Below, piece by piece: positions 1 to 64,000 of a stretch of DNA of 64,000 nucleotides. Both the position numbers and the translations under genes were made by a program. The notes beneath the pieces are model-generated. The model did not search any database. It saw nothing but the letters and a program-made list of their open reading frames with translations, and was not told the origin of the DNA. The stretch's first letter is position 1. Each line of letters begins with the position of its first letter. Source of the stretch: an uncultured Isosphaeraceae bacterium (GTDB lineage: Bacteria; Planctomycetota; Planctomycetia; Isosphaerales; Isosphaeraceae); NCBI GenBank assembly GCA_945957605.1, contig CAMFLR010000022.1:1-64000 (forward strand). Direction: 5' to 3'.

Positions 1-60
<60 letters not shown>

Positions 61-120
61 TTAGAAATGCCGGAACAAGTTTGGAAGCTAAAGCTTCCAC
101 ATTCGGCCTGATCGCGAAGC

Positions 121-146
121 AAGAGCCGGTTAAACCCGGCTCTTTT
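121..146 (+). terminator. Rho-independent terminator behind the tRNA
   Basis: A perfect 9-bp stem (121-129 with 136-144) and a 6-base loop are followed by T residues that continue as a broken T tract to 152. It lies 60 bases after the tRNA and has the same orientation. A second perfect 8-bp hairpin (82-89 with 92-99) lies between the tRNA and this terminator. Confidence 0.75.
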
Positions 147-606
147 CGTTTTCTGACATGGCTTGAATTTCACGCCGACCCGATCGTCTTTGGACGCGGG
201 ATCGCAGGCGTTTGTCATCAATTCCATCGAATGACGTTGTTGCGTATTGTGCGACTTCGCAACGACGCGAGTAACCTGGGCAATGATTTGGTTGGGATGC
301 TTTGTCGCGATCGTACGTATCGGTTTGGTTAGATGGGTGACCGGCTTTAGAACGCTTTGAACCAAGGCGGTCCAGGTCACGTGATTTGTTCACGAATCTA
401 AAAACGTGTTCTATGTTCGAGCGAGGACTGCACTCGGTCTCGACTTAGCGACCATGTCGAGTGCGCACGCTCCTCGGACTTCGTCGGGCGACATGCCAGC
501 ACCGACATGATCCCGATTGGCCCCAAAAGCCCGGACTGGGGCGCACGGTAGCGGTGCGCCCTTGGAATAGCCGATCGCGAGTTCTCAAGAAAGAGAGCAG
601 GCCGGT
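147..606. other. Gene-free upstream region of the first giant gene
   Basis: No credible coding region is seen; the short ORFs on both strands resemble nothing known and overlap one another. A perfect 8-bp hairpin (539-546 with 554-561) lies 45 bases before the ATG at 607 and would be in the 5' leader. I could not identify a convincing -35/-10 pair. A weak purine-rich ribosome site (around 587-600) precedes the start. Confidence 0.5.
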
Positions 607-3600
607 ATGCGTACGATGCGCGCGTCCAAAGGGGCAACTTCGGACCTTCACCGAAGGTCGCGAGGACGATCAGGTGTCGCATTGCGACGTCTGGTCTCAA
701 TCTTGCCTCCCGAGCGGCTTGAAGACCGCCGCTTGCTGACGCAGCAATTCTCCCTGGGCAATCTCACGCTCGTGGGTGATTTCACGCAGTCGATTTCGGG
801 CTCGAACACGGTCGAGACGTCAAGCACGACGACGCCCGTGCAAATTGGCTTCACACCAATTGGTAGCGAGGCATTTCTGCCGCTGACCAACTGGACGGGA
901 ACACTCTCGTTCAACACCGGCGGAAGTTCCTTCACCTTCACCGGCGAGATTGACGGGATCGAGTCGGCATCGTCGCCAGCCATCGCCCAGATCGGCGCTG
1001 CGCAGTCGTTTACGGTCTCGGACTTGGCAAGTACCACCGGCTCCAGCATCACTGGGGGGCAGTCGATTGGCGTCTATGGCGCATCGCTCACACCCTCGAT
1101 GTTGTCGCTCATCAATCCCTCGTTATTAACTACGTCGAATGCTTATGTGAGTTTGCAAGGAAGCCTGGGATTCGGCGAGCTTCCTGGGCTTGCGGCTCCA
1201 GTGAACTCAGGTAATGCCGTCACGCTCGTCCCCTCGCAGTCGACTCCGGGAATCACACTGACAGCGGCTGCCAGTACGAGCGCATTCACGGCCTTCGGTG
1301 TGGAGTTCGGTCCCAACACGTTGTCGGTCGCCTATTCATCGAGTGCGAGCGCGTTTCAGATCTACGGCTCTGTGACGATGCAAACCTCCTCGGGAGATTT
1401 TTCTGCAGCCGGTACGCTGGGAACAGCCAGTGTGCCGGGTGTGATCGTCGATAGTTCCGGTGATGTGACCGAACTCAATCTCACTGTCACAAGTGCGATG
1501 ACGATTGCCGGGCTTGCCGTAACCGCCGCAGGTGTGGAACTCGACTATCAGGTAAGTTCAACAGATAATAGCTATGAGATTGTCTCTGGATCTGTGACCG
1601 TTGGTACGACCAGTGATCCCGTCTATTTTCAGGGCACGTTTGGGCAATCAGCTACAACCACTTCGGCCGCAGTGGCCGGTTTGGTGCTTACAGGAACGAA
1701 TTTGACGAGCGTAGACATCACGGTGTCGAGCTCGATGACAATCGCTGGCTTGAGCATGACTGCGTCGGGCCTGCAGTTTGTCTATTCGCAAGGTGCGACC
1801 GCAACAACTGGGTTGTTCGAGATCGCGGAAGGAAGCGTGACGGTTGGGGCGTCGACCGATCCCCTGTATTTTCAGGGAATCTTCGGCACGGCAGCGACTT
1901 CGACCACCGCCGCGGTACCAGGCCTGGAGATGACGGGCAGCACGCTGACGGGCGTGGATATCACGATCAGTTCTTCGATGACCGTTGCCGGTATGTCGCT
2001 GCAGGTTTCAGACCTCGCATTCGTCTATCAAAATAACAGTTCCACGGCTTTTGGAGGCGCATACAACGGCGATTATGTAATTGGCATTGGCGCGAGCGTT
2101 ACGTTCTCCACTAGCGCGGGTGATACGACATTCGTGGCGACGTTTGGGTCGACGACCGACGATCTGCCGGGACTTGTGATCAGCGATGGTTCAATTCAGA
2201 ATTTGTATGCGACGGTCACAACGAGCATTTCCGCACAAGGTCTCACGCTGAGTGTTGATAGCCTGCTATTTCAGTATGTCGCGCTTGACGACTATTTCGA
2301 CATTGGCTCGGGTGCGGTTTCAATCTCGTCGGGAAGTATCCAGTTCGCCACGGCGAGCTTCGTCACTGTCGACAACAATCCTGGATTTGAAATCGCCGAC
2401 GGTGTTTTGCAGTCGCTCAATATCGAGATCGACGGCAGCCTCACAGTCGACGGTATGTCGTTGTCGATCAGCAATCTTCAGTTTGATTACGCCGCCGTAA
2501 CTGGCCAGACCTTTGGCAACTTCGAGATTGCAGCGGGCGGCACCGTCACCCTGAGCGCAGGCTCGTCGAATACGCTTTCGTTTTCTGGGACGTTCGGCGC
2601 GGGAAGCGGATCGACTGCGACTCCCGGGTTGGTGATTAACGATGGCGTGCTGCAGTCGTTTTATATCGCCATCACGTCGAGCATGAGCCTGGGAGGCCTG
2701 AATCTGTCGACCACAGGCCTTGCTTTTTCCTATGTTTCGACCTCGCAGACGTTCGAGATTCCGAGTGGCAGCGTTTCCGTTACTGATACCAATGGTGACT
2801 TTAGCTTCACGGGCACATTCGGCACGACGTCGGGCAGCACGACCAGCCCGGGCCTGGTCGTCGATGGCAACAGTGCCGACAGCACATACGGCACGCTGAC
2901 AGCGCTGAATGTTACGGTGACGTCGCAATTCATTGCCTCGTCGGTAACGTTCAACGTGACGGATTTGAATTTTGTCTATAGTGCCGCGGGCAACGAATAC
3001 ATCATCAGCACAGGGACCTTGGCGTTCGACACCGCTGAGGAATACTCCTTTACCGCGACGCTCTCGTTACCGAGTCCGACCGACTCATCGCAGACACTTC
3101 CCGGCCTTGTGATCCAAAATGGAGCGATTACGGAATTCAACGCCGCGCTGACCACGAGCTTTACCGTGGCCGGTCTGCAAATCGGCGTCACTAACATGGC
3201 GATGAACTACAGCGGCAGCGAGTTCGCCATGTACGGCACCGTCAGTGTGAGCACGAATGGTATCTCGTTTATCGGTACGATTGGTGATCCTACTAGTTTT
3301 ACGTATGGTCTCTATATCAGCAATGATGTGCTCGAAAGCTTGGCGATCAGCATCAATAGCACGGTAGATTTCGGTTCCCTCGCAATGACGGCGACGGGGT
3401 TGAGTTTCAACTACGCTGCTGCGTCAGCAAGTTCTGCGGCGCTATTTTCGCTTTATGGGACGGTAAGCGTTTCTGTCGCGGGTGTGAGCCTGACGGGTAA
3501 TCTTGGCACATCAGCCTTGCCTGGCCTGACGATTGTGAATGGAAGTCTTACCGAACTGAACCTGGGCGTTACGGCAGATTTCACGCTCTTTGGGTTAACT

Positions 3601-6600
3601 TGTGACATTAACGATCTCACATTTCAGTATTACATCTCAGGCAATACTCAAGAATACATCATGTTTGGCAGCCTGTCGGTGGTTGTGGGACAACCCGGCA
3701 GCACTTCCAGCTCAAGCGACGAGACGATCTCGGCAAACCTGGGAACGCAGGCCGATCCTGGGATGATCCTGACAGTTTCGGGAAGTAACACGACCGTCCA
3801 GCAGATCAACATGGTGATCGACGGTTCGTTCAGCATCTCTGGGTTCGGATTCGCGATCACCGACGCTGGCCTTGACTACACAAATACGTCTGGCAGCACC
3901 AGCTACTCGATTTTTGGCACATTCACACTCAATAGCGTGTTTACTGCCACGGTCCAACTGGGAACAGGTTCGACGAATCCCGGTATCGTGATCACTAATG
4001 GCAATTTCTATCTCGAGAATTTCGCATTCTCGCTGGACAATGTCCCTATCGGGGCGTTCACGCTCAACTATTTGAACATTAGCTACACTTCGACCGGCAA
4101 CGTGTGGTCGGGGTCGGCTCAGGTGACATTCCCCACGGGCTTTGCCCTGGGTGCGAGCATGACGTTTGATAATGGTGCGCTTGCCGACATTGGTATTAGC
4201 TATAGTGCGGGGACATCGAGCGGTATCGCCATTGCCGACACGGGTATGTTCATTACGGGAATGTCGGCCGAACTCGAGAATCTGAATCAGCCGCAGAATA
4301 TCGTCGTTTCGGGCTCAATTGACGCGGTTTTTGGTAAGCAGATAACAATCGCCGGGCAGTCGTGCAGTCTTTTCGCGGCCACAGGGTCGTTCACCGCGGA
4401 TTCACAAGAACTCGTGATCCAGGGGGATTATTACGAAGGCGCGTATGAGATCAATAACCAGTGGCAGGGGATTCTAGGGAATGGGTCGGCAGGGGTAACG
4501 CTCGACTGGGCCGCTGGCGTCTACTCGGCGAATGTCACTGAAACACTATACGACGGGATTTTCGAGATCAGTGCCGAGGTCGCGTTCGATGACAGCGGAA
4601 ACCTTGGGATTATCGCGACGGCATCGGTGATTATTCCGGATGGTGTGCCGTTTATTGGCGGTACGAAGCTGGGCACGATGGGTTTCGCCTTTATCTACAC
4701 CGCATCGAGCGGCGTAGGAACAGTAGCGGCCTGGGCTACGGTGAACCTTGGCTTCTGCAATGTCACTAGCGGTTTTCAATATACGTTTGACTCGAAGAGC
4801 TCGCAGGACGGCGGGTTAGAGATCATCGGTGCAAGCCAGGTGAATGGTCTGTCGAATGAGGTGAATAGCATCGCTTCGGCCGATGCCTCAACGCCGCCGA
4901 TTTATACTTACACCTACACAGTTGTTATTCCAAACACCGCCACCGGCGAATATGGTCTCTCGGTGCAGGCCTCGTGGCCCACGAATTCCGGCACGCAACA
5001 ACTGCTGATCAGCGGGCCGAATGACACGAGTGCGAACGGAAGCTTGAATTACTATTCGGCCACAGCGACTTCACTGTCGTCTACGACGCTGCCCTCGAAC
5101 GATTATTACAGCTTTCAGACGATAAGTAGCACATCGCAATCGGTGATGGTTGTCGGCTCGGCGACGACGACGAACGGCACGACAACCGCCTCGACGACGA
5201 TCCCATTGACGCCAGGAACCTACACCTTCGAGGTTGAAAGCTCATACGAATTTGCGAGCGGCAGCGACATCACATGGTCGCAGCAAATCTACTACACAGC
5301 GCCGTCCGTTGCGATTGCGAGTGTTCCCACGCAAGCGCTCTCATTTGTGCCATCGATGACGGGATTTGCGGCATCGCAACTTCAGGCCAATACGACCGTC
5401 ACCTTGTATGCCGATGCGAATAGCTCGGGCTACCAGGGGAAGCAAGTCGGCAGTTTTGCCTTCCAGGCGAACTCCAGCGGTGCACTGACGAATGTTCCGT
5501 ATATCGACCTCTCAGCATTCAGCCCTGGCGTGCCGATTTACATCTACGCCGTGATCAACGATAGCACGAATACTCCTGTGTACTCGGCGTATTCGGCGCC
5601 TGTGATTCCCGAGCCCGATATCGTCGGCCAGGTGGTCGATCAGTTTGGAAATCCGCTTCCTGGTCTTACGGTGTTTCTCGACCTGAATGGCAACGGTATT
5701 TACGATACAGCAAATCTCAACAGCACCTCGACGACCACCGAGCCAAGCGCTGTAACAAACGCAAGCGGATATTATTACTTCAGCGGGCTTGAATCTTATA
5801 CGGCGACCGACGTCGGCTATCCGAACTTTCTCGTCGATGTCCAGATGCCGACTCCATCATTCACACCGATCACTCCGAGCGCCATTTCCAGCACGAATCC
5901 GAGCAATCCCGTGGTCTCGTCCACGACCGTGACCATTAACGTTGAAGCGACGAGTGGAAATCCCGCGAGTTCCCAGATCGCGAATTTCTCGGTGAGCCGG
6001 CTGGCATCGATCTCGGGCTCGATCTTTAGTGATATACCTCAAAACGGCGTTTACGTCTCGACTGATCCCGCGCTGAATGGCGCGACAGTCTACATCGACT
6101 CGACTGGTAGCGGCACGTACAACAGCGGTGATCCTACCGTAGTGACTGGCCCATCAGGCCTGTATAGCTTCTATGGACTGAGTGTGCCCGACGTCGGGAA
6201 TTACAGCTTTGAAATGCCTTCGCTTACAGCGGGAACCTACCAGGCTCAGCCGACAGGTACCGGAGCCGACTGGACGTTTTCCACAGGGGCCGGCATTGCG
6301 TCGAACGGCAGTTCATTGACGTCTGGCAATAGTTCGGCGCCGTCCGGAACTCAGGTGGGTTACCTGCAGAACGCGGCGACGATTTCGCAATCGATCAGCG
6401 GATTTCAGGCTGGGCTTTCTTACTACATCACCGTTTCAGCGGCGACAGAAGCTGGCCTGGCGGCGTCCCAATTTACTGTCTCGTACAACGGGACTGTCAT
6501 TGGCACGTTCTCACCGACAACTGGATATCAGACGTTTACGACATCGAGCTTCGTTCCAGGTGCAGGATCGATCACGCTAACGTTTGCTGGCGTTGATCCA

Positions 6601-9600
6601 TCGAATACGACCGAAACCACGTTCCTCGATAACGTTCAAATACTGCCTGTAACGACATACACCGTTGGTATTCTGAATTCAACGACGTCGCGAACTCCTA
6701 CGATCAACGGGACGAACCAGTATGTCGTCACGTTTCCTATTTCGGGGACGACAAGCAACGGAGCGACAGGGACGTCGGCGGGAACGTGGACGGTACCTGT
6801 TCCGAGCGACGCGCCTCAGTTCACGAATGTGAATTTCGGGGCCATCACGCTGGCAACGGTGTCGGGCACGGTGACGGCGACAAGCGGCAGCACGTCGACG
6901 CTTCAGTCGGGAACGCTTGTCAATCTCTCGACGCCAATCACCACGGTTTCCAGTCCTTCGTACACGACTTTCGCATCAACAAGCGGTTTGGTTTTGAATG
7001 GATCGAGTGCGCCGGGGCATGGCTCGCTTACGCTGTTCAGCACTACGCAAACTAACGCCAAAACGTCGACGTGGTTCAACACGGCCCTGCCGGTTACGGG
7101 TGGTTTTACCACGACGTTTCAGTACTCAATGACCGGCGCCTCGGCGACGGGCGCTGGTTTTGCGTTCGTGCTGCAAAACAATGCGAATACCACTGCGACG
7201 AAGGGGAACGCCTACTTCGGCTACGGCGGGATGGCGGATAGCCTGGCGGTGATTTTCGACGCCACCAACAACGAACTGTTGATCGAAAGCGACGGCGATG
7301 ATAGCACGACCACGCCGATTGCTTCGCTGACCAGCGGCGAACTTGGCTTCTCGCTGTCGAGTGGCGCGATCTACTCCGTGACCATTTCATACACACCATC
7401 GGCGACGGCCGGCACCGGGACGCTGAGCATTTATCTCAATGCCAGCGGTTCGTCTGGCGCAACGCCCGCGCTCTCCGCATTGACACCGCTGGCAACGTAC
7501 CTCAACCTGGGCAGCGCCGCGAATGTGTATTGTGGGTTCACGGCTGGCACGTCGACAAGCGGCCTCGCCGTCTCGCTCGATAGCTGGTCGCTGACGTCGC
7601 AAAGCACCACGATGGTGACGACCAACTCTTCTGGCCAGTACACATTTACGGGACTGATGCCGGGTACGAGTTATACGGTCACGCAGGTGGTCCCCGCCGG
7701 TGAGGTTCAATCGTCACCGCTTTCGAGCGTTGGGATTTACTCACAGATTTCGCTCGCGACGCTTGGTGAGATTGCCAGCAGCATTACGACCGGCGACTTC
7801 AACGGCGATGGCATTCCTGACGTCGCCTACGCGCTTTCGCTGAATAGCAATAGTCCATTCCAAATCGCCTATGCCTATGGGAACAACAGTGGTGGATTCA
7901 GCGCTCCTGTGATTGTGACTATTCCGGTACCGACTTCGCTCGCGCCTACTCTGGCTACGCCTGGTACCTTCGGAGCGTTCGATGCACACATCGTCGCCGG
8001 GTATTTTGTCAACACTGGCACCACGACGCGTGACGATATCGCCTACATCGCCACGATGGCGAACGGTGGCAACGCCGTTGTGATCTACGACATTTACACC
8101 GGCACCGTGGTTGATTCGATCGAAGTGGAGTCGGTTGTTGATCCGCTGGGAAGTTCCGCGGCGATCGAAGGTAGCCTAAGCACGATTAATAATATTGTCG
8201 TTGGCGACCTGAATAATCAGGGGTATGACGACATTGTTACTTCGACCTATGGTGGCGTTTGGACTCTTGCACTTCAGAATCTCAGTCCGTCGAGTTCTTG
8301 GGTTGTCAATCCATCGACGCTTGAAACGCCGATCGGCTTGCCCTCTCTTAGCGGGACTGGGGCCGTCGGCTACAACGCCGGTGTCGCGCTCGCTGACTTC
8401 AACCAGGACGGAAATCTCGACATCGCGACTGTCGGTGTGCAGTACCAGCCGGGGACGATCTTTAGCGGCGGAAGCTATCAATCGACTTGGACGAGTTTCA
8501 CGGTTCTCACGACCTTTGAAATCTACTATGGCAATGGTTCTGGGGTGACTTATTCGACCTCCGGGCTCTATACCACAGACACTGGCACGGTAAGCACGTC
8601 GACGACTCAGCAGACCTTCCAGAGTTTCACAACTGCGGACACATATTTGAGCTCGGGCACGGCAGCCCCGCAGTATCCATTGCCGATCGGCATCGCGGCC
8701 GGCGATATTTCGGGCGACGGCATTCCCGACCTTGAATTCTCGGCCTATAACGCGTCGTTACAACCAGACGTCTTTTTGCTGACGCAGTCGGGACCTGACA
8801 CATTTGTGATTTCCGACCAGATCAGTGTGCCTGGCGGTGAGTCGTTCAACGTCTACACATCGGCAGGTTCCAACGGCACGTCAATCCTGCCCAGTTCCTA
8901 TTTTTCGTCGCAGATATCCGCGGTCGACCTGAATTCCGACGGTTTTACGGATATCGCGGAAATCGATCCAAATATCGGCCAGCTCTTCATATTGACGACA
9001 TCTGCGGCCGCACTGACGAGTGGGTATGACTCGAATACATTCGCCCTGGCGAATGGATCGCTTTCGCAATTTGCCGTCGCAGATTTCGCGAACGATGGTT
9101 ATCCCGATTTCGTCATTGCTTCGCCCTCGTCTGCCATTCCAGTGCAGGTGCTGAATGGCACGATGAACGTTGGCTATTACTCCTACACGCTAATCAACGG
9201 CCAGATTCTTAGCTCTGCGAATTTCACCGACCTGCAGTTCACGTCGAGCGTCACTCCCTCGGTGGTTAGCTTCGCAAACGCACAGAATGGGGTGTCGACG
9301 GCCGTTGTCGGTCAGTCGAACACGATCATTTTTGGCCGGGTCTATCGCGATGTGAACTTGAATCAGAAGCTGAGCACGAACGACCCAGCACTCGCGGGAG
9401 TTCGCGTTTATCTTGACCTCGACAACAATGGTCGCTTCGACCCAGCCGTCGATCAGTCAACGCTCACTGACGCTTCTGGATCGTATTCGTTTAGCCACCT
9501 GCAACCTGGAAAGACCTATACCGTTCGCGTTGTCGAACCAGCAGGCATGCAAGAAGCAGGGGCGCAGTATGTGACACCTGGTTCGCATGCGACCACGACG

Positions 9601-11211
9601 CTCGTCGAGCGCGATTTCGGGCTCAAGCTACTATGGACGACTGGGCAAACGAGTTTTGTGGTCGACCCACTCGCGCCGACGACGATCCAGATGGCACCGT
9701 CGTACTCGCTCATGGAGTACGGGGTTCAGGCTTATTACAAGCTGACGGGCCAGATTCCTGCCGGGATGATCATCAACTCTCGTACGGGGGAGATCACCTG
9801 GACGGCACCGGCGAATTTGGGTGGTCTGTCGGTTGATGTGCAAGTTGAGGTCGAGAATCTGGCCGATCCGAATCATCATGTGATGTCGCAGGTGATTCAT
9901 ATCGCGGTCAATACCGTCGCTCCCGATGATTCGTATATTCGTTCAGTCTATGGTGCAGTGCTCTCGCGGGTGCCCGCGCCCAGCGAATTGCAATACTGGG
10001 CGCCGAAGCTCGGTGCGATCGGTCTGCCGGGATTTGTTTCGGCGGTGCTTCATTCGAATGAGTATTTCACCGATGTCGTGACTGCTTCCTACCGCCAGGT
10101 TCTCGCACGCGGGCCGAGCCAAAATGAGCTCACAGCCGGCATTGCGTTGATGGAGCAGGGGGGCTCGTCGGATCAACTGGTTCGAAGTCTGCTCACAAGT
10201 TCTGAGTTCGTGAGCAAGCACCGACGGAATGGCGACTTTGTTCGAGCTGTGAATCAGATCTTGATCCCCAACGGTGTGTCGGCGGCGACTCTTAGAAAAG
10301 AGGCGACGTATCTCTCAATGGGTATGTCGCGCAAGCGGCTCGTCCAGTCGATTCAGCACAGCAAGGCGGCAAGTCAGCAGCTTGTGAACTCGCTGACAAA
10401 CCTTTATGTCGGCCATCCGGCGAGCAGCACGGATTACACGCGCTGGGTGTCTCAGTTAATGAAGGGAAAGCTGAACACTCAGGGTTTGACGGCGCAGATT
10501 CTACTGTCGAGTGCGTTCATTCAGAACAGCACACAAGGGAATATTCCGAATCTGGCGCCGGCCACGTCGGGAACCAGCGTGCAGTACAACCAGCTCAATA
10601 ACCTGACTTTCGTGCTGACTGGCAAGACAGCGAGCCGAGCGCAACTTGATGCACTCGAGGTCCAACTCGCGGAAGGTCGAGGCCGCAACAAACTCGGTGC
10701 GATCGTTTACGGCGGCCGCGATGCTGAGGTGTATCGAATTCAGTCGGTGTTCGAGACTCTGCTTCATCGCAAAGCTGACGCGCGGGAATTGGGTGACATT
10801 CTCGCTCATCTTCCCGCCGACAATCTGAGTGAAGCCACAGCGAAGTATGTCCTCGGCGGCACGGAGTTTCGCGGGCAGTTTGGGAATGACACGGATTACA
10901 TCAACGCCGTCTACCAGACGCTAACCGACGCGCCTCCCTCGATTACCTCGCTCCAATACTCGCTCAAGAAGCTCGATTCGGGCGTTTCGCTGCCGCAGTT
11001 TGTTGATTCGGTTGCGACGTCGCAAGCTGGGGTGATCGGCCAGATCAATCATCAATATGCCGATATTCTGCTGCGAGATGCGACGCAGCTCGAGCTGAAC
11101 AACTGGCTCAAGAGTACGCAAACTCAGACTCTTACCGACGAAGCCGTCGCGCTCAATTTGTTGGCCTCAAGCGAGTTCCGATCGAAGCAACTCGCCGCGC
11201 CCCAGCTCTGA
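607..11211 (+). CDS. Giant multidomain surface/secreted adhesin-like protein (3534 aa) with LEPRxLL-like N-terminus and C-terminal DUF4214
   Basis: Predicted exported protein, function unknown, probably adhesion or surface architecture. Seen: an Arg-rich N-terminus without a hydrophobic core, then RLEDRRLL (residues 37-44), a variant of the planctomycete LEPRxLL export motif. Residues about 214-1195 are 12-13 degenerate beta-rich repeats. SdrD/Cna-B-like carboxypeptidase-regulatory folds begin near 1675, 1802 and 2908. A jelly-roll, carbohydrate-binding-like domain lies near 1867-2015 and an L-type lectin-like domain near 2131-2332. At least six FG-GAP/VCBS calcium-site motifs (e.g. DFNGDGIPD) lie near 2392-2842. 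A putative Ig (He_PIG-like) domain lies near 3008-3105, and DUF4214 repeats fill 3107-3534. The first Lys after the N-terminus is K1244. The ATG at 607 is the first in frame and has only a weak ribosome site. The next giant gene starts 31 bases downstream, so co-transcription is likely. Domain borders are estimates by eye. Confidence 0.9.
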   Translation: MRTMRASKGATSDLHRRSRGRSGVALRRLVSILPPERLEDRRLLTQQFSLGNLTLVGDFTQSISGSNTVETSSTTTPVQIGFTPIGSEAFLPLTNWTGTLSFNTGGSSFTFTGEIDGIESASSPAIAQIGAAQSFTVSDLASTTGSSITGGQSIGVYGASLTPSMLSLINPSLLTTSNAYVSLQGSLGFGELPGLAAPVNSGNAVTLVPSQSTPGITLTAAASTSAFTAFGVEFGPNTLSVAYSSSASAFQIYGSVTMQTSSGDFSAAGTLGTASVPGVIVDSSGDVTELNLTVTSAMTIAGLAVTAAGVELDYQVSSTDNSYEIVSGSVTVGTTSDPVYFQGTFGQSATTTSAAVAGLVLTGTNLTSVDITVSSSMTIAGLSMTASGLQFVYSQGATATTGLFEIAEGSVTVGASTDPLYFQGIFGTAATSTTAAVPGLEMTGSTLTGVDITISSSMTVAGMSLQVSDLAFVYQNNSSTAFGGAYNGDYVIGIGASVTFSTSAGDTTFVATFGSTTDDLPGLVISDGSIQNLYATVTTSISAQGLTLSVDSLLFQYVALDDYFDIGSGAVSISSGSIQFATASFVTVDNNPGFEIADGVLQSLNIEIDGSLTVDGMSLSISNLQFDYAAVTGQTFGNFEIAAGGTVTLSAGSSNTLSFSGTFGAGSGSTATPGLVINDGVLQSFYIAITSSMSLGGLNLSTTGLAFSYVSTSQTFEIPSGSVSVTDTNGDFSFTGTFGTTSGSTTSPGLVVDGNSADSTYGTLTALNVTVTSQFIASSVTFNVTDLNFVYSAAGNEYIISTGTLAFDTAEEYSFTATLSLPSPTDSSQTLPGLVIQNGAITEFNAALTTSFTVAGLQIGVTNMAMNYSGSEFAMYGTVSVSTNGISFIGTIGDPTSFTYGLYISNDVLESLAISINSTVDFGSLAMTATGLSFNYAAASASSAALFSLYGTVSVSVAGVSLTGNLGTSALPGLTIVNGSLTELNLGVTADFTLFGLTCDINDLTFQYYISGNTQEYIMFGSLSVVVGQPGSTSSSSDETISANLGTQADPGMILTVSGSNTTVQQINMVIDGSFSISGFGFAITDAGLDYTNTSGSTSYSIFGTFTLNSVFTATVQLGTGSTNPGIVITNGNFYLENFAFSLDNVPIGAFTLNYLNISYTSTGNVWSGSAQVTFPTGFALGASMTFDNGALADIGISYSAGTSSGIAIADTGMFITGMSAELENLNQPQNIVVSGSIDAVFGKQITIAGQSCSLFAATGSFTADSQELVIQGDYYEGAYEINNQWQGILGNGSAGVTLDWAAGVYSANVTETLYDGIFEISAEVAFDDSGNLGIIATASVIIPDGVPFIGGTKLGTMGFAFIYTASSGVGTVAAWATVNLGFCNVTSGFQYTFDSKSSQDGGLEIIGASQVNGLSNEVNSIASADASTPPIYTYTYTVVIPNTATGEYGLSVQASWPTNSGTQQLLISGPNDTSANGSLNYYSATATSLSSTTLPSNDYYSFQTISSTSQSVMVVGSATTTNGTTTASTTIPLTPGTYTFEVESSYEFASGSDITWSQQIYYTAPSVAIASVPTQALSFVPSMTGFAASQLQANTTVTLYADANSSGYQGKQVGSFAFQANSSGALTNVPYIDLSAFSPGVPIYIYAVINDSTNTPVYSAYSAPVIPEPDIVGQVVDQFGNPLPGLTVFLDLNGNGIYDTANLNSTSTTTEPSAVTNASGYYYFSGLESYTATDVGYPNFLVDVQMPTPSFTPITPSAISSTNPSNPVVSSTTVTINVEATSGNPASSQIANFSVSRLASISGSIFSDIPQNGVYVSTDPALNGATVYIDSTGSGTYNSGDPTVVTGPSGLYSFYGLSVPDVGNYSFEMPSLTAGTYQAQPTGTGADWTFSTGAGIASNGSSLTSGNSSAPSGTQVGYLQNAATISQSISGFQAGLSYYITVSAATEAGLAASQFTVSYNGTVIGTFSPTTGYQTFTTSSFVPGAGSITLTFAGVDPSNTTETTFLDNVQILPVTTYTVGILNSTTSRTPTINGTNQYVVTFPISGTTSNGATGTSAGTWTVPVPSDAPQFTNVNFGAITLATVSGTVTATSGSTSTLQSGTLVNLSTPITTVSSPSYTTFASTSGLVLNGSSAPGHGSLTLFSTTQTNAKTSTWFNTALPVTGGFTTTFQYSMTGASATGAGFAFVLQNNANTTATKGNAYFGYGGMADSLAVIFDATNNELLIESDGDDSTTTPIASLTSGELGFSLSSGAIYSVTISYTPSATAGTGTLSIYLNASGSSGATPALSALTPLATYLNLGSAANVYCGFTAGTSTSGLAVSLDSWSLTSQSTTMVTTNSSGQYTFTGLMPGTSYTVTQVVPAGEVQSSPLSSVGIYSQISLATLGEIASSITTGDFNGDGIPDVAYALSLNSNSPFQIAYAYGNNSGGFSAPVIVTIPVPTSLAPTLATPGTFGAFDAHIVAGYFVNTGTTTRDDIAYIATMANGGNAVVIYDIYTGTVVDSIEVESVVDPLGSSAAIEGSLSTINNIVVGDLNNQGYDDIVTSTYGGVWTLALQNLSPSSSWVVNPSTLETPIGLPSLSGTGAVGYNAGVALADFNQDGNLDIATVGVQYQPGTIFSGGSYQSTWTSFTVLTTFEIYYGNGSGVTYSTSGLYTTDTGTVSTSTTQQTFQSFTTADTYLSSGTAAPQYPLPIGIAAGDISGDGIPDLEFSAYNASLQPDVFLLTQSGPDTFVISDQISVPGGESFNVYTSAGSNGTSILPSSYFSSQISAVDLNSDGFTDIAEIDPNIGQLFILTTSAAALTSGYDSNTFALANGSLSQFAVADFANDGYPDFVIASPSSAIPVQVLNGTMNVGYYSYTLINGQILSSANFTDLQFTSSVTPSVVSFANAQNGVSTAVVGQSNTIIFGRVYRDVNLNQKLSTNDPALAGVRVYLDLDNNGRFDPAVDQSTLTDASGSYSFSHLQPGKTYTVRVVEPAGMQEAGAQYVTPGSHATTTLVERDFGLKLLWTTGQTSFVVDPLAPTTIQMAPSYSLMEYGVQAYYKLTGQIPAGMIINSRTGEITWTAPANLGGLSVDVQVEVENLADPNHHVMSQVIHIAVNTVAPDDSYIRSVYGAVLSRVPAPSELQYWAPKLGAIGLPGFVSAVLHSNEYFTDVVTASYRQVLARGPSQNELTAGIALMEQGGSSDQLVRSLLTSSEFVSKHRRNGDFVRAVNQILIPNGVSAATLRKEATYLSMGMSRKRLVQSIQHSKAASQQLVNSLTNLYVGHPASSTDYTRWVSQLMKGKLNTQGLTAQILLSSAFIQNSTQGNIPNLAPATSGTSVQYNQLNNLTFVLTGKTASRAQLDALEVQLAEGRGRNKLGAIVYGGRDAEVYRIQSVFETLLHRKADARELGDILAHLPADNLSEATAKYVLGGTEFRGQFGNDTDYINAVYQTLTDAPPSITSLQYSLKKLDSGVSLPQFVDSVATSQAGVIGQINHQYADILLRDATQLELNNWLKSTQTQTLTDEAVALNLLASSEFRSKQLAAPQL
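1246..4190 (+). repeat. 12-13 tandem protein repeats of ~65-85 residues inside the 3534-aa protein
   Basis: Each unit has the pattern PGL-[IV]-x2-G-x-[IL]-x-[SE]-[LF] ... S-M-[TS]-x-[AG]-G-[LM] ... [LF]-x-F-x-Y ... F-[ED]-I-x2-G-[ST]-V ... F-x-G-[TI]-[FI]-G. Unit boundaries are marked by PGL/PGF/PGI. The copies are diverged at the DNA level, so the array is old. The alternating pattern suggests beta strands. I do not recognise this as a named domain family. Confidence 0.75.
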
Positions 11212-11242
11212 GCCGCGACGGAACTCATTAGCACCACTACGT

Positions 11243-14200
11243 GTGAATCACCCCGTTCGTTCATTAGGGATAATGCCGAGTCTCACCATGCGAAATCGCC
11301 GCCGCACCTCCGACACCAAGTCGAAAAGAAGTCTTACGCTTCGTGGTCTCGAGACCATGGAAGCTCGGACGATGCTGTCCGCCGACTTGGTGCTCACAAA
11401 CATGTGGGACTCGGGCTATAACCAGTACACGCCGGGCGTGCCGATTCAGTACACAATAACCGCGGAAAACCTTGGCACAACGGCAGTGTCGGGTGCACAG
11501 ATTGCTGATGTGATCCCTAGCGGTTTCAGTTTCTCCAAAACGGTCAGTAAGAGCCTGCGCAGTAGTAGCAGCACAAGCAGCAGTTCGAATCTGACAACAG
11601 GCGCGGGTGGTGGAGTCTATCAGAGCGGCGGTTCGCAAATCGTCTGGACGCTTCCTACCATTCAGGCAGGCGCCAAGATCTCGGTTGCTGCCGTTCTCAT
11701 TCCAACGACGTCCTCAATCGCGCCGCTTAACCCGTTGAATACTGTCACGAGCACGGCGACGTTGACGACGCCAGGCGTGACAAATTCAGCGAGTGCGAGT
11801 CAGCTCACGCTGACTGACACAGATAGCTATCAGGAAGCACCTAACGCAAGTTCGGTGAGCCTGCAGTCGTCGGCGAATCCTTCCGTTTTGGGCAATAGCG
11901 TTACATTTGCCGCTACCGTCGCGAGCGGTACGGGTGTGACAGCCGTTGGCACGGGAACCGTGCAATTCTATGAGGGAACGACCGCGCTTGGTTCTCCTGT
12001 GACTGTGACCAACGGCGTTGCAACCTACACGTTGACGTCGCTCCCCGTCGGGACGAATAGCATCACGGCGAGCTATAGCGGCGACGAGAATTATCAGCCC
12101 AGCACGAGCGCAGCGGTGTCACAAGTGGTGCAATCTGTGGCAACCACGCCACCAACGCCAGTTCCTGTCGCAGCGAATGTTTCGATGACGATTAGCTCGG
12201 CGGTGGGCACGCTTCAGAACCCGTCGCAGTATGTGCCAGGAACCTTGCTGACATACACTTTCAACGTGACGAACAGCTCGACGAGCCTGACGGGCGCTAG
12301 CACTGTGACATACAGCGCGCCGACTGGATACAGCATCACCGCTGCGACTGCGCCGACGGGCGATTCCTATACGATCGCGAGCAACCAGATCGTGTTCGAC
12401 CTGGTGAACGTGGCGAGCGGCGTTACGCAGATGTCGGTGACGATTTACGCCGCCGCGCCGACGCCGATCGCGGCGTACACGACTTCTAACGGCAATGTGA
12501 CCGGACCGACGGCCGCATCAGGTGTTAACTGTGTGACCGCGCCGGTGGCATCGCCTGTTCTTACTCTTCCCAGCGGATTTAGCAACACGTCGACATCGAC
12601 TTCGCCGACTCTGACGATCCCCGTACCGGCTTATATCGTTTCGATGACCGATAGCATCACCCTCCCGGCGCTAACGCCGGCGGAATACTCCTATTACGCT
12701 GGAACAACGGAAGCGACTCAAGGTCAGACTTGCGTGGCGTACACGGTGCGCCAGCTTGTGAATTACTACGACAGCTACATCAATGCGACCAGTACGCAGA
12801 ACGGTCTCAATGGTGCATTTAATATCAATTTGAATGGTGGAACATACACGTTTGTCAGTTCTGGTTCATCCAAGTCCGACGATCATCTCTATCAGCTCGC
12901 GATCAACAATCCCAACAATCAGGGTGCTGGCCGGGCGCTGCAGATTTCGAACGGAACGATCAATGCGAATCATGTGAGCCGAGCGATATCCGTCGCGAGT
13001 CAGCAGAATCTCTATCTCACGAATGTTGTCATTGAGAATGGTTTTGAGAACGGTGGAACGTCGAATGCGTCGACCACTGGGCCTGATGCCTTGGGCGGCG
13101 GCGTTTACGTTGGAGCAGGTGGCAGCCTGGTGCTTCAGGGCTCGACGATTGAGAATTGCGTCGCGAGTGGTGAGGCGGGCATCAAGGTGACGAGTCGCGC
13201 GAACTCGACCCGCGCGGGCGTCGGATACAACGCCGCGGGTGGCGGAATTTATGGTGCGGCGGGAAGTTCGATCACCATTGATGGGAAGTCGGCGGTGACG
13301 GGCTGCACAGCCATTGGTGGCAAAGGGGCTGCTGCAGATAGTGCCAAGCAAACGACCGGGGGAACCGGTGGCGCTGCGTATGGTGGTGGTATTGCGATCG
13401 ATGCACCGGCGAGCGGATCAGTTCAGACAGCTCCGACCAAAGTTTCGACTTTGACGATCGATGGCGGCGCGTCGATCGCGAACAATCGAATCAACCGGAT
13501 TCTCAATCAGGCTGGTACGGCCACTTCCACTTATGGCGCAACTGGCGGAACCATCACCAACGGCGCCGGCACTGGCGGCACGGGTGGAACAGCCTATGGT
13601 GCCGGGTTGTATATGTATTCCGGGAGTTTGGTCCTCAATGGAGGCAGCAAGCTTCAGGCGATTTCGGTTGACAAAAATTATCAGTCTCCAGGCAAGGGGT
13701 ACAGCGCGAGCGGGAGCATCGTTGCAGCAGGGAGCGTGGGCAATTCGTATGGCGTGCTCTATCTCGAACCCGGTGTGGTGACAGTCACGAACTCTCCGAG
13801 CTCTAGAGGTATCTTCACGACCAGTGGTAACGAGAGCATCGTCAATCAGTCGGCAACCACGGCGAACCTGTATTTACCCGCCCCGCTCACTTCCGCAGCC
13901 GATGCTGCGATTTCCAGTGAAGGAGTGTGGAACCTTCGCACCGCCGTGACCGCGGCGAATCAACTCTCTGCCTCTGGCATGGCAGTCGCGCTCACGCTTG
14001 CGAGTGGAACTTACATGCTCAGCCAGGGCAGCTTGTCGATCACGTCGAGCGGGAGCGGGTCACTCAAGGTGGAGGGGAAAGGAACCGGAAGCACTGGAAC
14101 TTTTATCTCGGGCAACAATAGCAGCACGGTCGGATCGATACTTGACATCACGAACGCGAGCTTCACCCTCAAGAAGTTGGTGCTCGAAAATGGCGCTGCG

Positions 14201-17200
14201 ACCGCTAGCGGGGATGATAGCGGCGGAGCAATCTTGGTCGCGAATTCAAAGGCCGGCCAAGCTGTTTCGCTTGTAAGCGTGAGTGTGCTCAACAGTAAAG
14301 CCTCGACCTACGGAGGTGGTATCTATCAGTCGGGCGGCGGCCTGAGACTGTCCAACACCAACGTCACGGGGTGCACAAGCTCGAGTGGCGCGGGACTGGC
14401 CGTCGTCGATGGATGTGAACTGTCGGTGAGCGGTGGAACCATTGGTAGCAACGTTGCCTCCAGCCAGGGCGGCGGGATCTACGGTTCGGACGCGTACGTA
14501 GATCTGGCGAATGTTACTGTATCCAGCAACAAGAGCAGTGGCGGGAGCGGCGGCGGTATGAGCGCGATCGACACGCTCGTCGTGCTGACGGATTGCATTT
14601 TTAGCGGAAATCAGGCAACGGGCAACGGAGGGGCGGTGCTCGTTAATGGTTCGTCCACATTGAACGTGGCTGGCGGCGGCTTCACCAGCAACTCCGCGTC
14701 TAACGGCGGAGCGATTGCAATGTCGACTCAGGGGGCACAAAAGCCGTCTGGATCGATCCGATCTGCGTTTATTGCGGAAAATGGTGCAAGCGGCAATGGC
14801 GGTGGTGTCTATCAATTCAAGGGACACCTCAAGATCGTTGACAGCGTTATCGGTGGAAATACGGCAAAGCTGGGTGGCGGGATCGCGGCGAGTAGTGTGA
14901 CAAGCGGGAAGTACACGTCGAATCAAATCTCGTCCAACTCGGCGAGTCTTTCATCTGGGGGCGCGGGAGGCGGGATTTACCAGAGCAAGGGAACGCTCAA
15001 GCTTGTTAAGGATCACTTCCAGGCCAACTCGGCATACCAGGGCGGTGGGGCCCAGTTCGTTGGCGGTACGACGCACGTCACGGATCCTACCGTCGTCAGC
15101 AACAAGGCCGCTTATGCCGGTGGTGGAATTGCGGCGGTAAGCGACGCGTTGAAGATGACCTCGGGCTATGCGACGCGTAATAGCGTGACCGGCTCCGCAA
15201 CGTCCTTCAGCGCGGGGGGCGGTGGACTCTTTCTGAGCAAAGGTTCGATCGCGCTCAAGCATTTCTCAGCGAATCTGAATGTCTCGAAGGGCGGCCCTGG
15301 GGCTGGCATCGCGCTCGCACCCACAGGGGCGGCGACTTTCACGACCGTGCACGTCTATTCGAATAGCCTGACGAGTTCAGGCAACGCATACGGCGGCGGG
15401 ATGTTTCTTAGTGGTGGTACGCTGAACGCGAATAATTCGATTGTCCGCAATAATACGCTCCAGAGCAGTGCATCGAATCCCACGATCGAAGGCGGCGGAG
15501 TCTTCATCTACGGCAGCACGGCTAATTTCTACGGCACGGAATATGTGACTGGCAATAATGTGATTCTCACGTCGGGCCAAACCGGCAACGGCGGCGGAAT
15601 CGCGGTTCAGGGTGGAACGCTTAACATCCCGAGCGGCGCCACTTTCAACTTGTGGGGCAACTCCGTCACGACCACGACTCCGACGCTCACGTTAACCGAC
15701 AACGTGGGTGGGGAAGCACGATCGGCATGGCTCAAGTTGGCCGTGAACATCGCCTCGTCGTTCACTGCGAGCTACACATACACCGCCAGCGGCAGCAAGG
15801 CGGCTGATGGTATCGCGCTCGCGTTCCAGAACGAGGGAACGGCAGCGCTTGGTGGAACGGGCGGCGACCTGGGCTACGTCGGCATCACCGGTGCGACTGC
15901 CGCGTATGAGATGAATATTTATAACGGGCACACGATCGGCACGAACTTCGTCACGACCAACACGTCGATGACGTACAACTCGACCGGAAATGTTTTGTTG
16001 CAGAGTGGCGATCCGATCAATGTCGTGCTGACATACAACGCCAGCGCTCAGACGATGACGGAGAGCCTTACCGACACCGTGACTAATGCGACGTATTCGC
16101 ATGTATATAGCGGCGTGAATCTCGAGTCTGTGCTTGGTTCTTCGACGGCTTATGTTGGATTCACGGGCGGCGATGGTGGGGCGCTTTCGGTTCAAACCGT
16201 TTCCAACTTCGGTGGCATTCTGGCATCCACGCCGGGTTCTTTCTGGGTGGTGAATAGCAACGGCGTCGAAACGCCAGCGCTCGGATCATCCGCGAATGTG
16301 ACTGGAACTGGTGGTGGTATCTTCTTCGGACCGAGCAGTAGTTACAACGTTGACGGTGGATCGAACACCACGGACAACAGTGCAGTATCGGCCGGAAATA
16401 CCTATGCTTTTGTCGTATCGAATGTATTGGACAACGGCATAGGTTCGACGCCTCCCAGTTACTCGTCGGGGATCAACTACTTCACAAGCGGTGAGGGTTC
16501 GCTGCGCAACGCGGTAACCTACGCCCAAAGCTACATGAATGCATCGCCGACGAACACATCGTCGATCGCAATTGTGCTCACAAGTGCGGGCTCTTCGAGC
16601 GATAACGGGGCCGGCAATTATATTCTGGACGGGTATGGATTGAGCGGCGGCGCGAGTAACACGCTCTCGACTTCGGTGGCGGCCGACTTGTCGCTCACGA
16701 TCGTCGGTGAGACCGGAAGCTCGACGAGGGCGACGATTCAGGGATACTACGCTCAAACGATGTCGATTTCCAATACCGGCGCGTTGATTCTTCAGAATCT
16801 TGCCATCATCGGTGGTGATACGGTTAACCAGCAGAACGGGACGGGCGGCGGTATCTATCAAGGCTCGGGTGTCACCGTTCTCAACAATGTTCTCGTCACA
16901 AACAATTACGCGGGATTCGAGGGGACGGCGGCGAATTCGTGGCATGGAACTGCGACTGGTGATCACGATGGCAAAGATGGGGCGAATGGTGCCTCGGGTT
17001 ATGGGGGCGGCATCTACCTTGGTGGCGGAAATCTGACGCTTACTTCCACGAGTTCGATCACTGGCAACACGGTCTACGGGCAGAACGGTGCGGTTGGTCA
17101 AAAGGGTGCCAATGGTCACGTGAAGGCGACGGCCTTTGGGTGCAAGAGCGAGCAGGGCGGCCAGCAGGGGGGCGACGGGGGCGACGGGGGAAGTGCGCTT

Positions 17201-18526
17201 GGCGGCGGCCTGTATCAGACCGGTGGCTACTTGTTCATCCCCAGCGGTTCATCGGTTATGGGGACAAACAGCGCAAGTCCGGGAAGCGGTGGCGCTGCGG
17301 GGGCAGGTGGTAGTTCGGCATCGAGCCAGTATCTGGCGGACAAACCATGCACCGAGCCGGGTGGAAGCCCTGGCAGCGCCGGATCGAAGGGGGACTCGGT
17401 CGCGGGCTATGACAAGGCGGGCGGTAGCTCGATTTTCACGCAGAACGCCGCGATTAGTGCCGCTGTTGTGACGGGTGGACTCTATTCATCGGGCGGAAAC
17501 CTCAGCGCCGGCCTGGTTGCTCCGGCGGCGACGAGTGCTGCCAGCATGGGACGTCTCGACAACGCGACAGTCGACCTGTATTCGCAGGATGGTACGCTCA
17601 TCGCCACGACGACAACCGGCAGCGATGGCCGATTCCATTTCGATACGAACTGGTCGGGATTGGGATATATCGTTCTCCATTCAATTCCTATCTTCAACAT
17701 TACCCCGATGGGAACGCGGATCGACGCACAACACAGTTCGGCCGTCGATTCCGCCACGGGCGCATCGGGCGTGGTTCAGTTCATCAATGGTGTGGCTGTC
17801 GATGCGAATCTTGATATTGTCCTGAAACCGAAGCAAACAAACTTCGTTGCCGGGCAGAATGCGATCCAGCTCAAGGACAGTGACGGGGCGAATCTGTGGA
17901 CCGATTTCGTCATGCCCAAAACGTACCGCGGCGGCTTCAAGGTCGTGAAGTTCGACTATAACGGCGACGGTACCAGTGACTACATGCTCATCACCAAGAC
18001 CGGCCAACAGTTCATGTTCCTGGTCGATGGACGGGTTGGCACAGTGACGCGCATCCGTGGCGCGGTGAACAATTTGCCACTGCTAAAGGGTGTCGACATT
18101 CAGGAAGTTGATGTCGCTGGTCCCGACTACAAGCTGTTTGTGATTTCGCCGACGGGGCGCCTCGGCAAGGTGGGGTTGCTCGATCCCAATTCGGGACACA
18201 TTGTTTGGACGGCCAAGGGTTGGGATGGCGGTGTTACAGCAGGGGCGGTCTATTCGCCGGCTCCTGGACAGCAGAACACGCTCGCCGTTCAGCTTGTAAG
18301 CAACGATGAATCGGAAGATTTCCGGATCCTGGATACGCAGACCGGTGAAGTGATCTATTCGCACACCTGCCATTGCGAGGAGCGTGCGAAAATGGCTCCG
18401 AAAGCTCAGACGGCGAAGCCGGCTGTCCGCCATCACGCTGTGACGGTGAAGCATCATACGGCGGTCGCCAAGCACCATTCCTCGCGGGTGATCGTGGGCG
18501 CTCTTCATCCGGGACGGGGCAAATAA
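11243..18526 (+). CDS. Giant beta-helix/adhesin-like exported protein (2427 aa) with LEPRxLL-like N-terminus and His-rich basic tail
   Basis: Predicted surface or secreted protein of unknown ligand. Seen: a basic N-terminus, then LETMEARTMLSAD (residues 36-48), a LEPRxLL variant. A DUF11-like domain (about 48-195), a bacterial Ig-like domain of the Big_3_5 type (203-297) and a second DUF11-like segment (306-420) follow. Gly-rich parallel beta-helix repeats (GGGIY, GGAI) fill about 486-2087, interrupted by an L-type lectin-like domain at 1486-1660. A Cna-B-like fold (about 2096-2153) and a VCBS-like segment (about 2206-2373) come next. The last ~50 residues contain CHC and repeated HH/KHH. The frame opens with GTG at 11243; ATG at 11273 or 11288 are possible starts, and AGGGA at 11266-11270 is badly spaced for the nearer one. 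It follows the previous giant gene by 31 bases and is likely in its operon. Both proteins carry lectin-like domains. Confidence 0.88.
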   Translation: MNHPVRSLGIMPSLTMRNRRRTSDTKSKRSLTLRGLETMEARTMLSADLVLTNMWDSGYNQYTPGVPIQYTITAENLGTTAVSGAQIADVIPSGFSFSKTVSKSLRSSSSTSSSSNLTTGAGGGVYQSGGSQIVWTLPTIQAGAKISVAAVLIPTTSSIAPLNPLNTVTSTATLTTPGVTNSASASQLTLTDTDSYQEAPNASSVSLQSSANPSVLGNSVTFAATVASGTGVTAVGTGTVQFYEGTTALGSPVTVTNGVATYTLTSLPVGTNSITASYSGDENYQPSTSAAVSQVVQSVATTPPTPVPVAANVSMTISSAVGTLQNPSQYVPGTLLTYTFNVTNSSTSLTGASTVTYSAPTGYSITAATAPTGDSYTIASNQIVFDLVNVASGVTQMSVTIYAAAPTPIAAYTTSNGNVTGPTAASGVNCVTAPVASPVLTLPSGFSNTSTSTSPTLTIPVPAYIVSMTDSITLPALTPAEYSYYAGTTEATQGQTCVAYTVRQLVNYYDSYINATSTQNGLNGAFNINLNGGTYTFVSSGSSKSDDHLYQLAINNPNNQGAGRALQISNGTINANHVSRAISVASQQNLYLTNVVIENGFENGGTSNASTTGPDALGGGVYVGAGGSLVLQGSTIENCVASGEAGIKVTSRANSTRAGVGYNAAGGGIYGAAGSSITIDGKSAVTGCTAIGGKGAAADSAKQTTGGTGGAAYGGGIAIDAPASGSVQTAPTKVSTLTIDGGASIANNRINRILNQAGTATSTYGATGGTITNGAGTGGTGGTAYGAGLYMYSGSLVLNGGSKLQAISVDKNYQSPGKGYSASGSIVAAGSVGNSYGVLYLEPGVVTVTNSPSSRGIFTTSGNESIVNQSATTANLYLPAPLTSAADAAISSEGVWNLRTAVTAANQLSASGMAVALTLASGTYMLSQGSLSITSSGSGSLKVEGKGTGSTGTFISGNNSSTVGSILDITNASFTLKKLVLENGAATASGDDSGGAILVANSKAGQAVSLVSVSVLNSKASTYGGGIYQSGGGLRLSNTNVTGCTSSSGAGLAVVDGCELSVSGGTIGSNVASSQGGGIYGSDAYVDLANVTVSSNKSSGGSGGGMSAIDTLVVLTDCIFSGNQATGNGGAVLVNGSSTLNVAGGGFTSNSASNGGAIAMSTQGAQKPSGSIRSAFIAENGASGNGGGVYQFKGHLKIVDSVIGGNTAKLGGGIAASSVTSGKYTSNQISSNSASLSSGGAGGGIYQSKGTLKLVKDHFQANSAYQGGGAQFVGGTTHVTDPTVVSNKAAYAGGGIAAVSDALKMTSGYATRNSVTGSATSFSAGGGGLFLSKGSIALKHFSANLNVSKGGPGAGIALAPTGAATFTTVHVYSNSLTSSGNAYGGGMFLSGGTLNANNSIVRNNTLQSSASNPTIEGGGVFIYGSTANFYGTEYVTGNNVILTSGQTGNGGGIAVQGGTLNIPSGATFNLWGNSVTTTTPTLTLTDNVGGEARSAWLKLAVNIASSFTASYTYTASGSKAADGIALAFQNEGTAALGGTGGDLGYVGITGATAAYEMNIYNGHTIGTNFVTTNTSMTYNSTGNVLLQSGDPINVVLTYNASAQTMTESLTDTVTNATYSHVYSGVNLESVLGSSTAYVGFTGGDGGALSVQTVSNFGGILASTPGSFWVVNSNGVETPALGSSANVTGTGGGIFFGPSSSYNVDGGSNTTDNSAVSAGNTYAFVVSNVLDNGIGSTPPSYSSGINYFTSGEGSLRNAVTYAQSYMNASPTNTSSIAIVLTSAGSSSDNGAGNYILDGYGLSGGASNTLSTSVAADLSLTIVGETGSSTRATIQGYYAQTMSISNTGALILQNLAIIGGDTVNQQNGTGGGIYQGSGVTVLNNVLVTNNYAGFEGTAANSWHGTATGDHDGKDGANGASGYGGGIYLGGGNLTLTSTSSITGNTVYGQNGAVGQKGANGHVKATAFGCKSEQGGQQGGDGGDGGSALGGGLYQTGGYLFIPSGSSVMGTNSASPGSGGAAGAGGSSASSQYLADKPCTEPGGSPGSAGSKGDSVAGYDKAGGSSIFTQNAAISAAVVTGGLYSSGGNLSAGLVAPAATSAASMGRLDNATVDLYSQDGTLIATTTTGSDGRFHFDTNWSGLGYIVLHSIPIFNITPMGTRIDAQHSSAVDSATGASGVVQFINGVAVDANLDIVLKPKQTNFVAGQNAIQLKDSDGANLWTDFVMPKTYRGGFKVVKFDYNGDGTSDYMLITKTGQQFMFLVDGRVGTVTRIRGAVNNLPLLKGVDIQEVDVAGPDYKLFVISPTGRLGKVGLLDPNSGHIVWTAKGWDGGVTAGAVYSPAPGQQNTLAVQLVSNDESEDFRILDTQTGEVIYSHTCHCEERAKMAPKAQTAKPAVRHHAVTVKHHTAVAKHHSSRVIVGALHPGRGK

Positions 18527-18594
18527 TTCGACTGATTTCGGACACGCGGTCGATTTCCGTGTTCTAGATTGAAAACAGGCTCCCCAGAGTCTGT

Positions 18595-18635
18595 CGAGGA
18601 TCCGCGCGTTTCTAGACGAGACGCGCGGATCCTCG
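18595..18635 (+). terminator. Strong hairpin after the giant-gene pair
   Basis: A perfect 15-bp inverted repeat (18595-18609 with 18621-18635) has an 11-base loop, 69 bases after the stop codon. No T tract follows, so it may act as an mRNA 3' end or a Rho-assisted stop rather than as a textbook intrinsic terminator. Confidence 0.6.
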
Positions 18636-18678
18636 CCTTGCAGATCGATCCCGATCTCGAATTAAATGGATTTTGTTT

Positions 18679-20880
18679 ATGAGCCAGCAACTACTGGAAG
18701 CGGCTGGACAGTCGTTCCGTAACGGCTATCTCGACGACTCTGAGCGGTACTTTCGCGCAGTTCCGTTTGGAGTTCCTGAATTCGCCGAGGCCGTGCTGGG
18801 GCTGGCGGTGGTTGCGCATCGTCGCGGCCGATTTGACGAAGCCGCCGCACAGTTTTCCAAGCTGGTTGCGCTTCGACCCGGGGATGCGACGAATCATTCA
18901 AATCTGGGTGAATGTCTGCGTGAGGCGGGGCGGTTCGACGACGCGCTCGTGCAGCTAAAGCTCGGCGTCAGGATGGATCCCAATCAGCCCGATGCGTTCA
19001 ACAGCCTGGGGCTGATTTACCATGCGCAGAAGAAGCGTGACCTAGCAGAGGAATCGCTTCGGGAAGCGCTTCGATTACGCCCTGATTACGCCATGGCGAT
19101 GATCAATCTGGGGATGGTGCTTCAGGAAGTCAGACGCGAGAAAGAAGCGGCTGCGCTGTTTCGTCAGGCACTCGAGATCGAACCCAATAATGCGATGGGG
19201 ATTTCGAATCTCGGACAGATTCTGGTCGAACTGGGGGAGCCCGAGCTTCTCGACGAGGCCGAGGCGCTCTGCAAAAAAGCGATCCGGATGACGCCGAATC
19301 GGCCGCATCCTGTCAATAATTTGGGAAATGTTTACCGGTCGATGGGGCGTTTCGACGAAGCGTTGGAGTGCTATCGCAAGGCGATGACGATGGCGCCGAG
19401 CATGGCCATGCCGCTCAACAACATGGGCCAGGCGCTTCAGGGACGAGCGCGATATGCCGAGGCTCGCGAGTATTACTTTACAGCACTTTCGCTCGAGCCG
19501 AATTCGGCGCGGTTTCACGCTAATGTCGCCAGCCTGTACAAAGACGAGGATGATTACAAAGAAGCGTTGGAACGATTTCGCCATGCCTTGGTGCTCGATC
19601 CTGAACACGTCGAGTCGCTCTGCGGCATGGGGCGAACGTACGTCGAACTGATGAGGACGTCTGAGGCCGAAGAGTGTTTTCGTAAGGCGCTTGGGCTCGA
19701 TCCTGAAGGTGTCGGCCCGCGATTGGGATTGGCCTCGCTCTACGCCGAGATGGGCGAATTCGATCGGGCCGATGAGCAGTACGACGAAGCGCTGGCGATT
19801 CGGCCCAGGATTATCGAGGCGTTTTATCAGCGAGCGACGCACAAGAAGGGCAAGGTTTCCGACGCCGATCTGGAAACCATGAATGCGATGCTCGAGCAGA
19901 AATACATCGGCGAAGGGGGCCGGTCGCAGCTCAACTTCGCGCTCGGCTCGGTTCACGACAAGCGCAAGGATTACGATCCGGCCGCGCAGCATTTTCGGGT
20001 CGCTAATGAGAATCAGACGGCGGCCCGCTTGAAACGCAATGAGGCGTATGATCCTGCATCGTTCGAGCAATTCATCAGCAGCACGATCGAAGGCTTCTCG
20101 GCCAGGAATATTGCCAGGTTGCAGGGCAGGGGACACGAGTCGCGGCGGCCGATCTTTGTTGTGGGTTTGCCGAGATCTGGCACCACACTGACCGAGCAGA
20201 TTCTCTCATCTCATCCTGCCGTCCATGGTGCGGGTGAATTGGCTCATATCAGCGAGAGCTTCCAAAACCTACCGGCAACGATGGGATTGCAGGGCCAGGA
20301 CAGCCTCGTTGTGATGAATCAGTTGAGCCAGCCTGGATTGATTGCCTCGGCGACGAGCTATTTGAACGAGCTGAATCTGCTGAATGCCGATCTGCCATAC
20401 GTCGTCGATAAGATGCCCGACAACGTGAATTTGGTCGGCTGGATTCACTTGATGTTCCCGAACGCGCGAATCATTCACTGCCGTCGCGACCTACGCGATA
20501 TTGCGCTCTCCTGCTGGCAAACGTCGTTTGGTGCTATTCGCTGGGCGAACGACTGGAATCACATCGCGCGGCGGTTTGTTAACTACTTGCGAATTGTCGA
20601 GCACTGGAAGTCGATCCCGGGGATCGAGTGGCTTGATTGTTCTTATGAGATCGCGATCGCTGATCCTGAAACATCGGCGCGTCGGCTGATTGACTTCGTC
20701 GGCCTCGAATGGGATCCGCAGTGTCTCAAGTTTCACGAGACCAAACGGCAGGTGCGCACCGCGAGTCTTTCGCAGGTTCGCGAGCCGATTTATTCGAGCT
20801 CGGTGGCGAAGTGGCGCAATTACGATCGAGAATTGCAGCCGTTTATCGATGAGTTGACCCGCGCGGGATATGAGTTTTAA
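18679..20880 (+). CDS. TPR-repeat sulfotransferase (733 aa)
   Basis: Predicted to transfer sulfate from PAPS to an unknown glycan or protein acceptor. Residues 1 to about 440 are consecutive tetratricopeptide repeats (motifs such as A-x-x-NLG and A-LxLxPxxxxA), usually protein-protein docking. From about 490 a sulfotransferase domain begins: the 5'-phosphosulfate loop LPRSGTT is near 497-503, and the RRDLRDIALS segment near 602-611 fits the 3'-phosphate-binding motif. The longest frame opens with TTG at 18673; I chose ATG at 18679, two codons later. It is separated by the 15-bp hairpin from the giant genes and converges with the methyltransferase-like gene, 35 bases apart. It has no signal peptide, so it probably acts in the cytoplasm. 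TPR-sulfotransferase fusions are common in bacteria; the substrate is open. Confidence 0.88.
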   Translation: MSQQLLEAAGQSFRNGYLDDSERYFRAVPFGVPEFAEAVLGLAVVAHRRGRFDEAAAQFSKLVALRPGDATNHSNLGECLREAGRFDDALVQLKLGVRMDPNQPDAFNSLGLIYHAQKKRDLAEESLREALRLRPDYAMAMINLGMVLQEVRREKEAAALFRQALEIEPNNAMGISNLGQILVELGEPELLDEAEALCKKAIRMTPNRPHPVNNLGNVYRSMGRFDEALECYRKAMTMAPSMAMPLNNMGQALQGRARYAEAREYYFTALSLEPNSARFHANVASLYKDEDDYKEALERFRHALVLDPEHVESLCGMGRTYVELMRTSEAEECFRKALGLDPEGVGPRLGLASLYAEMGEFDRADEQYDEALAIRPRIIEAFYQRATHKKGKVSDADLETMNAMLEQKYIGEGGRSQLNFALGSVHDKRKDYDPAAQHFRVANENQTAARLKRNEAYDPASFEQFISSTIEGFSARNIARLQGRGHESRRPIFVVGLPRSGTTLTEQILSSHPAVHGAGELAHISESFQNLPATMGLQGQDSLVVMNQLSQPGLIASATSYLNELNLLNADLPYVVDKMPDNVNLVGWIHLMFPNARIIHCRRDLRDIALSCWQTSFGAIRWANDWNHIARRFVNYLRIVEHWKSIPGIEWLDCSYEIAIADPETSARRLIDFVGLEWDPQCLKFHETKRQVRTASLSQVREPIYSSSVAKWRNYDRELQPFIDELTRAGYEF

Positions 20881-20915
20881 GTGACGCGTGCGTGGGCGCT
20901 GAAACGTCGATCGAC

Positions 20916-21635
20916 TCACCAAATGCCGGGGATCAACCGCGATCGTACGCGCTGAGCGTACTCACGATAACCGGGTAATTCAGCCTGAAGCGTCCGGTCT
21001 TCGAGAATGGTCCTGACCACCAGGATCATGCAGGTAATTACGGCGGGAATGAGTGCCCAGTATGACCCGAGTGCCAGCGCCATTCCCACGACGAGCAGGA
21101 ATGCGGCGGCATATCCTGGGTGTCGAATCACGGCGTATGGGCCGCTATCGATGACGTGATGACCGCGATCGGTTTGGATGCGAACAGTCGGCTCGAAGAA
21201 CCGATTGTGTCCTTCAGCCCAGGCCATTCCCGCCATGCCGGCCAGAAACATGACGTAGCCGATCGCGCAAACCCACCACGCGACGGGCGACCAATGGAAC
21301 CGGGTGTCGTCGAGCGCGGCGACGGGGAGGATTGTCGTCATCACTGTGATCAGCAGCGTGACGATCCATTTGTCCCAGGGCTTCGTTCCGGTGTGGCGAT
21401 TGACGCGGGCCGCAATCACGTCGGGATTCACTCGTTTGAGGTAAATCCAGAGGACGATGCCGGTCGCCATGGTGATCGCGAAAAACAACCAACCCCGGAA
21501 CCATGCCAAGGTGCCGGCTGGCACAAATAGACAGAGCGCGAAAATCACGAGAGTTGCGGCGGTGCTCGTTACCAGCCGGCGACGATCGATCTGTTCCGGC
21601 TGCACGAGTTCGTTGCTTGCGTTGGTGATTGGCAC
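20916..21635 (-). CDS. Integral membrane methyltransferase, isoprenylcysteine carboxyl methyltransferase/PEMT-like family (239 aa)
   Basis: Predicted SAM-dependent methyltransferase of the inner membrane. Several hydrophobic segments fill residues about 25-135. The conserved C-terminal signature is present: GPYAVIRHPGYAA (about 166-178), then a hydrophobic stretch and RTILEDRTLQAELPGYREYA, which matches the ICMT/PEMT SAM-binding region. Bacterial members often act on small molecules or lipids rather than prenylated proteins; the substrate is unknown. The start is GTG at 21635, supported by AAGGAG (reverse strand of 21643-21648) with 7-base spacing. No operon partner is seen on this strand. 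Confidence 0.85.
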   Translation of the reverse strand: MPITNASNELVQPEQIDRRRLVTSTAATLVIFALCLFVPAGTLAWFRGWLFFAITMATGIVLWIYLKRVNPDVIAARVNRHTGTKPWDKWIVTLLITVMTTILPVAALDDTRFHWSPVAWWVCAIGYVMFLAGMAGMAWAEGHNRFFEPTVRIQTDRGHHVIDSGPYAVIRHPGYAAAFLLVVGMALALGSYWALIPAVITCMILVVRTILEDRTLQAELPGYREYAQRVRSRLIPGIW

Positions 21636-22823
21636 GCCTCAACTCCTTCAGTTTTCGTGAATGAGGACGCCTTCCCTATCTTAGCGACTTGCGAGGCGAC
21701 CTTCGTTCGCCGTTGAGTATGAAGTTGTGAGTGAACTTGCGAGCGTAGTGATTGTTCGCTCATTACTTCACATCGAAAAAGTTCTCTGATTTGAAACTTC
21801 TTGTTTGGGCCATTCATCCTCATTGGAATCGGACATCATCATTCCAACATTGCAGACAAGGACGATTGATTGCTTGGGTGAATGATTGTTCTTGTGATCG
21901 AATCGATCGAACGGAAATGCCGCAACTAGAAGACCGAATCTCGACGTTTTAGTTGCAAGGCACAGGGGGCTAATTCGCCATCTTATGCCCATATCAATGT
22001 GTTGCAGCGTGAAATCTCACGAACTAGGCGCGTCGCAGAATGCGCGTTGGCATTATTAGATGCACTGATTTTCATCCAGGCCTGTGTGGCTAAAACAATC
22101 GTGGATTTCTAAGCAATCGGAACGTCAAAAATGCTGTCTCGATCATTTGATGTACACTGCATTTGACAATTACTCCGAATTTTTTCATGGCCGGTCACGT
22201 TTTTGGAAGATTTGATGGCAGGGCAAGAGGCCGTCTGTTAATCGTTTGGTGGTTTGATGTTGTGGATTAGCCTTTGTCGTGATCGCTCCCGTCTCTGGAT
22301 CTCGAAACATGCAGATTTCGTGAACGCAGCAGGAAAAGTTTCAACCAGTTGCTGAATGCTCCGTACTAGTTGCGTGGGGGATGTGACTTCGAGTTGTGAA
22401 CGCAATGGACCCAGGGAAACGGGGCCGCGGCAGAGGTCGGTTTTTCCGGCCGGTGCTGCGGCTGTTTGCATCCATGTTGGGCTTCTGTGCGTCGAATTCG
22501 GTTTCACTTCGGTCACGCGTTCTGATTCTGGTCAGAACACTTGCCCCGCCATACGGCGGTGGCGGTCGACGCGTTTCATGGTATGCCCCGGCAGCTTGAC
22601 GCGTCAGAGCAGTCTTGTGGTCAGGTGGTGTAAGTAGATCGCGATTCGTAAAAAACGGCATCGGGGAACGTCTCGATGACCGTGCAGGGGATCGCAACAC
22701 GAAGCTTGATCACCGATGTGGTCGCAGGTTCTCGGCAAGGAACCTGTGCCAGGAATTTGTACCCGGCCCTTCAGGGAGCCCGCGGGATCCCTACGTACTT
22801 TTACTCTCTCGGAGTTGCAACTG
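21636..22823. other. 1.2-kb gene-free region between divergent genes
   Basis: No credible gene was found. The short ORFs on both strands (for example 22341-22700 minus and 22356-22637 plus) overlap antiparallel and show no motif. Base composition looks more AT-rich than the neighbours between about 21720 and 22220. TTGACA occurs at 22163-22168, but there is no good -10 at 16-18 bases. It could hold the regulatory region of the RTX-like gene, an unrecognised RNA, or a decayed gene. Confidence 0.45.
21721..21769. repeat. Imperfect inverted repeat upstream of the methyltransferase-like gene
   Basis: Arms 21721-21736 and 21754-21769 pair over 16 positions with one mismatch and two G-U pairs around a 17-base spacer. 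It lies 86-134 bases before the GTG of the minus-strand gene. It could be an operator, a leader structure or a terminator remnant. Confidence 0.4.
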
Positions 22824-25673
22824 ATGTCGAAGCGAAAAGTTCGTCGTGCCGGCGCAAATCGTATGAACCCTGGGCGTCACTCTCGCCGTTTTCGTTTGCT
22901 CGAACTCGACGGAGTTGAAATGCTCGATCGTCGCGTCCTGCCGGCGGTTACCGCGACGTTCTCCGTCGCACAGGGTGTGCTAACCGTCTTCGGCGACTCG
23001 CAAAACAACACCATCACGGTCTCTCGTAACGCCGCGGGTTCGATTCTGGTTAACGGCGGTGCTATTGCGATTCAGGGTGGAACGTCAACGGTTGCAAACA
23101 CCAGTCTGATTCAGATTTTCGGTCAAGACGGTAACGATACGCTTTCACTTGATGAAACGAATGGCGCACTGCCCGCCGCGAACATCTTTGGCGGTGCGGG
23201 CAATGACATCCTCACTGGTGGTAGCGGAAACGATTTGCTATTCGGCGAGTCGGGGAACGATACCCTCAATGGAAAGGGCGGCAACGACCTGCTGTTCGGC
23301 GGCGACGGTGACGACACCTTGACCGGTGGTAGCGGTGACGACCAGGTTTTCGGTCAGGCCGGTAACGACACGATCATCTGGAATCCTGGCGACGGTACCG
23401 ACCTTAATGAAGGCGGCGACGGCAACGACACGGTTGTCGTCAACGGCGGCAACGGCGACGAGAATTTCACCATCACCCCCAACGGAACGCGCGTTCGCTT
23501 CGATCGCCTCAATCCCGCGCCGTTCAGTCTTGATATCGGCACGTCTGAAAATCTCGTTGTCAATGGAAACGGCGGTGACGACACAATCACTGCGAGCAAC
23601 GGACTTGCCGCACTGATTCAGATCACCATGAATGGCGGAGCGGGCAACGACACGCTGACTGGTGGTGACGGAAACGACATCATCAACGGCGGCGACGGCA
23701 ACGACACGATCATCGGCGGTCGTGGCAATGACACGATTTTGATGGGCGGCGGCGACGACACGTTCATCTGGAATCCCGGCGACGGTAGCGACACGGTCGA
23801 CGGTCAGGCCGGCAACGACACGATGATCTTCAATGGTGCGAACATCAACGAGAAGATCGGCATCTCGGCGATCGGCACGCACGTGCAGTTCACTCGCGAC
23901 GTCGCCAATATCACGATGGATCTGAACGGCTTTGAAGCGATCGACTTCAATGCACGCGGCGGCGCAGACACCATCAACGTGAACGACCTGACCGGCACAG
24001 GCGTGACGGCGGTGAACCTCGATCTCTCGGGAACGCCCGGAACCGGTGTCGGCGACGGCGCGGCCGACTCAGTGATCCTCAGCGGCACGAATCGCAACGA
24101 TAATGTCAGCGTGGCCGGCGCGGGGACGAGCTATACGGTGACGGGGCTTCCCGCGACCGTTGCGGTGACTGGGTCTGAAGGGGCTAACGACTCGCTTATC
24201 ATCAGCACGCTTGGTGGCAGCGATACGATCAACGCTTCGGCGCTTCCTGCTGGTATCGTTCAGTTGACGGTGGATGCCGGTGCCGGTAGCGATAACATCG
24301 TCGGCAGCGCGGGTGACGATACGTTGATCGGCGGCGACGGTAACGACTTCGTTGATGGCGGCCGCGGAAATGATGTCGTTTTCCTGGGCGCTGGGAATGA
24401 TACGTTCAAGTGGGATCCGGGCGACGGCAGCGATGTCGTTGAGGGCCAGGATGGCATCGACAACATGATCTTCAACGGCTCGAACGCATCGGAGAAGATC
24501 GACGTTTCGGCGAATGGCAGCCGGGTGCGATTCACTCGTGACGTTGGCAATATCACGATGGATCTGAACGGCATCGAGACCGTGAACTTCAACGCACTCG
24601 GTGGCGCTGATACCGTCACGGTGAACGACCTGACGGGGACGGGCCTGAATCGTGTCAATATCGACCTTTCCAGCCCTGCGGGCAGCGGCACCGGTGATGG
24701 CCAGCCCGATAATGTGATCGTCAACGGCACGAACGCAGCCGACAACATTCAAGTTGCCGGAAACCATTCGAGCATTGCGGTGACCGGCCTGCCTTCCGTA
24801 GTCGTGATCACTGGAGCAGAGAGTGCCAACGATCGTCTGACGGTCAATGGACTTGGCGGCGATGACACGCTCAACGCCTCGAACGTGATCGCCAACGTGG
24901 TTGGCATCACGCTCAACGGTGGCAGCGGTAACGACCTGATCATCGGTAGCCAGGGCAACGACCTGATTAGTGGCGGTACGGGCAGCGACACGGTCCGCAT
25001 GGGAGCCGGCGACGATACGTTCGTCTGGAATCCTGGCGATGGCAGCGACTCGGTTGACGGCGAAGCGGGCAACGACACGATGATCTTCAATGGTGCAAAT
25101 GTCTCTGAAAAGATCGACATTTCGGCCAACGGCAACCACGTTCGTTTCACCCGCGACGTTGCCAGCATCACGATGGATCTCTATCGCGTCGAAGGGATCA
25201 ATTTCAACGCTCTTGGCGGCGCTGATACCGTTACCGTGAACGACCTGACGGGCACGGGTGTCAATCAGGTCAACGTTGATCTCGGGAGCCCCGCCGGAAG
25301 TGGCAATGGTGATGGCGCGGCTGATAGTGTGATCGTGAACGGTACGAACAACAACGATGTGATCACGGTTGGCGGTGACGCCAGTGGTGTGTCGGTGACT
25401 GGCCTTGCGGCCCAGATCAACATCACCGGCGCCGAAGCGGCGAACGATCGGCTGACGATCAACGCCCTCGGTGGCGACGACGTTGTGACGGCGTCTACAC
25501 TGTCTGCCAATGCAATCGGCCTCACAGCCAATGGCGGCGACGGTAATGACGATATCATCGGCGGCGCTGGTAACGACACGCTGACCGGTGGCCTTGGGGA
25601 TGACATTCTCATCGGCGGTCCCGGCAACGACATTCTCGACGGCGGTCCCGGCAACAACGTTTTGATTCAGTGA
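22824..25673 (+). CDS. RTX-like calcium-binding repeat protein (949 aa) with LEPRxLL-like N-terminus
   Basis: Predicted exported Ca2+-binding protein. The N-terminus is Arg/Lys-rich (residues 1-25) and lacks a hydrophobic signal core; LELDGVEMLDRRVLPAV (26-42) is a diverged LEPRxLL motif. Residues about 123-176 and several later clusters are hemolysin-type nonapeptides (GGxGxDxLx; e.g. GGAGNDTLTGG), the classic calcium beta-roll. Three full ~205-214-residue modules and one shorter module make up most of the rest, each starting with DTFxWxPGDGSD. The longest frame begins at 22716, but I chose ATG 22824: GGAG at 22811-22814 has 9-base spacing, and this places the basic region at the N-terminus as in the other LEPRxLL-like proteins. 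No type I secretion genes are in the window, so classic RTX export is unsupported here. Confidence 0.88.
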   Translation: MSKRKVRRAGANRMNPGRHSRRFRLLELDGVEMLDRRVLPAVTATFSVAQGVLTVFGDSQNNTITVSRNAAGSILVNGGAIAIQGGTSTVANTSLIQIFGQDGNDTLSLDETNGALPAANIFGGAGNDILTGGSGNDLLFGESGNDTLNGKGGNDLLFGGDGDDTLTGGSGDDQVFGQAGNDTIIWNPGDGTDLNEGGDGNDTVVVNGGNGDENFTITPNGTRVRFDRLNPAPFSLDIGTSENLVVNGNGGDDTITASNGLAALIQITMNGGAGNDTLTGGDGNDIINGGDGNDTIIGGRGNDTILMGGGDDTFIWNPGDGSDTVDGQAGNDTMIFNGANINEKIGISAIGTHVQFTRDVANITMDLNGFEAIDFNARGGADTINVNDLTGTGVTAVNLDLSGTPGTGVGDGAADSVILSGTNRNDNVSVAGAGTSYTVTGLPATVAVTGSEGANDSLIISTLGGSDTINASALPAGIVQLTVDAGAGSDNIVGSAGDDTLIGGDGNDFVDGGRGNDVVFLGAGNDTFKWDPGDGSDVVEGQDGIDNMIFNGSNASEKIDVSANGSRVRFTRDVGNITMDLNGIETVNFNALGGADTVTVNDLTGTGLNRVNIDLSSPAGSGTGDGQPDNVIVNGTNAADNIQVAGNHSSIAVTGLPSVVVITGAESANDRLTVNGLGGDDTLNASNVIANVVGITLNGGSGNDLIIGSQGNDLISGGTGSDTVRMGAGDDTFVWNPGDGSDSVDGEAGNDTMIFNGANVSEKIDISANGNHVRFTRDVASITMDLYRVEGINFNALGGADTVTVNDLTGTGVNQVNVDLGSPAGSGNGDGAADSVIVNGTNNNDVITVGGDASGVSVTGLAAQINITGAEAANDRLTINALGGDDVVTASTLSANAIGLTANGGDGNDDIIGGAGNDTLTGGLGDDILIGGPGNDILDGGPGNNVLIQ
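23756..25640 (+). repeat. Large tandem modules in the RTX-like gene
   Basis: Comparable points at 23760, 24402 and 25017 give periods of 642 and 615 bases (214 and 205 codons). Modules share long near-identical DNA stretches (for example around ITMDL and VNDLTGTG). A shorter fourth module precedes them at about 23349-23750. The in-frame length difference suggests unequal duplication with small indels. Confidence 0.8.
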
Positions 25674-26017
25674 TGATCGGCCAGAGCGACGCGGTTTGCG
25701 ACATCATCCGGGTAGGCAAATCGCATCGCCCTGAGAACATCTCTGTTTCGCGGCCAGGACGACTTCCAATCGTCCTGACCGTTTGCATTTGAAATGTCGG
25801 CAGTTGTGCGTTGGCTGTGTTTCTCAATTTGAGAAGAGTCATGTGCTTTTGAGACAAGGCGCCAGCACTCGCCTCGCGAATCATGTAAACTCATTGTTCT
25901 GGATGGAATGCCCGACGACGACTGCCGCGCCGAATTTCGCACAACGCGAACACCCTCGCAGCCGCAATAACTGCGCTTGACGTGGGTCAATCGCTTCCGA
26001 CGCAACACGAGCCTGCC
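25674..26017. other. Intergenic region with a terminator-like hairpin
   Basis: No gene was seen. A perfect 8-bp hairpin (25754-25761 with 25769-25776, loop of 7) lies about 80 bases after the RTX-like stop and is followed by a weakly T-rich stretch, a plausible transcription end. I found no convincing promoter for the kinase gene. Confidence 0.5.
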
Positions 26018-29000
26018 ATGATGAACGAAATGGACCGCGAATTGTTGCTCGGCTTTCTAGCGCGTCGCTCGCAGAGTTCCGACGCCGAGACTTTGCGCGA
26101 GGCAATTGATACCTGGACGCGGGAACGTCGCGGTAGTTTGGTCGAGTTTCTCCGAGAGCAGGTGACCATTTCGGATGAAGACTCGGTCATCCTCGAATAT
26201 CTCAGCAACACCGCATTCGCCCGCGTGGACGAGCCGGCTCAAACGATCATGGGCACCATGGATAGATCAGGGGGCGCCACGATCCAGGACGTGGCGGCCA
26301 CGTACTTCCAGAGCGAACCGCTGAAGACGCTTGTCGACCCTCCGACGCGCGTGCTCGAGTCGGTTTCAGACCTTCCGCCGGTACCACCTTCGCCAGATGA
26401 GGAATCGCAAACGCTTGGCGCAGATGAGGTGCTCGCGACCATATTTGACGAAGCGGTTCAAACGGTTTGCCCCAGCACAATTGCGGGTGACGACGCGTAT
26501 GTCGGAGCGGATGACACCACGCGTTTATTGGGGACATCGGGGCGGTTTCGTCGCATCAGCTCGCACGCCAAGGGAGGGCTCGGCGAGGTTTTTTTGGCCG
26601 AGGATCGCGAAATTCGGCGACGCGTGGCGCTCAAGGAAATTCAGGAACGCCATGCCGATAACTGGACGAGCCGCAGTCGATTCTTGCTCGAGGCCGAAGT
26701 TACCGGACAGCTCGAACATCCGGGAATCGTGCCGATCTACGGACTGGGGAATTATCCCGATGGCCGGCCGTACTATGCAATGCGATTCATTCGTGGCGTC
26801 AGCCTGAAGGAAAAAATCGCCGAATTTCATAGCGCCGCCAGGCTGTCGTCGCGGGCAATTCGAGAGTTGCTCGGCAACCTGATCGACGTTTGCCAGGCGG
26901 TGCATTTCGCGCACAGCAAGGGCGTGATTCACCGCGATATCAAGCCCGCTAATATCATGATCGGCGACTTTGGCGAAACGCTAGTTGTCGATTGGGGGCT
27001 GGCCAAGATTGTCGGCACGGCCGAGCCTGTTGATGGGATGAGCGAAATCGCGCTTTCTTCGCCCGATCTTACGAATTCGACGAACACGATTGCCGGTTCG
27101 GCGATGGGCACGCCGCAGTTCATGAGTCCCGAGCAGGCGCGCGGTGAATGGAAAGACATTGGCCCGACGAGTGACATTTACAGCCTGGGCGCAACTCTCT
27201 ACTCGGCGCTGACTGGAAAACCACCTCTGCCTGATTCCGACGTTCAGACAACGCTTTCACGCGTGAGCACCGGTGATTTTCCGCCGCCGCGGCATCATCA
27301 AGCCGGCGTTCCGGTCGCGCTCGAAGAGATCTGTCTCAAGGCGATGCGGCTCAACCCGCATGAGCGGTACTCATCTGCGCGAGAGCTAGCAGAAGAGCTG
27401 AGTCGCTGGCTCGATGATGAGCCGGTTGAGGCGTACCCTGAGCCATTTTGGAGCCGGGCGTTGCGATGGGGGCGGCATCATATGCCGATTGTCTCAGGCG
27501 TGGCCGCGCTGCTCCTTACGGCGATTGCGGGATTGGCGCTTTCGACCGGCGTGATTTCGGCCGCTCGCGACCGCGAGGAGTCTCAAAAGCGACTGGCGCT
27601 TGAGAATTTTGATATCGCGAAGGATGGGACTGACGCGCTTCTGGCAGGTGTCGGCGAGGTTGATCCGGGTGACGTTCCCGAAATGGAGCCGATCCGCCGT
27701 GATTTGCTCGACCGTGCCAAGCGAAGCTACGCGAGATTCCTGTCGCAGCGGTCGAGTGATCCACTCGTGCGCTGGGGGACCGGCCGAGCTTCAACCAAGC
27801 TGGGTGATATTGAGCGGCTGCTGGGGCATGCGGGACCGTCTGAGACGTCTTACCTGAGCGCTATAAGCACGTTGAAGGAGCTTGCTCGCGAGTTTCCGAA
27901 TGTCATGTCCTATCGCCAGGAACTCGCATCGGCACAACACGGGCTCGGGGTTTTGTACAAAAATCTCAACCGTTTTGGTGAGGCGGAGATATCGTTCCGC
28001 GAGGCGATTCGTATTCGTCAACCGTTGGTGAGCGATGGGAATTCCGATGCGACGCGTATGCTCGACGAAAGCCGATATTTTCTCGGCGCGGTGCTGGCAA
28101 AACTCGGCGGACGAACGGCCGAGGCGAAGGGGCTTTACGAGAGTGCGATTGCCTCGCAGAAACGTTTGATTTCAGGTCTCGCTGCCAAGCCAGAACAGCG
28201 TGAGAAACTGGCGCGATATCTCAATAACCTGGCGATTTTGCAGGCGGGAACTGGTGATCCGGTTGATGCGTTGAAAACAGCAAAAGAAGGGCTTGATGTC
28301 TACAAGAATTTGGAGAAAGCCCTCTTCGAGAAGCCGGGGCCGCTTTGGCAGAACGCGCGGCTGCATAATAACGTCGGCTCGATCGTGTTGCTCAATCCCA
28401 GCCTGGTTCAGCCTCAGCTCAAGGAGATTCTTGGCGAGGGAGACGCGTCAAAAGTCATCGGCGACAGTCTGGCGGATGCCAGGGACACTCTTGAGTATTT
28501 GGTTTTGAATTATCCCTACATTCCTCAATACAAGCAGGAACTTGCTTCAGTTTGTAATAATATCGGATTATATGAGCTGAGATCGACTAAAAACCCTGAG
28601 GCAGTTGTTGCGTTCCGAAAATCGTTTGGCCTGCTTGATGGGCTGACGAAGGAATTTGAAGACGTTCCCGACTATCACCAGAAGCGGGCTCTGGCGCTGA
28701 TCGAGATTCACTCACTGTCTTTCGAGACAGATCCGGCTGGTGCGGAGAAGGCGTTTAATGACGCGCTCGGAGAGCTTAAATCGCTCGTTGCGGCTCATTC
28801 AAGCGTGACTGATTATGAAAACGGGCTCGGCCGTGCGTTGTATCAGGTGGCGGTTTCGCCGTTGGCGAAATCGAAGCCGGCCGAGGCGCTGAAATACCTT
28901 GAAGAGGCGATCGAGCATCATCGCGCGGTCGCAAAGGCGCGGCCAGATAGTCCGATTGCGAGTCGGTACCTGGCTGAAGATTTCATGGAACTGGCGAATC

Positions 29001-29320
29001 TCCAGCGCGAGATGGGGAATCTCGACAAATCAGCCGAGGCGGCCGAGCAGTGCATGCAGGTAGCCGGCGATCAGGTGGATTGTTGCCTTAGTTCGGCTGC
29101 GCTACTTACGCGGTGTGCCGTGGTTGCGAAGAAGTCCAATGCACCCTCAGAAGATTTTGAGCGCAGGGCGATTGAGTGCCTCGGACGTACGATCGATCGG
29201 GGCTTGCCGCTTACCTTGAAGCAACTGGACTCACCGGAGTTCGAATTCTTGCGAAATCGTTCTGATTTCCAGCGAGTTCGTGAGGCTGTCCGCACCGCGC
29301 TGGAGCAGAAACGCGGCTGA
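26018..29320 (+). CDS. Membrane Ser/Thr protein kinase with TPR-like C-terminus (1100 aa)
   Basis: Predicted Hanks-type kinase that senses or docks partners through its C-terminal part. The kinase domain spans about 176-461: Gly-rich loop KGGLGEVF, ATP-anchoring K206, catalytic loop HRDIKPAN with D307, metal site DWG (325-327) instead of DFG, then GTPQFMSPEQ. One hydrophobic segment (about 487-513) follows, and residues about 560-1100 are TPR-like helical repeats, placing the two halves on opposite sides of the membrane. The N-terminal ~170 residues hold an acidic linker. The frame opens with GTG at 25982; I prefer the ATG pair at 26018/26021, although no strong ribosome site helps. DWG is common in planctomycete kinases of this architecture and does not imply loss of activity. 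Substrate unknown. Confidence 0.9.
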   Translation: MMNEMDRELLLGFLARRSQSSDAETLREAIDTWTRERRGSLVEFLREQVTISDEDSVILEYLSNTAFARVDEPAQTIMGTMDRSGGATIQDVAATYFQSEPLKTLVDPPTRVLESVSDLPPVPPSPDEESQTLGADEVLATIFDEAVQTVCPSTIAGDDAYVGADDTTRLLGTSGRFRRISSHAKGGLGEVFLAEDREIRRRVALKEIQERHADNWTSRSRFLLEAEVTGQLEHPGIVPIYGLGNYPDGRPYYAMRFIRGVSLKEKIAEFHSAARLSSRAIRELLGNLIDVCQAVHFAHSKGVIHRDIKPANIMIGDFGETLVVDWGLAKIVGTAEPVDGMSEIALSSPDLTNSTNTIAGSAMGTPQFMSPEQARGEWKDIGPTSDIYSLGATLYSALTGKPPLPDSDVQTTLSRVSTGDFPPPRHHQAGVPVALEEICLKAMRLNPHERYSSARELAEELSRWLDDEPVEAYPEPFWSRALRWGRHHMPIVSGVAALLLTAIAGLALSTGVISAARDREESQKRLALENFDIAKDGTDALLAGVGEVDPGDVPEMEPIRRDLLDRAKRSYARFLSQRSSDPLVRWGTGRASTKLGDIERLLGHAGPSETSYLSAISTLKELAREFPNVMSYRQELASAQHGLGVLYKNLNRFGEAEISFREAIRIRQPLVSDGNSDATRMLDESRYFLGAVLAKLGGRTAEAKGLYESAIASQKRLISGLAAKPEQREKLARYLNNLAILQAGTGDPVDALKTAKEGLDVYKNLEKALFEKPGPLWQNARLHNNVGSIVLLNPSLVQPQLKEILGEGDASKVIGDSLADARDTLEYLVLNYPYIPQYKQELASVCNNIGLYELRSTKNPEAVVAFRKSFGLLDGLTKEFEDVPDYHQKRALALIEIHSLSFETDPAGAEKAFNDALGELKSLVAAHSSVTDYENGLGRALYQVAVSPLAKSKPAEALKYLEEAIEHHRAVAKARPDSPIASRYLAEDFMELANLQREMGNLDKSAEAAEQCMQVAGDQVDCCLSSAALLTRCAVVAKKSNAPSEDFERRAIECLGRTIDRGLPLTLKQLDSPEFEFLRNRSDFQRVREAVRTALEQKRG

Positions 29321-29465
29321 GGTTGAAAAACTGTAGCGGTTATGCGGCTTGTGCCGATCATTAGGATTGTTCCGGACTCTTAGGCCGATGACGGCGCCAC
29401 GCGTCCGGTCTTGATGAAGACGGTCGAGAACAATCCCGCGGCCTCTGCCCGAGTGGGACGACGTT

Positions 29466-30821
29466 TTGAACGTTCTGCTACCGCTAATACTTACGGCGAT
29501 TCTTGGACAGGAGCCGGCGCCCGAGGCTGCCGCCGCGCTGGGCGAACCTGTCGAATCTTCCGTCGCGGCGGAAATTGGCAAGTTCGTGAGCGAAGAAGAG
29601 GCCGACGAGGCCATTCGCCTCGCGCAGGCCGCCGGCCCAGCAGCGCAGCCGGGTACTCCTGCGGGCCGCCGCTTTACTGGGCCGAGTGGTGCGCCGGCTC
29701 TGCGATCTCGCGCCGGTGCGCCAACAACCGCGCCTGGAGGCACGGCGCTCGGCAATCCGAATCTGTTCGCACAGACGGAAGGGACTGCTCCGAACAACCT
29801 GACCATGGGCTCGCGCGGGGGGATCCCGCAGATGATCGGCGATATGAGCCCGCTGGGCATATTGGTGCCGGCCGCCGCGACGGGTTTGCCTCAGCCGTTT
29901 CCGCCCAATCCGCCACCCAAGCCACCCAATCCGCGAATCGCCTCGGCGCTGGTGCCTTCGGTTCGAGGGTTCAAGATCGGCGAAAACCAGTCGCCACAGC
30001 CGCAGGATCGCCTCTTCTTTTCGTCGAACTACTTCTCGAACGTCAACGCCACGGTCAACCGCCAGCTTGGCGCATCTGTCGACGATCTCAAGGTTTATCG
30101 CCAGATCTTTGGCTTCGAGAAGACGTTCAATGAGAGCCAGGGATCGATCGGCCTCCGCCTGCCGTTGAACACGCTTTACGGCGCGTCGAACATTCAGGGG
30201 AAATTTGCCAAGCCGGGCGGAACGTCGACCGCCCTCGGTAATCTGAGTATTTTCACCAAGTACATTTTGATGCAAGACCGCGCGACGGGAAGTCTCGTCT
30301 CGGCAGGGTTTGTTGTCACCCCGCCGACCGGGTCAAACACGTTCGCGAACGCCAAGTTTATCCAGGGGCTGAACACGACCTCATTTCAGCCGTTCCTCGG
30401 TTACATCTACAACCAAGGGGACTTTTACATCCACGGCTTCACCGCGATCGACGCGCCTGTGAACCCGAACGATGCAATGCTGCTTTATCAGGATATTGGC
30501 TTCGGCTATTTCTTGTTAAGGTCGGAGGCTGGATCCGACGAGTTCCTTACCGCTGTGGCGCCGACGTTCGAAATCCACTGCAATATCCCGCTCAATCACC
30601 GCGATCCATTCAGCAAGACCGACATCTCTGGCACGGCAGATGTCGTGAATCTGACTTACGGCCTGAATATGGAATTCAGGCACACATCGGTGCTGACGGT
30701 CGGTTTTGTCAATCCAGTGACCAGTCCCAAGCCGTTCGATTTTGAAGTGCTTGTTCTCTTCAACTGGCGATTCGGCCAGTCTCGAGTTCGCCCCCAGAAC
30801 TTGCCAATTCTGGGGGGATAA
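29466..30821 (+). CDS. Probable outer-membrane beta-barrel-type protein (451 aa), unrecognised family
   Basis: I do not recognise a named family. Seen: a hydrophobic N-terminus (MNVLLPLILTAILGQ) that fits a signal peptide, then an Ala/Pro/Gly-rich low-complexity region (about 20-160, with a PPNPPPKPPNP tract). About 290 residues of alternating polar/aromatic strands follow, ending in FEVLVLFNWRFG, like the closing strand of outer-membrane barrels. The start is TTG at 29466 with GGGA at 29455-29458; a stop at 29415-29417 and no in-frame ATG limit other choices. It lies 145 bases after the kinase gene and converges with the PEP-CTERM gene. Porin-like or anchoring roles are inference. Confidence 0.65.
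   Translation: MNVLLPLILTAILGQEPAPEAAAALGEPVESSVAAEIGKFVSEEEADEAIRLAQAAGPAAQPGTPAGRRFTGPSGAPALRSRAGAPTTAPGGTALGNPNLFAQTEGTAPNNLTMGSRGGIPQMIGDMSPLGILVPAAATGLPQPFPPNPPPKPPNPRIASALVPSVRGFKIGENQSPQPQDRLFFSSNYFSNVNATVNRQLGASVDDLKVYRQIFGFEKTFNESQGSIGLRLPLNTLYGASNIQGKFAKPGGTSTALGNLSIFTKYILMQDRATGSLVSAGFVVTPPTGSNTFANAKFIQGLNTTSFQPFLGYIYNQGDFYIHGFTAIDAPVNPNDAMLLYQDIGFGYFLLRSEAGSDEFLTAVAPTFEIHCNIPLNHRDPFSKTDISGTADVVNLTYGLNMEFRHTSVLTVGFVNPVTSPKPFDFEVLVLFNWRFGQSRVRPQNLPILGG
30791..30816. terminator. Hairpin at the junction of convergent genes
   Basis: A perfect 9-bp stem (30791-30799 with 30808-30816) has an 8-base loop and overlaps the last codons of the barrel-like gene. The facing gene ends at 30841. 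It may serve both directions; no clear T tract follows. Confidence 0.45.
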
Positions 30822-30840
30822 CTCCAATTCTTTGCGGGAG

Positions 30841-31815
30841 TTACGGCTTTCGCGACTTGCGAAATGCATAGCCCGCGGCGACGATTGCCCCCAGGCTAAA
30901 CAACGTGATCGACGCTGGCTCGGGCACACCGACGAGGTCGAACGAACCGTTGCCATCGGGGCTCGGGGCCAAGTCGTTGGTCCCTTCCAAGCCACCCGCG
31001 CCGAAATAGGCACGAAGGCTCGCGACTGTCGCCGTTGTGGTCGACGAACCAGCAGTCATCGACGTGATTTCGGCCGGATTATTGGGAATCGTCCCAGGGC
31101 CGTAGAGCGACCCAAGTCCGTTCCCGGTCAAGTCGGCGATGCTAAATAAAGCGGTATATGTGTCGGTGCCGCCGGCTGACTTGAATGCCGCGTTGTACGA
31201 TCCGTAGTCGTCTCTGACCGAGCCCACGCTGAAGTTCGTATAGCCTGCCGATCCCTGGTTCGTGGTCTGAGTCAGCGTGAAGTTTCCAGCGATGACCGGC
31301 GTTCCGCTGTAGTTCAAGCTATCTGCCAAAGAATCGATATTTGTACTCAATGCAAACGCATAATGAATTGTGAATGCAGAAGAACCTGTTGGATTGAGCA
31401 AGAACGGGTTACCGGTGAATCGCAACGAAATGGTGGCGTAATTAAACTCGGTGTAGTCGGTGCCGAGGGTGTTGCTCGCGTTGCCGCTACCGTCGGTAGG
31501 CTGCGTGGTTCCCGTGCCCATGCTGCTTTGAACGGGCGTGACGGTAATGATGAACTGATTCGGGCCGGAGCCAATCGTGTAGGTGCCCGCCGATGTTGGC
31601 GACGCCGTGGCGATGTTACTCGAACTGGTGAAGATCATCCGGTTCGATTCTGTGGCGCTGTACTGGTTTGTATTGGCGTGATTCAGAAGCGTCGTGTTCG
31701 CAAATTTGCTCGAAAACGTGAAGAAATCGGCGCGGCCAATTTGCGTCTGTCCCAGAAATAGCAAACCAATCACTGCCATGTTACGCAAAGACAATTGGGG
31801 CGAAGCCGGGAACAT
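30841..31815 (-). CDS. PEP-CTERM sorting domain protein (324 aa)
   Basis: Predicted exported protein of unknown role, processed by an exosortase. The N-terminus has a signal peptide (hydrophobic AVIGLLFLG, then a likely cleavage near GRA-DFF). The body is Ser/Thr/Gly-rich with no recognised domain. The C-terminus is a textbook PEP-CTERM anchor: VPEPAS near residue 297, a hydrophobic segment, then FRKSRKP. The ATG at 31815 has AAGGA (reverse strand of 31824-31828) with 8-base spacing. No exosortase or PEP-CTERM-linked glycan genes are in the window, so the sorting enzyme must be elsewhere. It is divergent from the beta-helix gene. Confidence 0.9.
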   Translation of the reverse strand: MFPASPQLSLRNMAVIGLLFLGQTQIGRADFFTFSSKFANTTLLNHANTNQYSATESNRMIFTSSSNIATASPTSAGTYTIGSGPNQFIITVTPVQSSMGTGTTQPTDGSGNASNTLGTDYTEFNYATISLRFTGNPFLLNPTGSSAFTIHYAFALSTNIDSLADSLNYSGTPVIAGNFTLTQTTNQGSAGYTNFSVGSVRDDYGSYNAAFKSAGGTDTYTALFSIADLTGNGLGSLYGPGTIPNNPAEITSMTAGSSTTTATVASLRAYFGAGGLEGTNDLAPSPDGNGSFDLVGVPEPASITLFSLGAIVAAGYAFRKSRKP

Positions 31816-32223
31816 ACTCCAAATCCTTCGCTGTAAAAATCGATGGAATCGTCAATGTCTGGGTGCATCGTAGCGAATCCCGCAACGCAAACTCAAGCGA
31901 GCGCGTTGAATTTCAATCCGCGAGGAAGGGCTAAGATCAGCAAATCGGGATGATTTTCTCGCTCAATTCGTCGTTATTACTGGAATATTCGCTGTTTTCG
32001 ATGCGAAAAGCACTGTCATCCCTGGATGTTGCAACCGCGAGACATTGTTGGTTTTTCCCAGTTTCATGTGGCTCGCGGCAAACATGGGTTATTCTGTAGT
32101 GTCGAAATACGTCTTCTTTCGAAGGAAGATCCTGCCGAGCTGGGGTCTAACGGCGGCGTCCAGCCTCCTTCGCGACGCGAATGATTAGCTCCCCGCCCGT
32201 TGGCAATCGATCGAGTCATCGCC
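31816..32223. other. Divergent intergenic region, no gene seen
   Basis: About 400 bases between the PEP-CTERM gene and the beta-helix gene. It is relatively AT-rich between about 31925 and 32110 and must hold both promoters. I could not assign a convincing -35/-10 pair on either strand. Confidence 0.45.
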
Positions 32224-35200
32224 ATGACGATGCAAGGAAAACGCGAGCGACGCGCAACTCGGCGGCGCCGCGACTTTCGGGTGAGTGCTTTGGAAGGGTT
32301 GGAGAGCCGGCTGACACCGGCCTCGACGACCTATACGGTCGACCTTTTGATCGACACGCTGAGCCCGATTGAAGGAACGCTGCGCCAGGCGATTCTCGAT
32401 TCCAACGCGAATCCATCGAACGACCCGAACCAACCCAATCGCATCGTATTTGCACTATCGAGCACAAACGTTGACCTGAATCTGGTCGCACCGCTGCCCG
32501 CGATCACCGCGCCGGTGGTGATCGATGGGACGACCGTCATTGGTTACGACCCCACGAACCCCAGTTCCATCATCACGATCGATGGCGGACAACTCGCGGG
32601 CGACGGCAACAACGGTTTCACGATCGAGGCGGCTGGCGGCGGGACGACGATCAAGGGGTTTGGCATCGTCAACTTCAGCGGCGATGGCGTGCTGATCGAC
32701 GGCGGCGGCGGCAATACGATCATCGCCGACAATATCGGCACGCCGCTTGGCTCGACGCCGCGAGGGAATCGTGGCAATGGGATTGAAGTAAGCAACTCCT
32801 CGAACAACACGATTGGCGGCACGACGCCGACGACGCGCAATCGTATTGAATCATTTGGATCGGGGCAGAGTTACACTCAGTCGCTCGCCGCGACCAACTC
32901 GCCGCCAAACCAGGTGGCAACGGGGGACTTCAATCACGACGGCCGTCCCGACGTTGTGGCATCCTTGCAATCGACCCCGGGCCAGAGCATCTACGCACAG
33001 TTTCAGGTCTTCCTCGATAATCCCGACGGCACGCTGACGCCGCAAACGCCAGTGGCAATTCCTTCGGGCGAGAGCATTCAATCGCTAACCACCGGCGCGC
33101 TTGTGAGTGGCGGCCCCGATTATATTATCGCTGCCACGCGCAATCATGTTTACGTCTATGGGCTGGGATCGTCGCAACCAATCACGACGATCACGCTGAA
33201 TTCGTCGAGCAGCACGGAAAAGAATATCGTTGAAATCGGCCAGTTTTACGCGGGGGGAAATCCGGCGATCGACCCGAGGTACGATAACAATCTCGATATC
33301 GTTGTCGCGCAGCAGAAAGCTAACACGCTGATCGTTTACGCGGGCGACGGCGCGGGCGGATTCTCGGCTCCGATCACGACGGCGCTCCCAGCGCGACTGC
33401 TACCGGTTTCGCTGGCCGTGGCCGATATCGATGGCGATGGCGAGTCGGACGTGATCGTCGGCGGACAAAATATGTCGATTCGCTCCCTGTTCGCGCGCGG
33501 CGACGGGACGTTTCAGATCGTCGCTTCGAGCAACACGCTCGACGATGTTCCGGCGCAACTGACGACGGGCCGCTTCGGTAAGAACGGCCCGCTTGAAATC
33601 GTGGCGATTACACCGACCTCGCCGTTCTCGGGTGTCACGCTCATACCGATCGCCGCCGACGGCACGCAATCTACCCCTAGCGTGATCGATAACAAGTCGA
33701 CGCCGCTCGGCGTTGCTACAGGCTATTTCGATAAGAGTGGATTTCTGGGGCTCGTGACGTCGGGGGCGAACGGATCGACCGGTACGGCGAGAATCTTGCT
33801 CTCGACCGCCGACGGTAACTTCCTCGGCGCCAATGAGGTGTTCGTCACGTCAAACGTGAGCCAGTCGATTCCAGCCGGGGACATTGCCACGGCCGACCTC
33901 ACGGGATCAGGCATCGACGACATCATTTACCCCTTCAAAGCGCTCAATTTCATTGCGATTTTGACCCCCAATCTATCGAGTCGCGATGGCGTGCTGATTA
34001 CGGGCACAAATTCGCAGGGGAATCTTGTCGCGGGGAATGATATCGGCTTTAGCAGCACCGATTCGGTCCAGTCGGGAAATGGTGGATACGGCGTTGAAAT
34101 TACCGGGGGAGCATCGGGAAATACGATTGGCGGCGCACTTGCGTCGCAGTCCAATTTGATTTCGGGAAACCTCACCGGTGGCGTGTTGCTTGGTAACGGG
34201 GCGACGCAGAATCAGGTGATTGGCAACTTGATTGGCACCGATGCGGCGGGACGATCGGCCGTGATGAACTCAGGGCCGGGTGTTCTGATTGATGATGCGT
34301 CGGGCAATACGATTGGTGGCGTTCAGGCGGGCGCTGGGAATGTCATATCGGGTAACTTTGGTCCGGGTGTTTTGATCAGGAATGATGCGTCTCAAAATAG
34401 TGTTCTGGGCAACTTGATTGGACTGTCCGTTGATGGGCTCGGAAGCGTGGCGAACAAGGGAGATGGTGTTCAGATTATCGACTCGAGTAATAACATCATC
34501 GGTGCGGTCGGTGCGGGGAATTCAATCGCCGGGAATATTGGCAACGGTGTCTCGATTTCTGCGTCGAGCATTTTTGCGATCGCGTCGGACAATCTTGTCA
34601 CTGCGAATGGTATTGGAATTTCTTTTGTTAACGGTATATCAACATCGCTTGGAAATGGCGGAAATGGGATCGCCATCAATGGTGCCACCGATACGACGAT
34701 TGGCGGGACAAACGCGTGGTCTGGCGGGCAACTAACGATCCAGGGCGGCAACGTTGTTTCTGGAAATCATGCTGATGGAATCGCTCTCAGCGGTGTTCCA
34801 TTGGCGGATGCTGAGACGGTTGTGATCGGCAACGTTGTTGGTCTCGATGTGTTTGGCTCCAGTGCGCTGGGTAACAGTGGCAATGGGATCAGTTCGCAGG
34901 ATTCGACCGGAGTTGCGATTGGTGCGGCCGATTCTGGAAGTCGCAATATTGTTTCGGGGAATGGTGGGTCGGGGATCGCACTGTTTGGCGACACGAGCGT
35001 CAATCTCGTCACTGGCAATCGGATTGGCACAAACGCCGCTGGTACACTTTCGGTGCGTAACCTGGGCGACGGTGTTCTCGTTGCGCAACCGTCTCCCAAC
35101 GATTCGCTTTTCCCTTCGTCAAATACGATTTCAGGCAATTTGATCTCGGGTAATGCTGGACAGGGAGTGAACATACAAGGAAGCGGTACGACCGGAAATC

Positions 35201-38200
35201 AGGTCGTGAGCAACCTGATTGGCGTCGATGTGACAGGGCTCTTCGGCGTTGCGAACGTTGGTAATGGTGTTCTTGTTGGTGATGCGTCGGGCAATACGAT
35301 TAGCGGCAATATCATCAGTGACAACTTGCTCAATGGTGTGGAAATCGACGGTTCGCCGTTTGGCAATGATATTGATTCCAACACGATTGGCCTGGGATCG
35401 GACGGGCGGAAAACGCTGCCGAATTTGCTCAACGGTGTGTTGATTACCCAGCTGGATTCATCGTTTGCCGCGTCGGCAAATAACTCGATCACGGGAAATG
35501 TGATTTCGGGCAACATCGGTGCGGGGGTGCGAATCGATAATCAGTCGACCGCGAATCTCGTTGCCGGGAATACAATTGGCCTGGCGGCCGATGGTTCAAC
35601 GCCGGCTGGCAATCTCCTCGCTGGGATCTCGATTCGCGACGCGTCGAGCAATACGATTGGCGGGACCGGATCGCAACGTAATATTATCTCTGCAAATCTT
35701 GGAAATGGCGTTGAGGTCATCGGTCTGACGACCGATGCGCACTCGGCCGATGGCAATGTCGTGAGCGGCAATCGAGTCGGGACTGACGGACAGGGCAGGA
35801 GTGCGCTGGGGAACAAGAGTTTCGGAATTCTGGTTCAGGACGCTTCGCTCGCCGCGATTTCCGGCAACCTTGTCTCGGCCAATATCCTGGGCGGAATTCG
35901 TATCGCGGATACTTCGACGGCAACCGATCCTGCTGGAGACGTTGTAGTTGCTGGCAATCTCGTCGGGACCGATGTGACGGGCCAAATCGGTCTGGGCAAC
36001 GGTGGGTTTGGCGTCGATATCGAGAACTCGCACGACAATACGGTGGGCGGAACGACACCGTCCGCGCGCAACGTGATTTCCGCGAATGTGCTTTCGGGCG
36101 TGTTGATTGAAGGCGCTGGTGCGGTTCGGAACTTGATCGCCGGGGATTGGATTGGTCTGACGAGTGATGGTGCTCGGCCGCTGGGTAATCTTCGCGAAGG
36201 CGTACTGATTCACGACGGTGCCAGCAAGAACACGCTGGGCGGTGCTTCGGTTGGTGCGGGCAATGTGATCTCTGCGAACGCGACTCATGGTGTCGAGCTT
36301 GCGGGATATGATTCGACCGGCAATTTGATCGCGGGTAACCGGATTGGTACAGCGGCCGACGGCAGTTTCTTGAGCATCATGGGAAATGTGCTGAATGGCA
36401 TCTTTTTGAATCAATCGAACTCGAACGTGATCGGTCAGGTGGGGGCCGGGAACCTGATTGTCAACAACGGTCTCAATGGTGTGAATATCAGTGCATCGGC
36501 AAATGATGTTGTCGCTTTCAATCAAATTGATTTGAACAACCAAAACGGCATTGCGGTTGTCGGTGGGCTTTCGGTTGGTAGTCAGATCCTGAATAACATC
36601 ATCGGCACCGATGGTCAGGGGCGTTCGGGCCTGGGGAATGCTCAGCAGGGGGTGCTCGTCGATGCGTCGCCAAATACGCTGATTCGAGGCAATACGGTTT
36701 CGGCGAATCGTAGCTCGGGCATTTATCTTCACGGAGCTGCAACCACCGGCACGCTTGTCGCGGGCAATTACATCGGCACCGACTCGACGGGAACCAGGCC
36801 GCTGGGGAACTCGCAGGATGGCGTGACCATCGACGGAGCGTCGGGAAATTCGATCGGCGATTCGTCGACGAGTTCCGGGCGCAACGTGATTTCGAGCAAC
36901 CTGGCGAACGGAATTCAACTCGTCAATGCAGGGACGACGGGGAACCTGGTTGTTGGAAATGATATCGGCGTCGATGTGACGGGGAATGCTCCACTGGGGA
37001 ACCAGTTGGGTGGCGTGCTGATTAATTACGCCTCGTCGAACGTGATTGGCGGAACTTCGCCGCTCGCGACCAATGTTATCTCCGGCAATGGCCTTGATGG
37101 CTTGCGAATTTACAGTAGTTCATCATTGAATAATCTTGCGCTGGGGAATCGAATTGGTGTGAATGCGGCGGGTGATCGGGCGTTGCCGAACGGTCGTGAT
37201 GGTGTGCGAATCGAGTCGGGGGCGGGCAACACGATTGGTTCGCCGCTCGCGTTCAACCTGATTTCGGGTAATGTTACGACGGGTGTTGATATCGTTGGTA
37301 TTGATGCGTTGGGTAATCGTGTTGTTGGCAATCGGATTGGTACCGATGTCACCGGAACGCGGGCGATCGCAAATGCGCAGGGGATCGTCATTCAGAGTGC
37401 GCCGAACAACTTTGTCGGTGGAGTGAACGCTGGTGAGGGGAATACGATTTCGGGGAACACGTTCGATGGCGTTCAACTGATTGGTTCAGGTGCCTCGGGC
37501 AACTTCCTCGCCGGCAATCGGATTGGGACTGACGCCACGGGGACGTTGTCGCTCTCGAATGATATTGGCGTGATCTTGAATGGTGTGAGCGGGAACGTGA
37601 TTGGCGGTGCGGGGGCGGCCGGCAATGTGATCTCGGGGAATGTGTCGGCCGGCGTTTATCTCCTGGGAGCGGCGGGAACCGCGGCAAGCAGTAATGTTGT
37701 GTCCGGTAATTATATTGGCACGAATGCGGCTGGTTCGGCGCCTGTGACGATTGGCTCGGCGGCTGCGCTTCAGACGATCGGTGTGCGTATCAATGACGGC
37801 ACAGCGAATGTGATTGGCGGTCTCACGCAGGCTGAGGGAAATGTGATTTCGGGGAACACTGTTGGGATCACGGTCGAGGGATCGCTTTCGACCGGCAACG
37901 CGATTCTATCGAACAAGATTGGTACCGATGCTGCAGGGGCGCAACGGTTGCCGAACGTTGTTGGCGTTTACCTCAATCAGGTGGCCAGTAACGTGATCGG
38001 TGCGCCTGGGGCGGGGAATCTTATCTCGGGAAATAGCTCGGTTGGTATCACGGTGCTTGGATTGCTTGCGACGGGGAATGTCATTCAGTCGAACATCATT
38101 GGTGCCAATCTCAGTCTCACCAGAGCGATTCCCAACGACACTGGCGTTTATCTCGAGAACGCACCTGGCAACTTGATTGGCGGAGCGACCACCGCCGCGG

Positions 38201-38481
38201 GCAATACGATTGCTGGAAATGCTTCGGTTGCCGTTTATATATTTGCGGCGCAATCGGTTGGCAACGTGGTCGCGTCGAATCATCTTGGAATCAAAACGAC
38301 CGCGAAGTCGGGAATTGGCAATGGACTTTATGGTGCGTTGCTTTACAACGCGCCGAAGAATACGGTGAACAAGACGGGTCGCGGGAAGAACTTCTTCTTT
38401 GGAAACAAGGTGGCGGATATCCGCGAATTCACGGGTGCGGTAACGGGGACGCAGAAGACGAAGAAGTCAAAAGGTAAGTAG
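32224..38481 (+). CDS. Giant parallel beta-helix protein with inserted FG-GAP propeller and LEPRxLL-like N-terminus (2085 aa)
   Basis: Predicted surface or secreted protein. Seen: a very Arg-rich N-terminus (RERRATRRRRDFR), then LEGLESRLTPA (residues 23-33), a diverged LEPRxLL motif without a hydrophobic core. Next come TLRQAILDSN, typical of the start of such beta-helices, and the first helix coils. Residues about 232-580 carry FG-GAP-like calcium motifs (DFNHDGRPD, DIDGDGESD) and look like an inserted propeller. Helix coils then resume to near the end with about two dozen ~60-residue super-units (GNVISGN, NRIGTDATGT, GNTIGG). The end is basic (QKTKKSKGK). The frame opens with TTG at 32200; I chose ATG 32224 (32230 also possible), with weak ribosome-site support. 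No catalytic residues of polysaccharide lyases were recognised. Confidence 0.85.
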   Translation: MTMQGKRERRATRRRRDFRVSALEGLESRLTPASTTYTVDLLIDTLSPIEGTLRQAILDSNANPSNDPNQPNRIVFALSSTNVDLNLVAPLPAITAPVVIDGTTVIGYDPTNPSSIITIDGGQLAGDGNNGFTIEAAGGGTTIKGFGIVNFSGDGVLIDGGGGNTIIADNIGTPLGSTPRGNRGNGIEVSNSSNNTIGGTTPTTRNRIESFGSGQSYTQSLAATNSPPNQVATGDFNHDGRPDVVASLQSTPGQSIYAQFQVFLDNPDGTLTPQTPVAIPSGESIQSLTTGALVSGGPDYIIAATRNHVYVYGLGSSQPITTITLNSSSSTEKNIVEIGQFYAGGNPAIDPRYDNNLDIVVAQQKANTLIVYAGDGAGGFSAPITTALPARLLPVSLAVADIDGDGESDVIVGGQNMSIRSLFARGDGTFQIVASSNTLDDVPAQLTTGRFGKNGPLEIVAITPTSPFSGVTLIPIAADGTQSTPSVIDNKSTPLGVATGYFDKSGFLGLVTSGANGSTGTARILLSTADGNFLGANEVFVTSNVSQSIPAGDIATADLTGSGIDDIIYPFKALNFIAILTPNLSSRDGVLITGTNSQGNLVAGNDIGFSSTDSVQSGNGGYGVEITGGASGNTIGGALASQSNLISGNLTGGVLLGNGATQNQVIGNLIGTDAAGRSAVMNSGPGVLIDDASGNTIGGVQAGAGNVISGNFGPGVLIRNDASQNSVLGNLIGLSVDGLGSVANKGDGVQIIDSSNNIIGAVGAGNSIAGNIGNGVSISASSIFAIASDNLVTANGIGISFVNGISTSLGNGGNGIAINGATDTTIGGTNAWSGGQLTIQGGNVVSGNHADGIALSGVPLADAETVVIGNVVGLDVFGSSALGNSGNGISSQDSTGVAIGAADSGSRNIVSGNGGSGIALFGDTSVNLVTGNRIGTNAAGTLSVRNLGDGVLVAQPSPNDSLFPSSNTISGNLISGNAGQGVNIQGSGTTGNQVVSNLIGVDVTGLFGVANVGNGVLVGDASGNTISGNIISDNLLNGVEIDGSPFGNDIDSNTIGLGSDGRKTLPNLLNGVLITQLDSSFAASANNSITGNVISGNIGAGVRIDNQSTANLVAGNTIGLAADGSTPAGNLLAGISIRDASSNTIGGTGSQRNIISANLGNGVEVIGLTTDAHSADGNVVSGNRVGTDGQGRSALGNKSFGILVQDASLAAISGNLVSANILGGIRIADTSTATDPAGDVVVAGNLVGTDVTGQIGLGNGGFGVDIENSHDNTVGGTTPSARNVISANVLSGVLIEGAGAVRNLIAGDWIGLTSDGARPLGNLREGVLIHDGASKNTLGGASVGAGNVISANATHGVELAGYDSTGNLIAGNRIGTAADGSFLSIMGNVLNGIFLNQSNSNVIGQVGAGNLIVNNGLNGVNISASANDVVAFNQIDLNNQNGIAVVGGLSVGSQILNNIIGTDGQGRSGLGNAQQGVLVDASPNTLIRGNTVSANRSSGIYLHGAATTGTLVAGNYIGTDSTGTRPLGNSQDGVTIDGASGNSIGDSSTSSGRNVISSNLANGIQLVNAGTTGNLVVGNDIGVDVTGNAPLGNQLGGVLINYASSNVIGGTSPLATNVISGNGLDGLRIYSSSSLNNLALGNRIGVNAAGDRALPNGRDGVRIESGAGNTIGSPLAFNLISGNVTTGVDIVGIDALGNRVVGNRIGTDVTGTRAIANAQGIVIQSAPNNFVGGVNAGEGNTISGNTFDGVQLIGSGASGNFLAGNRIGTDATGTLSLSNDIGVILNGVSGNVIGGAGAAGNVISGNVSAGVYLLGAAGTAASSNVVSGNYIGTNAAGSAPVTIGSAAALQTIGVRINDGTANVIGGLTQAEGNVISGNTVGITVEGSLSTGNAILSNKIGTDAAGAQRLPNVVGVYLNQVASNVIGAPGAGNLISGNSSVGITVLGLLATGNVIQSNIIGANLSLTRAIPNDTGVYLENAPGNLIGGATTAAGNTIAGNASVAVYIFAAQSVGNVVASNHLGIKTTAKSGIGNGLYGALLYNAPKNTVNKTGRGKNFFFGNKVADIREFTGAVTGTQKTKKSKGK
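33960..38350 (+). repeat. Beta-helix coding repeats
   Basis: Roughly two dozen imperfect repeats of about 180-200 bases encode NxIxGN / GxxxGTD / GNxxxGVxI coils. They are diverged at DNA level and in frame, so they reflect protein structure and not a mobile or CRISPR array. Confidence 0.75.
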
Positions 38482-38590
38482 TTCTGACGGATGCGGAATT
38501 GGTGTTGGGTTTATTCTACGATGAAGTCGGACGGGCTGGGCCGAAATCTGAGATTCGGTCACGACAAACTGGTGGGTCAATTTTCTCGAC

Positions 38591-38620
38591 TTGGCTCATA
38601 AAGAATTGATAAACTAGCGG
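38591..38620 (+). promoter_or_regulatory. Candidate promoter of the DUF1592/DUF1552/HEAT operon
   Basis: TTGGCT (38591-38596), an 18-base spacer, then TAGCGG (38615-38620), 53 bases before the GTG start. Its -10 resembles those proposed before the two TPR paralogues and the DUF1570 gene. Confidence 0.4.
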
Positions 38621-38673
38621 CTCTCCGCCAGGCGCAGAATTTGCCGACCCGATCGCCCTCGGGAGACCCGCCC

Positions 38674-40971
38674 GTGAGGATTGTTTCCGCCGTTGCCAGT
38701 TCGATCACATTGCTCCTCCTGACGAGTTCAATCGCGCGTGGCGATGAGCCTGCGAAGCCGGACTCGTTTCAGACACGCGTGCTGCCTGTAATTGAGCGTT
38801 ATTGCGTGGATTGCCACTCGAAGGAAGATCCCGAGGCGGGGATCATTCTCGACGCTTTTACCGATCAACGTTCCGCTGTTGACGATACGCGAACGTGGCT
38901 CAAAGTGCGCGATGCTCTTGAAGGGGGCGTGATGCCGCCGATGGGGGAAGCGCGGCCATCGCCTAAAGAACTCGAAGGCCTGATTGGTTGGATTGAGTCG
39001 GATTACATCGCGGCGCAATGTGGTAAACAGGCTGGCCCGGCGCCCGTTGTGATTCGTCGACTCAATCGGCAGCAGTATGACAATACGATTCGGGACTTGC
39101 TCGGCGTGAATCTTCGCCTGGCCGATGCTTTTCCGGTCGATGATATCGGATTCGGTTTCGACAATGTGGGTTCAGCGCTGAATATCTCACCGGCTCACGT
39201 CGAGAAATATCTTGATGCGGCAGAGGCCGCGTTAGAGCGGGCGATCGTTCTGCCCGATGCATCGAGCTTCCCGCCGATTGAGCTAATCGGCCTCAAAACA
39301 TATCCGCTACGAGGCGATAAGCCGGTTGAATTTGCTCACACGCTCAAACCTGGGCGCTATCTCGTCAATTTCAGCCTGGTTCGCGTTGGAATTGCGGAAA
39401 CGGCTCCGACTCCTCGGCTGATGGTTGGGTTGGGGCGCGATCGCAGGGCGGTTGAGGCGGCGCGGGTTCAGGATGAGACCGTTGTCTATCGCTACTGGCT
39501 GGACGTCGCGCCGGGAGATGCGCAGGTTCATGTGTCGGTCGACGCGTCGGGTCGCAAAATCGCTTCTGATGCGAAGAATGCAGAGGTTGGTGCGAACGTG
39601 AGCGGCGATCAGCGGTATGGCGGCGATCGCGGATTGCACGTCGACTCGATGGTCGTCCATGGGCCTGTTCCGCAAGCAACGCTTCCGGAGTCGCATCGCA
39701 CGATTCTCTTTCAGACTCCGGGTGCGGGGGATGAGGCGCGATTTGAGTGTGGACGGAAGATCGTTGCCCGATTTGCTGAACGCGCGTTTCGCCGACCGAT
39801 CTCAACGGATGAACTCGAACGCCTCATGAAGACGTTTCGCCTGGCACACGATCGAGGCGAAAGCTTTGAGCGTTGTGTGCAAGTGGCGCTGACTGCTGTT
39901 CTCGGCTCGCCGAAGTTTCTCTTTCTCGTCGAGCTCGACGAGGGCGGCGACCGTCCGCTGACGGAATTTGAGCTCGCCAGCCGACTATCGTACTTCCTCT
40001 GGAGCACGATGCCCGATGAGGAGTTGTTTCGCGAGGCGCGGCAGGGGACCTTGCGTGCGAATCTTCGCCGGCAAGTTTCGCGCATGCTCGATGACGCGCG
40101 GTCGGTGCAGTTGGTCGAAAACTTCACGGGCCAGTGGCTGCAACTTCGGCGGCTTGATAGCGTCAATCCGGACAGGAACCTGTTTCCAGGATTCGACGAC
40201 CGCTTGCGCGCGGCGATGAAGCGAGAGACCGAGCAGTGCTTTGCCGACGTCTTGCGCGGCAATCGCAGCATTCTTGAATTGCTTGACTCCGATTCGACGT
40301 TTCTCAACGAAACGCTGGCGCGGCATTATGGGATTAAAGGTGTGGTCGGTGATGAGTTTCGCAAGGTGAAGCTGGCAGATCGACGCCGCGGTGGGATTCT
40401 CACGCAGGCGAGTGTTTTGACGCTGACGTCAAATCCGAATCGAACGTCACCGGTGAAGCGCGGGCAGTGGGTGCTGCAACAACTTCTGGGAACTCCACCA
40501 CCGCCACCCCCGCCCGATGTCGCCAAGTTAGACGAGGGGAAAGAGGCTGCGAGTGTGGCCTCGTTGCGGGAACGGATGGAGATTCATCGGGCTGATCCGC
40601 GGTGTGCGTCGTGTCACCAGCAGATGGATTCGTTGGGATTTGCGCTCGAGAATTTTGACGCTGTGGGACGCTGGCGTGATGCTGATGGAACGTTTGCGGT
40701 CGACTCATCGGGCGAGTTGCTGGGCGGCCGTAAATTTAGCGGCGTGGTCGAGTTGAAGCAAATTCTTGGCGCTTCTGAGTCGAAGAAATTTACGCGCACG
40801 TTGATTGAGCGAATGCTGACGTATGCACTCGGGCGTGGTCTCGAGATGTATGACGCCTGCACAATTGAGGACATACGCGGGCGGATTGTCGCCGATAATT
40901 ACAAGATTCGCGGTATCATCTTCGGTATCGTTGAATGTCGAGCGTTCCAGACTCGCGGGGTTACCCGCTAA
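38674..40971 (+). CDS. Planctomycete cytochrome-type protein: PSCyt1, DUF1587, DUF1595, DUF1592, DUF1588, DUF1585 (765 aa)
   Basis: Exported c-type-cytochrome-like protein of a large planctomycete family with no established reaction. Seen: a signal peptide (MRIVSAVASSITLLLLTSSIARG), a heme motif CVDCH (C44, C47, H48) in the PSCyt1 region, DUF1587 (RLNRQQYDNTIRDLLG), and a beta-rich possibly carbohydrate-binding segment. DUF1595/1592 follow (AFRRPISTDEL; ASRLSYFLWSTMPDEEL), then DUF1588 (GGILTQASVLTLTSNPNRTS). DUF1585 carries a second CxxCH (C644, C647, H648). The frame opens with TTG at 38641; I chose GTG 38674 because GGGAG (38661-38665) has 8-base spacing and the signal peptide then starts at residue 1. 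The DUF1552 gene begins 49 bases downstream, the usual partner of this family. Confidence 0.92.
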   Translation: MRIVSAVASSITLLLLTSSIARGDEPAKPDSFQTRVLPVIERYCVDCHSKEDPEAGIILDAFTDQRSAVDDTRTWLKVRDALEGGVMPPMGEARPSPKELEGLIGWIESDYIAAQCGKQAGPAPVVIRRLNRQQYDNTIRDLLGVNLRLADAFPVDDIGFGFDNVGSALNISPAHVEKYLDAAEAALERAIVLPDASSFPPIELIGLKTYPLRGDKPVEFAHTLKPGRYLVNFSLVRVGIAETAPTPRLMVGLGRDRRAVEAARVQDETVVYRYWLDVAPGDAQVHVSVDASGRKIASDAKNAEVGANVSGDQRYGGDRGLHVDSMVVHGPVPQATLPESHRTILFQTPGAGDEARFECGRKIVARFAERAFRRPISTDELERLMKTFRLAHDRGESFERCVQVALTAVLGSPKFLFLVELDEGGDRPLTEFELASRLSYFLWSTMPDEELFREARQGTLRANLRRQVSRMLDDARSVQLVENFTGQWLQLRRLDSVNPDRNLFPGFDDRLRAAMKRETEQCFADVLRGNRSILELLDSDSTFLNETLARHYGIKGVVGDEFRKVKLADRRRGGILTQASVLTLTSNPNRTSPVKRGQWVLQQLLGTPPPPPPPDVAKLDEGKEAASVASLRERMEIHRADPRCASCHQQMDSLGFALENFDAVGRWRDADGTFAVDSSGELLGGRKFSGVVELKQILGASESKKFTRTLIERMLTYALGRGLEMYDACTIEDIRGRIVADNYKIRGIIFGIVECRAFQTRGVTR

Positions 40972-41020
40972 GCCTGCGCAGGCATTCCACCCAGCACTCA
41001 ATGGATCGGAGCGAGTCGAG

Positions 41021-42358
41021 ATGACGGCTAACACGAATCGCCGAACCCTCCTCCGCGGCCTTGGTGCGGCCCTGGCCTTACCTTGGCTCGAAAGCCTGCC
41101 AGCCCTTGCCGGTACGGCCGCGAAAACTGCCAAGCCACCGGTGCGCATGTGCTTCTGGTATGTCCCCAACGGCGTGCATCTACCGGCGTGGTTTCCCAAG
41201 CAGGAAGGGACGCTCGTCGACCTGCCGCCCACGCTGCAACCGCTCTCTTTCGCACGCGATTATCTGACCACGTTCTCGGGCCTTACCCACAACACTGCGC
41301 TCGTGAATGGCGATCTCGAAGGGTGTGGCCACGGCCAGGGGGCGGCGAGTTTTCTCACTGGCGCTCAGGCGTTTCAAACGCAAGACGCGGTGAAGGTGGG
41401 GGTATCGGTCGACCAGGTGTATGCGCGGCACGTCGGCAATGCGACGCGGCTGCCCAGCCTGGAACTTGGTTGCGAATCGGCACGCTCGGGCAATGCGTTT
41501 GGCTATAGCGGCGCTTACAAGACGCATATTTCGTGGCGAACCGCGACCTCGCCGGCCCCTTATGAGATGAATCCCAAGCTCGTGTTCGATCGTCTTTTCA
41601 CCGACGGCGATCGCAAGACGACAGGAGCGACGATTGCCGAGCGCGACTATTATCGCAAGAGCCTCATTGATGTCGTGCTCGACGATGCAAACAGCTTGCG
41701 CAATCGCGTGGGGCAGGCCGATAAGCGTAAGCTCGACCAGTATTTGACGGGGGTGCGTGAGGTTGAGCGGCGGATTCAGAACACGTCGCGCACGGTTGCT
41801 GTTCCTGGTGGGAGTATTGCGCGGCCTCCAGGGATTCCGGAAGATTTCGACGAACACCTGCGGTTGATGTGTGACCTGATGGTACTGAGTTTCCAGACGG
41901 ACAGCACGCGTGCTTCGAGCTTCATGGTGACGAAAGAAGCGACCGACCGGAATTACCCGTGGCTTGGTTTCACGGATGGGCACCACGAGCTTTCGCACCA
42001 CGGTGGCAAGGCGGAAAAGCATCAAAAGATTCGCGAGATCGATCGTTATCATATTTCGATTCTCGCCTACATGGTCGAGAAGATGATGTCGGTCGAAGAG
42101 GCCGATGGCTCGACGTTGCTCGAAAATTCGATGGTGCTTTACGGCAGCGGAATTAGCGATGGCGACCGGCACGATCACGTCAATTTGCCGGTGGTTGTGG
42201 TGGGGAAGGGGGGCGGCACGTTGCGTTCTGGGCAGCATTTGAAGTGTCGAGCCGAAACGCCGATGTCGAACCTGTTGCTGGCGATGTTGCAACAGGCGGG
42301 CGTTCCCACCGGTCGCTTTGGCGATAGCACCGAACCGCTTCCGGGACTGCTCGCGTGA
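41021..42358 (+). CDS. DUF1552 (HxxSHH) protein with Tat signal (445 aa)
   Basis: Exported protein of unknown activity that almost always accompanies DUF1592-type cytochromes. Seen: a twin-arginine signal (NRRTLLRGLGAALALPWLESL), so it is probably folded, perhaps with a cofactor, before export. The family hallmark HxxSHH is present as HELSHH, in GHHELSHHGGKAEKH, with a conserved GISDGDRHDH segment nearer the C-terminus. Length matches the family. The frame runs open from 40823, but ATG 41021 has GGAG (41008-41011) with 9-base spacing and places the Tat motif at the N-terminus. Its TGA overlaps the GTG of the next gene. The pairing suggests an extracytoplasmic redox or hydrolytic system; that is inference. 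Confidence 0.92.
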   Translation: MTANTNRRTLLRGLGAALALPWLESLPALAGTAAKTAKPPVRMCFWYVPNGVHLPAWFPKQEGTLVDLPPTLQPLSFARDYLTTFSGLTHNTALVNGDLEGCGHGQGAASFLTGAQAFQTQDAVKVGVSVDQVYARHVGNATRLPSLELGCESARSGNAFGYSGAYKTHISWRTATSPAPYEMNPKLVFDRLFTDGDRKTTGATIAERDYYRKSLIDVVLDDANSLRNRVGQADKRKLDQYLTGVREVERRIQNTSRTVAVPGGSIARPPGIPEDFDEHLRLMCDLMVLSFQTDSTRASSFMVTKEATDRNYPWLGFTDGHHELSHHGGKAEKHQKIREIDRYHISILAYMVEKMMSVEEADGSTLLENSMVLYGSGISDGDRHDHVNLPVVVVGKGGGTLRSGQHLKCRAETPMSNLLLAMLQQAGVPTGRFGDSTEPLPGLLA

Positions 42359-44511
42359 CTCGAGCGATTCAAACGTTGACGATTGGCCTCATGATCGTCG
42401 CTGTTAGCGCTGGAATTTCGCGCGCCGACGACATGCCTTCGGCTGACATCAAAGCGCTTCAATCGGCGGATAAGGAGATTCGGCGAGGCGCGGCCAACCG
42501 AATTCGCCTTGCGTCTCCAAAGGCTCAACGCGAAGCCTTGCCGGCGATGATTGATGTGTTGATGCGGGACAAAGACGGGCAGGTGCGTCTGGCAGTGCTC
42601 GACGCCGTGATCTCACTTGGCCCTGATGCTGCGCCCGCTGTGCCCGCCCTCGTTCACACGCTGAAGACGAACTATGGCGGTCAGGGGCTGGAAGAGTCGC
42701 ATCAGGATTACCGGTCGGCTCTGGCGTTGGCGGCGATTGGTAAGCCGGCGTTGGAAGGTCTGCGCGGCTTGCTGGGGGCATCGAAAGAAAACGTTCGTGC
42801 TGAAGTCGCGATGGCGCTGGGGCGAGTTGGTTTTGATGCATCGGCCGCGGTGCCTGATCTCATTCGACTCCTTGGAGACCGAAGCGAACGGGTGAGAAGG
42901 GAGGCGTCGCGATCGCTGGGATTGATCGGATCGGCGGCGATAGAGCCGTTGATCGTCGCTTCGAGGGATGCGAATTCGGTGGTGCGACTCGCGGCCGTTG
43001 AGGGGCTTGGCTCGCTGCGGAGATCGGATGATCGAGCCGTTGCTGTTTTGAAGGATGCTGCCGGGGCAGGGGCGGTAGAAATCAGGTCGGCTGCGATTCG
43101 GGCGCTGGCGAATCTAAAGGCGTCCGACGACATTGTGCGGCCGATTGCCCGCGAGAATCTTCGACACGGCGATGAGCGAGTTCGCATTGCAATTATGAAT
43201 TTGCTCACCGAACGCAAGCCGTTGCTGGTTGAACTGGCGCCGGAATGTGAATCATTGTTGATTCATGAGAATGAAGCTGTGGCGCGGCATGCGGCCGACT
43301 TGCTCGGGCGAATTGGCGCCGATGCGGTTCCACGTTTGATCAACTCACTTCGGCTTCCTAAGAGCCGGATTGCGCCGATTGCAGAGGCGCTTGCTCGCAT
43401 CGGCCGGCCGGCGGGGGAACCGCTTTTGCTGGCGGCGGATGATCCTGAACCTCGCGTCCGCCGCGGTGCGGCGATGGCACTCGGGCAGGTTCGGCCGCCG
43501 ATTGCTGGTGCATCGAAGCGATTGGAGGCCGGGCTGGCGGATGCCGATTCGGAGGCGCGATTGGCGTTTCTCACTGCCGTCGGCCAACTGGGCCGGCAGA
43601 CCGATGCATCGGTGCAGTCGGTTCGCAATCTGTTGAAAGATAGTTCGCCAGAGATTCGCTGCCGCGCGATCGAGGTGCTTTGCCAGGGTGGATCGCGTGG
43701 GGGAGCTTTGCTCGGTGATCTCGAAGGGATGCTCGGAGATAGTGATCCGAAAGTCCAACGCCAAACCATCGATGCGATTCGTGCTCTTGGCCCGGCGGGC
43801 AAGAAGGTGCTTCCTGCGGTGGCGCAGCGATTGACGAGCGAGAACGCGGACGTTCGGCTGGCAGCGGTGCGATTTGTCGAGAGTCACGGTAGCGCGGCGA
43901 TCGAGACGATCCCGCAGCTTACGCGGCTTTTGAGTGATTCCTCGCCTGAAATTCGGATGACGGCCGCGACAACCCTGGGGCACTTTGGTAAGGCAGCACA
44001 GCCTGCGTTTTCCGCGCTCGCGGCGAGGATTGATGATTCGGACGCGGCGGTTCGCGAAGCTGCGGTTTCGTCGTTGGGGTTGCTCGAGCTTGATGTCGAG
44101 GTGATTCGTCCCGCGCTCGGGCGTGCTCTCAAGGATGAGAAAACAGAGGTGCGGCGGGCGGCGACGCGAGCGATACCGCGGCTTGGCGAGCAAGGTGTTC
44201 TGCTCCTTCCCGATATCATTCTGATGGCGGCGAACCGGGAGAATGCTCGCACGCTTGACCGGTTGCTTCGTCCCTTTGAGAAAAATGGACCGAGTCCGCG
44301 ATCGGTTCCCGAGCTTGTGAAATGTCTCGAACACAAGCAACCCGCAGTGCGGTTGCTGGCGATCAAGTTTCTTGCGCTTGCAGGAAAGGAGGCGCGTGAG
44401 GCGCTTCCTGCCCTGAATCGTGCGCGCGAGGATATGGACGCGGAAGTGCGTCGGCGGGCGCAGTCGGCTTATGAAACGATTGAGAAGCTGACGAAGAATT
44501 CCAATGCCTGA
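42355..44511 (+). CDS. Secreted HEAT-repeat (PBS-lyase-type) protein (718 aa)
   Basis: Predicted exported scaffold protein. Seen: a signal peptide (hydrophobic IQTLTIGLMIVAVSAGI, cleavage near SRA-DD), then about 15-18 HEAT-like repeats with recurring motifs such as VRxxAxxALGxxG and DxxxxVRRxA through to residue ~710. There is no catalytic domain. The start is GTG at 42355, overlapping the DUF1552 stop as GTGA, which implies translational coupling. This makes the three genes from 38674 one operon, so it may be an assembly partner of the DUF1592/DUF1552 pair. Phycobilin lyase activity is not implied. Confidence 0.85.
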   Translation: MTRAIQTLTIGLMIVAVSAGISRADDMPSADIKALQSADKEIRRGAANRIRLASPKAQREALPAMIDVLMRDKDGQVRLAVLDAVISLGPDAAPAVPALVHTLKTNYGGQGLEESHQDYRSALALAAIGKPALEGLRGLLGASKENVRAEVAMALGRVGFDASAAVPDLIRLLGDRSERVRREASRSLGLIGSAAIEPLIVASRDANSVVRLAAVEGLGSLRRSDDRAVAVLKDAAGAGAVEIRSAAIRALANLKASDDIVRPIARENLRHGDERVRIAIMNLLTERKPLLVELAPECESLLIHENEAVARHAADLLGRIGADAVPRLINSLRLPKSRIAPIAEALARIGRPAGEPLLLAADDPEPRVRRGAAMALGQVRPPIAGASKRLEAGLADADSEARLAFLTAVGQLGRQTDASVQSVRNLLKDSSPEIRCRAIEVLCQGGSRGGALLGDLEGMLGDSDPKVQRQTIDAIRALGPAGKKVLPAVAQRLTSENADVRLAAVRFVESHGSAAIETIPQLTRLLSDSSPEIRMTAATTLGHFGKAAQPAFSALAARIDDSDAAVREAAVSSLGLLELDVEVIRPALGRALKDEKTEVRRAATRAIPRLGEQGVLLLPDIILMAANRENARTLDRLLRPFEKNGPSPRSVPELVKCLEHKQPAVRLLAIKFLALAGKEAREALPALNRAREDMDAEVRRRAQSAYETIEKLTKNSNA

Positions 44512-45039
44512 CAGACGAGTTCAGTTGTGCGCTTCACATAGTAGGGGATATCTGAACGTAATTTGAAAGACGTTTTGAACAGAAGGAAGCGAAGGTCGCG
44601 AAGAATTGAGAAAAGGCGGCAGAACAGATCTGACGGTGGCATAGCCGTGTTTGGTCTCAGGATCTATGCGCCTGAGATTTCCGACTGCTGGCGATCTCGG
44701 TGTTGTGCAGTCTGGTTCTTGGGATTGTGGATGTTTCTCTGAGTGTGAATCGGGTCGGCTCTCATCAACTATTGGCGGTGTCCAGTTCAGAACGCCTATC
44801 ACGGTGGGTGGCGGTTGTTTGAGACGGTCTTGAGTGACCGAGACCAAGTTCGTCATCCGGCATGAAGGAGTTGAGCCGCGTTTTTCGCGAACTTATTTGA
44901 GGCGCGAACGGGGCTTTGGATTGGTAACGATTGCTCTCCACCAAGTCGCACCGTGCGAAGAATTGCGATCGCGGACTCGGCCGTCTGTGATCCAGGAATT
45001 GATTGTTCACGAACACGTTTTCCAGAACGGGAGGAAACG
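44512..45039. other. 528-base gap, no gene seen
   Basis: Short ORFs on both strands (e.g. 44521-44856 minus, 44834-45067 plus) lack motifs, ribosome sites and neighbours, and I regard them as chance. The region probably holds the HEAT operon's 3' end and the promoter of the DUF1348 gene. No clear terminator was identified. Confidence 0.45.
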
Positions 45040-45519
45040 ATGTCATCAGCAGCGGCTCCGCCAGTGATCGCTCCGCCGTTTACTCTGGAGACGGCAACGA
45101 AAAAAGTGCGTGCGGCTGAGGATGCGTGGAACTCGCGCGACCCGCATAAGGTGTCGCTGGCGTACTCGGAAAATTCGGTCTGGCGGAATCGGAGTGAGTT
45201 CATCGTCGGTCGCGAGGAGATCAGGAAATTCCTGGCGACGAAGTGGTCACGCGAGCTGGACTACCGGCTCATCAAGTCGCTCTGGTCTTTTCATGAAGAT
45301 CGGATCGCCGTGCGATTTCAATATGAGTGCCACGATGCCTCGGGGCAATGGTGGCGGAGTTATGGCAATGAGTTGTGGGAGTTCGACGAACATGGTCTCA
45401 TGAGGCGCAGGGAAGCGAGTATCAATGATGTTTCGATTGACGAAGAAGAGCGGCGATTCTTTTGGTCCGCGCCTGGTCCCAGGCCGGCCGATCATCCGGG
45501 AATTCCCGATGTCCGCTGA
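45040..45519 (+). CDS. DUF1348 / NTF2-like (SnoaL-fold) protein (159 aa)
   Basis: Small cytoplasmic cone-fold protein of unknown activity. Seen: the highly conserved DUF1348 sequence, including [28 protein letters not shown], the REEI-x-KFL-x-KW segment, the RFQYE[15 protein letters not shown] segment and the RREASINDV end. Length is normal for the family. The frame is open from 44953, but ATG 45040 has GGGAGG (45029-45034) with 5-base spacing and matches the usual N-terminus. The peroxidase gene follows 54 bases later, possibly in one transcript, but no functional link is known. Confidence 0.93.
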
Positions 45520-45573
45520 TTTGATTGGCAATCGACGATCGCGCTTTGGCGGCAAATTTCAGGGAGCGATGCG

Positions 45574-46653
45574 ATGAGCAGTCGGTGTGATTCTCGAAGT
45601 TGGATTGGAACCATTGTCGCGATCGTGTTCGTCGGGCCGTTGTTTGCGCAGACTGTATTTGCCGACGACAAGGCCGATGCGGATCTGCGGCAACAGGCAC
45701 GCGAACTGTTTCCGCCGCTTCCCAAAGATGCGTCGACAAATGAACGCCCCATCACGCCCGAACGCGTTCGGCTGGGACGCATGTTGTTCTTTGACTCGAG
45801 GATTTCGGTCGACGGCTCGACCAGTTGCTCGCGGTGTCACTTGCCCAGTTTCTACGGAACCGACGCGTTGACGCAATCGATTGCAGTCGGGAACAAACGT
45901 GCTCCGCGCAATGCGCCGACGGTGTTTTACACCGCGCTGCAGGTATCGCAACACTGGGACGGCCGGTTTGTTGACGTCGAGGATCAGGCGAGGAAGGCTC
46001 TGACGGGGCCGGGGTTCGGCAACGCGGATGAGCAATCTGTGGAGAAGAGGCTCGAGGCGATTGGGGGTTATCCGGCCGCGTTTCGCGAAGCGTTTCCTGG
46101 CGATCAAAAACCTGTCTCTGCCCAAAATCTGGCGCTGGCGATTGGGGCGTTCGAACGAACGCTCATTGTGCCGTCGCGGTTCGATGAATATCTTGCCGGC
46201 AAGACCGACGCGCTCTCGAGCGATGAACGTGCGGGATTGCGGTTATTCATCGAAAAGGATTGCGTTCAGTGCCATAAGGGCGCGGGCGTGGGTGGAACGG
46301 GTTATCGCAAGTTCGGCGTTTTCTCCGATTACCGAGCAGCGACCGGAACGAAGAACCCAGATAAGGGAAGGTTCGAGGTCACGAAGAAATCGGCCGATGT
46401 CGACAAGTTCAAGATTCCTGGTTTGCGTGACGTCGCTGTGACACCGCCATACTTTCACGACGGGTCTGTCAATCGCCTGAATGATGCGGTGAAAGTGATG
46501 GGGAAAGTTCAACTCGACGTTGACCTGGCTGATGTCGAGGTCAATGCGATTGTCGCGTTCTTGAATAGTCTTACCGGGCCGATTCCTGCCGACTATGAAC
46601 GTGTGCCCAGGTTGCCGGCAGGCGGATTTGTGCCAAGCACGCCGGCACACTGA
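45574..46653 (+). CDS. Di-heme cytochrome c peroxidase family protein, MauG/CcpA type (359 aa)
   Basis: Predicted periplasmic di-heme enzyme that reduces hydrogen peroxide or carries out MauG-like oxidation. Seen: a signal peptide (IVAIVFVGPLFAQTVFA-DD), a first heme motif CSRCH (C85, C88, H89), a second CVQCH (C230, C233, H234), RLGRMLFFDSRIS before the first heme, and FKIPGLRDVAVTPPYFHDGS near the end. All are family hallmarks. ATG 45574 has AGGGAG (45561-45566) with 7-base spacing. It converges with the DUF1593 gene 15 bases away. Whether the substrate is H2O2 or an organic molecule cannot be told from sequence. Confidence 0.92.
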   Translation: MSSRCDSRSWIGTIVAIVFVGPLFAQTVFADDKADADLRQQARELFPPLPKDASTNERPITPERVRLGRMLFFDSRISVDGSTSCSRCHLPSFYGTDALTQSIAVGNKRAPRNAPTVFYTALQVSQHWDGRFVDVEDQARKALTGPGFGNADEQSVEKRLEAIGGYPAAFREAFPGDQKPVSAQNLALAIGAFERTLIVPSRFDEYLAGKTDALSSDERAGLRLFIEKDCVQCHKGAGVGGTGYRKFGVFSDYRAATGTKNPDKGRFEVTKKSADVDKFKIPGLRDVAVTPPYFHDGSVNRLNDAVKVMGKVQLDVDLADVEVNAIVAFLNSLTGPIPADYERVPRLPAGGFVPSTPAH

Positions 46654-46668
46654 TCGTTCAATATGCGA

Positions 46669-48039
46669 TCAACGATTGTTATCAACATGAATCATGACGC
46701 GGCCGTAACGAGTAAGGCTCGGCGTGCCGCGATCGCTGATGGAAAGCAATATCGGAATCGTTTTACCGGCCGCGTTTTGCTTCAATTCAAGCCGTGTGCT
46801 GGCTGTTTTTCCCTCGCGCATGGAAACCGCATTTGAGAGTTCCGGATCGGGCGGATAGATCGTCCAGGCGAAGTCGAGCGGGTTTCGGTCAGGGTCGGCT
46901 GAGGCGGTTGCGTTGAGAGTGATGGTTTCGCCAGGCTTCGCGTTTCGACGCGATGGCCCGTCAATTCGGACGACGGGCGGATGGTTTGCCGCTTCAAGTG
47001 GTTTGGTACACCAGTCGAGGCGGGCGGCGAAATCGGCCTGAAATGCGGGTCGCCAACGGTAGACCGAGGACATGCGCGGATCGGGATCGGTCTGCGTACT
47101 GAGGTCGCGATCGGGGATGTCGGTCAGGTGGCGATGTGCACCGGCGAATCGGCCTCCCCAACTTCCGAGATCGGGACGTTCGGTGTCGGTGAGACCATTC
47201 GGCAGCAGAGCGAGGAATGAGGGCGTATCGCCCTCTTTGATGCCGCGAACCGGACCGAGCCTGGATGACCAGATATCGCCGCCGCGGTAGTTGGGATAGA
47301 GATCTCCAAGCGGGCCGTGGCCGTGAATGTGGTTCTCAACCCAGTCTGAGTTGGCGAGTGATATATCACCACCGCGATACATTCCGCGATAAGCCCGCTG
47401 CTGCGCGATGACAAAGAGTTCAGGGAACTGGTTACGGATCCAGGGGCCGGTTGAATCCTGATCGCCTATTGTGTGGATGCGAAGCTTGTTGACGAATTTA
47501 TTGCATTCGCCCTGTGTGCGGCTCTGACGTACCTTCCAGAGCGCTTGCGCGAGATCGGCCGAGCCGCCCCATACAATCACCCAAAGAGGGCGCGGGTCGG
47601 GCCGATCGGTGCATTTGATGATCCAATCGGAAGCGGGTGTGTCGTTGCTTTCGCCAATCGACTCCATGACGTCGAGCTTGAGCCCGGCGCGGTTCTGGCC
47701 TGCACGAATCCCTGCGCGAAGTAGTGTCGCAGCGGGATAGCGATGATTGTGTTTGATGAGGTTCGGCTGGACCTTTTCGTAGGCGTCGACAACTTGATGG
47801 ATGAACTCGGGATGGGTTTGCAGGCCGTGACCGAGGTTTGAAGTTGCGACCAGTCCTTCGATGTCGAAATCGTTCGCGTAAAGCATCAGGCGGATGAGCG
47901 ACTGCCCATCGTCGGGCTCGGCGACTCCGGGCGTGAGACTGCTGATGTCGGTGAGAACAACGAGGCGAATGCGCTCGGGGGCTGCCTGATTGGCGTCGCC
48001 GAAGAGCAGAGATAAGACGATTAGCGGGCCGACGATCAT
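46669..48039 (-). CDS. DUF1593 / Sde182-type nucleoside-hydrolase-like exported protein (456 aa)
   Basis: Predicted exported hydrolase-like protein with a nucleoside-hydrolase fold; family members include a cellulose-binding Sde182 protein. Seen: a short signal sequence (MIVGPLIVLSLLFGDANQA), the strand RLVVLTDISSL followed by EPDDGQSLIRLMLYANDFDIEG, matching the family's Asp-containing first motif, and LWVIVWGGSADLAQAL. A C-terminal Ig-like domain starts near HPPVVRIDG (about 350 to the end). ATG 48039 has AGGGA (reverse strand of 48048-48052). The zinc-ribbon gene lies 85 bases upstream on the same strand and may be co-transcribed. The true substrate (nucleoside, polysaccharide or other) is not known. 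Confidence 0.88.
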   Translation of the reverse strand: MIVGPLIVLSLLFGDANQAAPERIRLVVLTDISSLTPGVAEPDDGQSLIRLMLYANDFDIEGLVATSNLGHGLQTHPEFIHQVVDAYEKVQPNLIKHNHRYPAATLLRAGIRAGQNRAGLKLDVMESIGESNDTPASDWIIKCTDRPDPRPLWVIVWGGSADLAQALWKVRQSRTQGECNKFVNKLRIHTIGDQDSTGPWIRNQFPELFVIAQQRAYRGMYRGGDISLANSDWVENHIHGHGPLGDLYPNYRGGDIWSSRLGPVRGIKEGDTPSFLALLPNGLTDTERPDLGSWGGRFAGAHRHLTDIPDRDLSTQTDPDPRMSSVYRWRPAFQADFAARLDWCTKPLEAANHPPVVRIDGPSRRNAKPGETITLNATASADPDRNPLDFAWTIYPPDPELSNAVSMREGKTASTRLELKQNAAGKTIPILLSISDRGTPSLTRYGRVMIHVDNNR

Positions 48040-48124
48040 CGCTCTGATCCCTGACGCGAAGTCTGGTCGTTGCTTTGTGCGCCCATTGTCTCGCGAGGCG
48101 TGGGGCGCATCAAGCTTTCATCAT

Positions 48125-48700
48125 TTAACCATCCAGTTCGCGATCGCTGAGCGGGTGATGTTGCATGTCGGTCCAAACGGCGACTGGCTTTTGCTTGCCG
48201 TACCAGCCGAACGCAGCGAGCTTTTCGCTCATCGTCATGTTCACCCAGGCACGCGTAACGTTGACGGCGGTGTCCCAGTCGCAAACGGCCAACTCACGAT
48301 ACCGCCTGGTCACCTCGGCGGTTCGGAGCGAGAGCGCGAGCGAGTCGATCTCGAGGACTTTTTTGCGAATGTCTTCGGGGACGTTTTGCAGCGAGGTGGA
48401 TCTCCTCGGCTCGAACCCGAGCTCGGCGTAGTGCTGTTTCGCAGTTTCGTTGCCGTACGTGCGCACGAAGTCACGCAGCTTTTCGGGCTCAACGTACGTC
48501 CAGATATGTCCGCAGCTCAGACATGCTTTCGCTGCATTGACCAGATGCACGCCGTACTTGAGGCGCTGGGTGTTCACGTGCCGCGGGATGAAGCACACGC
48601 CAAATCCGGCGGGGTGGTTGGGATCGCCATCGGTATTATTCGGCACGAGGGATCCAGGATAGATTCGGGAATCCTTGCAAAGCGGGCATTGCTCGGCCAT
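48125..48700 (-). CDS. Hypothetical zinc-ribbon protein (191 aa)
   Basis: I do not recognise the family. Two cysteine pairs, C5-x2-C8 (CPLC) and C60-x2-C63 (CLSC-GH), are spaced like a zinc ribbon with a ~50-residue loop. The C-terminal half is charged and helical, ending DRELDG. There is no signal peptide, so it is probably cytoplasmic. The frame is open from TTG 48742, but ATG 48700 (MAEQCPLC) is the better start. It precedes the DUF1593 gene by 85 bases on the same strand and is divergent from the thioredoxin/PDZ gene. Function unknown. Confidence 0.7.
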   Translation of the reverse strand: MAEQCPLCKDSRIYPGSLVPNNTDGDPNHPAGFGVCFIPRHVNTQRLKYGVHLVNAAKACLSCGHIWTYVEPEKLRDFVRTYGNETAKQHYAELGFEPRRSTSLQNVPEDIRKKVLEIDSLALSLRTAEVTRRYRELAVCDWDTAVNVTRAWVNMTMSEKLAAFGWYGKQKPVAVWTDMQHHPLSDRELDG

Positions 48701-48944
48701 GACCTGTTTCCATTCTTGTATTTGCGAGTGCAGGAACGGCAAATGTTCCTGATGGTCCTGAGCGATTCGTCGCCCTGGGCTGATTATTCGCAGAATCCCG
48801 ACTTCTCGACCGACGGCGCGGTGTGCGGTACGTTACTGCGATCGGTCGATCATCGCGAGATTGTGACGTGGACTCTCGACTTGTTCAGCTTATGCGATGA
48901 GTGGTTACGTCGCACGAGAATTGAATTTGCAGAGGGGAACAGAC

Positions 48945-50261
48945 ATGAACAAGCGCGGGGCAAGTGCGGTTCTGGCGTTCCTGATGTTAACGTCGTTCGC
49001 GTGGGGGCAAACGCGCGACGCACTGGTTCAGAAGGATCGCAAAACGTTCGAAGGCTCGAAGGACTGGATTTACAACGATCTCCCTGGTGCGATTGAGTTA
49101 GCGAAGAGTTCGGGACGGCCGATCATGGTCGTGTTTCGCTGCATTCCGTGCGAAGCATGCCACGACTTTGACGAGGACGTTGCCGCGAAGGATCCGATCG
49201 TGCGCGACCTGATGGAGAAGTTTGTCTGCGTACGTATTCCGCAAGCGAACGATATCGATCTCAATCGCTTTCAATACGATTTCGACCAGTCGTTCGCGGT
49301 AACGTTCATCGAACCCGACTACACGACTCTGGGGCGCTTCGGCAACCGTTCGGAACGTCCCGAAATTGAAGATATGGCGCTTTCAGGGTTACGCGATGCG
49401 ATGACTAGAGTGTTGAAATTACACGCCTCAATTGACGTCGTGAAGCCCTCACTCGCCGGCAAAACGCCACCCGCTTCGGAATTCAGGAATCCGCGTGATT
49501 ATCCACGATTGAAAGGGCGGTACGAGGCGAAGATCAATTACGAAACGGCAACGGCCAAGAGTTGCTTGCATTGTCACCAGATTCGCGAGGCTGAGCGAGA
49601 ACTTGTTCGGTCGCGCATGGCTGCGATTCCTGACAAGGTTTTGTTTCCTTACCCGGATCCAGTGGTGCTTGGCCTGAAGTTCGATCCGAAGTTTGCCGCG
49701 AAGGTTGAGCGAGTGACGAAAGGCTCGATTGCCGAAAAATCAGGTATGCGCGGCGGCGACGAGTTGCTGGAAGTCAATGGTCAGCCGATTGTTTCGGTGG
49801 CGGATCTGCAATGGATCCTTCATCAGACGTCGGACTCCGCAGAGTTGGTGGCGCTCGTCGAACGCGCTGGTTTGAAACTGCCGGTTCGTATGGGGCTTGT
49901 CAGTGGTTGGCGGCGGGGTGATATTTCGTGGCGAGTGAGTACGTGGGATTTGAGACGAATGGGATTGGGAGGGATGCGGCTTGATGCGCTGAGTGTCGAG
50001 GATCGTGTTGGGGATAAAGTGCCTGAAAATGGTATGGCGCTGAAGGCGCGGCACGTCGGTGAATTTGGCGAGCACGCGATTGCGAAGAAGGCAGGAGTGC
50101 TCAAGGGGGATGTGATTGTGGAAGTTGACGGGCGGAGCGATTTTCCTACGGAGTCGTCGTTGATTCGCTATGCGGTTCAGCAGAAGAAGTCGGGTGATAG
50201 CGTCAAGCTTCACGTGCTGCGTGATGGGAAGTCGCTTGAGTTTTCGTATCGGCTTCCATGA
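48945..50261 (+). CDS. Exported thioredoxin-like protein with CxxCH motifs and two PDZ domains (438 aa)
   Basis: Predicted periplasmic redox or proteostasis protein. Seen: a signal peptide (ASAVLAFLMLTSFAWGQ) and a thioredoxin-fold region (RPIMVVFRCIPCEACHDFDE) in which CIPC (C66, C69) is immediately followed by CEACH (C69, C72, H73). A separate CLHCH (C207, C210, H211) looks like a c-heme site. Two PDZ-like domains follow: one with KGSIAEKSGMRGGDELLEVNG and a second, degenerate one with AKKAGVLKGDVIVEVDG near the C-terminus. ATG 48945 has AGAGGGG (48931-48937) with 7-base spacing. No protease domain is present. It is divergent from the zinc-ribbon gene; no operon partner is evident. Confidence 0.82.
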   Translation: MNKRGASAVLAFLMLTSFAWGQTRDALVQKDRKTFEGSKDWIYNDLPGAIELAKSSGRPIMVVFRCIPCEACHDFDEDVAAKDPIVRDLMEKFVCVRIPQANDIDLNRFQYDFDQSFAVTFIEPDYTTLGRFGNRSERPEIEDMALSGLRDAMTRVLKLHASIDVVKPSLAGKTPPASEFRNPRDYPRLKGRYEAKINYETATAKSCLHCHQIREAERELVRSRMAAIPDKVLFPYPDPVVLGLKFDPKFAAKVERVTKGSIAEKSGMRGGDELLEVNGQPIVSVADLQWILHQTSDSAELVALVERAGLKLPVRMGLVSGWRRGDISWRVSTWDLRRMGLGGMRLDALSVEDRVGDKVPENGMALKARHVGEFGEHAIAKKAGVLKGDVIVEVDGRSDFPTESSLIRYAVQQKKSGDSVKLHVLRDGKSLEFSYRLP

Positions 50262-50365
50262 GATTTTGGGCCTGCAGTTGCACGGTCGAAGGTGGCAAAA
50301 ACTGACTGAGCCATAAGCGGCGGCTATTCATTGGAGGATCGTTAGGCAGGGTAATCTGGATGCGA

Positions 50366-50394
50366 TTGACCTCTTGAACATCCTGTGTTAGCTT
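50366..50394 (+). promoter_or_regulatory. Candidate promoter of the first SH3/TPR paralogue
   Basis: TTGACC (50366-50371), a 17-base spacer, then TAGCTT (50389-50394), preceded by TGT as in an extended -10. It lies 36 bases before the ATG. The same element, with conserved flanking ATGCGATTGA and TTGAAC, stands before the next paralogue. Confidence 0.6.
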
Positions 50395-50429
50395 TCGCGC
50401 GCGTCGTTCGACCCGGGAGGGAACCCGTC

Positions 50430-51875
50430 ATGAAGGCGTTTATCAAAGCACTGGTTGTTGCGTCTTCCTGGTCGCTACTTGCTCAGGGACAGATTCCGCA
50501 ATGGCAGATTGGCGAGAAAGTTACGCTGATGAGCGGCACGCCGCTCGTCGTCAATAATGTCACGGTCGACGATGGCAAGACGTCGCGCAACTATGAAATC
50601 GTGGGAGTTCGTGACGATTCGGTGCAGATCGCAGCGGGAACTTTGCAGGGCTGGGTTCCATCGCACGCGGTGATACCTGTATTTCCGAGAAGTGGCGAGA
50701 CCGCGTCAACGGTAACTCAGACCGCGTCTAGCACACCGATCAAGAGCGAACAACGTGCCAGTTTCGAGAAAGTCGCCGGGATTGCCGGCTCCTTTTTCGG
50801 TGCTGGCTCGGGTGAGTCCTCATCGACGGATTCAGCACCTGCTGTACTTCCAGAAGATTCGCTAGATGAGAAACTCGCGACCTGGCAGGCGTACTTGCAG
50901 CGAGCGCGGATCCGCTGGAAAGCTGGCGATGCACTGAGCGCGCTTGCAGATTGCGATAGTGCGATTAAGCTCGAACCGAATGCTGAGGATGTTTATCAGG
51001 CGAAGATTTCGATTCTCCATGAATACAGCGACCATGAGGCGGCGATTGGGGCAGTTGAAGCGGCGGCTAAACGATTTCCCAAGAATCAATCGAAATACGC
51101 AAAATTACTTGCTCAGGGTTATTATTTACGCGCGATTGGCTTTTACAAACGTGACGAGTTGCAGAAGGCCCTCGCCGATTTGAACGAATCGATCAAGCTC
51201 GACCCCAATGGTGGAGAGGCGTTCTTTTGGCGATCGACTGTATTCACGTCGCTGCAGAGATTCGAGGAAGCGCGGAAAGACCTCGTCGTCGCCAAACGTC
51301 TGATCCCTGGCGATAAGCGCGTTTGGGTGCTTGGCGGTAAACTCAGCCTAGAAACCGGTAATTCGTGGGGGCACTCGACAGTGATCGATGACTTCGAGCG
51401 GGCGCTCGAGATCGATCCGCTCGACGTTGAGGCCAATATCGGACTTGCGACCGTTTTGACCGAGACGAATCAGGAAATCCTTCGCGACGGTCCGCGGGCC
51501 ATTCAACTGGCGACGCGTGTCTGCAAGGAAACACAGTGGTCGGACGTAACCGCAATCAGTGTGCTTGCGAAGGCGTACAGCGTTTCTAACAAGGCGGATC
51601 AAGCCATCCGGTATCAATTACTCGCCAATGAACGGTTGTACGAGGATGTGAACAGATCCAGTATTGGCGCACGTCAATTAGAGGAGTACCAAAAGCAAAA
51701 GGAGAGAGAAGATAAAGAAACGACCGTTTCCAACAGCCGGTATTTCGTCCGGAAGCATTTTCCGCTCGGGCAACTTCGAGTCTTGTTTGAGCGACGGCAA
51801 TACACGATCAAAAATGATCCAGAGCCGCATGGCACGTTGACCGCACTCGCTCATTGGAGTTTTTTTGGCGATTGA
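50430..51875 (+). CDS. Exported SH3-like + TPR protein, paralogue 1 (481 aa)
   Basis: Predicted exported protein of unknown function. Seen: a signal peptide (AFIKALVVASSWSLLAQG), an SH3-like beta domain at about 25-92 (WQIGEKVTLM through LQGWVPSHAVIP), a Ser/Thr-rich linker, then TPR repeats (about 150-410; e.g. ALADLNESIKLDPNGGEAF). The C-terminal ~60 residues have no recognised motif. The frame opens at 50385, but ATG 50430 has GGGAGGG (50415-50421) with 8-base spacing and starts the signal peptide. It is clearly paralogous to the following gene in domain order and in TPR sequence. The role could be binding a cell-surface partner; that is inference. Confidence 0.82.
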   Translation: MKAFIKALVVASSWSLLAQGQIPQWQIGEKVTLMSGTPLVVNNVTVDDGKTSRNYEIVGVRDDSVQIAAGTLQGWVPSHAVIPVFPRSGETASTVTQTASSTPIKSEQRASFEKVAGIAGSFFGAGSGESSSTDSAPAVLPEDSLDEKLATWQAYLQRARIRWKAGDALSALADCDSAIKLEPNAEDVYQAKISILHEYSDHEAAIGAVEAAAKRFPKNQSKYAKLLAQGYYLRAIGFYKRDELQKALADLNESIKLDPNGGEAFFWRSTVFTSLQRFEEARKDLVVAKRLIPGDKRVWVLGGKLSLETGNSWGHSTVIDDFERALEIDPLDVEANIGLATVLTETNQEILRDGPRAIQLATRVCKETQWSDVTAISVLAKAYSVSNKADQAIRYQLLANERLYEDVNRSSIGARQLEEYQKQKEREDKETTVSNSRYFVRKHFPLGQLRVLFERRQYTIKNDPEPHGTLTALAHWSFFGD

Positions 51876-51982
51876 TGCTGGACCGTCCGTGCAATTGCTT
51901 TGATGCGAATGCGGCGAAATTGCGTGGCTGCCGATGTTTCGTGGTGTGTGGCAACAGTCCGAATGTGACCATCAAAATGCGA

Positions 51983-52011
51983 TTGAGCGTTTGAACCACT
52001 TGTGCTAGCGT
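51983..52011 (+). promoter_or_regulatory. Candidate promoter of the second SH3/TPR paralogue
   Basis: TTGAGC (51983-51988), a 17-base spacer, then TAGCGT (52006-52011), preceded by TGC. It matches the upstream copy at 50366-50394 at most positions in the same register, 45 bases before the ATG. Confidence 0.6.
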
Positions 52012-52055
52012 GCGTCAAACAATCTTGTTCCGTTCGCGCACGGATGGGGCCCACC

Positions 52056-53456
52056 ATGAGGAATCTACTAACGACGGCACTGTTTGTCTTGCTTCTGTCA
52101 GCCAGAATTGGATTCACGCAGACGCCGCGGTGGAAGGTTAACGACAAGGTCATTTTGTTCCGCGGAACCAAGTTCGACAACGCTAAAACACAACGCGTTT
52201 ATACCGTTGAAGAAGTGAAAGGTGATTCGCTGCTGATCGGGTCGAATGGCACTCGCGGCTGGGTGCCTGCAAATGCGGTTTTGGCCGAATTGTCAAAGCC
52301 GGTTGACACTTCTGTTCGGCAGGTGACGTCGGTTCAGGCTGAAGGCGCTCGCCTTGAAGTAGCAAGCCAGCGGATGTTTCCGCAAACGCCACAAGACCTT
52401 GACGACATTCGATCGATGTTTAAGTCTTCGACACGCACCGCCAACTCTACCAGTTCCATCGGCGAAGGCGTAAATTGGCAAGCGGATTACAAACGCGCGA
52501 GCTCGACCTGGCTTTGGAAGCGAGATTCAAAGGCGGCGATCGCGTTATGCGATCTCGCGCTTCGTAAGAAGCGAAATGCGTTCGAAGTCTACGAGCTAAA
52601 GGCACAAATTCTCGCGGGAATAAAAGACTTTGATGGTGCGATCGTAACTTTGAGAAAAGCTGAGCTTCAGTGTCCCTTGAGTACGTTCATTTTTTCTGAA
52701 ATGCTGGCGTCGAATTACCGCATGCGGGGTATTGCGCGTTGTGAAGCGAAGCAATACGACGCGGCGCTGGCAGATTTGAATGAATCGATCAAGCTGAACG
52801 CAAGTGATGCAGAGGCCGTCGTGTGGCGTGCGACCGTGCACCATTCACTAGGCGATCTCCAGTGTGCGCTTCAGGATTTGAACAGGGCAGTTGAACTGAA
52901 TCCGAGAGATCCCTTCGCAATTCGACAACGCGGTGCACTTCACGGTCTCAGCAAGAGGTGGTCGGCTGCGGAACGGGATTGCGAGACATGCTTGAGAATC
53001 GATGCCAATGACATTGACGCTTGCATTGGATTGGCACGCGTTTTGACGGAATCCGATCGATTTACGCGCAATGCGCCCAGAGCGATCGAACTTGCCACGC
53101 GCGCTTGTGAATTGACCGAACAGAAAAACCCGTTCGCGCTGATGGTTCTGGCACGAGCCCTGGCGGATCAAGAACAATTCGGCAAGGCGATCAATCTTCA
53201 GAAGCAGGCTAATGAACTGTTCACCGACGACCAATGGCGGGCTAGTGGCAACAGTTGGCTCAGGAATTTCGAGAAAGGCGAAGCAGCGCTTGCCAAGGCT
53301 CCGGTTGTGCTATTGATCAATCGCCTGTTTCGGATGAATATACCATTTTTTGAGATTAGATTTCGTTTCTACACACGACTCGATCGCAACTTGAAGACCA
53401 ACAAGGGCACGTTTTGCAGTGATATCGGATGGAATGTGCGATCAATCTTCGATTAA
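52056..53456 (+). CDS. Exported SH3-like + TPR protein, paralogue 2 (466 aa)
   Basis: Paralogue of the preceding gene with the same order: signal peptide (NLLTTALFVLLLSARIGFTQ), an SH3-like domain (WKVNDKVILF through GWVPANAVLAE) and TPR repeats (ALADLNESIKLNASDAEAV). The extreme C-terminus (FFEIRFRFYTRLD) differs from its sister. Frame-compatible starts are 52044 (MGPT) and 52056; I chose ATG 52056, which starts the signal peptide directly, with a weak GGATGGGG upstream. The spacer between the paralogues is 180 bases and carries its own promoter copy, so they are probably transcribed separately. It converges with the DUF1570 gene, 13 bases apart. Confidence 0.82.
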   Translation: MRNLLTTALFVLLLSARIGFTQTPRWKVNDKVILFRGTKFDNAKTQRVYTVEEVKGDSLLIGSNGTRGWVPANAVLAELSKPVDTSVRQVTSVQAEGARLEVASQRMFPQTPQDLDDIRSMFKSSTRTANSTSSIGEGVNWQADYKRASSTWLWKRDSKAAIALCDLALRKKRNAFEVYELKAQILAGIKDFDGAIVTLRKAELQCPLSTFIFSEMLASNYRMRGIARCEAKQYDAALADLNESIKLNASDAEAVVWRATVHHSLGDLQCALQDLNRAVELNPRDPFAIRQRGALHGLSKRWSAAERDCETCLRIDANDIDACIGLARVLTESDRFTRNAPRAIELATRACELTEQKNPFALMVLARALADQEQFGKAINLQKQANELFTDDQWRASGNSWLRNFEKGEAALAKAPVVLLINRLFRMNIPFFEIRFRFYTRLDRNLKTNKGTFCSDIGWNVRSIFD

Positions 53457-53469
53457 CTAACTCATTCTA

Positions 53470-54420
53470 TCACATGCCAATCGGCTTACGAACGTACGCT
53501 CTTAACGTCGCGTCGAGTTTAGTCAGGTCGCCAAAGTGTTTCGTCGCATCTTCGACACGCTTCGAAGAATCGGTGCGTTCGTGGATTGCGGCGAGATAAG
53601 CACGGAGCTTGGGTGTGCGGTCGGGACTTTTCATTTGCGAGTGAATGAAGGCCCAGGCTTGCGCGTAGCCGATTTGCTGCGTTTCCTTGGCGCGAAGTTG
53701 TTCGTCGTCTTTGAAAAGCGTGGCGAGGGGAATCCAGGCGTCGCGGAGACCCTTTGAAGATGCCGGCAAGCCTTGGAGTCGCTCGCGGTCAACCTGACCG
53801 ACACGGCCTTTGTCGTTGGGACGCCAGACTTCGCCGTAGGTTGCGAGTCCTTCGGAGATGAAGAGGGGGACGTCGCCCTTGGGATTGAGCAGACCCATGT
53901 TAAAGGTGAGTTGGTGGCTGGTTTCGTGGAAAAGTACGAATGAGTTAATGCGTTCGGCGGCAGCTCCCACTTCGGCGCGATTGCCACGGAAGTCGAACAT
54001 CACGAGACGATTCGTGTCGACCTCGTAATGGCCGCCGACGACGAGGTCGGCCGTTTCGCCAGTGTATGCGGCATAAGAGGCACCGCTGGCGAGGGTGACG
54101 ACTGTCATCCGCTTCTTGGGGAACGCGAGTTGGTCGAAACCTTTGGTTCGGAGATGGACGAGGAAGTCGTCGGCCATTTTCTCGCAGGCGTTGAGCGCTG
54201 CGGCGCGGAAGGCGCTGGACGCGTCGCCAATGGCGAGAAAATGGGCGGTTTGGGTGCGTTGGAATTTGGGGAGGCCGACTTTTTCGCCATGCGTGTCGAT
54301 GGCGGTGAGGTCGTCGGGCTTGGGTTCTTGAGCGTTGGCGATCGAGGGGGTAAGGCAGGAGGCGACGGCCAATTTGAGCCAGTTGCGCCGGTGCGACAAG
54401 GTCGATTGGCGTGGAAGCAT
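53470..54420 (-). CDS. DUF1570 putative exported metalloprotease (316 aa)
   Basis: Predicted zinc metallopeptidase-like protein of the planctomycete DUF1570 family. Seen: a Tat-like N-terminus (HRRNWLKLAVASCL) with likely cleavage near ANA-QEP, the motif HETSH within LFHETSHQLTFNMG near residue 165 (HExxH), and the downstream FISEGLATYGE, whose Glu would be the third ligand of a gluzincin. Proteolysis has not been shown for the family, to my knowledge. The frame is open from 54459, but ATG 54420 with GAGG just upstream is preferred. It is divergent from lepA; the two candidate promoters overlap. Confidence 0.85.
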   Translation of the reverse strand: MLPRQSTLSHRRNWLKLAVASCLTPSIANAQEPKPDDLTAIDTHGEKVGLPKFQRTQTAHFLAIGDASSAFRAAALNACEKMADDFLVHLRTKGFDQLAFPKKRMTVVTLASGASYAAYTGETADLVVGGHYEVDTNRLVMFDFRGNRAEVGAAAERINSFVLFHETSHQLTFNMGLLNPKGDVPLFISEGLATYGEVWRPNDKGRVGQVDRERLQGLPASSKGLRDAWIPLATLFKDDEQLRAKETQQIGYAQAWAFIHSQMKSPDRTPKLRAYLAAIHERTDSSKRVEDATKHFGDLTKLDATLRAYVRKPIGM

Positions 54421-54459
54421 GGCGGCCTCGCGGGGATCGCACGTTGAGTGGCGCTGCAA

Positions 54460-54489
54460 TTGACCGGTCCGCTAATTTTCGATTAAAAT
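54460..54489 (+). promoter_or_regulatory. Candidate promoter of the lepA operon
   Basis: TTGACC (54460-54465), an 18-base spacer, then TAAAAT (54484-54489), a near-consensus sigma-70-type pair. The lepA ATG is at 54682, so the leader would be about 185 bases, unusually long. Confidence 0.6.
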
Positions 54490-54497
54490 GAATGCAA
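54469..54497 (-). promoter_or_regulatory. Candidate promoter of the DUF1570 gene
   Basis: On the minus strand, TTGCAT (54497-54492), a 17-base spacer, then TAGCGG (54474-54469), about 48 bases before the start. It overlaps the lepA promoter on the opposite strand, so the two would compete for polymerase. Confidence 0.5.
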
Positions 54498-54681
54498 TTA
54501 CAAGGTCGGAGCGGTGCCGCCAACTTGCGGTCGGGCGGGCAATTCGCTCGCAAACTCCGGCCACTCGACCTGCCAGAAGCTGAAGGCTGGTAAGAGCTTG
54601 GCTTTCCGGCGCGAGCCGGTATCGACGATCCGATCGACTCCACGACCGGCCGGGCTCGGTGTTTTTCCAGGAAAATCGTTC

Positions 54682-56487
54682 ATGGTGTTTGACCCTAAAT
54701 ATATTCGCAACTTCTCGATTGTCGCCCACATCGATCACGGCAAGAGCACGCTGGCCGACCAGTTGCTGCTCCAATCCGGCGCCATTTCTCAGCGCGAATT
54801 CCGCGAGCAGTTGCTCGATGACATGGACATCGAACGCGAGCGCGGGATCACCATCAAGGCCCGCGCGGTGGCCTTGAACTACGTCCTCGATGGCCAGACG
54901 TATGAGCTGAACCTCATCGACACCCCGGGACACGTCGACTTCCATTACGAAGTGTCGCGAAGTCTTGCGGCATGCGAAGGGGCAATCCTTCTCGTCGACG
55001 CGACCCAAGGTGTTCAGGCACAAACGGTTGCGAACGCCTATGCGGCGATCAACAACGACCTGGCGATCGTGCCGGCGTTGAACAAGATTGACATGCAGGC
55101 GGCTCGTCCGGACGAGATTCGTGAGGAAATCTACTCGACGCTGGGTCTCGACCCGAGCGAGGTGCTTGCCTGCAGCGGCAAGACGGGGCAGGGGGTGCCG
55201 GAAATCTTCAGTGCGGTGATCGACCGCATTCCGGCGCCGGCGGGTGACCCCAAGGCTCCGCTGCGATGCCTGATCTTCGACTCGAAGTTCGATGATTACG
55301 CAGGCGTCGTGATTTATATGAGAGTCGTGGACGGCTCGATCAAGGTCGGCCAGAAGATCCGCCTGATGGCGGGCGAAACCGAGCACGATGTGATCACTCT
55401 CGGCCAGTTCCGGCCGCACCAGGTTGGCGTGGATGAGTTGGGGGTGGGTCAGGTCGGTTACGTCACCGCCAACATCAAACGGCTTTCGGACGTGCGCATC
55501 GGCGATACGATCACCGAGGCTGCCAGGCCCGCGACTCAGGCGCTACCGGGTTATCAAGAACCGGCGCAAGTCGTGTTCTGCGGTCTATTTCCGGCGACGC
55601 ACACTCAGTTTGAAGATTTGCGAACGGCGCTGCAGAAGCTGTCGCTCAACGATGCGAGCTTCACGTATGAGCCGGAATCGTCCGACGCGCTCGGGTTCGG
55701 TTTCCGTTGCGGCTTCCTCGGCATGCTGCACATGGAAATCGTCCAGCAGCGGCTCGAGCGTGAGAGCAATCTCATGCTCGTGCAGACCGCCCCGAACGTG
55801 ACGTATGAGATCGTCACAAAGAAGGGCGAGACGCTGACGGTGTCGAATCCGACGCGCATTCCTGACCCGGGCGACATCGAGGAGTTCCGTGAGCCGGTTG
55901 CGAAGGTGAATTTCATTTTGCCTTCGGACAACATCGGCGCGATCATGCAGCTTTGCGAGGATCGCCGCGGTACGTATCTCAAGACGGAATACATCACGCC
56001 AACCCGCGCGATTCTGGTCTACGAATTGCCGCTGGCCGAAATGATTTATGACCTCTATGATAAGCTTAAGAGTGCGACGCGCGGTTATGGGACGATGGAT
56101 TACGAGGTGATCGGCTACCGCGCAAGCGATCTTTGCCGGCTCGACATTCTTGTCGCGGGCGAAAAGGTTGACGCGCTGTCGATCGTCGTTCACCGGGCAC
56201 ATGCGGACCGTCGCGGACGGAAACTGGTCAAGAAGCTGCGCGGCGAGATCGATCGCCACCAGTTTGAAGTGGCGATTCAGGCGGCGATCGGGACACGCGT
56301 TGTCGCTCGCGAGACGATTTCGGCGCTGCGGAAGAACGTGACCGCGAAGTGCTATGGCGGTGACATCAGTCGTAAACGCAAGTTGCTCGAGAAACAAAAA
56401 GAAGGCAAGAAGCGTATGAAGCAGGTGGGTAACGTCGAGATCTCGCAGGAGGCATTCCTGTCGGTGCTCGACGATAGCGACGAATAA
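54682..56487 (+). CDS. lepA: Elongation factor 4 (LepA) (601 aa)
   Basis: Ribosome-binding GTPase of the translational GTPase superfamily, thought to act on stalled or initiating ribosomes. Seen: G1 HIDHGKST (16-23), the switch region around RERGITIKA, G3 DTPGH, G4 NKID, and the LepA-specific C-terminal domain with NVTAKCYGGDISRKRKLL. Length matches the ~600 residues of bacterial LepA. The frame is open from 54514, but the conserved start (DPKYIRNFSIVAHIDHG) puts ATG at 54682, with AGGA (54669-54672) at 9-base spacing. It is the first gene of a row lepA, two signal peptidases, lptB; the lepA-lepB order is also found in E. coli. Confidence 0.98.
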   Translation: MVFDPKYIRNFSIVAHIDHGKSTLADQLLLQSGAISQREFREQLLDDMDIERERGITIKARAVALNYVLDGQTYELNLIDTPGHVDFHYEVSRSLAACEGAILLVDATQGVQAQTVANAYAAINNDLAIVPALNKIDMQAARPDEIREEIYSTLGLDPSEVLACSGKTGQGVPEIFSAVIDRIPAPAGDPKAPLRCLIFDSKFDDYAGVVIYMRVVDGSIKVGQKIRLMAGETEHDVITLGQFRPHQVGVDELGVGQVGYVTANIKRLSDVRIGDTITEAARPATQALPGYQEPAQVVFCGLFPATHTQFEDLRTALQKLSLNDASFTYEPESSDALGFGFRCGFLGMLHMEIVQQRLERESNLMLVQTAPNVTYEIVTKKGETLTVSNPTRIPDPGDIEEFREPVAKVNFILPSDNIGAIMQLCEDRRGTYLKTEYITPTRAILVYELPLAEMIYDLYDKLKSATRGYGTMDYEVIGYRASDLCRLDILVAGEKVDALSIVVHRAHADRRGRKLVKKLRGEIDRHQFEVAIQAAIGTRVVARETISALRKNVTAKCYGGDISRKRKLLEKQKEGKKRMKQVGNVEISQEAFLSVLDDSDE

Positions 56488-56519
56488 ACGGCGGCCAAGG
56501 GAATTAGGACTCGGACGCG

Positions 56520-58070
56520 ATGAGCACGATCGATCATCTGGCCGAGTCTTCCCTGTTCCCGCCGGAGTGCGGGACGCCTCCCACCGCTGAATCGCTCCTT
56601 CCTGTCCTAACGCCAAACATTGCGAAAGTCGGCCAACCTCCGTCGCGCGACGACTACCAGGGCGCGATATTTACTCTGATCCGACAGACGGTCGAGTTTC
56701 TCATCGTCCTCTGCCTCGGGATCATGATGATCCGCACGTTCGTGGCGGAGGCGTACATCGTGCCGACGGGCTCGATGGCTCCCACGTTGCTGGGGATGCA
56801 CAAGGAGATTACCTGCTCGAACTGCGGGTACCTCTTTGTGCTGGGGGCTGATGAGCAGGGGCGATCGGGACGGGCGATCTGTCCCAACTGCGGCCAGCAC
56901 GAACGAACTGCGAGTGCGATCGTTTCCAATGGCGATCGATTGCTCGTGCAGAAATACCTGTTCGACCTGCGAAGTCCCAGGCGCTGGGAAGTCGCTGTGT
57001 TTCAGAGCCGAAATGAACCGAATCAGGCGTATGTAAAACGCGTCGTGGGACTGCCGGGCGAGTTGCTGCAGCTTCGCAGCGGCGATTTGTTCATCAATGG
57101 ACAGATCGCGCGGAAGAACATGGCAGAGTTCCGCGCGGTGCGGCAACTTGTTTACGACAATGATTTTATGCCGAAGGACGCCGATCGTTTCCCTCGGTGG
57201 GTTTATCGTCGCGGACGTGGTCGAGCGAGCGAGCCGAGCGGGTGGGAACCTGGAGGGACGGGGTTCGAGCACATTGCATCGAAACGAGATTCCGACCTGA
57301 TTGACTGGCTCGACTACCGCCACTGGGATCCGGATACCGGCCGCTACGGGCCGATTCGCGATTATTATGGCTATAACGGCGGCGAGATGCGGGGCGATCA
57401 CACGATCACCGACATGATGGTCGACTGCATGGTTGCCACGAGGGCGGAGGCGAAGAGCGTTGTCGTGCGCCTCAATACTGCGGGCGAGACGTTTTTTATC
57501 ACCTTGCCGGTTGATGGGCGTGCCAAGCCGGAAGTGCGGCGGAACGGCAAGTTGATGGAACTGGGCGATTTCGATGCGCAGTTGAGGTCATCGATGGCCG
57601 AGGCTCCGCGATACCAGCATCTTGAGGTGGCGCTGGTTGATCGTCGCGTGATGGTGATGATTGATGGCCGGCCGGCGTTCGCTCCGCTTGACTTCGAGGG
57701 GGTGATGGCAGGAAGCGCGCCGTTCGCGACTCCGGTGTCGATTGGAGTGCAGGGGGGTGGCGTAAGTCTCAAATCGGTCAAGCTTTATCGCGATGTTTAT
57801 TACACCGCTGCGCTCGCGAACACGCCGAAGCGGCCGCACGGAGTTGAGAACCCGGTTGTGCTTGGGCCGAACGAGTATTTTGTGCTGGGCGACAATAGTC
57901 CGGTCTCGAACGACTCGCGATTTTGGCCGGGGAGTCCGGTTGTGCTCCGGAGCGATTTTCTGGGCAAACCGTTCCTGGTTCATTTGCCAGGGCAACTGGT
58001 TTTGTGCCACGTGTTGGGGCGGTCGCTCGGCTGGATTCCCGACCTGAGAGAAATACGTTACATTCGGTAG
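56520..58070 (+). CDS. lepB: Type I signal peptidase with zinc-ribbon and beta-sandwich-like insertions, copy 1 (516 aa)
   Basis: Predicted inner-membrane Ser/Lys protease that removes signal peptides. Seen: one hydrophobic segment (about 58-78), the catalytic Ser box PTGSMAPT with S85, the catalytic Lys in YVKRVVGLPGE (K173), and the C-terminal box VLGDNSPVSNDSRFW (D458). Unusual are C99-x2-C102 and C121-x2-C124 directly after the Ser box, a zinc-ribbon pattern, and a ~280-residue insert between Lys and GDNS. The distal part of that insert (DRRVMVMIDG ... SIGVQGGG ... KLYRDVYYT) resembles a concanavalin/LamG-like beta sandwich. Typical enzymes are 180-330 residues. ATG 56520 lies 32 bases after lepA. 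A second copy follows. Confidence 0.9.
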   Translation: MSTIDHLAESSLFPPECGTPPTAESLLPVLTPNIAKVGQPPSRDDYQGAIFTLIRQTVEFLIVLCLGIMMIRTFVAEAYIVPTGSMAPTLLGMHKEITCSNCGYLFVLGADEQGRSGRAICPNCGQHERTASAIVSNGDRLLVQKYLFDLRSPRRWEVAVFQSRNEPNQAYVKRVVGLPGELLQLRSGDLFINGQIARKNMAEFRAVRQLVYDNDFMPKDADRFPRWVYRRGRGRASEPSGWEPGGTGFEHIASKRDSDLIDWLDYRHWDPDTGRYGPIRDYYGYNGGEMRGDHTITDMMVDCMVATRAEAKSVVVRLNTAGETFFITLPVDGRAKPEVRRNGKLMELGDFDAQLRSSMAEAPRYQHLEVALVDRRVMVMIDGRPAFAPLDFEGVMAGSAPFATPVSIGVQGGGVSLKSVKLYRDVYYTAALANTPKRPHGVENPVVLGPNEYFVLGDNSPVSNDSRFWPGSPVVLRSDFLGKPFLVHLPGQLVLCHVLGRSLGWIPDLREIRYIR

Positions 58071-58212
58071 CGAACAAGTTACGGGAGAGGCTGCGCAAAA
58101 CCACCTGGCGACCGGAGCGAATCCGGCGGTGGTCAGACGTAAGTGGTTCTCCAAATGTGGTTTAATTGAATTCTTGTTGTGGATCGATCCACCGGCCCGG
58201 GAAATTCGAGAG

Positions 58213-59964
58213 ATGAGCAAGATCGCGAAGCGTCCAAGCCCGGCGGTGAAGTCGGCTCCTGCTCCCGCTGAAAAAACCACAGAGGAAAAAGCCGCCGAGA
58301 AGCCGAAGGAGACGTTTCGCGACATGGTCGACCAGATCGCAGTCGCGATCATCCTGGCGATTTTGATCCGCGGTTTTGACGCTGAAGCGTTCGTGATTCC
58401 CACTGGCTCGATGGCCCCGACCTTGAAGGGGCGGCACAAGGAAATTACGTGCCCGCAGTGCTCGCATGTTTATACGGTGAACTCGTCTGACGATGCTGAA
58501 GCATATTTGATTCGCCGTCCCGAAGAGCGGAAGGAAGAGGCGGCGATTTGCGATAATTGCCGCTATCTTACGCCGATTGGCTTCGAGCCCAGCTTCAAGG
58601 GCGACCGCATTCTCGTCATGAAGTTTCCGTACGAGTTCCCCACGCTCCCAGGCGCAGGCGGGCCAAACCGCTGGGATGTGGTGGTGTTCCACTATCCCGA
58701 AAAGCCGGCTGAGACCAATTACATCAAGCGTTTGGTGGGGATGCCCGACGAAGATCTCCGCATCCAGCGCGGTAATGTTTGGATCCGTCCGGCTGGCTCC
58801 AACGATGCATTCCGAATCGCCCGCAAGCCGCTTTCGCGCCAGCGGGCGATGGCGATCATGGTTAACGATGATTCGCATCGCCCGGCCCTGCTGAAAGGTA
58901 AGCCGGAATGGGCACGCTGGAAGACAGCGAAGGGGTTCAGCGAGAAATCGGAAGGGACGTTCGTCGTTGAAGGCGACGGCGAATTGCGCTACTCGAATCT
59001 CATTCCTGACCCCGAGCAGTGGGCGGCGATCGCCCGGCAGACCTCGCTACCCCGCCCGCCTCGTGCGACGCTCATTACCGACTTCTATTCGTACAACTCG
59101 AACACGATTAACGATCGCAGAGACCCGACCGTCGCGTGGGAGCAGACCGACTGGGTCGGCGACCTGATGGTCAACATGGATCTCAAGGTCGAGAAGAACG
59201 AAGGGACGGTCACGCTCGAACTTGTGGAAGCGGGCGTGCAGAATCGTTGCGAGATCGACCTCAAAACTGGCATGGCCGTGATGTTCCACGGTGATGCCAA
59301 GCTGGGTGAAGCCCAAACGCGGATGACTTCACGCGGGTGGTATGCACTCGAATTCGCCAACATCGACGATCGCCTGACGCTGACGGTCGACGGCGCGACG
59401 CCATTTGGCGACGGGCTCGAGTACATCGATGCGCCGGGGGCTGCGTCGGCACCGACGGCTGAGGATCTTGCACCCGTCGCGGTGACGAGCCGTGGGGCTG
59501 CGGTGCAGGTGAGCGGCCTTGTCCTGAAACGCGATATCTACTATACACTTTACCCCAGCCGGCCCGATTGCCCGATTTCGGTGCAGCCGACCTTTGGGTC
59601 GGAGGCGCGTTCTCCGTTCTGGAAGGTCGTACAGCAGTTCGACATTCTTTCCGATCCGGCGCGATTCGGACCGCTGTTTGCCAACGTCGAAGCGAGTGAA
59701 CCATACACGATTCGGCCCGACCATTTCATGATGATGGGCGACAACAGCCCACGAAGCGCCGACAGCCGCGCGTGGGGACGTGGAGATATGAGCTGGGATC
59801 CCGACGATCGGTCGCGCTGGGAGGTGCCAAGGCCGCTTTTGATTGGCCGGGCGTTCTTCGTGTACTGGCCGCACGGCGTGCCGTTCTTCCCAAAGATTCC
59901 GCTCTCGCAGGATTTCTTGATTCCGTTCCGCCCTTATTTTGAGCGGATGAAACCGATTCGCTAA
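58213..59964 (+). CDS. lepB: Type I signal peptidase with zinc-ribbon and beta-sandwich-like insertions, copy 2 (583 aa)
   Basis: Paralogue of the preceding gene, same predicted activity. Seen: an Ala/Lys/Glu/Pro-rich cytoplasmic N-terminus, a hydrophobic segment (about 41-54), the Ser box PTGSMAPT with S66, cysteine pairs C80/C83 and C113/C116 just after it, K172 in YIKRLVGMP, and a ~335-residue insert. The insert contains a beta-rich segment (RLTLTVDGATPFGDG ... VLKRDIYYT). MMGDNSPRSADSRAW (D510) follows. The frame is open from 58129, but ATG 58213 is the better start. The copies differ clearly in sequence, so the duplication is old and both have been kept. The gap to copy 1 is 142 bases and to lptB 73 bases. 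Confidence 0.9.
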   Translation: MSKIAKRPSPAVKSAPAPAEKTTEEKAAEKPKETFRDMVDQIAVAIILAILIRGFDAEAFVIPTGSMAPTLKGRHKEITCPQCSHVYTVNSSDDAEAYLIRRPEERKEEAAICDNCRYLTPIGFEPSFKGDRILVMKFPYEFPTLPGAGGPNRWDVVVFHYPEKPAETNYIKRLVGMPDEDLRIQRGNVWIRPAGSNDAFRIARKPLSRQRAMAIMVNDDSHRPALLKGKPEWARWKTAKGFSEKSEGTFVVEGDGELRYSNLIPDPEQWAAIARQTSLPRPPRATLITDFYSYNSNTINDRRDPTVAWEQTDWVGDLMVNMDLKVEKNEGTVTLELVEAGVQNRCEIDLKTGMAVMFHGDAKLGEAQTRMTSRGWYALEFANIDDRLTLTVDGATPFGDGLEYIDAPGAASAPTAEDLAPVAVTSRGAAVQVSGLVLKRDIYYTLYPSRPDCPISVQPTFGSEARSPFWKVVQQFDILSDPARFGPLFANVEASEPYTIRPDHFMMMGDNSPRSADSRAWGRGDMSWDPDDRSRWEVPRPLLIGRAFFVYWPHGVPFFPKIPLSQDFLIPFRPYFERMKPIR

Positions 59965-60037
59965 GCCGTTTGCTGCGACCTGGATGAGCCGAGTGTGATG
60001 GATTGCTCGGCGTCGATCGATCAAGGAGGATCGGCTC

Positions 60038-61012
60038 ATGGCCTTGCTCGAAGTCAACGATCTCAAGAAGTGGTACGGCAAGCGCCAGGTCGTCAACGGC
60101 GTGAGCTTCGAGGTGAATCAGGGCGAGGTCGTGGGCCTGCTCGGCCCGAACGGGGCCGGTAAAACGACGAGCTTCCGTATGACGATCGGCCTGATCGACG
60201 CCGACGGCGGCTCCGTGTTTTTCGACGGCACTGAAGTGACAAAGCTGCCGATGTACCAGCGTGCCCGCTCCGGCATGGGCTACCTTGCGCAGGATTCGAG
60301 CGTTTTCAAGCAGCTATCGGTTGAAGACAACTTGATGGCCATTCTGGAAACGCGTCCCCTCAATCGCAAGCAGCGCCGCGAGCGTCAGGACGAGTTGCTC
60401 AACCAGTTTGGTTTGACGCACATTCGCCGGACGAAGGCGAACCGCGTGTCTGGCGGTGAACGACGTCGTCTGGAAATTGCCCGCTCGCTCATCACCGAGC
60501 CGAAGCTGATTTTGCTCGATGAGCCGTTCGCGGGCATCGACCCCAAGACGGTCGCCGAAATTCAGGACCAGATCCGTGGACTCGTCGAACAGCACGACCT
60601 CGGGATCTTGCTGACCGACCACCAGTTCCGCGAAACGCTCGAAGTGACCGACCGCTGCTATTTGATTCGTGAAGGGCGAGTGTTCGCGTACGGCAACCGG
60701 CAGCAGATCGTCAATAATCCTGACGTGCGGCGGTATTACATCGGCGAGCGGTTCGACGTCGGCAACTTGCTCGACGAGCCATCGCGGCCCAAGGCGAGCT
60801 TGCACGACGCGAGCAGCACGTCGCAGTCAAACGAGGTTGTCATCGATCACGTCGACGACCAGCCGGCGCCGGGCGACGCCTCGCGGCGTTACCATGCGCC
60901 CCACCCGTCGGATGAGCACCCGCCGCATGGTCCGCGCGAAGGACGGCCGACCGATGGTGAGTCGAAGGGGCCGGATGGTCCGATGATTCATCCGCGCGGG
61001 CCTTCGGTTTGA
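60038..61012 (+). CDS. lptB: LPS export-type ABC transporter ATPase LptB with long C-terminal tail (324 aa)
   Basis: Predicted cytoplasmic ATPase that powers transport of lipopolysaccharide (or a similar lipid) to the outer membrane with LptF/G/C. Seen: Walker A GPNGAGKTT (36-44), Q-loop LAQD, signature VSGGERRR, Walker B LILLDEPFAGID and the H-loop LLTDHQ, in the order typical of LptB. The core ends near 245; the remaining ~80 residues are a disordered Pro/His/Asp-rich tail absent from usual ~240-residue LptB. The ribosome site is excellent: AAGGAGGA (60023-60030) with 7-base spacing. It is the last gene of the lepA-lepB-lepB row. No lptA/C/F/G is present in the window. Confidence 0.92.
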   Translation: MALLEVNDLKKWYGKRQVVNGVSFEVNQGEVVGLLGPNGAGKTTSFRMTIGLIDADGGSVFFDGTEVTKLPMYQRARSGMGYLAQDSSVFKQLSVEDNLMAILETRPLNRKQRRERQDELLNQFGLTHIRRTKANRVSGGERRRLEIARSLITEPKLILLDEPFAGIDPKTVAEIQDQIRGLVEQHDLGILLTDHQFRETLEVTDRCYLIREGRVFAYGNRQQIVNNPDVRRYYIGERFDVGNLLDEPSRPKASLHDASSTSQSNEVVIDHVDDQPAPGDASRRYHAPHPSDEHPPHGPREGRPTDGESKGPDGPMIHPRGPSV

Positions 61013-61159
61013 TGGTACGCCGTCTGGTCGGGAGACTGCCTGATCGCACAGACTAAAAACGGCTAGGCATTCGATATCGCAACGAGGCGGTAAATCGAAT
61101 GAATATGTGATTGTTAGGAGCGACTCGCGTTTGCAGACGCGAATAAGTCGTTTTCAGCG

Positions 61160-61202
61160 GAAGTCAACTCGGCCGGCGTTTTGAAATGCTTGACTTCTTT
61201 TT
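61160..61202 (+). terminator. Rho-independent terminator of the lepA-lptB operon
   Basis: An 8-bp stem (61160-61167 with 61190-61197) and a 22-base loop containing the GC-rich palindrome GCCGGC are followed by TTTTT (61198-61202). It lies about 150 bases after lptB and overlaps the stop codon and last codons of the convergent SMI1-like gene. Confidence 0.65.
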
Positions 61203-61706
61203 AGTGAATGGATTCATAATATCAATCCGCTCGGCACGTGGTGGCTGATAATCCAATATGCACACACCTTCGATCCAGAGATCGAAGAACTTATCGAACG
61301 AGAATCCGTCTAATCTGGGTACGCATTCTTCCGATGTATAAACGGGGTGCCGCGAGTCCAGGCAATCAACACAAGAGTAGATATTGCATCCCCAATTGAG
61401 AAATGGAAGCAATCCTTGTGGCCACTCGTACCCATCCCACTCCCGACCTTCCTTAAGCGTTTTGAGAGTTTCGACCAGATTTCCGAAGTCCGACTCGTGG
61501 CCACTTTGGACGCCGATAATGCCGTATCCCGGGCCAAAGCCTCCGTTCCCGATCTTCAAGTAGCATGCTCGAAGGAATTCAGGCAACCGAAACCCGAGAA
61601 TGCTTTCCGTCTCATTAATTGCACCTTCAGAAGCAATTGTGTAGGACCATGGAGTCGGGTGAGAAAGTGCATGCTTCGTGACTCTTTCAATGAGCTGTTC
61701 ATCCAC
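61164..61706 (-). CDS. SMI1/KNR4 (SUKH-1) family protein (180 aa)
   Basis: Member of the SUKH superfamily, many of which are immunity proteins against contact-dependent or polymorphic toxins; others are regulators. Seen: the SUKH pattern ETESILGFRLPEFLRACYLKIGNGG ... GPGYGIIGV near the middle (LP-x-FL-x2-CY, NGGFGPGYG), then W-rich strands (EWDGYEWPQGLLPFLNWG) and a Lys-rich end. The frame is open from TTG 61721; I chose GTG 61706 because GAAGG precedes it by 8 bases, though TTG 61721 cannot be excluded. No toxin gene is visible nearby. Confidence 0.82.
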   Translation of the reverse strand: MDEQLIERVTKHALSHPTPWSYTIASEGAINETESILGFRLPEFLRACYLKIGNGGFGPGYGIIGVQSGHESDFGNLVETLKTLKEGREWDGYEWPQGLLPFLNWGCNIYSCVDCLDSRHPVYTSEECVPRLDGFSFDKFFDLWIEGVCILDYQPPRAERIDIMNPFTKKKSSISKRRPS

Positions 61707-61844
61707 TTTGGTTGCCTTCAAATCTCAGAACTTCGAATGATGGGCAGTCGTTTCTGGGGCGCAGTACGATCAACGAAACGAAGACAGACGAACCGAATCC
61801 GCACGCGGATTTCTCGGCGAGTGATCTGATTGTGTTTGAGCCCG

Positions 61845-62273
61845 TCACTCTCCGTAGAGCTCGAAGCGGAACAATTCGCCAAGTGTACTCCCCTGAAACG
61901 ATTCGTAGTACGGCCCGCCCAGTTCGTCTCGGACCCAATCCGGGATCGGGACTGTGACAATTTCAGCAGGGTCGGGCCCCTCCCACGACGTGTCGAAAAT
62001 ATAGCTCAACAGGTCGTGAGCGCAAGCTGTCTCTACCGGGTCGGGGCTGGAGAGCTTTCCGACGATAAATGTGTACTGATCTCTAAACTTACCGGCGAAT
62101 TCCCTTCCGAGCGACTTCTCCTCGGAAGGCCAGTACATCATTCTACGCATGTTACGAGGAAAGTCCTCGACGCGGCCGAGTGGACGCCATCGCGGCAGGC
62201 ACCGGTTCCACGCATCCGCTACGGTGCCCGCGAGGAAACGATCGTAGTCAAGTTTCGGGGCATTGGGGTCCAC
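61845..62273 (-). CDS. Hypothetical protein of unrecognised family (142 aa)
   Basis: I do not recognise it. It is a soluble, Trp/Pro/acid-rich protein without signal peptide, membrane segment or cysteine pair (one Cys in NRCLP, one in ETACAHD). The frame is open from TTG 62336, which would overlap the upstream stop. However, GTG 62273 has GGAGG (reverse strand of 62281-62285) at exactly 7 bases and is much better. The SMI1-like gene follows on the same strand about 140 bases later, so an accessory or immunity role is possible, but only by neighbourhood. Confidence 0.7.
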   Translation of the reverse strand: MDPNAPKLDYDRFLAGTVADAWNRCLPRWRPLGRVEDFPRNMRRMMYWPSEEKSLGREFAGKFRDQYTFIVGKLSSPDPVETACAHDLLSYIFDTSWEGPDPAEIVTVPIPDWVRDELGGPYYESFQGSTLGELFRFELYGE

Positions 62274-62332
62274 GGATTCGCCTCCATTGCGCGACGTCAA
62301 TTCCGCTGGACGAACGCTGCCGAATTTGCCAA

Positions 62333-64000
62333 TCAAAGACTCTTCAAATACGCAACCAAATCATCAACCTCAGCCGGCGAAAGTGATGTGCCGCCGAGTT
62401 CTTCTGGGCTGTGCGGACCAGTAATCACGTCTTTGAGTGTTTTTGCTCGGCCGTCGTGCAGATACGGATCTTTGTCGTAGACGCCGCGGAGCGACGGCGG
62501 GTTGTAACCGCGGTAGACGTCGCGACGTTCTTCGAGGCCGACTTCGTGAATCTTGCCGTCCGTGAACTCGGAGCCAGAGTGGCACTTCACGCAGGTGGCT
62601 TTTGTCGAGCGGAAGATCGTTTCTCCACGACGCGCTGCGGGTGAAAGGCCGCCATCGTGGTCGCGATTCGGGTTACGCGGGTAGTCGAGTGTTTCGAGGA
62701 ACGCGATTACGGCCTTCGATTCGTCGACGGTTGGCCGCTTGCCTTGCATGCTCTTGGTGAACGACTCGACGGTGGCGTCTTGCAGGCTGTTTTGCCAGCC
62801 GTGCCAGGTCCAGGGGCCGGTTTTGGCGACGCGCCGGAGCGTTGGTACTTTCTTTCGGCTGTACTGGTGGGCGGTGCTGTAATCGTGCCAGCCGTCGTTC
62901 ATGGTGTCGAAGTCGAGACCGGCTGTGTGGCCATCGCCGTGGCAGGTGTTGCAGCTATACCACTGGTTCGACGAACGGGTGGCATCGTGGAAAAGGATTT
63001 CGCCTTTGCGTGCCAGGCTTGGCGTCGCGGGGCCGCCGAGCGAAATCGTTCGCACAACTTTGCCGCTGTCGAAGTCAATCGCTTGAATTGAATTATCGAG
63101 ATAATTGGCGGCGTAAATGGTTTTGTTGTCGGGAGCGAAGGCCAATTCGGTCGGCCGGCCGCCAACTTCGGTGCGACGGAATCGTCCATCGTTCTTGAGC
63201 AGCTCTTGCGGAATCAGGTCGCGGCCTACGCGTTCGCGCCAGGGGAGCGGCTCGTCTTTTACGCTCAAAAGCAGAAGTTCATGAGTGCCGCCAGCGCTGA
63301 GGGCGAGCTTCGCGCCGTCGGTGCTCATGGCGACGCCGTAAACGTCTCCCACGGCCTTGCCCTTGGGGTCGAGCGAGAGCACGTCAACTGGCTCGCCGCC
63401 TGCGACTTTCACACGCGAAAGCCGCTGACCCAGAACCCAGCCGAGGTCGATGTTGTTCGCGGTCGTTGCCATACCGCGATTCTGCATGTTGGCGACGTAT
63501 GCGTATTTGCCGTCGTGATCGAAAGTGACCTGGCGCAAGTTTGTGCCGGCGACGGAGATCGTCCGTTCGACCTTCCAGGCGATGCGATCGATGATCGAAA
63601 TCGACTCGGCACGTACGTTACCAACGGCTAGCTTCAACCCGTCGCGCGAGATTGCCAGTCCACGCGGTTCGCGACCGACTTCGAGCCGTCCCGTCACATT
63701 GCGTTCGGCAAGGTCGACTCGGACAACTTCGTTGGTCGACCCAAGGGCAGCGTAGGCGAACTTGCCGTCGGGCGAGAGTACCACGCCGCGCGGTTCGGCC
63801 CCGACTGCGACTCGTCCGGCGACGCTGAGTTTATCGCTCTTAATGTCGAGAATCGCCAGATCGTAGCCGTACCAGTGCGTGACGACCGCTCGCTTGCCGT
63901 CTCGCGCGAGCGCGACTCCCGCAGGCTTTTCGCCGGTGGGAATCACGCTCAAAATCTTGCCGGCCTGGGGATCGACGAGGGCGACCGTGCCGTTGCCGCT
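62333..64000 (-). CDS. YVTN beta-propeller / cytochrome c fusion protein, N-terminus beyond window
   Basis: Predicted exported cytochrome with a propeller domain. The visible 555 residues begin in the middle of the gene: the frame is open to the window edge (GTVALVDPQAG precedes the first internal TTG). Residues up to about 330 are seven-bladed YVTN-type repeats (e.g. AEPRGVVLSPDGKFAYAALG). Two heme motifs follow, CNTCHGDGH and CVKCHSGSE, with PSLRGVYDKDPYLHDGRA and AEVDDLVAYLKSL near the end, as in di-heme peroxidase-like cytochromes. The stop is at 62333-62335. The 142-aa gene follows on the same strand, with its GTG 59 bases downstream. Confidence 0.9.
   Translation of the reverse strand, partial: SGNGTVALVDPQAGKILSVIPTGEKPAGVALARDGKRAVVTHWYGYDLAILDIKSDKLSVAGRVAVGAEPRGVVLSPDGKFAYAALGSTNEVVRVDLAERNVTGRLEVGREPRGLAISRDGLKLAVGNVRAESISIIDRIAWKVERTISVAGTNLRQVTFDHDGKYAYVANMQNRGMATTANNIDLGWVLGQRLSRVKVAGGEPVDVLSLDPKGKAVGDVYGVAMSTDGAKLALSAGGTHELLLLSVKDEPLPWRERVGRDLIPQELLKNDGRFRRTEVGGRPTELAFAPDNKTIYAANYLDNSIQAIDFDSGKVVRTISLGGPATPSLARKGEILFHDATRSSNQWYSCNTCHGDGHTAGLDFDTMNDGWHDYSTAHQYSRKKVPTLRRVAKTGPWTWHGWQNSLQDATVESFTKSMQGKRPTVDESKAVIAFLETLDYPRNPNRDHDGGLSPAARRGETIFRSTKATCVKCHSGSEFTDGKIHEVGLEERRDVYRGYNPPSLRGVYDKDPYLHDGRAKTLKDVITGPHSPEELGGTSLSPAEVDDLVAYLKSL

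Follow-up and report, generated by a model that had tools for sequence, protein, structure and literature searches.

A tandem pair of Planctomycetota type I signal peptidases carrying a zinc-ribbon-like insert and a lectin-like domain

The locus and the signal peptidase core

We analyzed a window of 64,000 nucleotides (the whole stretch of DNA considered here) from a planctomycete with a genome of 8.8 Mb (G000). Two adjacent genes, sip1 and sip2, were found between lepA and an lptB-like gene:

54514–56487, forward strand: open reading frame of lepA (elongation factor 4), the upstream partner of sip1, beginning at GTG
56520–58070, forward strand: sip1, type I signal peptidase of 516 amino acids with an ATG start (PF10502, E = 2.2e-27; TIGR02227, E = 1.7e-27)
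58213–59964, forward strand: sip2, type I signal peptidase of 583 amino acids (PF10502, E = 1e-23; TIGR02227, E = 8.7e-23)
60038–61012, forward strand: open reading frame of an lptB-like ABC ATPase, the downstream partner

The actual start of lepA is probably located further inside its reading frame than the GTG. For sip2, the ATG at 58213 was the best start and was preferred over the GTG at 58129, with which the mechanically called frame opens. The name lptB is putative and was judged from the sequence. An open reading frame on the reverse strand (62333–63952) is rich in repeats towards its N-terminus, contains CxxCH haem motifs, and looks like a beta-propeller plus cytochrome-peroxidase-like protein.

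The gene order lepA-sip(-sip)-lptB was repeated throughout Planctomycetota; thus, sip1 and sip2 represent the housekeeping LepB proteins. At many loci of adequate length, a lepA gene with 55–90% identity adjoined sip, and an lptB-like gene stood beside sip at most loci of adequate length across the phylum.

The first-pass annotation of this DNA had described two adjacent signal peptidases, and both family models agree: PF10502 gave 96.5 bits for sip1 and 84.6 bits for sip2 (cut-off 22.9), and the NCBIfam model TIGR02227 gave 96.3 and 81.0 bits, respectively (cut-off 47). The two proteins were 28% identical over approximately 500 aligned amino acids. The following elements of the core were located:

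56646–56744, forward strand: long N-terminal helix of sip1, residues 43–75 in the AlphaFold model, with the hydrophobic stretch IRQTVEFLIVLCLGIMMIRTF
56772–56774, forward strand: nucleophile Ser85 of sip1 (PTGSMAP), invariant in A1–A3
57036–57038, forward strand: general base Lys173 of sip1 (YVKR), invariant
57888–57899, forward strand: GDNS box of sip1, residues 457–460, with GDN invariant
58408–58410, forward strand: nucleophile Ser66 of sip2 (PTGSMAP), invariant in A4
58726–58728, forward strand: general base Lys172 of sip2 (YIKR), invariant in A4
59737–59748, forward strand: GDNS box of sip2, residues 509–512, with GDN invariant in A4

Thus, the catalytic residues and the GDNS boxes are present at the positions originally assigned, and the Ser, Lys, and GDN box were invariant throughout A3 and A4. 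The possibility that one copy is a pseudogene or a decaying duplicate was rejected: all catalytic boxes are kept in both copies, and sip1 orthologs within the family were 41–69% identical to the sip1 of the window. In the sip1-type enzymes of one part of the class, the nucleophile is preceded by I-S-T-G-S-M instead of I-P-T-G-S-M, a replacement of Pro by Ser (L077, L078, L100, L111, L114–L116, L126, L127, L134, L140, L169, and L179).

The AlphaFold models had a mean pLDDT of 87.9 for sip1 and 85.3 for sip2. Residues 74–516 of the sip1 model superimposed on E. coli SPase I (3s04) with Z 14.1 and 2.6 Å over 158 aligned residues; residues 54–583 of the sip2 model gave Z 13.9. In a Foldseek search with the sip1 model, E. 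coli SPase I was the top-ranked match. Sip1 and sip2 are probably active and cleave Sec signal peptides via the usual Ser/Lys mechanism, and helix 43–75 of sip1 presumably serves as a single membrane anchor.

Two other PF10502-related loci were noted in the genome. A compact signal peptidase without either of the inserts described below (L001, contig 3, 608781–609248) is encoded alongside the tandem pair and is flanked by thiazole-synthase-like and helicase-like genes. A diverged PF10502 match (L004, contig 8, 125899–126234), in which both the Ser box and the Lys box are not visible, is possibly a catalytically dead membrane protein.

The four-cysteine insert and the jelly-roll domain

Both proteins carry two regions additional to the signal peptidase core:

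56799–56909, forward strand: zinc-ribbon-like insert of sip1, residues 94–130, with invariant C99/C102/C121/C124 and similarity to zinc-ribbon profiles
58435–58575, forward strand: zinc-ribbon-like insert of sip2, residues 75–121, with C80/C83/C113/C116, nearly invariant in A4
57132–57800, forward strand: lectin-like (ConA/galectin/CBM66-type) jelly-roll of sip1, approximately residues 205–427 (VIA-align Z 12–13.7, model residues 203–428)
58849–59541, forward strand: lectin-like jelly-roll of sip2, approximately residues 213–443 (pLDDT mostly 94–98; VIA-align Z up to 14.9)

The C-x2-C…C-x2-C pattern, reported at first pass as lying a few residues after the Ser box, begins in both proteins exactly 12 residues past Ser-Met. 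The loop was surveyed in the first set of loci, which yielded 172 distinct signal peptidases: 169 with a long loop and 3 with a short one. Both CxxC pairs were present in 155 of these 169 distinct long-loop relatives from Planctomycetota, the first pair always at the same offset of 12 residues after Ser-Met and the spacer between the pairs being variable (mostly 18–52 residues). The remaining 14 long loops comprised 12 without Cys, one with a single Cys, and one with three. In 27 of 27 sip1 orthologs C99, C102, C121, and C124 were invariant at a mean column identity of 47%, the opposite of the non-conservation in close relatives that had been named as grounds for refutation. That the insert is zinc-ribbon-like and functional is supported by the fixed position of the CPxCG knuckles, by weak but consistent zinc-ribbon profile matches, by confidently modelled hairpins, and by the near all-or-none loss of Cys, as described below. 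Chance clustering of Cys was ruled out by the invariance among orthologs, by the 155 two-paired long loops, and by shuffling: among 20,000 shuffles of each whole protein, two CxxC pairs 10–60 residues apart appeared in 12 (sip1) and 2 (sip2), odds that leave aside the fact that the pairs occupy the same position in the two copies and in their relatives.

The likeness to zinc ribbons was seen at several levels. The knuckles are of the CPxCG type; across the 155 two-pair loops, the second one carries Pro 131 times and Asn 119 times. Among 31 diverse inserts, 20 matched Zn_ribbon_3 and 19 matched Zn_ribbon_4 at E < 0.05, under the curated cut-offs; the best score of the sip1 insert against Zn_ribbon_3 was 23.2 bits, below the cut-off of 27. 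Sub-threshold Pfam scores are common among short zinc ribbons. A profile built from the 31 inserts and searched against the PDB gave weak E-values to small zinc-binding proteins, among them bL33 and rubredoxins. Both AlphaFold models contain strand-knuckle-strand hairpins at the insert, with pLDDT mostly above 90: in sip1 (block means 90–96), strands 94–98 and 105–109 flank the first knuckle, and in sip2, strands 75–79, 86–90, 108–112, and 119–121 lie around the knuckles. Thus, the inserts resemble zinc ribbons, and a small loop held by zinc next to the active site is probable; the four Cys would lie close together in space with zinc as their presumed ligand. By homology, the insert should be located on the extracytoplasmic side.

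The Lys-to-GDN interval of both proteins holds approximately 220 additional residues, a region absent from the first-pass annotation. Their models gave Z values of up to 13.7 (sip1) and 14.9 (sip2) against lectin-like folds. A jelly-roll profile built from ribbon-bearing relatives detected the homologous region (E < 1e-5) in 169 of 169 test proteins (119 with the ribbon, 14 with a long Cys-free loop, and 36 with a short loop). Since proteins devoid of the ribbon are included, the jelly-roll is spread more widely in the phylum than the ribbon. The modelled fold suggests that this domain may bind carbohydrates. It would substitute for domain II of the E. coli enzyme, because both lie between the same two boxes.

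Distribution, paralogy and loss of the cysteines

The 85 parsed genomes, drawn from the whole phylum, included 43 with the ribbon, 9 with only long Cys-free loops, and 33 with only short loops; since the matches used were those that scored best against sip2, the proportion with a ribbon is probably too high. A lineage-specific oddity was thereby ruled out: the ribbon is widespread, though patchy, in Planctomycetota. The insert was absent from plasmid signal peptidases of Alpha- and Gammaproteobacteria and of Cyanobacteria, which had approximately 30–45 residues fewer than sip1 across the loop.

In some lineages, loops of approximately 84–118 residues with 8 Cys are candidates for a double ribbon. 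Loops of about 84 residues with four CxxC pairs (L087, L099, L202, L204, L207, L208, L214, and L219) apparently represent two tandem ribbons past the catalytic Ser. The ribbon was also present in a record titled Kuenenia stuttgartiensis (L132), a label of a metagenome-assembled genome, from which no claim is made for anammox bacteria. Orthologs of sip1 formed one well supported clade, separate from the sip2-type sequences; the duplication is therefore old.

Loss of Cys from long loops was nearly all-or-none: 12 of the 14 Cys-losing loops had no Cys at all, and a further set added three more Cys-free loops. This is expected for a single four-Cys metal site; independent loss would make forms with one to three Cys far commoner than forms with none, the opposite of what was observed. 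The Cys-free loops retained the flanking residues of the ribbon, reading SPVNGYKWAVGPW and LDEETGYEYHVGASEEV where relatives read CPxCGYxFxVG. In two genomes, each rated 100% complete (G041 and G072), every PF10502 match fell in one Cys-free gene.

A quick tree, for which the insert columns were left out, had many forks open and came with a long-branch warning. On it, long loops with Cys alternated with the other long loops at least 8 times, and the starred branches required the Cys-free label to change at least 5 times; these counts are approximate because one or two parsing artefacts occur among the tree labels (L173 and L215). The alternation indicates that Cys loss was not one event.

Proposed explanation, alternatives and related systems

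The explanation that we consider fairly probable combines a duplicated housekeeping LepB, one structural Zn2+ that staples an accessory ribbon lobe without acting as a switch, and a nested jelly-roll. Sip1 and sip2 would be tandem-duplicated versions of the type I signal peptidase of the phylum, with the insert placed in the loop from the Ser box to the GDRxLV strand, which spans few residues in E. coli. One Zn2+ bound to four Cys would hold a small beta-hairpin module together and most likely let a stable accessory lobe sit next to the active site and the side facing the membrane; from there it could influence how substrates bind or the docking to the membrane or the translocon. The ConA/lectin-like jelly-roll would be a second nested module, occupying the Lys-to-GDN interval, which in E. 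coli contains domain II. We infer an accessory role for both.

The first-pass annotation had suggested that the active site is perhaps controlled by metal or by redox state: oxidation or metal loss would reshape the loop by the catalytic Ser and stop cleavage. The loop does start 2 residues past Ser, the four Cys are invariant in many lineages, and redox-controlled zinc sites have a precedent in Hsp33 (PMC3584216). Against this, all four Cys were lost repeatedly with the loop retained, a Cys-free enzyme was the only SPase I detected in genomes rated complete, and short-loop lineages without the module exist. Metal thus cannot be a requirement for catalysis in the family taken as a whole or for its essential function, so structural zinc is preferred and the loop is regarded as the functional part. 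Another kind of signal peptidase, the type IV prepilin peptidase PilD, has a zinc-holding CxxC-x21-CxxC domain, and the enzyme still cleaves once the zinc is removed (PMC3584216). Like the sip proteins, PilD cuts signal peptides and has a module absent in some family members; it is, however, an unrelated aspartic protease whose module lies in the cytoplasm and is required for methylation rather than for cleavage (PMC3584216). PilD is the nearest functional parallel to the sip ribbon. The near all-or-none loss and the persisting loop favour a structural zinc staple over a metal- or redox-dependent catalytic switch, which we consider quite unlikely. For plant Plsp1, a redox lead followed in the literature, nothing usable was found.

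A metal-free loop, steadied in the periplasm by two CxxC bridges or by one cross-linked pair, also appears unlikely, if slightly less so. It retains some probability: an insert on the predicted extracytoplasmic side would expose four free Cys to possible oxidation, and the staple is replaceable, as the Cys-free lineages show. Yet the CPxCG knuckles and the Pfam and PDB similarities point to zinc ribbons, and independent disulfides predict one-pair intermediates, whereas no long single-module loop was seen in which a single pair was intact and all other Cys were missing. Docking is a tentative possibility of higher standing: the ribbon or the lectin-like domain may bind the translocon, the neighbouring LPS export machinery, or glycans, the two enzymes serving separate substrate sets. 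The ancient duplication with sip1 in its own well supported clade, the phylum-wide linkage to lptB, the lectin-like fold, and the tandem double ribbons of some lineages are in line with it; a common fold, however, proves no function, and docking is compatible with, not opposed to, the structural staple. The broader version, in which ribbon and lectin-like domain sense or dock glycan/LPS or the translocon and tie cleavage to the state of the envelope while the paralogs split the cargo, is very improbable.

With LepB/SPase I (MEROPS S26A, PF10502, TIGR02227; E. coli 1b12/3s04), sip1 and sip2 have in common the Ser/Lys dyad, the GDN box, the single N-terminal anchor, the core fold (Z 13.9–14.1), and the lepA-lepB gene order. 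Unlike E. coli LepB, they have a ribbon inserted behind the Ser box and a ConA-like jelly-roll at the place of domain II, are duplicated in tandem, and are followed by lptB. Zinc-ribbon families (Zn_ribbon_3/4, DZR, bL33, and rubredoxin knuckles) likewise have two CPxCG-type knuckles, each with a beta-strand after it, and a variable spacer; the sip ribbon differs from them in being nested in a protease, predicted to be extracytoplasmic, sub-threshold in score, and able to drop all Cys yet persist. With the ConA-like lectin, CBM66, and ERGIC-53 carbohydrate recognition domains, the sip jelly-roll has the fold in common (Z 12–15 over approximately 145–180 residues) at 6–14% identity, a comparison by fold alone; the sip domain is nested in a signal peptidase.

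In a survey of anammox bacteria (Kuenenia), the Sec components were described as canonical except TatC (PMC2881027). For planctomycete SPases, searches of the open-access literature (subscription papers were outside the scope) found neither a ribbon nor a lectin-like insert described, and the family databases describe neither extra module for signal peptidases. Therefore, an SPase I variant with two extra modules, broadly distributed in Planctomycetota, is apparently undescribed; under the annotation "signal peptidase I, canonical", both modules go unnoticed.

Signal peptidase I is a core enzyme of protein secretion and is targeted by antibiotics (arylomycins). In a whole phylum whose cell plan is unusual, the SPase I is approximately twice as long as usual and bears two additional modules, whose functions we infer. 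Lineages that have naturally lost, gained, or doubled the ribbon offer ready-made experiments on the role of the module.
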